Assembly (NCBI GenBank): GCA_012523975.1 | Contig: JAAYSF010000026.1 | Coordinates: 1 to 33,228, forward strand | Reading direction: 5' to 3' | DNA length: 33,228 nucleotides | Source: Veillonellaceae bacterium | Lineage (GTDB): Bacteria; Bacillota; Negativicutes; JAAYSF01 | Shown: positions 1-33,228 of the stretch, one piece after another | How the letters are laid out: each line of letters opens with the position of its first letter | Numbering within the stretch: the first letter of the stretch is position 1 | The notes under the pieces: model-generated | Seen by the model: the letters and a program-made list of their open reading frames with translations, nothing else | The model's database searches: none | What the model was told of the DNA's origin: nothing | Made by a program: the position numbers and the translations under genes

Positions 1-1187
1 ATAAAGAGGATTTCCCCTTTGCGGTTACGGTGGCCTTTGGCCGCCTTATTCTTAGTCATGAACCATAAGCATACAGGGATTTGCGTCGAGTAGAACAGCT
101 GGCCCGGTAAAGTTACAATGCAGTCGACATGATCTTTTTCTACGAGATTTTTTCTAATCTCGGCTTCACTGGTGGTCGAAGTGGACATGGAGCCGTTAGC
201 CAAAACAAAGCCGGCTACACCACTGGGCGCCAAATGCCACAGCATGTGCAGTATCCAGGCATAGTTGGCATTGCCTGCCGGAGGAATGCCGTAGCCGCTC
301 CAGCGCACATCCTCGGTTAATTTCTCGCCGCCCCAGTCGCTGATGTTGAAGGGGGGATTCGCCAAGATATAGTCAGCCTTCAAGCTTTTATGCAGGTCGT
401 TATGGAACGAGTCAGCGTTATATTCGCCGATATTGCCGTCAATACCGCGAATCGCCAGATTCATTTTGCATAGTCGCCAAGTGGTAGGGTTGGATTCCTG
501 CCCGTATACGGCAATATCGCCGATCTTGCCGCTATGAGCCTCAACAAATTTCTCACTCTGGACAAACATGCCGCCTGACCCGCAGCAGGGGTCATAGATC
601 CGGCCTTTGAAGGGCTCAATCATTTCGACTAACAGCTTAACTACGCTTTGCGGAGTGTAGAATTCGCCGCCGTTTTTGCCTTCAGCGCTGGCGAACTTGG
701 ACAAGAAATACTCATAGACTCGGCCAAGGACGTCCTTAGAGCGGCTTTCCTTATCGCCCACCTTGAAGGACAAAATGTCAATCAGTTCGCCCAGGCGGGT
801 CTTGTCCAAAGTCGGTCTGGCATAATCCTTGGGCAGTACGCCTTTTAACTGCTGATTATCTTTTTCGATGGCTACCATGGCATCATCAATGATTTGGCCA
901 ATGGTTGGGCTTTTGGCGTTCTCCTTAATATGCGCCCAACGAGCCTCCGGCGCAACCCAGAAAATAGTGTCCGCCAAGTATTCATCTCTGTCTTCCGGGT
1001 CTGACAGTTGGTCTTGCTTGAGTTCCTCGTATTTTTCCTCAAAGGCGTCGGATATGTATTTTAAAAACAAAAGCCCTAGTACGACATGCTTATATTCGGC
1101 CGCATCCATGTTGTTACGGAGTTTGTCAGCTGCCTGCCACATTTTCTCTTCAAAGCCCAGATTGGCTCCATTTTTCACTTCTTGCAT
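1..1187 (-). CDS. hsdM: Type I restriction-modification methyltransferase HsdM (partial, 3' end outside window)
   Basis: This is the N6-adenine methyltransferase subunit of a type I restriction system, which transfers methyl from AdoMet to adenine in the recognition site. The frame is open from an ATG at 1187 to the window edge (395 codons), so the C-terminus is missing. An HsdM N-terminal helical domain comes first ([16 protein letters not shown], then [15 protein letters not shown]). AdoMet motif I follows as [10 protein letters not shown] and catalytic motif IV as [12 protein letters not shown], so the subunit should be active. The ATG lies 2 bp past the stop of the upstream gene, and a GGAGG inside that gene's 3' end serves as its ribosome site, so the two are translationally coupled. 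The partner hsdR is not in the window and may lie to the left. Confidence 0.95.
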
Positions 1188-1189
1188 CC

Positions 1190-2806
1190 TTAATTCCCTC
1201 CATTGATGAATTGATTATAGATGGCTTCTTGTTCCTTAGCCCAGCGCTGCTCGACTTCTGTGAGAGCTTGCCGGTACGTTTTGTGTTTGGCGTTAAACTC
1301 GTCCACAATCTGCGCTTGCTTTTCCAGCGGCAACAAGGGAATCTCCATCTCGCTAAGATCACTGGGATTGATATTCATAACCGTAGTGCCTCGCTGGAAG
1401 CTCTTAATGAGCATCTGCCCTATAGGGCTTTCCAGAAATATCTTCAGATAGGCTGGCAGGATGCTTGGATTAAGTCGTATGGCGATAATATTAGCCGATG
1501 CAATGACTAGCTGTTCTGTTTCAGGAAATACGGCAACTTTGTTGACAGTCCCCCGACACGTGAGCACCACATCGCCTTTCATCAATTGGTAGCGTTTAAT
1601 CTTTCGCTCTTCTTCCTGGATCGTATCGAGGCTGTCTAGCAGAATTTCGCCGTCCTCCATATTGGATATGTTAAGGACACCGACTTTTCCGGGCTGTATA
1701 TCGTCCTTCATCACCGACTTGCCCCGGAAAACTTCCGCGACCTCTTTTAACTTGGCCTTCGCTAGGCTTGATGCCTTGAATCGTTGGATTGTTTCGTGAT
1801 CCTCCGCAAAGAACAGGTCGATGCGCCAGTCTTCCAACTGCTGAAACTCGTTATACGGCTTATGGCTGGTCTGCGTAAGAATGAGCTTTGACTCTTCCTC
1901 TGCCATCCTGCCAATGGCAACAGCTTGACCAGTCGTCCTTGACAGGGTAATTAGGTATGTTTTTATACTGGTAAAGGGACGAAATATTCCTTCCGGAAGA
2001 GCGTATATGGTATCCATATGATAATGCTCTACGAGCCAGCGGCGAAATTCTAGTACAGGACCACTGGCAAACGTAACCCGCGCAGGCACGATCGTAATCA
2101 GCCGGCCGCCATCCTGAAGGTAACCGACAAGATTCTCTATTGCGATACATTCAGAATCACGGGTTAGAAAATTACCTCCTGCCTCTTCCGGAGTTAACCT
2201 GCTGCCAAAGGACGGCAGACAAATAATAGTGCTGAATTTTTCCTGGAGCAGCAGTTCCCGGTAAATGGACTGATTGACAACCCTTACATTACTAACGTCA
2301 GAAAATACTGTGTTAAAGAGCAGATAGGTAATATACTTTTCTGTAACGAGCGTAAATCTTACGCCCGGGTTGGATTGGATAAAATCAACCAGTTTGGTAC
2401 TGAATTTCTCCGCTTCAGCAACTAATACAGACTCTGAACCAGTAGGTAACCGCTTCGCTATATATTCAACCAAACACTCTGGTGCCATCATTACACCTGT
2501 GCGATCATTCCTGTTGAGCTGTACCAGCAGTTCTAACAGATCCAGCTTGTCATCCAGGCTGTACAATTGATGAAAAAACTCTCTATCACCCGGAAAATGA
2601 CCCAGCCTATTTTGCTCAGATACCTCTTTCATCACTTGAAATAAGCCTTCTTGATCATCTGGTGAGTCAGAGAAGCTGAGCCCCTGCTTTTGTACATGCC
2701 GACGTACCAGGGCCACCCTAGCAGCCTCCAGCAGAATTTGTTCCTTGTTATCAAGACCTCTTATGTAGAATATTTCATAGAATGACTGTATGCTACGGGA
2801 CTTCAA
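1190..2806 (-). CDS. Degenerate N6-methylase domain fused to a single-TRD HsdS-like specificity domain
   Basis: The protein has 538 residues. Residues 1-90 are helical. Residues about 100-300 resemble the HsdM methylase fold ([15 protein letters not shown] matches the usual YTPxxVVxLM entry; later [12 protein letters not shown] and [20 protein letters not shown]). However, the AdoMet motif position reads [10 protein letters not shown] instead of DPxCGSGG, and the NPPF position reads CLPSFG. The methylase is therefore probably inactive. Residues about 350-525 resemble one half of an HsdS subunit: a target-recognition domain ([59 protein letters not shown]) followed by a helical coil. The start is TTG at 2806 with a GGGGGG site 5 bases upstream; the only nearer ATG runs straight into TAA. 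It is the first gene of an operon with hsdM. It probably serves as the specificity subunit, perhaps as a dimer; the role of the dead domain is unknown. Confidence 0.8.
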
Positions 2807-2817
2807 TTACATCCCCC

Positions 2818-2840
2818 CAATTATGAGTACACCATAATTG
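2818..2840. promoter_or_regulatory. Perfect 8-bp inverted repeat next to the ribosome site of the restriction operon
   Basis: CAATTATG and CATAATTG are exact inverted copies separated by 7 bases. The left arm abuts the GGGGGG ribosome-binding site (2812-2817, minus strand) of the 538-residue gene. It could be an operator for an autoregulator, or an RNA hairpin next to the ribosome site. The repeat is directly visible; its function is inferred. Confidence 0.45.
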
Positions 2841-3144
2841 TAGTTTAATTATTTTAGTATCGTCAATACCAAAATACATTTTTTAGTTTATTTACAGCCG
2901 AATCTTACCGAAATTTTTATCTTCTGGCTCAATTCGCCGTTTTTATATAATAGGCCAATTTTGTCCCTTTTTTCTGGCTCTACCTAGTTAAATCCAGTAA
3001 ACATGCGGGTTCGGAGGATCGTTCACCAAAATTCTATTTTTTTCCACACAGAAAGGACAGAGTTAAATTACCACTTGATTTCCCGCATTACATATGCATT
3101 TTCTCTGGGCTGCTGCTATCTCTTGCAACAGTGGTAGTATTATG

Positions 3145-3199
3145 GAAAAACAAAAACCTCATTTAGCCGGATTTACTGCTCCGAAATCTAAATGAGGTT
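3145..3199 (-). terminator. Rho-independent terminator of the HUH Rep gene
   Basis: A perfect 12-bp inverted repeat (AACCTCATTTAG / CTAAATGAGGTT) begins 8 bases after the Rep stop codon. On the minus strand it is followed by TTTGTTTTT. It closes the HTH-Rep transcription unit. Confidence 0.85.
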
Positions 3200-3206
3200 G
3201 CTGATT

Positions 3207-4178
3207 CTATGCTGCTGGGTTCTGTAACTTTTCCGGTTGGGAAGCAGGAGGCCCATATAGCAGAGCCTGTTCTGGGTTAAGGCAAAACTCATAGTGACGT
3301 TTTGATTCAATATAATCTAGTCCAGTACAGTGGTAGCTGAATATCTCTTCTAGCTCCGCGCCCAGACCATGTTGTTGAATTAGCTCCATTGCATCTTCTC
3401 CACGCAGTTTCTGGAATGGCTCTAAATTTTTACTCTTTCGATAATATTGTTTATACTTCATATCAGGACATGCTGCCTTCTTGCTCAGATAACCAGCAAG
3501 ACAAGCCCCTAAATTTCCTCCACCACTCAGCGGCTTCTGATGCAAAATGCCGTGAGGCCACATGTATGTTAACGCCGCTTTCTTGCTCTTAACAACCCCA
3601 GCCTCAATAAGCGGCTTGACTTCGAAAACTGTTTCTGCAAGGCGTTGATTAACAACTGCGTGCAAGTGGTATCCCCCTCTTTCGTGAGGCTCAATAACAG
3701 CTACGAACTTCATGCCATTATATTTACGCTGCAGTTCTTTAAGAAAACGTTTAAAGTGTTCTTCCGCTTCCAGGAAACCAATAGCGTTCGTATGTCTAAA
3801 GGTAAGCGAAATCAACTGCGCTGTGTGAGGATCAAAATTCTGGTTAATTAGTAGCCTAATTTGCCGCACGTTTGCTCTAGTCCGATAACGCTGTTGCTTT
3901 TCCTTGCCTACAGACCAATCTTTACGCAAGTCGGCACTTTCTTCTGAGCCGCTGAAAATCACATCTTCCTCGTAATCGTGCAAAAACGTTTCACCTTTAC
4001 TCCGCTTCGGGCCTTTGGAACTCTTAACACCTGGTAGAGGGAGATTCCTGCCGTAAATATCAACCTCGACGTAATTTCGAGCTACTAGAACACACAGGTT
4101 AGAACCAAAGCTGTTTACGTTGATATATCGTAGGGCTTCACGAAAAGGAACATCGGCCCTGCATAGTTTAGAACTCAT
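3207..4178 (-). CDS. HUH-family rolling-circle replication initiator-like endonuclease
   Basis: The protein has 323 residues and carries the three motifs of rolling-circle Rep/relaxase-type enzymes. Motif 1 is QLISLTFRHT near residues 121-130. The metal-binding HUH motif is GGYHLHAVVN (H171, H173). The candidate catalytic tyrosine is Y230 in AGYLSKK. Enzymes of this family nick one strand at an origin and stay bound through the tyrosine; the spacing fits the phage G2P/ORF2-type Rep group. Start ATG at 4178 has AGGAG upstream. It lies downstream of a small HTH gene and is followed by a strong terminator. Because an integrase sits on the same element, the likely role is replication of an excised circular form, but mobilisation is possible. 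Family call is firm, role is inferred. Confidence 0.85.
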   Translation of the reverse strand: MSSKLCRADVPFREALRYINVNSFGSNLCVLVARNYVEVDIYGRNLPLPGVKSSKGPKRSKGETFLHDYEEDVIFSGSEESADLRKDWSVGKEKQQRYRTRANVRQIRLLINQNFDPHTAQLISLTFRHTNAIGFLEAEEHFKRFLKELQRKYNGMKFVAVIEPHERGGYHLHAVVNQRLAETVFEVKPLIEAGVVKSKKAALTYMWPHGILHQKPLSGGGNLGACLAGYLSKKAACPDMKYKQYYRKSKNLEPFQKLRGEDAMELIQQHGLGAELEEIFSYHCTGLDYIESKRHYEFCLNPEQALLYGPPASQPEKLQNPAA

Positions 4179-4323
4179 TGTTAATCACTCCTATTTTGCT
4201 GGGCTGAATTGGCCCAAAGTATGAAGTTCACTCAAGTATATATATGGTTAAGCTCAATAAATTTTCTGATAATTGTCCCAATGTCGTAACTTATTACGCG
4301 ATAGCTCTCTGCAAATTTTATAG

Positions 4324-4363
4324 CATAAGCGACTTTGTTCTTCGCAAAACAGAGCCACTTATG
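4324..4363. repeat. 16-bp imperfect inverted repeat between the HTH and Rep genes
   Basis: The arms 4324-4339 and 4348-4363 pair at 13 of 16 positions, with the remaining three being G-T type, around an 8-base loop (CTTCGCAA). There is no T-run on either strand directly after it, so it is not an ordinary terminator. It sits just upstream of a rolling-circle Rep gene and is a candidate origin hairpin or regulatory RNA structure. Confidence 0.45.
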
Positions 4364-4384
4364 TAAAAATCCACAAAACGCCAT

Positions 4385-4804
4385 CTAAATGACTGATCGT
4401 TTTCTTACTGAATGCATCTGTGGAGCCTTAGGAATTGACCATCGATAACCGTCTATTTCAACAGTTATGCTGCTTGATCGCAATTGGCTGCGTAACTTTA
4501 ATACCTCAGCAGTCAATTCCTCATTGACCATCATCGCTTCCTGATAGTCCAGGACATTCTCATACGATTTTATCAGTAAAACCCGATCTCGTTCTCGTAC
4601 ACGCTCACCTTTCTCCAATCGGCGCAATCTTCCGATACTAACCCCCATCTTCATCGCTACATAAGTCGCTGTCAGATGAAGCTTTAATCGTCGTTTCTCT
4701 AGCGCAGCCCCCTCTTCGAGCCATTGCAATTGAAGCCTTTCGGCAAGATGTTGCTGTTCCTTTCTTCGTTCTGCCTGCATTAATGCGATTTCTACCAAAC
4801 ACAT
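4385..4804 (-). CDS. Small helix-turn-helix (XRE-like) DNA-binding protein
   Basis: The protein has 139 residues. The central part (LHLTATYVAMKMGVSIGRLRRLEKGERV) has the shape of an XRE-type helix-turn-helix, in which the recognition helix is followed by the typical RLEKG turn. The N-terminus is a charged, glutamine-rich helix (QAERRKEQQHLAERLQLQWLEE) that could form a coiled coil. Another helical stretch follows the HTH (QEAMMVNEELTAEVLKLRSQL). Start ATG at 4804 has GGAGG 8 bases upstream. It is co-oriented with, and upstream of, the Rep gene, so it is probably a regulator or accessory replication factor. No specific family is recognised. Confidence 0.7.
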   Translation of the reverse strand: MCLVEIALMQAERRKEQQHLAERLQLQWLEEGAALEKRRLKLHLTATYVAMKMGVSIGRLRRLEKGERVRERDRVLLIKSYENVLDYQEAMMVNEELTAEVLKLRSQLRSSSITVEIDGYRWSIPKAPQMHSVRKRSVI

Positions 4805-5463
4805 GCTTGTAACCTCCTAAGATTTAATGAATAAAAACAAATAGCGCCCTCAAGATGTCAAAGCAAAATAAGTTCAGCAATTTCTGAACCTATTAATTTC
4901 CTTTGACGCCTTGAAGGCGCTTTATCTTATACGCCTAGCATTTCTGCTAGCAATGTAAAACTATTGGCGATGTGCACCAATTACTTGCATATGCATGATA
5001 GCGCATTTTTTATTAGCTGTCAACTGCAATTTTACCGCAAATGCAGGCAAGCACCTACATGATTCAATTGATTTTTACAGTATGAAAAAGCCCTATAGCA
5101 GTATAATCTATCAAAAATTTTTCCGGGGGTATGTGGTGTTTTTTTGATTTCAATTATAAGGAAACCAGGCCCCGTATACCCAGTTATTTCCAATACCCCT
5201 TCGGGAGCACTTCAGTACAATCTCCTTCGGATGTTGCTAAATGACTAATGTACAACAAGCTATATGCTTCTCGTAAAAAGCGCCACAACGAATTCATTGT
5301 AAACTTTAACCTAAGTAACCCATGCAGTTTCTCCACGTACCTCCCTAGTCATTCTTCCCTTAACTCTATTCTCTCATCTAAACACTTACCCCTTATCACC
5401 CCCGTGCTATCGTCTGGCCTGAAAGTAATCTCAACCAAAATCTAATTTAAAGGAGCAAAATCA
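4805..5463. other. Long AT-rich intergenic region rich in palindromes
   Basis: These 659 bases separate the minus-strand HTH-Rep unit from the plus-strand zinc-ribbon pair. The part next to the HTH gene holds several inverted repeats (4843-4921, 4935-4950, 4963-4981, and the TGCATATGCA palindrome at 4986-4995). The part near 5197-5205 holds a CCCTTCGGG hairpin motif that recurs at 6047-6055 ahead of the second zinc-ribbon gene. An open frame at 5248-5445 has no ribosome site and unlikely composition, so it is not called. Divergent promoters must lie here, but none is clear. Confidence 0.5.
4843..4921. repeat. Nested long inverted repeat in the HTH-gene leader (candidate origin or regulator)
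   Basis: Outer arms 4843-4863 and 4901-4921 match as inverted copies at 18 of 21 positions. Inside them sits a second perfect hairpin, GTTCAG (4872-4877) with CTGAAC (4884-4889). The whole could extrude as a cruciform or fold as a nested stem in the 5' leader of the HTH gene. Smaller hairpins follow within 80 bases. Dense palindromes next to a rolling-circle Rep gene suggest a double-strand origin, but no nick site can be assigned by eye. Confidence 0.55.
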
Positions 5464-5806
5464 ATGAACACTTATGACAACGCAAACGCAAAATGTCCAA
5501 AATGCGGAGCACCAGCCCGCGAAGAAAAGATTTTCGAGGTATGCCTAAAGAACCCCAAACGCAAAAACACACTTCAGGAAATCATGGCCCTGTGTTACCC
5601 CTGAAGCGCTAAAACAATTTCATGAATCGGGAGTCGGTGCCAATCCCTGCGAACATTGTGAGCATAATGATATAATCGTAGTTCCCGGAACGTTTATCCG
5701 AAATGAGCAGTTAGGTATAGATCAAATGCGTATGACTGAATGGGCTCAAGTGCACCGCTGCTTACTTTGCCACACAATCTATAAAATCCCACTGCCGATT
5801 AAATAA
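5464..5806 (+). pseudogene. Zinc-ribbon protein, upstream copy, interrupted at a CCC-TGA (+1) site
   Basis: This is a paralogue of the intact gene at 6249-6590. From ATG 5464 the frame encodes a CPKCG zinc knuckle and runs 46 codons to TGA at 5602-5604. The +1 frame, entered at that point, continues for 67 codons to TAA at 5804-5806 and keeps the rest of the family: KQFHESG, PCEHCEHND, then CLLCHTIYKIP. Relative to the intact copy there is a net 5-base loss near the junction. The codons there are TAC CCC TGA A; slipping by one base after CCC would give a 113-residue protein, the same length as the intact copy. It may therefore be a recent frameshift pseudogene or a programmed +1 frameshift gene. 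The original frame hits another stop soon after TGA, so selenocysteine readthrough does not explain it. AAGGAG precedes the start. Confidence 0.75.
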
Positions 5807-6248
5807 TTGCCATGGCGAGATCCTCACGAGCTCTCAGTAGCTAAAAATCATTTTTGACGCTAATGGAACCCGAACAATAAAATTGTAAAATACAGTTTTG
5901 CCACATTTGTTTGTTACTGCATCACTCTTCCCTGTTGGCAGAGGATGATATTGGTATTGAGTAAATTTATGGAGCGTTTCTTCTTTCACTCACTTTATAT
6001 GCGGACCAGAATCAGCTTCACCTCATCACCGATATATATATTAAGTCCCTTCGGGCGTTGAGAGTGCCTGTAATCATAGTGAAAAAACAACACTAACTAT
6101 TAAATCAGAACATAACAATTTTCCCCTCGCACTTCCTTTTGCCCACCATCTCTTTCTTTTCTCTTATTAATAAACTCACCCCTTCAACCACCAGCAGCGC
6201 CCAGAACCAACAATCTATACAAATTTTATTTCAAAAGGAGCAAAGCCG
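5807..6248. other. Spacer between the tandem zinc-ribbon copies
   Basis: No gene is seen. The first bases repeat the downstream flank of the second copy (CTCACGAGCTCTC at 5823-5835 and 6598-6610, then GTAGCT and TTGACGCT). The end repeats the upstream flank of the first copy (CCCTTCGGG at 6047-6055, then GGAGCAAA before the ATG). The spacer therefore belongs to the duplicated unit. TTGACG at 5852-5857 may be a -35 hexamer for the second copy. Confidence 0.5.
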
Positions 6249-6590
6249 ATGAATATTTATGATAACGTAACAAAAACAAATTGCCCAAAATGTGGAACAC
6301 CAACTCGAGGAGAAGAGATTTCTGAGGTATGCTTGAAGAATCTTAAGCCTAATCATACCCTTGATGACATGCTGACTACATGTATTAATCCTAAAGTACT
6401 GCAACAGTTTCATGAGTCAGGCTTATGTTCCGATCCCTGCGAGCATTGCGAGCATAACGAGATAACTATTAGTCCAGGAACTTTTGTCAAAATGAAACAG
6501 TTATCCACGACTACATGGGCTGAACTGCACCAGTGTGAGCGTTGCCACACAACCTATGAAATCCCAACGTCGGATATATCATTGCCATAG
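6249..6590 (+). CDS. Multi-zinc-ribbon small protein, intact copy of a tandem pair
   Basis: The 113-residue protein has cysteine pairs spaced as zinc ligands: NCPKCGTP near residue 11, DPCEHCEHNE in the middle and QCERCHTTYEIP near the C-terminus, plus a lone cysteine in EVCLKN and in TTCINP. No catalytic motif or membrane segment is present. Start ATG at 6249 follows AAAGGAG. It is separated by 442 bases from a frameshifted copy with the same gene order and similar flanks. The pair lies on the integrative element between the Rep module and the excisionase. I do not recognise a named family; a DNA-, RNA- or protein-binding role is only a guess. Confidence 0.7.
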   Translation: MNIYDNVTKTNCPKCGTPTRGEEISEVCLKNLKPNHTLDDMLTTCINPKVLQQFHESGLCSDPCEHCEHNEITISPGTFVKMKQLSTTTWAELHQCERCHTTYEIPTSDISLP

Positions 6591-6864
6591 CACGCTTCTC
6601 ACGAGCTCTCCGTAGCTTAAAAATTCTTCTTGACGCTGTGATAATTCTATAGTACTATCAGCATCGTAAGATCAATACTTCAGATAAACAAACGTAGCTC
6701 AAAGACAACTAAATTACTAACTTATCACGTTTGTAAGACACTAAGATTAAACTAGCGCGATACGCGATAGTAAGACACGTCACTCTAGTGGTGGCTTGTT
6801 TGGCTATGCGTAACGCGCTTTTTGTTTTGTTCTATATCTTTACAGGCAGAAAGGGAGTAATCAA
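6591..6864. other. Region upstream of excisionase with short direct repeats
   Basis: The first 50 bases repeat the flank of the first zinc-ribbon copy. TTGACG (about 6630-6635) followed 17 bases later by TACTAT is a plausible promoter for xis-int. Further on, GTAAGACAC occurs at 6733-6741 and 6770-6778, and CGCGATA is repeated in tandem at 6756-6769. These resemble arm-type binding sites for an integrase or excisionase, but no binding is shown by the sequence alone. Confidence 0.4.
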
Positions 6865-7140
6865 ATGAACACGAGCAAAATTAATAACATAACTACAGCT
6901 GTCATTAATCAGATCGCCGCGCCCACAAACGGTGTCGGTGAAGTTCGTCCTCTGGGAGATGCGCGTCATATAATATTTAACAATACCGTCTCTCACAGCA
7001 CCATTCTGCGCATGGCAAAGCGCGGTGAATTTCCTGCCTTCAAGTTACTTGGTGGTAAGTGGTACTTCATAGTAGAGATTGCCCAAGCTTGGCTTGCCGA
7101 AATATCAATGTCGCAATTCAATTATAGGAAGGGGGCGTAA
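6865..7140 (+). CDS. Excisionase-like / MerR-type HTH DNA-binding protein
   Basis: The 91-residue protein ends in a winged-helix excisionase domain: VSHSTILRMAKRGEFPAFKL, then GGKWYFIVEIAQAWLAE. This is the typical pattern of a short HTH followed by a K/R-W wing and a helix ending in W-L. The N-terminal 40 residues are not conserved in any way I recognise. GGGAG precedes ATG 6865. The gene ends 4 bases before the integrase start, so the two are one transcript. The likely role is directing excision of the element or regulating int; confidence in the fold is higher than in the role. Confidence 0.75.
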   Translation: MNTSKINNITTAVINQIAAPTNGVGEVRPLGDARHIIFNNTVSHSTILRMAKRGEFPAFKLLGGKWYFIVEIAQAWLAEISMSQFNYRKGA

Positions 7141-7144
7141 CCGC

Positions 7145-8419
7145 ATGAAAAGAAAAAACAAAAGTCCAGAGCTTGGTCACATAGACTGGCGTAAATCAAG
7201 CGCCAGAATAATTTTCTATCACAAAGGTGAGCGGTACGTTAGCCCCTCTCTTGGTGCCGTGACGGAGGAAGAGGCTGAAATCGCTCGTCTACAATTCATT
7301 GTCGACGTTAAGAGCGGAAAACTTCTGCCTCAGTCAAAGCAAAAACCTTCTAGTACTCAAGAATTGACCTTTAACCATTTTGCTGCTCTATGGCTCAAAG
7401 ACCGCGAAACGACAGTCAGCGCTAAGACCTTTCATGAGGATAACCGGCGTCTAGAATCACGAATCTTACCTGTGCTCGGAGCGAAGATTTTGGCATCCTT
7501 AACTGGATACGACTTAGACCAATTTATTAAAAAGACGCTAGCTCAGCCTTGGCAAAACGGAGATAAGTCGTTTAAACCACTTGGCAATCAGTCCCGTAAA
7601 CACTACTTCCGGCAATTGCATACTATGTTTGAGCAAGCCAAAGCATGGGGATACTTGTCAAAAAACCCTATGGACGGATTAAAAGCGCCCTCCGCTAAGA
7701 ATAAGTCGACCCTTTACTATTCAATTGAAGAACTTGCTGCCTTTTGGCGAGTATGCCCCACTTCACATTCTCAAAGAGCTTTGCTAATTCACGTAGCCTG
7801 GACACTTGGTCTGCGACGCGAGGAAATTGCCGGTCTGCGTTGGTCAGACCTTGATCTAGATACAAACACTGCAACGATCCAGAACTGTAGAGTATATATT
7901 CCACGTAAAGGTATTATAAGTAAAGGGCCAAAGAACGAGAAACCTCGTGTTATTGGACTTTCGCAACAAGTTAGCGAGATGCTTGCAGACTATAAAATAG
8001 ACTATGACAAGCACAAAACGCTCTGGAAAAAACAATGGCTGGGACAAGATCTAATATTCGTCAAGCTGAATGACAAAGGAGCCCCCTATAATCCATCTAC
8101 CATTGACCACTGGCTTGACGACTACCTGAAGAACAATAAACTTCCCCACATTACCTTACACGGGTTTCGCCACACAATGGCAACTTTGCTCCATGAAGCC
8201 GGAATGGATACTGTAACCGTAAGTGAATTAATGGGGCACTCCACAAAACAATCAAATGTGCTCGGCGGCTTCGGAATGGCACCTCGGGTAACGCGTACAT
8301 ACCTGCACAAATCAAAAAACGCTGCTGCAAAAATGTCAGAAGCCATGACTAAAATATTTGATCAAGTCATGCGCCACAAAGCAGAATCTTCCCAAATATC
8401 TTCCCAAGGGAATAAATGA
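7145..8419 (+). CDS. int: Site-specific tyrosine recombinase (integrase)
   Basis: The 424-residue enzyme has all catalytic residues of phage/ICE integrases: Arg in LGLRREEIAGLRW (R224), a Lys in the beta-hairpin segment around SKGPKNEK (about 260-266), the H-x-x-R box LHGFRHTMATLLHEAG (H339, R342), the second His in LMGHS (H365), and nucleophile Y386 in RTYLHKS. The N-terminal part (residues 10-60) resembles an arm-binding domain, followed by a SAM-like core-binding domain. The start is placed at ATG 7145 with GGAAGGGGG upstream; an earlier in-frame ATG lies inside the excisionase gene. It ends 57 bases from the 3' end of tRNA-Sec, the classic arrangement for an element integrated into a tRNA gene. 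Confidence 0.95.
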   Translation: MKRKNKSPELGHIDWRKSSARIIFYHKGERYVSPSLGAVTEEEAEIARLQFIVDVKSGKLLPQSKQKPSSTQELTFNHFAALWLKDRETTVSAKTFHEDNRRLESRILPVLGAKILASLTGYDLDQFIKKTLAQPWQNGDKSFKPLGNQSRKHYFRQLHTMFEQAKAWGYLSKNPMDGLKAPSAKNKSTLYYSIEELAAFWRVCPTSHSQRALLIHVAWTLGLRREEIAGLRWSDLDLDTNTATIQNCRVYIPRKGIISKGPKNEKPRVIGLSQQVSEMLADYKIDYDKHKTLWKKQWLGQDLIFVKLNDKGAPYNPSTIDHWLDDYLKNNKLPHITLHGFRHTMATLLHEAGMDTVTVSELMGHSTKQSNVLGGFGMAPRVTRTYLHKSKNAAAKMSEAMTKIFDQVMRHKAESSQISSQGNK

Positions 8420-8432
8420 TGCCCGCTAAATC

Positions 8433-8468
8433 AAAAGGCTTCTCAGTCAAACGACCGAGAAACCTTAA
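8433..8468 (-). terminator. Hairpin terminator between integrase and tRNA-Sec
   Basis: A stem of about 14 bp (outer arms AAGGCTTCTC at 8435-8444 and GAGAAACCTT at 8457-8466, one G-T pair) closes on a 4-base loop. On the minus strand it is followed by TTTTG, suiting termination of the tRNA transcript. It may also act on the integrase mRNA from the other side. Confidence 0.65.
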
Positions 8469-8476
8469 TTTATCTC

Positions 8477-8573
8477 TGGCGGGAGCGTGTAGGAATCGAA
8501 CCCACCCATGACAGGTTAGTGCCACGCAAACGGTTTTGAAGACCGCAGGAGCCACCAGGCCCCATCCGCCCCC
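8477..8573 (-). tRNA. selC: tRNA-Sec (selenocysteine, anticodon UCA)
   Basis: The 97-base RNA has an acceptor stem GGGGGCG pairing with CGCTCCC, an encoded GCCA end at 8477-8480, a 6-bp D stem (GGGGCC/GGCTCC) with a tight UGGU loop, an anticodon loop CTTCAAA with TCA at 8537-8539, a long variable arm and a T arm with TTCGATT. The long acceptor/T stack, long D stem and long variable arm are specific to tRNA-Sec. It implies that the host makes selenoproteins with selA/selB elsewhere. Its 3' end faces the integrase gene. Confidence 0.93.
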
Positions 8574-8625
8574 ATGTGTATATGGAGTTGTTTGTTAAGT
8601 CATTAATTATAGAATTCATGTCTCT

Positions 8626-8781
8626 TTATATAGTTCCTGCTTTTTTAAATATTATTAGTAACTTTGTTAATATAAGGGAATTTCTTTGACTTTCCTTAAG
8701 TAACCTTTGCCGAAGCTGCTCATCATCTAATATATTCAGGCCATATCCATTTTGCGATACCTTAATTAGAAAATCCTGCAT
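8626..8781 (-). CDS. Possible 51-residue ORF or gene remnant
   Basis: From ATG 8781 the frame encodes 51 residues with ordinary composition, including LNILDDEQLRQRLLKESQ followed by a hydrophobic, lysine-ending tail, and stops at 8626-8628. The frame stays open for a few more codons upstream (GLRFCESRR) without a start and without a ribosome site. A short hairpin (8786-8809) overlaps the upstream end. It could be a degraded fragment of a larger gene or a small protein. No family is recognised. Confidence 0.3.
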   Translation of the reverse strand: MQDFLIKVSQNGYGLNILDDEQLRQRLLKESQRNSLILTKLLIIFKKAGTI

Positions 8782-8856
8782 GCGCCGGCTTTCGCAAAAG
8801 CGCAAGCCGCTAGTTGCGTTTATTCACCAGAGCTCGTATGTATTAATTCTGGCAGA

Positions 8857-8882
8857 CAAAAAAGGCAGCCAAAGGCTGCCTT
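8857..8882 (-). terminator. Rho-independent terminator of the feo operon
   Basis: The perfect 9-bp stem AAGGCAGCC / GGCTGCCTT has a 3-base loop and, on the minus strand, ends in TTTTTT. It overlaps the stop codon of the small zinc-ribbon gene, which places that gene in the feo transcript. Confidence 0.88.
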
Positions 8883-9024
8883 AACTCAAACATTTACTAC
8901 TTTTTTTGCAATTGCTGCAGTTGCCGTCGCATGAGGTGAGCAACAGTTTATAACAGCGTGGACAGCGAATGATCCCTGGTGTGGTAATTTTAAAGCCGCA
9001 TTGAGGGCATTTTGGCCGTTCCAT
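8881..9024 (-). CDS. 47-residue zinc-ribbon protein at the end of the feo operon
   Basis: The short protein contains CPQCG, CPRC, and a C-terminal cluster CDGNCSNCKKSSKC: eight cysteines in 47 residues. Start ATG 9024 has GAGGTG 6 bases upstream, 16 bases after the feoB stop, and the operon terminator overlaps its stop codon. The cysteines could bind zinc or a 2Fe-2S/4Fe-4S cluster. FeoC-type and other small cysteine-rich proteins are known beside feoB in other bacteria, so an accessory or iron/redox-sensing role in ferrous uptake is a reasonable inference. I do not recognise it as a named family. Confidence 0.75.
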   Translation of the reverse strand: MERPKCPQCGFKITTPGIIRCPRCYKLLLTSCDGNCSNCKKSSKCLS

Positions 9025-9040
9025 CTGTTTCACCTCGATA

Positions 9041-10885
9041 TTACATAATGATATGAGCTACAATACCGCCGACTATAAATGCAGCAACCCAGGAACCAAT
9101 CCAAATTAGCGTCCCTTCGCGAGTACCACGTTCTTTGAACATTACGATGATTGAAGCGATGCAAGGTACAAACAGCGTAATGGCAATAAGCGAAATCAGT
9201 GTTTGTTCCGGAGTCAGCACCATGCCGGATAAACCGGCTGCGCCGAAGTCACGACGAATCATGCCCATGATAAAGGCGGTAGCCGTTTCACGTGGCAGTA
9301 GCAGCATACCTTCGGTAATCGGCGCAAAGAGATTTTGAATTGTAGCCAATAAGCCTGTTAACTGCAATGAACTGATTATTAGTGCTCCTAGCGCGAAAAG
9401 CGGTGCGGCTTCTTCCAGAAAGGCATAGGACTTAACCACCGTCTTTTTGAGTACATTTTTGACCCTCGGCAGTCTTATCGGCGGCAAGTCGATCAGCAGA
9501 TCAGACGACTCACCGGGTAACACTTTATGAAGAATTTTCCCGACTAAGCCTAAGATAACAACCATTACTGTTACATAAATCAAAATATACTTCGTACCAA
9601 GTCCGGCAAGCATTCCGGCAATTACACCCAGTTGCGCCGAACATGGAATAGCTAATCCCAGTACAGCGGTAGCAATTGTCCGTTCACGCTGAGTACCCAG
9701 AATTCGGGTCGTAATCGTAGCCATAGTTACACAGCCAAACCCTAAAATCAGCGGAATAATTGCACGGCCGTTAAGACCAATAGAGTTCATCACTCTATCT
9801 ACCAGTGTGGCTAGACGAGGCAAGTATCCCGAGTCTTCCATTACCGATAATATTAGATAAAACCCAACAACCAGCGGCAGCAGCAGTCCTAGTATATAGG
9901 TTACCGTCATGGTCAAAAGACCAAATTCTCCAATCAGGACAGCGCCCAATATGGATTCCTCACTAATAAATCGACCAATAAAATCACGAATTGCTGGTTC
10001 ATACATACCTTGCATCAGCGTTTCTTCGGTAAAACCGACAATATCTTGGGCAACCACTACACCAATCAAATGATACATAATATATAGTGCAAAAAGAAAG
10101 AATGGTATACCGGTTACGGGCCGCAGCATAAGACGGCCAAGTTTGGTCGAGAGCAACGCGCCTTCCTGACTTTCAGTGACGGCGTGTTTTATTATGTCAT
10201 TTACCCGATGACGGCGTTCATGATAAATTTCCTCGCGGTTTAAGCCGAGTTCTACACCATGACGAGCAGCAACATGCGGGTCGCCTTCCAACACCAGTAG
10301 AGCTTCACCCCATGAACCGGTACGGTTAAGCATTTCTTGAAGCTGCTTCTTTAAAGCAATAGGCACATTGCCGGTCCGAGCTTCATAAAGCCTGTTTTTA
10401 ACCTCTTCAAGCCCCTTACCCTTGACAGCGACAGTAGGAATTACTGGAACGCCGAGTAGATGCTCCAAGAGGTCAACATCAACCTTAATACCTTGTTCAG
10501 CTGCTTCGTCCATCATATTTAACGCTACGATGACTGGGATACCAGTATCGATTACCTGCAGCGTTAAAAACAGGTCCCGCTCAAGGTGTACAGCATTAAC
10601 TATGTTTACAATCAAATCGGCTGACAGGATTACATCCCTAGCTACTATTTCTTCATCATTAAACGAAGATATTCCGTAGACACCAGGGGTATCGATAACT
10701 ACATCATTGCCGAACTTGCCATGTGATATATCAACCGTTGTGCCCGGGAAGTTAGAAACATCGACGTAAACGCCGGTAAGTGTGTTAAAAAATACTGATT
10801 TTCCAACATTAGGATTGCCGACAAGAACTATCTTTTTTGCCCCATCTGGTATTTGAATATTACTAAGATTATTATGACAATGCAT
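9041..10885 (-). CDS. feoB: Ferrous iron transporter FeoB
   Basis: The 614-residue membrane protein imports Fe2+. The cytosolic N-terminal G domain carries G1 GNPNVGKS (23-30), a G2 threonine in FPGTT, G3 DTPG (65-68) and G4 NMMD (123-126). A helical spacer follows (residues about 180-235), then Gate-type membrane segments (for example PLILGFGCVTMATITTRIL and IPCSAQLGVIAGMLAG) and a C-terminal membrane block. It is shorter than E. coli FeoB (773) but within the Firmicute range. ATG 10885 is preceded by GGAGG. It lies 15 bases after feoA and is followed by the small cysteine-rich gene. Confidence 0.97.
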   Translation of the reverse strand: MHCHNNLSNIQIPDGAKKIVLVGNPNVGKSVFFNTLTGVYVDVSNFPGTTVDISHGKFGNDVVIDTPGVYGISSFNDEEIVARDVILSADLIVNIVNAVHLERDLFLTLQVIDTGIPVIVALNMMDEAAEQGIKVDVDLLEHLLGVPVIPTVAVKGKGLEEVKNRLYEARTGNVPIALKKQLQEMLNRTGSWGEALLVLEGDPHVAARHGVELGLNREEIYHERRHRVNDIIKHAVTESQEGALLSTKLGRLMLRPVTGIPFFLFALYIMYHLIGVVVAQDIVGFTEETLMQGMYEPAIRDFIGRFISEESILGAVLIGEFGLLTMTVTYILGLLLPLVVGFYLILSVMEDSGYLPRLATLVDRVMNSIGLNGRAIIPLILGFGCVTMATITTRILGTQRERTIATAVLGLAIPCSAQLGVIAGMLAGLGTKYILIYVTVMVVILGLVGKILHKVLPGESSDLLIDLPPIRLPRVKNVLKKTVVKSYAFLEEAAPLFALGALIISSLQLTGLLATIQNLFAPITEGMLLLPRETATAFIMGMIRRDFGAAGLSGMVLTPEQTLISLIAITLFVPCIASIIVMFKERGTREGTLIWIGSWVAAFIVGGIVAHIIM

Positions 10886-10900
10886 TTCTATCCTCCAATA

Positions 10901-11119
10901 TTAAGCAGGCTGTACTTGAATGTTCTCAGCCAGTTTGCGGCCAATGGCAATTTCCTGTTTGCCTTTACAGATTACAATTGGTCCGGCAGGCAGCTTTTCA
11001 GCACACTCTACTTCGGCTCCTTCAGCAATCCCGAATCTAATCGCCTGCGCCCTGACAGTATCACCGATTATTTGGGCTATATATAAACGTTGGCCGCGGT
11101 TTGCCTGATCCAGTGTCAT
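10901..11119 (-). CDS. feoA: Ferrous iron transport accessory protein FeoA
   Basis: The 72-residue protein has the FeoA SH3-like pattern: an N-terminal TLDQANRGQRLYIAQI, then RAQAIRFGIAEGAEVE, then PIVICKGKQEIAIGRKLAENIQV. FeoA is a small cytosolic partner of FeoB needed for efficient Fe2+ uptake. It is the first gene of the operon; GGGGG lies upstream of ATG 11119. The leader between promoter and ATG contains Fur-like sites. Confidence 0.95.
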   Translation of the reverse strand: MTLDQANRGQRLYIAQIIGDTVRAQAIRFGIAEGAEVECAEKLPAGPIVICKGKQEIAIGRKLAENIQVQPA

Positions 11120-11139
11120 GATGATTCCCCCTTATATAT

Positions 11140-11161
11140 TGATAATCGTTGTCAATTATCA
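11140..11161. promoter_or_regulatory. Fur-like inverted repeat in the feoA leader
   Basis: TGATAAT and ATTATCA are exact inverted copies with an 8-base spacer. The half-sites match the GATAAT units of the Fur box, although the spacing is longer than in the classical 19-bp site. It lies 21 bases upstream of the feoA start codon and downstream of the promoter. Confidence 0.55.
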
Positions 11162-11194
11162 TGTAAAAAAAAGGTCTTTTTTCTTGTTAATTTG

Positions 11195-11224
11195 ATTATA
11201 GGCGAGAATGACTATCACTGTCAA
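11195..11224 (-). promoter_or_regulatory. Sigma-A promoter of feoAB overlapped by a Fur box
   Basis: On the minus strand TTGACA (11219-11224) and TATAAT (11195-11200) are both exact, with an 18-base spacer. The spacer contains the 19-base stretch 11204-11222, which matches the consensus Fur box at about 14 of 19 positions. Iron-loaded Fur bound there would cover the -35 hexamer, so repression by iron is likely. Confidence 0.75.
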
Positions 11225-11232
11225 GAAGATTT

Positions 11233-11255
11233 AAAGGCGGCTAAAAACCGCCTTT
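11233..11255 (-). terminator. Weak terminator hairpin after cbiO
   Basis: A perfect 8-bp stem AAAGGCGG / CCGCCTTT overlaps the cbiO stop codon. The following minus-strand bases (TTTAAATCTT) are only moderately T-rich, so termination may be partial. Confidence 0.45.
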
Positions 11256-12071
11256 AAGTAAGGATATAAGTTCGGCTACTGTCCGCGGTATCCCACTATT
11301 ACCGTTCTTGTTAACCATGGCTGTATAAATTTCACCAACCACCGGCCGAGCAAAGCCATGATCAACATGATTACTGCAATTAAGAATGGTATCAGGCGGC
11401 CCTCCGGCAATGACTTGCCCCTGCGCCAGTACGTATACCAAGTCGGCCCACCGCCACGCCCAGTCGACATCATGAGTGGCGACGACCAGGGTTGTACCTT
11501 GGGTATACAATCTGTCCATGATTTCACTTAAATTTTGCATGCCGGGAAAATCCAATCCGGCAGTAGGCTCGTCCATAACAAGCATTTCGGGCTGCATTGC
11601 CAAAACTCCGGCAATAGCAACGCGTTTTTTTTGGCCATGACTTAAAAAATGCACCGGCTCGTTGGCATATTCGGCCATCTGAACAGCTTCTAATGCTTTC
11701 ATCGCCGTTTGTTCAGCCTTTTTTAGACTCATTCCCAAGTTCATCGGACCAAACAAAACATCATCCAGGACACTTCCGGCAAATAGCTGAGTGTCAGGAT
11801 CCTGAAAAACAAGACCAATTTTTTGTCGTAGCGTCGTTATTGCTGAGCGCGAGTATTCATAAGGCCTCCCTTGATACAGGAGCCGTCCGGCTGTGGGCCT
11901 TAAGATAGCGTTAAACTGCAAAAATAAGGTAGATTTTCCTGCTCCGTTTGGGCCAACAAAAGCAACCCGCTTTCCGGCGGGTATCTTGAGATTTATACCA
12001 TTGAGGGCAGGTTTATCAAATCGGTATGAAAATTCAATGTTTTGAGCTTCTAATAGCGGGTGTATCTGCAT
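11241..12071 (-). CDS. cbiO: Cobalt ECF transporter ATPase CbiO
   Basis: The 276-residue ABC ATPase has Walker A GPNGAGKST, Q-loop FQDPDTQLF, signature LSHGQKKRVAIAG, Walker B MLVMDEPTAGLD and H-loop ATHD. FQDPDxQLF with LSHGQKKR is typical of the energy-coupling-factor (CbiO/EcfA) class. It powers Co2+ import with CbiMNQ. Start ATG 12071 has GGAGG about 14 bases upstream. It is the last gene of the cbiMNQO cluster. Confidence 0.95.
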   Translation of the reverse strand: MQIHPLLEAQNIEFSYRFDKPALNGINLKIPAGKRVAFVGPNGAGKSTLFLQFNAILRPTAGRLLYQGRPYEYSRSAITTLRQKIGLVFQDPDTQLFAGSVLDDVLFGPMNLGMSLKKAEQTAMKALEAVQMAEYANEPVHFLSHGQKKRVAIAGVLAMQPEMLVMDEPTAGLDFPGMQNLSEIMDRLYTQGTTLVVATHDVDWAWRWADLVYVLAQGQVIAGGPPDTILNCSNHVDHGFARPVVGEIYTAMVNKNGNSGIPRTVAELISLLKGGF

Positions 12072-12117
12072 GCTTTGTATAATCCTCCACCAAGCGGATT
12101 GTAAGGAGTCACTGGTT

Positions 12118-12879
12118 CTAAAGCGTTGCTGTCAAAGCCACACTTATCAATACCGCTACAATAGCTATTAGACGTATGAGGCTAATATCCTGCCGTGGAT
12201 AGCGGTACACCAATTTGTCGGAATAGTTGCGCGCTAGAAGTGCGGTATAAAGGTCACGAGCAGTAATGAATGATTTACTGCAAAGATTGGCGGCCAGCAT
12301 GGTCAGCGAGCGCAGCGACCGCTTAGTGCTTGAATATCCTAAACGAGACTGCTGAGCAGTATATATTTGGGCCGCAGTTTCTAAAAACACGAAAATAAAA
12401 CGGTAGGTAAGCAAGCTTATCTCCATTACGGTATTGAGCGCCTTAATCCTGGCTGCAAATGCCGTAATGTGAGCAATCGGTGTGGTTGTAGCAACCATAA
12501 ACAGACATGATACTGCCGCCGCACTCCGCAAAAAAAGGCCTTTTGCCGTCATAATCCCTTGTGCAGTTATGCCTAAGTAATAGCTGCCAACTTTAGTGCT
12601 GGCAATGGCCGAAAATGGCATTGTTCCAAAACTTACAGCGACTGTAACCAAGCCAACTAGCAAAAAAGCCAAAGGCGCCATCCATAAACGTAAAAGATAG
12701 CGCGGTGATATTTTTGCATACAGCATCACACTATGCATAAGTAAAATAATGCATAGCAAAGTAAAGGGGCGGGGCAAGACCAATGACAAAATCAGGCAAC
12801 CCCACCCTAACAATATCTTTTCATGTATACTAACATGCTTTAACGCATTATTGTAAGCTAGATAATCTAAATACAACAT
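12118..12879 (-). CDS. cbiQ: Cobalt ECF transporter transmembrane protein CbiQ
   Basis: The 253-residue protein is the T component that couples the ATPase to the metal-binding CbiMN pair. Hydrophobic segments occur near residues 25-60, 67-90, 115-135 and at the C-terminus (LIRLIAIVAVLISVALTAT). The cytosolic coupling region before the last segment reads LYTALLARNYS, a variant of the usual A-R-G motif. It lies 18 bases after cbiN. The ribosome site is weak (GGGTAAT), which suggests translational coupling within the operon. Confidence 0.93.
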   Translation of the reverse strand: MLYLDYLAYNNALKHVSIHEKILLGWGCLILSLVLPRPFTLLCIILLMHSVMLYAKISPRYLLRLWMAPLAFLLVGLVTVAVSFGTMPFSAIASTKVGSYYLGITAQGIMTAKGLFLRSAAAVSCLFMVATTTPIAHITAFAARIKALNTVMEISLLTYRFIFVFLETAAQIYTAQQSRLGYSSTKRSLRSLTMLAANLCSKSFITARDLYTALLARNYSDKLVYRYPRQDISLIRLIAIVAVLISVALTATL

Positions 12880-12897
12880 ATGTATTACCCGTTCATT

Positions 12898-13224
12898 TTA
12901 GTTTGTTGTTGTAGCTGTAGCGGTCGCCTTGATACCCTTTTCCTCAGGCTTCGGAGCTTTCCGCCCGCGCTGATAGCCTACAAAGTAGCCAATGAATCCG
13001 GCACCGATAGCAGCCTGCAGAGCAAAAAGCAAGCTTTCAACCTCGCCTGAAGGCGGCTCCCACAAGGCGTTTACCCATGGTTCATAATCAGGATTAATCG
13101 CCTCTATTGCGGATTGAGCCTGATCATCTGTTCCGCCGAACTCAGATTCTTTATGCATCATCAATGGTACAACAGCCAGCAAGACAACCAGAACTAATAA
13201 AATGATATTCTGCTTACTTACCAT
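12898..13224 (-). CDS. cbiN: Cobalt transport protein CbiN
   Basis: The 108-residue protein has an N-terminal membrane segment (NIILLVLVVLLAVVPLMM), an extracytoplasmic stretch (GGTDDQAQSAIEAINPDYEPW) and a second membrane segment (LLFALQAAIGAGFIGYFVGY), the CbiN pattern. CbiN helps load Co2+ onto CbiM. Its start overlaps the end of cbiM by 11 bases, a sign of coupled translation. Confidence 0.93.
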   Translation of the reverse strand: MVSKQNIILLVLVVLLAVVPLMMHKESEFGGTDDQAQSAIEAINPDYEPWVNALWEPPSGEVESLLFALQAAIGAGFIGYFVGYQRGRKAPKPEEKGIKATATATTTN

Positions 13225-13960
13225 TAGTCATTCCACCTTTCCACCAGGCTTGAATTAAGCCTTGCTCACTGTAACGCAGTAGCGCATTATAGACGACTAC
13301 GCTAAGCAAGCCCTCGCTAATTGCCAGCGGAATCTGAGTTATTGAAAAAACACCGAGAAATTTAGTAAATGACAGCCATACCCCTCCGACTGGATCGGGA
13401 AATGCCCATGCTAGCTGAGCGGCCGTCACCATGTATGTAGTCCAATCGCCGCAAGCAGCAGCCAGAAAGACAGCTATTTTTTCTGAAAAGCCCATCGAGC
13501 GGCATACCTTGAACAAGCCCCAAGCCATAAATGCTCCAGCGACACCCATCGAGAATGTATTGGCTCCCCAGGTGCTAATGCCACCATGGGCTAACAAGAG
13601 CGCTTGAAAGACCAATACAATGCCGCTTAGCACGCTTGATACTGCCGGCCCAAATAGGATTGCGCTTAGACCAACCCCGGTAGCATGCGAGCTTGAACCG
13701 GTAACCGAGGGAATTTTAAGTGCCGAAAGCACAAAAATAAACGCGGCAGCTAGGCCAAGCAGCAGTTTTCTTTCCGGGTAATTCTTTAAAGTAGCGCCGA
13801 TTTGCCTAATCCCTAAGGCGATAAACGGAGCTACAACCGCCATCCACAAAAAAGCATGACTTTGCGGCAAAAAGCCCTCCATGATGTGCATGGCATGACC
13901 AACAGCCGGCATACATGCACTGACAGCTACGAAATAAACAACTAACCAGGTAATTTTCAT
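13214..13960 (-). CDS. cbiM: Cobalt ECF transporter substrate-binding protein CbiM
   Basis: The 248-residue membrane protein has a signal peptide ending in GHA, which would expose MHIMEGFLP as the mature N-terminus; the first Met and His of that sequence coordinate the metal in the CbiM/NikM family. Several membrane segments follow, together with the family stretch SSHATGVGLSAILFGP. GGAAGGGG precedes ATG 13960. As first gene of the cluster behind a cobalamin riboswitch it is more likely a cobalt than a nickel transporter. Confidence 0.95.
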   Translation of the reverse strand: MKITWLVVYFVAVSACMPAVGHAMHIMEGFLPQSHAFLWMAVVAPFIALGIRQIGATLKNYPERKLLLGLAAAFIFVLSALKIPSVTGSSSHATGVGLSAILFGPAVSSVLSGIVLVFQALLLAHGGISTWGANTFSMGVAGAFMAWGLFKVCRSMGFSEKIAVFLAAACGDWTTYMVTAAQLAWAFPDPVGGVWLSFTKFLGVFSITQIPLAISEGLLSVVVYNALLRYSEQGLIQAWWKGGMTNGK

Positions 13961-14047
13961 TTCTACGTTCCCCTTCCTTGTAATAGGACTTCGTCAAACA
14001 CCGGCCGAAGACCCGCGCACAGGTTGGGGGGATAAAGCTGCACTTCG

Positions 14048-14082
14048 GTAAAAAAAATCTCTACCAAAATAGGTAGAGATTT
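14048..14082 (-). terminator. Terminator of the cobalamin riboswitch
   Basis: A perfect 11-bp stem AAATCTCTACC / GGTAGAGATTT with a 6-base loop is followed on the minus strand by a run of T. It lies between the riboswitch and cbiM and is the likely expression platform. Confidence 0.85.
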
Positions 14083-14141
14083 GCTTTACAAGGCCTGCAA
14101 ATCCCCATCCCCATCGCTCGTGGGTAAAAACGGTGATTGTT

Positions 14142-14295
14142 GAATAGGCAGTTCTTCTGACTCAGGTTCACAGCTTGCCTGCGCCTTCCCAGATATTATC
14201 CAGTGGCTAACAGCAGATTCGCTCCCCATTACAGCGGCGGGACCGTGTTGGCATTGCACCAAGCTTCCCTATTAAGCCCGTTAGGGCACCTATTC
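14142..14295 (-). promoter_or_regulatory. Cobalamin riboswitch controlling cbiMNQO
   Basis: On the minus strand the hallmarks appear in order: P1 GAATAGG, GGTGCC, AATAGGGAAGC, GGTGCAATGCCAACACGGTCC, CGCCGCTGTAA, GCCACTGG, GGGAAGGC and the B12-box-like GAGTCAGAAGAACTGCCT, closing with CCTATTC. These are conserved core elements of the cobalamin (B12) element. High cobalamin should favour the downstream terminator and switch cobalt uptake off. Confidence 0.92.
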
Positions 14296-14312
14296 CAATA
14301 TTATGCGGATTA

Positions 14313-15633
<1,321 letters not shown>

Positions 15634-15678
15634 CTAAAAGCTTATCCCTTCAAATGGCGACATCATTATTTCAGCATG

Positions 15679-15715
15679 AAAAAACTCCCGCCTGCAGGGA
15701 CGAGAGTACCGTCCC
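15679..15715 (-). terminator. Attenuator-like terminator with competing hairpin in the serS leader
   Basis: On the minus strand CTCTCGTC and GGCGGGAG form an 8-bp stem (two G-U pairs) followed by TTTTTT. An alternative 6-bp hairpin, GGGACG with CGTCCC (15697-15702 and 15710-15715), uses the same bases. The wording (GGTACTCTCGTCCC, then GGGAGTTTTTT) resembles the end of T-box leaders, but the whole leader is only about 145 bases and no stem I or full T-box is visible. Confidence 0.55.
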
Positions 15716-15772
15716 GCTCGAACGGGCGCCGCCGGATATTTCCCAAATTGTTAAAATTAGTTTATACCAATT

Positions 15773-15802
15773 ATTTTACAATATGCATTGCGTAGTTGTA
15801 AA
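15773..15802 (-). promoter_or_regulatory. Probable promoter of serS
   Basis: On the minus strand TTTACA (15797-15802) and TAAAAT (15773-15778) are 18 bases apart, each one mismatch from consensus. The distance to the serS start is about 160 bases, leaving room for the attenuator. Confidence 0.5.
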
Positions 15803-15806
15803 GGCA

Positions 15807-16799
15807 TTAAGTATTACTGTCCTCAGACTTTATTCGGCTCTGTTCCATAAATTTTATAAAAGCTTTACTGATTTCAGGATCAAATTGTGTACCTGAACAC
15901 CGTTTTATTTCGTCTAAAGCCTGCCTTACAGAGTAAGGCGCGCGATAACACCTGGCGCTGGTCATAGCATCATAGGCATCACAGACTGACAACATCCGGC
16001 TGTAAACGGGTATGGCGTCACCAGCCAGACCTAACGGATAACCCAGTCCGTCATAACGCTCATGATGATGCCGCACAATGCTGGCGATATCCTCAAAACC
16101 ATCTATGTCAGATAAAATGTCCGCGCCTTTTATTGCATGACGTTTTACCGATTCATATTCATTATCGGTTAAGGACCCGGGCTTGTTCAATATCCGCTCC
16201 GGTACACCAATTTTACCAACATCATGCACAATCCCGGCAAGATAGGCAATGGTCACGCCGTCGCGCGGCAATTGCATAAATTCAGCCAATTCTACCATCA
16301 GAGCAGCGACATGCTCGCTATGCTGTTTAGTGTAGCTGTCCCTAATGCCGATTGCCTTACAGAAAGCTTTGATTATGCTCAAATTTATAACGTCAAGCTT
16401 AGCCTCTATTACCTTAAATTTATCAATTGGCACATAAACACCAACTGCATATTGCGGCTCATCGTTTGAATCACGAAGTAAAAAAGTGCTGGCAAGATAC
16501 CAAATATAGGACTTATCGAATGGATTGATGAGGCATGCCTCTAATAACGGAAATTCCCGTCCGGTATCCATGGTTTCAATCAACGGCCCGTGGTAAGTAT
16601 CATCCTCAGCTTTTTTCTCGCCGTTATAGAGAACCTCTAACAGCGACTTATTTATTAGTTTATCATGGTCTATCTGCCATAACTTACAAAATGTGTCATT
16701 GACAAATACAATCTTAAAACTCCTGTCAATAACCAACCAGCCATGCAGCGAGCTACTTTGTACAGCTTGGGCAATGCGCGTGAACAGTTGTCCATCCAT
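15807..16799 (-). CDS. PAS-HD-GYP domain protein (cyclic di-GMP phosphodiesterase-like)
   Basis: The 330-residue protein has an N-terminal PAS-like sensor (LHGWLVIDRSFKIVFVNDTF and onward, residues about 15-125) and a C-terminal HD-GYP domain. The metal residues are present: HD at 192-193 in IVHDVGKIG, and HHERYDGLGYP near 245-255, so it should be catalytically able to hydrolyse cyclic di-GMP. No membrane segment or receiver domain is present, so the input is cytosolic. It starts at ATG 16799 and lies upstream of serS in the same direction, separated by serS's own promoter. The ligand of the PAS domain cannot be told from the sequence. Confidence 0.9.
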   Translation of the reverse strand: MDGQLFTRIAQAVQSSSLHGWLVIDRSFKIVFVNDTFCKLWQIDHDKLINKSLLEVLYNGEKKAEDDTYHGPLIETMDTGREFPLLEACLINPFDKSYIWYLASTFLLRDSNDEPQYAVGVYVPIDKFKVIEAKLDVINLSIIKAFCKAIGIRDSYTKQHSEHVAALMVELAEFMQLPRDGVTIAYLAGIVHDVGKIGVPERILNKPGSLTDNEYESVKRHAIKGADILSDIDGFEDIASIVRHHHERYDGLGYPLGLAGDAIPVYSRMLSVCDAYDAMTSARCYRAPYSVRQALDEIKRCSGTQFDPEISKAFIKFMEQSRIKSEDSNT

Positions 16800-16908
16800 A
16801 GCTGCGGCTCCTTGTTGTCAAAATTTTTGAGACATTATGTATATTCTTCATACATAAATAAATTCCTTTGCATTTATATCTATATTTACCAAGATTATCT
16901 GCGGTAAA

Positions 16909-16936
16909 TAAAAAAGGGGGACTCCCCCTTTTTTTT
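16909..16936. terminator. Symmetrical G/C hairpin with A and T tails between divergent genes
   Basis: GGGGG and CCCCC with a 3-base loop are flanked by AAAAA and TTTTTTTT, giving a terminator-like structure on both strands. It lies in the intergenic region between divergent genes (HD-GYP and YkvI), about 110 bases from each start, so it does not end either gene. It may end an unannotated short RNA or act as an attenuator. Confidence 0.65.
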
Positions 16937-17045
16937 AGATAAGCCAACGCTATTCACGAACGATTCCCATTAAAATCCACGTCAGAATTATTGTTATCAC
17001 TCATACAATTGTATTATCAACCGCTGCAATGGAGGTACTATCGGC

Positions 17046-18098
17046 ATGATTAAAAAAGGCCTTGATGTATTTCGGGTCGCGGCAACCTACGTTGGAACGG
17101 TAATTGGGGCAGGTTTCGCCTCCGGCCAAGAACTTGTTCAATTCTTCATTGCCTACGGCAGCTTCGGTCTGGCAGGATTTTTGGGGGCCGGCCTGTTGTT
17201 TTGCTGGCTGGGCAGCTACATTATCAATCTTGGCTATCGGCTTCGAGCAACAGGCTATCACCAAGTGCTGTATCATACCTGCGGACAAAGAGTGGGCAGC
17301 TTTCTCGATATTGCAACAGGCATATTCCTATTTGGCGGACTGACAATAATGCTGGCCGGAGCTGGTACAGTTGGCCGCGATTTTTTTAATATAAGCTACA
17401 ATACCGGCCTCCTCGCCATGGCTGTGTTGGTAGCCTTGACGGTTATGACCGGCATGAAAGGCATTTCGATTATCAACTCATTGGTCACACCGCTTCTAGT
17501 TTTTACAATAATCCTTATCGGCATTAATTCGGCTATTTATCACGGTTTTTATGTTGATCTGCTTTCCATCCCGCCTCAACCTCACTCAAGTGCAACCAGC
17601 AACTGGTTCCTCTCGGCCATTTTATATGCATCATATAATCTGGTTTTAGGCACGACCGTACTAGCGCCGCTCGGCAGTCAGATAGCTAGCCGAAAAGTTC
17701 GGGTATTGGGCGGAATCCTGGGTGGGTTAATCCTGACTATCTTAGGCGTTTTCGTAATCGCCATTATCACTTATCATGCGCCCGAGGTTTTTGATCATGA
17801 AGTCCCGATGCTCTATGTTTCCAATCTCCAGCATGAATTTACGCACGTCGGCTATGCGGCAATGCTAGTAAAAGCTATGTACAGCACTTCTATAGCCAGC
17901 CTCTTTGGTTGCAGCATCAAGATGCAGTCGACTCTAGGAGTTAGCTTCCCCGTCAGTCTGCTTGTAATCATGGCCGGCGCCATCCTGTTCAGTCAATTTG
18001 GTTTTTCCAGTTTAATTTCGGCAATATACCCTGCATTCGGCTATATTGCTCTGATTTTTACCGTTAAGCTTGCTTGGAATTTTTTTCGAGGTAAGTAA
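17046..18098 (+). CDS. YkvI-family membrane transporter
   Basis: The 350-residue protein has about ten hydrophobic segments and the motif YVGTVIGAGFASGQE at the N-terminus, typical of the YkvI family in the LeuT-like APC superfamily. The substrate of the family is not established; an amino acid or related solute is the common guess. GGAGG lies 10 bases before ATG 17046. The 3' end overlaps the convergent flavoprotein gene by 35 bases. Confidence 0.85.
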   Translation: MIKKGLDVFRVAATYVGTVIGAGFASGQELVQFFIAYGSFGLAGFLGAGLLFCWLGSYIINLGYRLRATGYHQVLYHTCGQRVGSFLDIATGIFLFGGLTIMLAGAGTVGRDFFNISYNTGLLAMAVLVALTVMTGMKGISIINSLVTPLLVFTIILIGINSAIYHGFYVDLLSIPPQPHSSATSNWFLSAILYASYNLVLGTTVLAPLGSQIASRKVRVLGGILGGLILTILGVFVIAIITYHAPEVFDHEVPMLYVSNLQHEFTHVGYAAMLVKAMYSTSIASLFGCSIKMQSTLGVSFPVSLLVIMAGAILFSQFGFSSLISAIYPAFGYIALIFTVKLAWNFFRGK

Positions 18099-18948
18099 TG
18101 GCGCTAAGCACAGCTACTAAACCCTCGCCGGTTGCCTTGGCAATTTGCCAGGGCTTGCCGGTGCAGTCACCAGCAGCAAACACGCCGGGGATATTGGTTG
18201 ACATATCGCGGTTTACCTTAATAGTTTCACCCTCAAGTTCAAGACCGGACAGAATGTTTTCGACGGGGTCAGATTGGCGGAGAATGAATACTCCGCTAAC
18301 CTTCAATTCTTCTTTATCGGTAACTAAGCCTTCTACCTGTCCATCACCCTTTATAGCTTTTGGCCGTACTCCGGACTTCACTTCGATTGATTCTGATCTC
18401 AGTTTGTGGGCTTCGCCTTTGTACTGCGGCAGGTAATACACTTTGCGGCATATCTCACCAAGGAAATTGGCTTCATGTTCGCCTTCTTCCTGGGTATAAG
18501 AAATTACTGCAACATCTTTGTCGCGGTAAAACATCCCGTCACATGTGGCGCAATAGCTGACTCCGCGACCAAGATAGTTTCGCTCGCCTTCGAATAGAGC
18601 AGTTGCAACAACACCGGTGGCAATTATAACAGCCTTAGCCTCATAGGTCTGAACAGGTGTCAGCAAAGTAAACTTGTCATCGGTAGGAAAGATATTGACA
18701 ACCTTCTCTTTGATCAAGGTCGGCTCATGCGCCATGCAATGCGAGGAAAGCTGCTGCATCAGGCCTTTGCCGGTAATCTCGGGCATCCCGAGGTAGTTGT
18801 CAACGATATGAGCTTTTTGCAATTTGGGGCTAAAATCCAGGTGATTGAATAACGCTACCGTCTTGTTGCGGATCCGCCCGGTCAATACAGCCGAAAGACC
18901 GGCGGGCCCTCCGCCAATCACAGCAATATCAAATACATTGTCCCCCAT
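18064..18948 (-). CDS. Thioredoxin-reductase-like FAD flavoprotein lacking an NADPH motif
   Basis: The 294-residue protein has the FAD motif IGGGPAGLSA (11-20), a redox-active CATC (133-136) and the closing FAD motif VFAAGDCTG. In NADPH-dependent enzymes the insert domain has GGGDSA and an HRR motif; here those positions read VISYTQEEGEHEA and PQYKGEAHK. This matches the ferredoxin-dependent flavin thioredoxin reductases (FFTR/DTR types) of clostridia and some cyanobacteria. Start ATG 18948 is chosen because GGAGG lies 7 bases upstream; a longer start at 18987 has none. It may reduce thioredoxin or a related disulfide protein. No thioredoxin gene adjoins it. Confidence 0.8.
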   Translation of the reverse strand: MGDNVFDIAVIGGGPAGLSAVLTGRIRNKTVALFNHLDFSPKLQKAHIVDNYLGMPEITGKGLMQQLSSHCMAHEPTLIKEKVVNIFPTDDKFTLLTPVQTYEAKAVIIATGVVATALFEGERNYLGRGVSYCATCDGMFYRDKDVAVISYTQEEGEHEANFLGEICRKVYYLPQYKGEAHKLRSESIEVKSGVRPKAIKGDGQVEGLVTDKEELKVSGVFILRQSDPVENILSGLELEGETIKVNRDMSTNIPGVFAAGDCTGKPWQIAKATGEGLVAVLSAITYLEKNSKQA

Positions 18949-19045
18949 AAATATCCTCCTTGATTTAGAAACAAACCGGAGACTCAATAAGCTTTTGAGT
19001 GCTACGATAAGTTACTCAATAATATACTGGGAAGGGGTGATTATT

Positions 19046-19351
19046 TTGTTCAACTACACCATAATGCGTTTGCCGTATCTTCCGATTGCCGGCCTCTTGT
19101 TTGCCACCGGAGTGTGTTTAGGCGGCATAGGCGGACTGACGTTCGGCTTGCTCGCCTGGGATAGCGTCGGTATAACAGGCGGCATGTTCCTTGGACTTAT
19201 GTGCGGTGTAGGCGCTGCCGCGTTCGGTTTGGCTTTTACCCTTGTCTTCAACGTGCTTGCGCCGTATATCGGCGGCCTGCCGGTTAAGCTGGATACAAAT
19301 GACGCCCCTTCTGAACCTGACAGCGAGCAAACTGATCAGCCTAATTCTTGA
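19046..19351 (+). CDS. Small two-segment membrane protein of unknown function
   Basis: From a TTG at 19046 the frame encodes 101 residues with two hydrophobic, glycine-rich segments (PIAGLLFATGVCLGGIGG and GGMFLGLMCGVGAAAFGLAF) and an acidic, polar C-terminus (DTNDAPSEPDSEQTDQPNS). GAAGGGG lies 8 bases before TTG; GTG at 19037 is too close to that site. It is divergent from the thioredoxin-reductase-like gene and overlaps the convergent aldo/keto reductase gene by 16 bases. No family is recognised. Confidence 0.6.
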   Translation: MFNYTIMRLPYLPIAGLLFATGVCLGGIGGLTFGLLAWDSVGITGGMFLGLMCGVGAAAFGLAFTLVFNVLAPYIGGLPVKLDTNDAPSEPDSEQTDQPNS

Positions 19352-20343
19352 GCTATCCTCTTCATCCGCTCTCTAATCGGTAAATCATATGGGCAGCGTT
19401 TTTCACAAACTCCGCACTCAATGCAGTCCGAAGCTTTGGCCTTCATAGCGGCGTAACGCATTGGAATAGCTTCTTTTAAGCCATAGTAGTTATATTGCAG
19501 ATCGAAGATAAAGGTTTGAGGAATATCAATTCCGGCGGCGCAAGGCATGCAATAGCCGCAGCGACGGCAGAAATTAGGTCCGATTAGTTCAGCCTCGTTT
19601 TTTAGTATTTCCCGTTCTTCGTCAGTCAACGGGCGGAAATTTTTAGCAACTCCGAGGTTTTGTTCAATTTGCGCGATAGCATCCATTCCGGGAATAGCCA
19701 CTGAAATATCGTTTTCCAAGATAAAGCGCAAAGCTAAATCTACACTTCTGATTTGGCCGCCCCCCAGCGGTTTCATTACAATGCGGCCGACATCCATTGA
19801 CTTTGCCAACGGGAACAGTTCAGCGTCGGCGGTAGTTTCGATACAGTTGAACGGTACCTGCACAGTATCGAATTCATTCGATTTTACAGCTTCAATCAGG
19901 AGTTCGATATTATGGCCTGTAACGCCGATAAACCGAATTTTCCCGGCTGCCTTAGCATCTTTCAAAGCTTCCAGTGCACCGCCTGGAGCCATTACGGCAT
20001 CAAGATCCTGGCGTGTTTTTATATTATGAACCTGATACAAGTCGATATACTCAACCTGCATTGTACATAAACTGATATCAATATCTTTGGCCATGCCCTC
20101 TTTATCTCGGGCCATGCTTTTTGTTGCAAGATAGTATTCTGATCGCCGGTCGGAGATATGTCTGCCGATTTTCGCCTCACTATCGGTATAAGCGCGGGCA
20201 GTGTCGATAAAATTAATGCCCGCATCAAGCACTTTGTGAAGGATCGGACCTGCTTCGTCCATTGTGCAACGCTGAATCGGTAGTGCGCCAAAGCTGATAA
20301 CGCTGACTTCCATGCCCGTGCGGCCAAGTTTGCGTTTTTCCAT
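19336..20343 (-). CDS. Aldo/keto reductase with C-terminal 4Fe-4S domain
   Basis: The 335-residue protein has an aldo/keto reductase barrel with the catalytic tetrad D47 and Y52 (FIDTARAYT), K75 (ATKSM) and H106 (YQVHN). The C-terminal 70 residues carry CRRCGYCMPC and CIECGVCEKRCP, a bacterial ferredoxin-type cluster pair. Such fusions are common in anaerobic Firmicutes, where electrons may pass between the clusters and NAD(P)H or a substrate. GGAGG precedes ATG 20343. The substrate is unknown. Confidence 0.9.
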   Translation of the reverse strand: MEKRKLGRTGMEVSVISFGALPIQRCTMDEAGPILHKVLDAGINFIDTARAYTDSEAKIGRHISDRRSEYYLATKSMARDKEGMAKDIDISLCTMQVEYIDLYQVHNIKTRQDLDAVMAPGGALEALKDAKAAGKIRFIGVTGHNIELLIEAVKSNEFDTVQVPFNCIETTADAELFPLAKSMDVGRIVMKPLGGGQIRSVDLALRFILENDISVAIPGMDAIAQIEQNLGVAKNFRPLTDEEREILKNEAELIGPNFCRRCGYCMPCAAGIDIPQTFIFDLQYNYYGLKEAIPMRYAAMKAKASDCIECGVCEKRCPYDLPIRERMKRIAQELG

Positions 20344-20504
20344 AGTTTGGTCCTCCTCATAAGCTATTTCTATTTCTGATTTATTCTCGTGCTATTCTCC
20401 AAATCCTGCAAATATAAACAACACTTGCTCTACTCTGCTGTTATAATACTAATGATGCAAAAAAACAGCCCTTTATGTATGTTTTGTTTTCTCGAAAAAT
20501 ACAC

Positions 20505-20533
20505 TTGACTTCTAAGCATGGATTAAATATAAT
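20505..20533 (+). promoter_or_regulatory. Sigma-A promoter of the serA operon
   Basis: TTGACT (20505-20510) and an exact TATAAT (20528-20533) lie 17 bases apart. Transcription would start near 20540 and run through the T-box leader into serA. Confidence 0.85.
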
Positions 20534-20539
20534 TATGCC

Positions 20540-20769
20540 ATAATAGCAAAAAGCAACGCAATGAACGGGAAGCTTGATACTCGAGTTCTGCAGAGAGCTG
20601 ACGGCAGGTGAAAGTCAGCGAACTTGACAACAAGTTCCGCCCCGAAGCGGCTGATGATGAATCATGACGGGTTCCGCCCGATACTGCGGAGAGAGTTGGT
20701 TGCTATTTTTGCAACAACTTGGGTGGCAACGCGGGAGTAATCTCGCCCCAATTCGGGGCGGGATTTTTT
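20540..20769 (+). promoter_or_regulatory. T-box riboswitch upstream of serA
   Basis: The leader has the stem I pattern AGAGAGCTGACGGCAGGTG, a stem III-like GACGGGTTCCGCCCG, the conserved T-box sequence GGGTGGCAACGCGGG (20721-20735) and a terminator TCTCGCCCC / GGGGCGGGA (20741-20763) with TTTTTT. Uncharged cognate tRNA would stabilise the antiterminator. The operon content suggests tRNA-Ser, but I could not assign the specifier codon confidently. Confidence 0.9.
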
Positions 20770-20817
20770 GTTTTCTAAAAAGAGTTTTTTAAATTTAAAA
20801 TCATGGAGGTAAATGAT

Positions 20818-22401
20818 ATGAGAGTATTAGTAAGCGATCCGGTATCACAACGCGGCGTAGAGGTTCTGCAAAAAGAATTCGCAGTTGATGTCAAGACCAA
20901 CCTTAAGCCGGAAGAACTGATTAAAATTATCCCTGAGTATGATGCGCTTGTTGTACGCAGTGAAACCAAAGTAACCAAAGAAGTGCTTGAAGCTGCTACC
21001 AACCTGAAGGTTATCGGCCGCGCCGGCGTCGGTGTTGACAACATTGACGTTGAAGCTGCTACCAAAAAAGGGGTAATCGTCCTCAACACACCAGAAGGCA
21101 ACACCATTGCCGCTACCGAGCACACAATGGCTATGATGCTGGCTTTAGCCCGCAACATCCCCCAGGCTCACGCGTCGATGAAAAACAAAGAGTGGAAGCG
21201 TAGCCAGTTCATGGGCGTTGAAATGCGCGGCAAAACTCTTGGCATTTTAGGCTTAGGCCGGATTGGGACCGGCGTTGCCAAGCGGGCTTTAGCTATGGAA
21301 ATGCAAGTTATGGCCTATGACCCATTCATGAATGCCGAAAGAGCTGAAGATCTCGGTATCCAGGTAGCTGAAATTGATGAAATCCTGGCTAAAGCCGATT
21401 TTATCACCCTGCATCTGCCCAAAACTCCCCAAACCGTAAACCTTCTAAATAAAGAAAGTTTCGCCAAAATGAAAAAAGGCGTCCGCATCGTAAACTGTGC
21501 CCGCGGCGGCGTAATTAACGAAGCCGACTTGGCTGAAGCCCTGAAAAACGGTACAGTAGCCGGCGCAGCAGTCGACGTATTCTCCAAAGAACCAGCCGCA
21601 GCTGACAATCCACTGCTCGATGTTGATAATATTGTGCTTACCCCGCACTTGGGCGCATCAACAGCAGAAGCACAGGTAGGCGTAGCCGTCGATGTCGCTG
21701 AAGGCATTATTCAAGCTTTGAAAGGCGAGCCGGTATCCACCGCTGTTAATATGGCGCCAATTCCGCCTCATGTACTCGAAACCATCAAACCTTACCTTAA
21801 CCTGGCTGAGAAAATGGGCTGCCTGGCCGTCCATCTTGCCGAAGGCCGCATCAATGCTATCGATGTTGAATATAACGGCGAAATTAGCGAAGTTGATACC
21901 AAGATGCTGACAACCGGAATAATTAAAGGCATGCTCAATCCTATTCTCCAAGAGAAAATTAACTATGTTAATGCCCCCGGTCTTGCCAAAGCCCGCGGCA
22001 TTAAGATTAAGGAAGTCAAGAGTAAAGATATTGCCAACTTTGCTGATTTAATTACCGTTAAGATTCATACTGATAAGGGTCTTAAATTAGTTGCGGGCAC
22101 ATTATTCGGACGCGAAGAAGAGCGGATTGTTAAGATTAACGGCTTCCGCGTTGACGTTGAGCCAAACGGCTGGTTATTAATCGGACCTCATAGCAACCGC
22201 CCGGGTATCGTCGGTAAGATTGGCACCATTCTCGGTGAAGAAAATATCAACATTGCCGGCATGCAAGTTGGGCGCAGTGAAATTGCTGGCACCAGCATTA
22301 TGGTTGTCAACGTCGATTCTGATGTTCCAACCCCGGTTATGCTCAAAATTAAAGCGATTGACGGTATGCTGGGTGCCCAGCTCGTTAATCTTAACGCATA
22401 A
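20818..22401 (+). CDS. serA: D-3-phosphoglycerate dehydrogenase
   Basis: The 527-residue enzyme oxidises 3-phosphoglycerate, the first step of serine synthesis. It shows the NAD motif GILGLGRIG (142-150), the catalytic arginine in CARGG, and the catalytic histidine in TPHLGAST (H277). The long form has the intervening (ASB) domain after residue 310 and a C-terminal ACT domain ([20 protein letters not shown]) for serine feedback. The start is ATG 20818, with GGAGG 8 bases upstream, not the earlier ATG at 20803. It is the first gene of serA-DUF1015-serC. Confidence 0.97.
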
Positions 22402-22412
22402 GGAGGTACTCA

Positions 22413-23654
22413 ATGGCTATCGTAAAACCTTTTCGCGGCCTGCGGCCTGCACCGGACCTTGCAGCTAAGGTAGCAGCGCTGCCCTACGATGTAATGGACT
22501 CGGAGGAAGCCAGACAAATTACTGAAACCAATCCCTATAGTTTCTTGCGGGTTACCAAATCCGAAGTCGATTTGCCGCCCGATATTGATGTACACACGCC
22601 GGAGGTATATGAAAAAGCTAAGGCCAACCTCCAACAGTTTATCGATGATAAAATCCTAGTTCAGGATGAAAAGCCCTGCTTTTATGTTTATAAGCAAAAA
22701 ATGGGTAATCATACCCAAGTTGGCTTAGCTGCGGCTGTTTCGGTTGATGAATATTTGCAGAATATAATTAGGAAACATGAATTTACCCGTCCTGACAAGG
22801 AACAAGACCGGGTAGATCATATCACAACAACCGGCGCCCAAACAGGTTCAGTATTCCTGACCTATAAGGCAGATCAAACCAGCAAAGCGCTGCTGGCCGA
22901 AGCAATGAACAAACCCCCGGCTTATGATTTTACCGCAAGCGACGGTATCAGCCATACGCTGTATGTCGTCGATGAACCAGATAAAATTGCGGCCATCGAA
23001 CAAGCTTTCCAAAAAGTCAATGTTCTCTACATCGCTGATGGCCATCACCGCTCAGCGGCCGCGGCCAGAGTTGCCGAAGCTTGCCGTAAAGCCAATCCTA
23101 ACCATACCGGTGACGAGGCTTATAACAAATTTTTGGCCGTCATCTTCCCGGACGACATGGTATATATAATGGATTACAACCGGGTTGTCAGCGATTTAAA
23201 CGGACTTACAACGGATGATTTTTTAGCCGAAGTCCGGGAAAAGTTTGAAGTAGTACCCTGCGACGCCGCTCATAAGCCGGCTCACCCTCATACCTTCGGA
23301 ATGTACCTTGGCGGCCGCTGGTATAATCTGACCGCTAAACAGGGCAGCTACAATGATGCTGATCCGGTTGCTAAATTAGATGTCAGCATTCTTCAGGATA
23401 ACCTTCTCAACCCCATACTGGGCGTCAAGGATCCCCGCACCGATAAACGGATTAACTTCGTCGGCGGAATCAGAGGAATGGACGAACTGGTTCGTCTGGT
23501 CGACAGTGGTAAATATCAAGTCGCCTTCTCAATGTATGCAACTTCAATAAAAGAACTCATGGATATTGCCGACGCCGAACAGGTTATGCCACCTAAATCA
23601 ACCTGGTTTGAACCTAAGCTGCGCGATGCCATGGTAGTCCATCTTATCCGCTAA
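22413..23654 (+). CDS. DUF1015 family protein in the serine operon
   Basis: The 413-residue soluble protein begins MAIVKPFRGLRPAPDLAAKV and carries the DUF1015 hallmarks NPYSFLRVTK, KHEFTRPDKEQDRVDH and ADGHHR (208-213). AAGGAGG precedes ATG 22413, 11 bases after serA, and serC follows 32 bases later. The DGHHR motif resembles that of ParB-superfamily free serine kinases such as SerK and SbnI (from memory). With its place between serA and serC, a role in serine or phosphoserine metabolism is a reasonable inference. The biochemical activity is not shown by the sequence. Confidence 0.85.
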   Translation: MAIVKPFRGLRPAPDLAAKVAALPYDVMDSEEARQITETNPYSFLRVTKSEVDLPPDIDVHTPEVYEKAKANLQQFIDDKILVQDEKPCFYVYKQKMGNHTQVGLAAAVSVDEYLQNIIRKHEFTRPDKEQDRVDHITTTGAQTGSVFLTYKADQTSKALLAEAMNKPPAYDFTASDGISHTLYVVDEPDKIAAIEQAFQKVNVLYIADGHHRSAAAARVAEACRKANPNHTGDEAYNKFLAVIFPDDMVYIMDYNRVVSDLNGLTTDDFLAEVREKFEVVPCDAAHKPAHPHTFGMYLGGRWYNLTAKQGSYNDADPVAKLDVSILQDNLLNPILGVKDPRTDKRINFVGGIRGMDELVRLVDSGKYQVAFSMYATSIKELMDIADAEQVMPPKSTWFEPKLRDAMVVHLIR

Positions 23655-23686
23655 ATTACGAACTTTAACATATGGAGGGAATTAAA

Positions 23687-24772
23687 ATGAACCGTGTCTT
23701 TAATTTCAGTGCCGGTCCGGCTACTCTGCCGCTGGCTGTTCTTGAGGAAGCTAAGCAGGAACTATTGGATTATCAAAATGCCGGAATGTCAGTCCTTGAG
23801 ATGAGCCATCGCTCCAAACCGTATGAAGCGATAAACAACGAGGCTGAAGCTAATATGAAAGAACTGCTGGGCCTGGGCGACGATTACCGCGTCCTATTCC
23901 TGCAAGGCGGCGCCAGCACTCAATTCGCAATGGTGCCGATGAACTTCCTGACTCCGGACCGCACCGCCGACTATATTCTTACCGGCGCCTGGTCGGAAAA
24001 GGCTCAGAAGGAAGCTAAGCTGTACGGAAAAACTCATGTCGCAGCCTCGACCGCTGACGGCAACTACAAACGCATTCCAACGATGGACGAAATAAAGCTA
24101 AGCGAAAATCCCGCTTATGTTCACATTACCTCCAACAATACCATCTTCGGCACCCAGTGGCAGACGCTGCCGGCCTTCAACAACGTGCCCCTGATTGCTG
24201 ATATGTCTTCCGATATGCTGTCCCGTCCGTTCAACGCCAAAGACTTTGCACTTATTTATGCCGGCGCGCAAAAGAACCTTGGACCGGCTGGCGTAACAGT
24301 AGTCGTTATCAGAAAAGACATGTTGGAGAACAACCCAAAAACCATTCCGACCATGCTACGCTACTCCACCCACTCCGATAAGGATTCACTTTACAATACA
24401 CCGCCAAGCTTTGCCGTGTACATTGTCAACCTCGTTTTACGCTGGCTTAAAGGCTTGGGCGGCCTAGCGGCAATCGAGAAGATGAATATCGAAAAAGCCG
24501 GTCTTGTTTATGACGCTATTGATCAAAGCGGCGGCTTCTATAAGGGCCATGCCGATAAAGACAGCCGCTCACTGATGAATATCACCTTCCGTCTGCCTAG
24601 CGAAGAGTTGGAAAAAACCTTTGTTGCCGAAGCTGCTAAGCTTGGCCTTAATGGACTAAAAGGCCATCGCTCGGTTGGCGGTCTAAGAGCTTCCACCTAT
24701 AATGCCATGCCAAAAGAAGGCTGCCAAGCTCTGCGTGACTTCATGCTGGAATTCCAGCGTAAGAACGGGTAA
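23687..24772 (+). CDS. serC: Phosphoserine aminotransferase
   Basis: The 361-residue PLP enzyme converts 3-phosphohydroxypyruvate to phosphoserine. It opens with RVFNFSAGPATLP, the family signature, and holds the PLP lysine in AGAQKNLGPAG (K196). Length is standard. The start is ATG 23687, with GGAGG 8 bases upstream; an earlier ATG overlaps that ribosome site. No phosphoserine phosphatase is present in the operon. A strong hairpin terminator follows. Confidence 0.97.
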   Translation: MNRVFNFSAGPATLPLAVLEEAKQELLDYQNAGMSVLEMSHRSKPYEAINNEAEANMKELLGLGDDYRVLFLQGGASTQFAMVPMNFLTPDRTADYILTGAWSEKAQKEAKLYGKTHVAASTADGNYKRIPTMDEIKLSENPAYVHITSNNTIFGTQWQTLPAFNNVPLIADMSSDMLSRPFNAKDFALIYAGAQKNLGPAGVTVVVIRKDMLENNPKTIPTMLRYSTHSDKDSLYNTPPSFAVYIVNLVLRWLKGLGGLAAIEKMNIEKAGLVYDAIDQSGGFYKGHADKDSRSLMNITFRLPSEELEKTFVAEAAKLGLNGLKGHRSVGGLRASTYNAMPKEGCQALRDFMLEFQRKNG

Positions 24773-24787
24773 TACAAAGCGGAAATT

Positions 24788-24828
24788 AAAAAATGGAAAG
24801 CGGAGGTTAACACCTGCTTTCCATTTTT
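24788..24828 (+). terminator. Terminator of the serA operon
   Basis: TGGAAAGC pairs with GCTTTCCA, with an inner AGGT/ACCT stem, followed by TTTTT. A-rich bases before the stem suit the reverse direction too. Confidence 0.8.
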
Positions 24829-24945
24829 ATTTATATCACTTTTAACTACTTTCCACTCGGCTTTACCACATATATCTTCCAAAACAGGAAAAACTTATAC
24901 CAAACAAGAATATATTTAGGCTATGATAGTTAAAGGAGGATCTTA

Positions 24946-25449
24946 ATGAAAGAAGTAACTTATAACGAGTATGCCGATAAGGCTCTTGAGATTTTGAGCA
25001 ATGGCGCTTTTTTAACAACTGCTCATGACGGTAAAGTTAATACCATGACAATCGGCTGGGGCAGTGTAAGCTATATCTGGGGAAAGCCGGTAATGATGGT
25101 AATGGTTAGAGAATCCCGCTACACTCACGATCTAATCGAAAAAAGCGGTGAATTCACCGTCAGCCTGCCATTTAAGGACATGAAAAAGAAGCTAAATTTC
25201 TGCGGCGCCAAGTCCGGCCGAGAAGTTGATAAAATTGCCGTAACAGAGCTAACCACCGCTCCCGGTCAAAAAGTCAGCACACCAGTTATAGCTGACTGCG
25301 GCTTGACTTACGAGTGTAAAATAGTCTACAAACAAGTAATGGATGAGGCTGGCCTTGACCCGGAATATAAACAAAAGTGGTATGCTCAAGGCGACTACCA
25401 TACTCTGTATTACGGAGAAATTGTGGCTTGTTATACAAATGATAAGTAA
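24946..25449 (+). CDS. Flavin reductase-like FMN-binding split-barrel protein
   Basis: The 167-residue protein has the flavin reductase pattern: NTMTIGWGSVSYIWGKPVMMVMVRESRYTHDLI, then EFTVSLPF and FCGAKSGREVDK. The family binds FMN and moves electrons from NAD(P)H to flavin or another acceptor; anaerobe members are often of unknown partner. AAAGGAGG precedes ATG 24946. It stands alone, between two terminators. Confidence 0.88.
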   Translation: MKEVTYNEYADKALEILSNGAFLTTAHDGKVNTMTIGWGSVSYIWGKPVMMVMVRESRYTHDLIEKSGEFTVSLPFKDMKKKLNFCGAKSGREVDKIAVTELTTAPGQKVSTPVIADCGLTYECKIVYKQVMDEAGLDPEYKQKWYAQGDYHTLYYGEIVACYTNDK

Positions 25450-25496
25450 AACCGTTGAAAAACTTGGTTTTTAAACAGCTCTATTTCCGATATACC

Positions 25497-25528
25497 AAAA
25501 ATAGCGAGGCATTAGCCTCGCTATTTTT
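25497..25528. terminator. Bidirectional terminator between convergent genes
   Basis: A perfect 14-bp stem (AAAAATAGCGAGGC / GCCTCGCTATTTTT, loop ATTA) lies between the flavin reductase and the convergent permease and has T-runs in both directions. Confidence 0.9.
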
Positions 25529-25533
25529 GTATC

Positions 25534-26922
25534 TTAATTTTCGTTCACTGTTGCAGCCTTTTGCCGGAATTGCCGCACTTTATACAACATAATCGGCAGA
25601 ATGAGCAGCGGTATACCTAAGTATAAGGAGTTTCTCAAATCTTCGGTGAAGGCAACCACCACCAAGCATGCTACCTGCGCCCAAATGCCGAAATAGGTTA
25701 AGTACGGGAACCAGGGAGCACGGAACTTCAAGCTCTCGACCCCGCCTTGGCTTTCCAGCCGCCGCCGAAAATTCAGCTGCGACCAGCAAATTGAGATCCA
25801 GGCAATAGCACCCGAGAAGCCTGACAGGGCAAGAAGATAAGTAAAGATTGTTTCACTAGTATCAATAGTATAAGCAATTACGCCAATCCAGCATGTAAAA
25901 ACCGACAGCATGGTAGCGTTTTGCGGAACACCTTTATCGTTAAGCTTGCTTAGCCATGACGGAGCCATATTTTCTCGCGCCAACGCATATAAGGACCGGC
26001 TACAACCGTAGAGCCCCGAATTCGAACAAGAAATAGCAGCAGTCAAAATTACAAAGGAGAATAGCCCGCCGGCCCATTCTAGGCCATAGGCACTCAAGGC
26101 TGCCGAAAAAGCGCTCTCTGCCAAACTGGCTTTTTCCCATGGATAAATGGCTACCAAGAGCAGCATGGGCACAATATACAGCGCAATTATGCGCCACATT
26201 ACACTCTTAAGAGCTTTCGGAATGGTTTTCTCAGGCTGTTTGCTCTCACCCGCTGCCAAGCCGATAATTTCTGAACCCTGAAAATTTACCAGAATTATGA
26301 CCATGGTAAGGAATATTGCCCAAACCCCGTTTGGTGTAAAACCACCGTTATTTAACAGCACTGATGTACCGATATAGCCGGCGTCACCAACTAAGCCAAA
26401 GACGATTAAAAGCGCCAAACCAACAAACATAACCAAAGCCAATATCTTAATCAGCGCCAGCCAAAACTCCATCTCACCAAAGGTCTTTACTGACGCTACA
26501 TTAATAACCGTAATTATAACTCCGAACAACACCGCCCACCACATAGTACTAATGGCTGGGAAAAAGTCATTCATTATTATGCCGCCGGCTATCATCTCGG
26601 CCGGTACGTAGGTGACCCAGGTAATCCAGTAACACCAGCCCACCCCACAGGCCCAAGCCGGGGATATATATTCACGCGCGTAGGTAACAAATGAACCAGA
26701 TATCGGAACAGCAACAGCAAGCTCACCCAAACATAACATTACCGAAAAAACAATCAGTCCGCCAAGTATGTAGGCGAGAATGGAGGCTGGCCCGGCTTTA
26801 CTTATAATATAACCTGTTCCTAAAAAATAGCCGCTGCCAATAATGCCACCCAGCGCGATAAGCTGCAGATGACGACCCTTTAGTCCACGTGTCATCTCTC
26901 TTCCCTCGGTGTTGTTTTCCAT
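25534..26922 (-). CDS. APC-family amino acid permease
   Basis: The 462-residue protein has about 12 membrane segments and the N-terminal signature RHLQLIALGGIIGSGYFLG, the region that binds the substrate backbone in amino-acid-polyamine-organocation carriers. The VNFQGSEIIGLAAGESKQPEKTIP stretch is also typical. The exact amino acid cannot be told. GGGGGATG lies before ATG 26922. It has its own transcript, closed by the bidirectional terminator. Confidence 0.92.
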   Translation of the reverse strand: MENNTEGREMTRGLKGRHLQLIALGGIIGSGYFLGTGYIISKAGPASILAYILGGLIVFSVMLCLGELAVAVPISGSFVTYAREYISPAWACGVGWCYWITWVTYVPAEMIAGGIIMNDFFPAISTMWWAVLFGVIITVINVASVKTFGEMEFWLALIKILALVMFVGLALLIVFGLVGDAGYIGTSVLLNNGGFTPNGVWAIFLTMVIILVNFQGSEIIGLAAGESKQPEKTIPKALKSVMWRIIALYIVPMLLLVAIYPWEKASLAESAFSAALSAYGLEWAGGLFSFVILTAAISCSNSGLYGCSRSLYALARENMAPSWLSKLNDKGVPQNATMLSVFTCWIGVIAYTIDTSETIFTYLLALSGFSGAIAWISICWSQLNFRRRLESQGGVESLKFRAPWFPYLTYFGIWAQVACLVVVAFTEDLRNSLYLGIPLLILPIMLYKVRQFRQKAATVNEN

Positions 26923-26956
26923 TTATCATCCCCCATATCACAGTTAAAAAATTTTA

Positions 26957-26971
26957 GATTACGATGTAATC
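26957..26971. promoter_or_regulatory. Inverted repeat upstream of the permease
   Basis: GATTAC and GTAATC are exact inverted copies with a 3-base spacer, 35 bases upstream of the permease start. A TAAAAT -10-like hexamer lies next to it on the minus strand. It may be an operator; the evidence is weak. Confidence 0.3.
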
Positions 26972-27022
26972 ATAGTTGACATCTCGCCATTTGTAAATAT
27001 AGTTTTAGTACTTTTTATTACC

Positions 27023-27076
27023 AAAACAAAAAAATAATCGAGAGTTCCGGTAAACCCACCGGAACTCTCGATTATT
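27023..27076 (-). terminator. Strong terminator of the DUF2225 gene
   Basis: Perfect 19-bp arms (27033-27051 and 27058-27076) with a 6-base loop overlap the last codons of the gene. On the minus strand they are followed by eight T, G, then TTTT. Confidence 0.92.
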
Positions 27077-27758
27077 CATTTGACGCGGTGCTTTTCTTGG
27101 CCTCGCGAGATGCCTGCCAAGCCTCTCTCGCCATGTCAAGAATGCGCCTTTCCAATTTTGCCTGAGGGTTGGAAACAACTTTGCTAAAGTAACGTAATGC
27201 TTCCTCATTTCGACCAACCCGCCGCAATAATTCACCGACTAAATACGTCAAACTTACTTCAGACATGCCCGCAATAGGCAGCCGTTCTCTAAACAGCGCC
27301 TGCTCGAAATATTGGGCCGCTTTTGCCAGTGTCAACTGTTCTTCATCTGCAAATTCGCCTTCGCGAAACAGCCAACCCAGTCGCAGATAAAGACCGGCTA
27401 TGTCGCTAGCCGCCAAGCCCTCCATTTCAGCGTAAAAAATCGCCAGCTTGTATGCCGCGACGGCCTGATCACGAGTTCGTACGCCGCTAAGATTTATATT
27501 GACCTCCCGACCGGCTAAAAACTTAGATACCTTAGCAATATTAGCCGCCGTAATATTAGGGAAGTGACTGTCTTGCGCGGCATAGCCGCAGTTCGGACAT
27601 ACCCAAACTGTGTAATAATAAGGATTAACATCTTTATAATAGGTGCAGAAATCGGTATCCTGCTTAATCTTGACAATTCGGGTTCGCACCCTCGTCACAG
27701 AAAAGTCCTTGCTGCAGACGCTGCAATTTTTATCTACAGTATATAAGATATCAGCCAT
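27072..27758 (-). CDS. DUF2225 family protein (zinc-ribbon plus TPR-like)
   Basis: The 228-residue protein has an N-terminal cysteine pair CSVC, a second pair CPNC in VWVCPNCGYAAQDSHFP, and a C-terminal helical region with TPR-like spacing (YLRLGWLFREGE, YFEQALF, YLVGELLRRVGRNEEALRYFSKVV). This fits DUF2225, found widely in Firmicutes, with no established role. It begins at ATG 27758 with a weak site (GGAGTGAG), 17 bases after the end of the small membrane gene. Confidence 0.88.
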   Translation of the reverse strand: MADILYTVDKNCSVCSKDFSVTRVRTRIVKIKQDTDFCTYYKDVNPYYYTVWVCPNCGYAAQDSHFPNITAANIAKVSKFLAGREVNINLSGVRTRDQAVAAYKLAIFYAEMEGLAASDIAGLYLRLGWLFREGEFADEEQLTLAKAAQYFEQALFRERLPIAGMSEVSLTYLVGELLRRVGRNEEALRYFSKVVSNPQAKLERRILDMAREAWQASREAKKSTASNE

Positions 27759-27791
27759 TGTTTCTCACTCCGCTATAGTTCACAACTATTT

Positions 27792-27968
27792 TTAATCGCT
27801 TTCTTTCTCTTTTGACTTCTCCTTTTCTTTAGTCTTCATATCCATGTGGGCTGATGCCGCCCAAATCAGAGCTATAATAGTCCATTTTAAAATAACGGAC
27901 ATCTCGATAGAATTTCCATAGAAGTAAACAACCAGACTAAGAATGATACCTAAAAGATACCACATCAT
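27792..27968 (-). CDS. Small membrane protein
   Basis: The 58-residue protein has one or two hydrophobic segments (YLLGIILSLVVYFYG and VILKWTIIALIWAA) and a lysine-glutamate-rich tail (KTKEKEKSKEKESD). ATG 27968 has GGGGGG about 10 bases upstream; a TTG at 27974 is too close to that site. It precedes the DUF2225 gene in the same direction. No family is recognised. Confidence 0.6.
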   Translation of the reverse strand: MMWYLLGIILSLVVYFYGNSIEMSVILKWTIIALIWAASAHMDMKTKEKEKSKEKESD

Positions 27969-28088
27969 GACCAATCATCCCCCCTGCTTCTTTTCCGTTT
28001 ACCTCTTGTCTTTATTCTACTTTTTAGGAGAATTACCTTTAAACTAGTCAAATCGTCAAAAAATTTAGCTAAGCAGGCCAAAATAGTT

Positions 28089-28116
28089 ACAAGCGGGGTA
28101 TAATCCCCCCGCTTGT
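28089..28116 (-). terminator. Hairpin after rnhA
   Basis: ACAAGCGGGG and CCCCGCTTGT form a perfect 10-bp stem overlapping the rnhA stop codon. The following bases on the minus strand (AACTATTTT) are only partly T-rich. Confidence 0.6.
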
Positions 28117-28562
28117 TATGCGTTTTGCCGGCCGGCTATGATAGCTTGTCTGGCTAGTAAATCACACCGGTTATTTTTTTCGTTATCACTATGACCTTTG
28201 ACTTTGACCCATTTTACCTTATGCTTGCCAACCAGTTCAATAAGCCGTAGCCATAGTTCTTTGTTTTCCACAGGCGTTTTCTTGCTTGTTACCCAGCCTT
28301 TTGCTATCCAGCTGTTTATCCAGCCATCCAAAAAAGCCTTGCAGACATAGGCACTGTCGGTGTAAATGGTCACCTCACAGGAAAACTTCAAAAGTTCCAA
28401 CGCTTTTATGACAGCCGTCAATTCCATCCGATTATTGGTAGTGTTTTGCTCATAGCCAGAGATTTCTTTTTCTACACCTTTATAAATAAGGATTGAACCC
28501 CAGCCGCCCGGGCCGGGATTCCCGCTGCATGCCCCGTCGGTATAAATCTCTACTTCAGCCAT
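28116..28562 (-). CDS. rnhA: Ribonuclease HI
   Basis: The 148-residue enzyme cleaves RNA in RNA-DNA hybrids. The metal-binding residues are present: D9 in IYTDGACSGNPGPGGWG, E47 in NNRMELTAV, D69 in IYTDSAYV and D134 in NRCDLLAR, with the catalytic-loop histidine in KGHSDNEKNNR. The second of two adjacent ATGs (28562) is preferred because GGAGG is then 6 bases away. It stands alone. Confidence 0.96.
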   Translation of the reverse strand: MAEVEIYTDGACSGNPGPGGWGSILIYKGVEKEISGYEQNTTNNRMELTAVIKALELLKFSCEVTIYTDSAYVCKAFLDGWINSWIAKGWVTSKKTPVENKELWLRLIELVGKHKVKWVKVKGHSDNEKNNRCDLLARQAIIAGRQNA

Positions 28563-28650
28563 CATTGACCTCCCTCGCTCGCTAATGTCTACTTGCAGCC
28601 ATTATACCATCTTGTCCAATATCTTGGGAATGCATTCCACGGCCTTGTTT

Positions 28651-28887
28651 TCATGATTCGCCAATATATTCAAAGCGCTTAACCATTTTCCCATCGACCA
28701 TAACGTCCTCTTCAAACATAGACTTTGGTCTTACCCAATACCCATAGTTCCCATATAAACACTGATAAACCACCATATCTTCTGCCGTTTCACTGTGCTT
28801 GGCTACGAACAGTACACGATAATTATTACCCTTGTAATGGCGATATACTCCCTGTTTAATATCGCTCCCTCCCAACTTGTTTTGCAA
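28651..28887 (-). CDS. DUF1653 family protein
   Basis: The 78-residue protein carries the DUF1653 pattern GVYRHYKGNNYRVLFVAKHSE, then VVYQCLYGNYGYWVRPKSMF and KRFEYIG. Role unknown; the domain is short and soluble. The start is taken as TTG 28887 with GGAAGGTGAG upstream, directly after the TAA of the CBO0543 frame. A shorter start cannot be excluded, since another GGGAGG lies inside the N-terminus. Confidence 0.85.
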   Translation of the reverse strand: MQNKLGGSDIKQGVYRHYKGNNYRVLFVAKHSETAEDMVVYQCLYGNYGYWVRPKSMFEEDVMVDGKMVKRFEYIGES

Positions 28888-29417
28888 TTACTTAAACTCA
28901 CCTTCCAAAAAATCAAAACAAACTAAAATTATGATTAGTACTACCCCACTAAGTTTCCAGGCCAAAATCGGCCTTGTATAGTGAATTCTTATAATCGAAA
29001 ACATTGCAATATCGAATATGACGGAGCTTATGGATGACCACCCATGTTGTAAGAGATACCCCCTACAATATAATGATCAGCAAGCTCTAACCCTGTAAAT
29101 AGACAGACCCAGAGAAGGATATAGAGGTACTGATAAAGTCTGTTGCCGACAGGGAGCTTGGATAAAAAAATAAAGACGGTAGCTGGCAGAATGACAAAGC
29201 TATTAATTAGTTCGACTACCGTTCCACTCTTAACTAGAAATCCAGTATTATAGCTCCACAAGGCATGATGATATGTTAAAAAGCTCGCCGCTAAATTCAT
29301 AACCATTACAAAAAGAGTAGTCGAATAATATCTCCGCCAGTTCTTCCAATCCCCTAATTTAAAGACAGCTATCAAAAATGAAGCGAGTAGACACACTCTA
29401 AAACTGAGAATTAGCAA
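28888..29417 (-). pseudogene. CBO0543-type membrane protein, frameshifted
   Basis: The N-terminal 129 residues (TTG 29417) contain the DWKNWRRYYSTTLFVMVMN motif and several membrane segments, then stop after YNMGGHP near 29028. The adjacent frame restores the family C-terminus: HGWSSIS, IFDIAMFSIIRIHYTRPILAW, then another membrane segment and EGEFK, ending at TAA 28888-28890. A one-base loss around the HGW codons (about 29040-29047) explains the break. It may be a pseudogene or a sequencing error. Its natural stop abuts the DUF1653 start, which suggests an operon. Confidence 0.75.
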
Positions 29418-29621
29418 ACCCTATTACCTTCTTCCGAAGAATGCTAGTAATATGATTACCAATTTTTTAACTACTACCCTTGCAAGGTTACAATCATTTA
29501 GCTCCCGCTAGACCCAAGTCTTGTATAGCCCTAATAGACATTTTTACTATAATACTATATTTTCCTCTATTTTGGTAATAATACCTTATATACCATACTA
29601 ATCCAACAAAGAGGTGTTATT

Positions 29622-30113
29622 ATGTCTAAAACCGAAGAAAATTTAGCTGCCGCTTTTGAGGGCGAATCGCAAGCCAATCGGAAGTATCTAGCTTACGCCC
29701 AACAAGCGGACGCTGAGGGTTATAAGCAAATTGCCAAGCTATTTAGGGTAGTGGCTGAGGCTGAGACAATTCATGCTCATACCCATTTCCGCAACAATGG
29801 CGGTGTGCGCTCCACAGCCGAAAACCTGCAAGCTGCTATAAACGGCGAGACTTACGAATTTACCGAAATGTATCCGCCGTTTATTAAGAAGGCCGAAGAA
29901 GAAGGTCATACTGCAGCAACCCGGGGCTTTAAGCTAGCTAATGAAGCCGAAAAAGTTCACGGCGCTCTCTATCAAAAAGCCCTTGACAACCTTGGAACAA
30001 AAGACGAATACGACCTTTATCTCTGCTCAGTTTGCGGCCATGTCGCTGAAGGCGAAGCACCAGATAAATGCCCAATCTGCGGCGCGAAATCTACCGCTTA
30101 TAAAAAGTATTAA
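29622..30113 (+). CDS. Rubrerythrin
   Basis: The 163-residue protein reduces peroxide in anaerobes. The diiron domain has FEGESQANRKY, EAETIHAHTHF, EEEGH and NEAEKVH; the C-terminal rubredoxin-like domain has CSVCGH and CPICGA. Both parts are complete. GAGGTG precedes ATG 29622. The upstream 200 bases are AT-rich; a PerR site is likely in this family but I could not identify one with confidence. A terminator follows. Confidence 0.96.
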   Translation: MSKTEENLAAAFEGESQANRKYLAYAQQADAEGYKQIAKLFRVVAEAETIHAHTHFRNNGGVRSTAENLQAAINGETYEFTEMYPPFIKKAEEEGHTAATRGFKLANEAEKVHGALYQKALDNLGTKDEYDLYLCSVCGHVAEGEAPDKCPICGAKSTAYKKY

Positions 30114-30133
30114 TAAATCTTACATTAAATGAA

Positions 30134-30172
30134 AAGTCGCTCATCCCAGATAAAGGGTGAGCGACTTTTTTC
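30134..30172. terminator. Terminator between rubrerythrin and lutC
   Basis: AAGTCGCTCATCCC pairs with GGGTGAGCGACTT (one G-T pair) and is followed by TTTT on the plus strand. A-rich bases on the other side allow it to stop the convergent lut transcript as well. Confidence 0.85.
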
Positions 30173-30179
30173 AATTGAT

Positions 30180-30899
30180 CTATTCTTCATCCAGAATAAA
30201 GACATGAACATATCTTGAGCCATGAACACCAATACTCAAGTCCATTTCAATATCGGTTGTCCGGCTAGGTCCGGTGATAAAGGTTGCAGTTGTTGGCAGG
30301 CTAGTTCCAAAGCGCTTCTTAAGCTCCTTCATTACCGAATACAAACCATCAACCAACTGCGCTGTCGTACAAATAGCCATAAAAGTCAGCGGCAGAATGG
30401 CAACCGAGGTCGGTTGCTTGGCATTGTGAGTTATTACAACTGTCCCTGTTTCCGCCATCGCAATTTCGCCCCAGACAACGCCGCAGTCCATAGAGGCCGC
30501 TTTGTATTTTACCGCGCTGCTGTTCTCGCCTAAAGGCCATTTTAGCATCTCAGCGCCGGCATCTGAGAATATTTCTTCTAAATTAAGTTTCTCAAGTTCG
30601 GGGTGATCCCAGCGCATAGCCTTCTTTATTCCCCGTTCGTTGATAACCTGCTTGATTTTTTGCGCGAGTTCAGTACGGTTTTTGACGCTAAACGCATTAC
30701 CACCGCCTAGCTTGTTCCACTCATCAATAAACCGTTCACGCAATTCCCGGCGTTCTTCAACCGTTGTTCCGCGCTTGGTAAATAAACCTTCCATCGGGTC
30801 TTCAACCCGCTTGGCTCGTTCACTTGGCGAGGTTTTTATTTTACTGCGGATGTTATCGAAAAAGGCTTTCCTATCACCCGTTAATACTCCTTGGCCCAT
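30180..30899 (-). CDS. lutC: Lactate utilization protein C (LUD domain)
   Basis: The 239-residue protein has the LUD fold shown by GVVWGEIAMAETGTVVI, ILPLTFMAICTTAQLVDGL and the C-terminal ITGPSRTTDIEMDLSIGVHGSRYVHVFI. LutABC oxidises L-lactate to pyruvate in Bacillus; LutC is one of its three subunits. AGGAG precedes ATG 30899, 13 bases after lutB. It is the last gene of the operon. Confidence 0.93.
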   Translation of the reverse strand: MGQGVLTGDRKAFFDNIRSKIKTSPSERAKRVEDPMEGLFTKRGTTVEERRELRERFIDEWNKLGGGNAFSVKNRTELAQKIKQVINERGIKKAMRWDHPELEKLNLEEIFSDAGAEMLKWPLGENSSAVKYKAASMDCGVVWGEIAMAETGTVVITHNAKQPTSVAILPLTFMAICTTAQLVDGLYSVMKELKKRFGTSLPTTATFITGPSRTTDIEMDLSIGVHGSRYVHVFILDEE

Positions 30900-30912
30900 A
30901 GTGATGCTCCTT

Positions 30913-32328
30913 TCAATCCTTATTAACTTCCGGCCACATTTCGTGGAAGAACTTATCAGGTAGGGCCGGCATATCGCGATATTTCAGCCAATCTGAGATT
31001 GGCGGCGGGCCATAGGCGATCTTGCCTTGTTTGACCAGCGGGAATTGGAATCGGCGAGCCATGCGTACTGAGAACCGATATCGGTTAGCAGCAGCAAAGG
31101 TGGCGCTCCAGCCCTTATAAGCAATATCTTCGGCCAACTCACCCTTACTTTCGAGCTCGACCTTATCATTACGCAAAGCGTATAGCATATCATGCAGCGG
31201 AATTTTAACCGGGCAGGTTGAAGAGCAAGCAGCACAAAGCGTAGTCGCATAAGCCAGCTCGCCATATTTGTCCATACCTTGAAGCCGCGGTGAGAGCACC
31301 GCACCGATTGGGCCGGGATAAACCCAGCCGTAAGCATGACCGCCGATGTTGCGGAATACTGGGCAGGCATTGAGGCAAGCGCCACAGCGTATGCAGTTCA
31401 GCACCTTTTCATACTTAGTGCCCAACTGATTTGATCGCCCGTTATCAACAATGACTAAATGGAATTCCTGCGCTCCGTCAAGTTCTTCAGGCATTCTTGG
31501 AGCGGCTACTGACAATGTATTATAAACTGTAAGCTTTTGGCCGGTAGCGCTGCGTGTCAAGAGCGAAAGCATGACTGCCAGTTCCTCTACGCTTGGGAGT
31601 ATACGCTCCATACCCATTACAGTGACCACGGTAGGGGATAACAGAGATACAAGTCTGGCATTTCCTTCATTAGTACAGATTGTAATAGCGCCTTGATCAG
31701 CTACGGCAAAATTGCAGCCGGTTATGCCCATATCAATATTAAGAAACTTTTCCCGCAAGTATTCTCGGGCAAACTGACATAATTTCTGGACTTCAGCCGG
31801 AATCTTATTGGAGCTCACTTCATTAAAAAGGTCAGCTACCTGAAATCTGTTTTTATGCATGGCTGGAACAATTATATGCGAGGGTGTTTCTCCAGCTAGC
31901 TGGATTATCCATTCACCAAGGTCGGACTCAATAACCTTGCAGCCCTGCTGCTCAAGCGCCGGATTGAGGTGAATCTCTTCAGTAACCATTGACTTGGATT
32001 TTACAATAGTTTTGGCATTTTTCTTTTTCGCTAATTCAGTAATATATTTAACAGCATCTTCGCCTGTTTTGGCTAGACAAACATGACCGCCTTTTTTAAG
32101 AACGTTATCAACCATCTGCTCAAGATACTGATCTAAATGCTGTATTACATGAAGACGAATGGCCTCAGCCCGATCGCGAAAAGCCAGCCACTTTTCAACG
32201 CCTACCGCATCAATGGCATTGGCACGGTTTCCTCTCAACCGGCCAGTACCCAGTTTAACGGCCTTAAGCATGGTTTTGTCACTGAGTGCTTTTTTATAAC
32301 GCTTGCGAAAGCTCGGCTCAATATGCAT
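30913..32328 (-). CDS. lutB: Lactate utilization iron-sulfur protein LutB
   Basis: The 471-residue protein has an N-terminal LUD-like domain (GITGCNFAVADQGAITICTNEGNAR) and two cysteine clusters, CIRCGACLNACPVF and CAACSSTCPVKIP, for 4Fe-4S clusters. It passes electrons from lactate oxidation. AGGAG precedes ATG 32328, 6 bases after lutA. Length is usual for the family. Confidence 0.95.
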   Translation of the reverse strand: MHIEPSFRKRYKKALSDKTMLKAVKLGTGRLRGNRANAIDAVGVEKWLAFRDRAEAIRLHVIQHLDQYLEQMVDNVLKKGGHVCLAKTGEDAVKYITELAKKKNAKTIVKSKSMVTEEIHLNPALEQQGCKVIESDLGEWIIQLAGETPSHIIVPAMHKNRFQVADLFNEVSSNKIPAEVQKLCQFAREYLREKFLNIDMGITGCNFAVADQGAITICTNEGNARLVSLLSPTVVTVMGMERILPSVEELAVMLSLLTRSATGQKLTVYNTLSVAAPRMPEELDGAQEFHLVIVDNGRSNQLGTKYEKVLNCIRCGACLNACPVFRNIGGHAYGWVYPGPIGAVLSPRLQGMDKYGELAYATTLCAACSSTCPVKIPLHDMLYALRNDKVELESKGELAEDIAYKGWSATFAAANRYRFSVRMARRFQFPLVKQGKIAYGPPPISDWLKYRDMPALPDKFFHEMWPEVNKD

Positions 32329-32334
32329 TTACCA

Positions 32335-33057
32335 TCACACTCCTTGATCTAGGACTTGAGCCAGATGCATTACTTTTATCTTGCTGCCCCGGCGGCTTAG
32401 TCGGCCGCCTATATTCATTAAACAAGTAAGATCCGCCCCTGCCAGAACATCGGCTCCAGTCGAGATAATATTATCAACCTTTTCTTCAACTATCGCCCCC
32501 GAGATATCTGCCAGTTTCATGGAAAATGTCCCACCAAAGCCGCAGCAGTCAAAGGCATAGGGAAGTTCGACAAAGTCAATGCCTTTTACATTCTTAAGCA
32601 GGATTTTGGGCTGTTCTTCAACGCCAAGGATGCGCGTCATATGACAACTGGAGTGGTACGTCACCCTTTTTTTGAAGGTAGCGCCTACTTCGGTTATCCC
32701 TAATACATCGACAAGAAACTGCGAAAACTCATAACTTTTGTGAACAAACTCATCAGCTTTCTTCTTCCAAACCGGATCATCACGAAATAATGTTGGGTAC
32801 CCATGGTGAATCATTGCTGCACAAGATCCTGATGGCATAACAACATATTCGCTTCTTTCAAAGACCTCAATAACTTTTTTAGCTACTTTAGTTGCCTCTC
32901 TGTAGTAGCCGCTTGAAAAGGCGGGCTGACCGCAGCAAGTTTGGCCTTCCGGAAAGTCCAATTGTACCCCGCTTCGTTTAAGCACATTAACTACGCTTTT
33001 CCCTACGTCGGCATACATGAGGTCTGCAATGCAGGTTATGAATAATGATGCTTTCAA
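32335..33057 (-). CDS. lutA: Lactate utilization protein A (CCG-domain)
   Basis: The 240-residue protein has two CCG-type motifs, CCGQPAFSSGY and CCGFGGTFS, and the middle HSSCHMTRILG, which together bind an iron-sulfur centre. The start is placed at TTG 33057 because GGGGG lies 7 bases upstream and the protein then begins MKASLFITC, as in other LutA proteins. ATGs at 33063 and 33075 overlap or precede that site. It is the first gene of lutABC. No lactate permease is in the window. Confidence 0.93.
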   Translation of the reverse strand: MKASLFITCIADLMYADVGKSVVNVLKRSGVQLDFPEGQTCCGQPAFSSGYYREATKVAKKVIEVFERSEYVVMPSGSCAAMIHHGYPTLFRDDPVWKKKADEFVHKSYEFSQFLVDVLGITEVGATFKKRVTYHSSCHMTRILGVEEQPKILLKNVKGIDFVELPYAFDCCGFGGTFSMKLADISGAIVEEKVDNIISTGADVLAGADLTCLMNIGGRLSRRGSKIKVMHLAQVLDQGV

Positions 33058-33118
33058 TTTCATTCCCCCATACATGTTACTTATGTCTATTATTAGTAGT
33101 TAATTTACTTATTATCCT

Positions 33119-33139
33119 AATGGACATAATTTATCCATT
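33119..33139. promoter_or_regulatory. Inverted repeat upstream of lutABC (candidate operator)
   Basis: AATGGA and TCCATT are exact inverted copies 9 bases apart in AT-rich DNA 62 bases upstream of the lutA start. A second palindrome (AATTAGCTAATT) lies about 20 bases further out. Regulators of lut operons (GntR or IclR type) are known, but the site is not a recognised consensus. Confidence 0.35.
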
Positions 33140-33186
33140 TATCTCGTGATTTTTTAATTAGCTAATTAGAAACCCGGCTTGCGCCT

Positions 33187-33225
33187 GTGTCGCCAGAACT
33201 TTTATATATATAAATTCTGGCACAC
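33187..33225. repeat. Hairpin at the right window edge
   Basis: GTGT-C-GCCAGAA pairs with TTCTGGC-ACAC around TTTATATATATAAA, which is itself a palindrome. It may be the terminator of a gene beyond the window. Confidence 0.45.
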
Positions 33226-33228
33226 TAA

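Follow-up and report, generated by a model that had tools for sequence, protein, structure and literature searches.

The pseudo-methylase gene and its operon

In the window (the whole 33,228-nucleotide stretch of DNA analyzed here), we confirmed as real an open reading frame of 538 aa on the minus strand, with a TTG start at 2806 and a stop at 1190, directly upstream of an hsdM gene. We call its product PSM, for pseudo-methyltransferase fused to a target-recognition domain (TRD). The coding features of the locus are:

1190 to 2806, minus strand: PSM, the pseudo-methyltransferase-TRD fusion, 538 aa (TTG start at 2806, stop codon at 1190-1192; 94% identical to the homologue in locus L003)
1802 to 2491, minus strand: HsdM-like domain, residues 106-335, without motif I (LVAEAEK in its place) and without motif IV (CLPSFG in its place), from the AF2 model, Foldseek and the HsdM alignment
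1307 to 1771, minus strand: single TRD, residues 346-500, Methylase_S, the most conserved part of the family, from Pfam, Foldseek and family comparison (34% identical to Esub1, PDB 8vsq)
1202 to 1327, minus strand: one long C-terminal helix, residues 494-535, predicted (AF2), the presumed dimerization helix of a half-S
2813 to 2818, minus strand: ribosome-binding site GGGGGG of the PSM gene, about 7 nt upstream of the TTG start, read from the sequence
3 to 1187, minus strand: hsdM with intact catalytic motifs (DPCCGSGG, NPPF), starting 2 nt after the PSM stop and cut by the contig end, from open reading frame reading, Pfam and alignment

Pfam matches in PSM were limited to Methylase_S (residues 351-504, E 1.5e-13), N6_Mtase (confined to residues 224-294, E 1e-5) and a weak Eco57I hit, and the Pfam search gave no match to an HTH family. 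In the alignment with HsdM, motif I (DPCCGSGG) falls in a 9-residue deletion of PSM, and NPPF reads CLPSFG. Foldseek matched an AF2 model of moderate confidence (pLDDT 71.9, pTM 0.62) to 7eew, CamA, TaqI and PacII M1; the last three, together with the N6_Mtase segment, place a Rossmann-type methyltransferase fold in PSM. These results bear out the initial annotation, which had described a dead methylase domain fused to one TRD: motif I and NPPF are gone, a single Methylase_S domain and one helix replace the two-TRD layout with conserved helices of HsdS, and the structural match to methyltransferase folds, named in advance as the check that could overturn this description, was found.

The window's operon is truncated at the contig end, and a search of the window's genome assembly did not find the remainder; its HsdS and HsdR are taken from L003, a near-identical locus of a Negativicutes MAG. 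The complete L003 operon encodes PSM (538 aa), HsdM (512 aa), a RhuM-like protein (331 aa), HsdS with two TRDs (435 aa) and HsdR (1058 aa), which places the fusion beside both hsdM and hsdR, where the initial annotation had proposed to look for it. L003 carries a repeat of ~180 nt (about 13257-13441) between its hsdM and RhuM-like genes; copies with 72-91% identity recur widely in the window's genome. Upstream of the operon in the window, we noted by eye a protein that resembles rolling-circle (HUH-like) replication proteins (3207-4178; GGYHLHAVV) and a tyrosine integrase (7079-8419), which likely belong to an integrated element. Synonymous divergence between the window and L003 is 0.14 in PSM vs 0.86 in hsdM; exchange of PSM together with its promoter, independently of hsdM, is the probable cause.

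Homologues of PSM sharing 33-44% identity turned up in 8 further genomes, out of 398 sampled in the phylum, and in IMG/VR contigs; the plasmids and phages of annotated collections held no full-length match. In most homologous loci hsdM directly follows PSM. PSM is accompanied in L044 and L064-L067 by an ADP-ribosylglycohydrolase-HsdM fusion, with a second HsdM where the locus is complete. This ~805 aa protein, named from its sequence alone, begins M[LI]GAIIGDIVGSRFEW and stands after PSM in L044, L064-L067 and L142, usually followed by the second HsdM. In L124/L125 (in longer form L142/L141), hsdM is divergent from PSM and hsdR comes after it. Locus L042 (4823-6418) has an intact PSM gene and operator before a wrecked restriction-modification operon that retains hsdS and hsdR fragments and no hsdM. 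With L042 lacking hsdM and L124/L125 rearranged, PSM is the only gene common to all loci, and it is missing from most hsdM loci of the same subfamily.

Conservation of the dead methylase and of the TRD

Motif I and NPPF are missing in 16 of 16 aligned PSM proteins and present in the adjacent HsdM, and at the place of motif I the 16 proteins share L[IV]xE[AG]E. Loss of the motifs in all 16 homologues implies that PSM is not one decayed copy and, together with a dN/dS of 0.20 between the window and L003, which indicates purifying selection across the protein, rules out a decaying pseudogene. In the same comparison every PSM domain is under purifying selection (dN/dS 0.12-0.24).

Conservation is highest in the TRD. 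Across seven related operons, mean identity is 67% for the PSM TRD and 46% for the pseudo-methylase, and in the HsdS proteins of the same operons it is 24% and 18% for the two TRDs and 77% and 64% for the conserved regions. Over 15 PSM proteins, 57% of the TRD is kept vs 39% of the pseudo-methylase; the TRD accounts for 33 of the 57 invariant residues. HsdS TRDs diverge because their targets change; the PSM TRD lacks this hypervariability between systems (67% vs 18-24%), and its steadiness, unlike that of HsdS TRDs, points to one fixed target.

This pattern bears on the proposals of the initial annotation that PSM is a specificity protein of type I or stands in for one M subunit, in which case it would set the target of a restriction complex. 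The domain make-up of an M-half-S fusion speaks for such a role. However, the operon already has its own two-TRD HsdS and an intact HsdM (L003), some loci carry two HsdM genes besides PSM, and the PSM TRDs are conserved where those of HsdS are divergent, which together rule out PSM as the S subunit or as a second M. Most related operons and hsdM loci also do without PSM. We give these proposals hardly any weight.

A palindrome in the promoter of PSM operons

Upstream of the PSM gene, the window contains the following features:

2853 to 2873, no strand assigned: putative palindromic operator TTTGGTA-TTGACGA-TACTAAA (read on the minus strand), with an imperfect extension over 2850-2876, from a motif scan; the genome assembly as a whole holds no other exact N7 site
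2861 to 2866, minus strand: -35 box TTGACG, within the operator spacer, from promoter comparison and sigma-70 scoring
2837 to 2842, minus strand: -10 box TACAAT, 18 nt from the -35 box, from promoter comparison and sigma-70 scoring

The palindrome TTTRGTA-N6/7-TACYAAA is present in the promoter of 17 of 17 PSM loci (16 independent, since the window and L003 are near-identical), with an exact match in 16 and a single mismatch in one. The consensus comes from 14 of these loci. Among the first 14 upstream regions, 12 had an exact site and one a site with one mismatch, compared with a mean of 0 exact sites in shuffles; in the remaining one, L064, the exact site lies further upstream, and an exact site is also present in L045. 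Half-site columns carry about 1.7 bits vs 0.2 in the flanks, and in 13 of 15 upstream regions a motif-free search ranked the same N6 palindrome first. Shuffles, motif-free search and half-site information together rule out a chance palindrome. At up to 2 mismatches, 0.69 sites are expected in the window alone, which is not improbable, and the case therefore rests on exactness, position and family. In L039 and L041, the operator forms the core of longer perfect palindromes, with 19- and 16-bp arms.

Outside PSM promoters the site is rare. In 26 hsdM loci of the same subfamily that lack PSM, no copy with at most one mismatch was found. Each of six PSM genomes holds one or two exact N6 sites, and the window's genome holds one exact N7 site. 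A DNA-only scan of all IMG/VR (2.9 million viral contigs) for TTTRGTATTGACATACYAAA, a single form of the site, hit two loci, each with a previously unseen PSM gene 45 bp downstream of it. The TTTGGTATTNNAATACCAAA pattern gave 9 loci over viral contigs, one being the known PSM locus L067; most of the remaining hits fall within unrelated ORFs, and this short form therefore has background. What characterizes the controller class, a gene in a restriction-modification operon together with a candidate cognate operator in the operon promoter, is found in all 17 loci. As PSM is tied to the site by association alone, the palindrome might instead be bound by another host regulator, PSM being a passenger. 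We regard this as highly improbable, because the site is near-unique per genome across distant genera, does not occur in those operons of the subfamily that lack PSM, and has PSM alone as its constant neighbor.

The palindrome is also in register with the promoter. Within bases 1-4400 the highest-scoring sigma-70 match is the promoter of the window's operon (10 of 12), and in nine loci, including the window, the -35 hexamer (TTGACA/TTGACG) sits inside the palindrome spacer, with the -10 box 17-18 nt on, an arrangement that suggests occlusion and hence repression. In 8 of 17 loci the palindrome lies upstream of the -35 box, centered at about -53 to -62. Such a position could serve repression or activation, and the sign of regulation may thus differ between PSM members. 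Among the roles that the initial annotation had considered, a regulator is the one favored by an operator found in 17 of 17 PSM loci and in register with the promoter.

The palindromic site that the initial annotation predicted thus exists in all PSM loci, not as the methylome motif it expected but as an essentially unique promoter operator. PSM and the live HsdM could nonetheless make up an extra methyltransferase, or together with HsdR a restriction complex, with RGTA-N6/7-TACY as its fixed specificity; the promoter copy would then be a methylation site and the regulation epigenetic. The operator does have the shape of a type I site with an adenine in each half, and the M and half-S domains are kept, the dead M domain under purifying selection. 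However, the full conserved site, with 14 specified bases and 1-2 copies per genome, is too rare for self-marking, and PSM has its own M domain and occurs without intact hsdM (L042). We consider such an enzyme unlikely.

Seven TRD positions, R405, K468, R472 and N480 among them, differ consistently between users of TTTAGTA and of TTTGGTA. In L125/L142 an A-type site goes with A-type residues, although the pseudo-methylase is nearer the G-site group. This tracking of the half-site base by TRD residues, including the L125/L142 case, is suggestive only, because the site groups are also phylogenetic.

A putative autoregulator and its nearest known systems

From the anatomy, dead motifs, conserved TRD, operator, promoter register and co-occurrence observed above, we infer that PSM binds the operator, binds it as a dimer and represses. 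In our favored reading, to which we assign a probability of roughly 0.8, PSM is a homodimeric M-half-S fusion that has lost methylation and acts as a transcriptional autoregulator repressing its type I operon; it very probably binds the palindromic switch in its own operon's promoter. PSM would have derived from an HsdM-half-HsdS fusion after loss of the catalytic motifs. Two chains would dimerize through their C-terminal helices, like half-S subunits, the two TRDs would read TTTRGTA on opposite strands across the 6-7 bp spacer, and the dead M domains may have been retained as a DNA-holding clamp. In the window, the PSM complex would cover the -35 box and so repress the promoter of PSM-hsdM-(RhuM)-hsdS-hsdR, a negative feedback.

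A second family comprises M-TRD fusions of 600-640 aa with degenerate motifs and a single TRD, mostly located before hsdM-S-R (L046-L048, L050, L051, L093 on a Lactococcus plasmid and L094 in Salimicrobium); L052 is also counted in this set (L046-L052, L093, L094). By alignment, none of the family has an intact NPPF. Promoter palindromes are present in L052 (TTGACA in the center, 15-bp arms), L046, L093 (TTAGTA-N7-TACTAA) and L050 (TTTAGTA-N7-TACTAAA), and none was seen in the other loci of the family; we treat these palindromes as a lead, not a result. L093 (6729-16462, plasmid pJM2A) comprises the M-TRD gene, hsdM, hsdS, xerA, two more partial hsdS and hsdR, and looks like a shuffling S locus.

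More tentatively, and with considerable doubt, dead M-half-S fusions (PSM and the 600-640 aa family) might be recurrent transcription factors before type I operons and also sensors: since they retain the shape with which a type I methyltransferase holds DNA, phage DNA-mimic anti-restriction proteins could pull PSM off its operator and expression of the defense operon would rise. The closest solved TRD to that of PSM is Esub1 (PDB 8vsq; 8vsr with Prx), with 34% identity over ~190 residues, and 8vsr is titled 'Co-crystal structure of Prx with Esub1'. Relatives of Esub1 were searched for in viral contigs and none was found. The Prx of that entry may correspond to paratox, a protein of streptococcal phages, in which case a PSM-like TRD is bound by a phage protein.

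Transcriptional control of type I restriction operons is poorly known, RptR (2025) being a recent example. The novelty of PSM would be a putative control protein made from the enzyme itself and not an HTH protein, and our reading supplies an exact putative operator that is directly testable. If it is true, TRDs can act as transcription-factor DNA-binding domains; it would also give a reason for dead methylase-TRD genes to stand before hsdM, where they carry the annotation 'N-6 DNA methylase' or 'subunit S', and such genes should then not be counted as methyltransferases in methylome prediction. In the literature searched, we found no description of a TRD-based regulator.

By domain order, PSM resembles engineered HsdM-half-HsdS fusions (M-half-Sfus), which dimerize and read palindromes (PMC6158711), as do homodimers of half-S subunits, whether natural or truncated, for example NgoAV and EcoDXXI truncations (PMC3874165); in both, the dimer reads a palindromic bipartite site. 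DNA is bound by the trimer, not by S or M alone (PMC3874165). These proteins are active methyltransferases, whereas PSM is without motif I or IV; by its sequence, PSM is a natural dead form of an HsdM-half-HsdS fusion. Its best whole-chain Foldseek match is the intact methyltransferase of Vibrio vulnificus (PDB 7eew), and M1 of PacII M1M2S (7vru/7vs4, PMC9613975) matches its methyltransferase part. PacII M1 and M2, of the non-canonical type I (M1M2S) class, are live methyltransferases with NPPF and NPPY in a trimer of two M and one S (PMC9613975), whereas PSM has neither motif.

RptR is a small repressor encoded by the first gene of type I restriction-modification operons, a homodimer of a 79-aa helical HTH-like protein (PMC12255303). 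As in our reading of PSM, for which binding and dimerization are predicted, it is a first operon gene product and a homodimer that represses its own promoter through a palindrome, the site being conserved with the gene; unlike PSM, it is unrelated to the restriction-modification enzyme, and its site consists of TAGCTA repeats on the -10 box (PMC12255303). Type II C proteins are likewise autoregulators encoded by restriction-modification systems and act on promoter operators (PMC3874152), but they are small HTH proteins, whereas PSM has 538 aa and a TRD. RptR and the type II C proteins would thus be functionally nearest to PSM, which appears to be alike in role and not in protein family.
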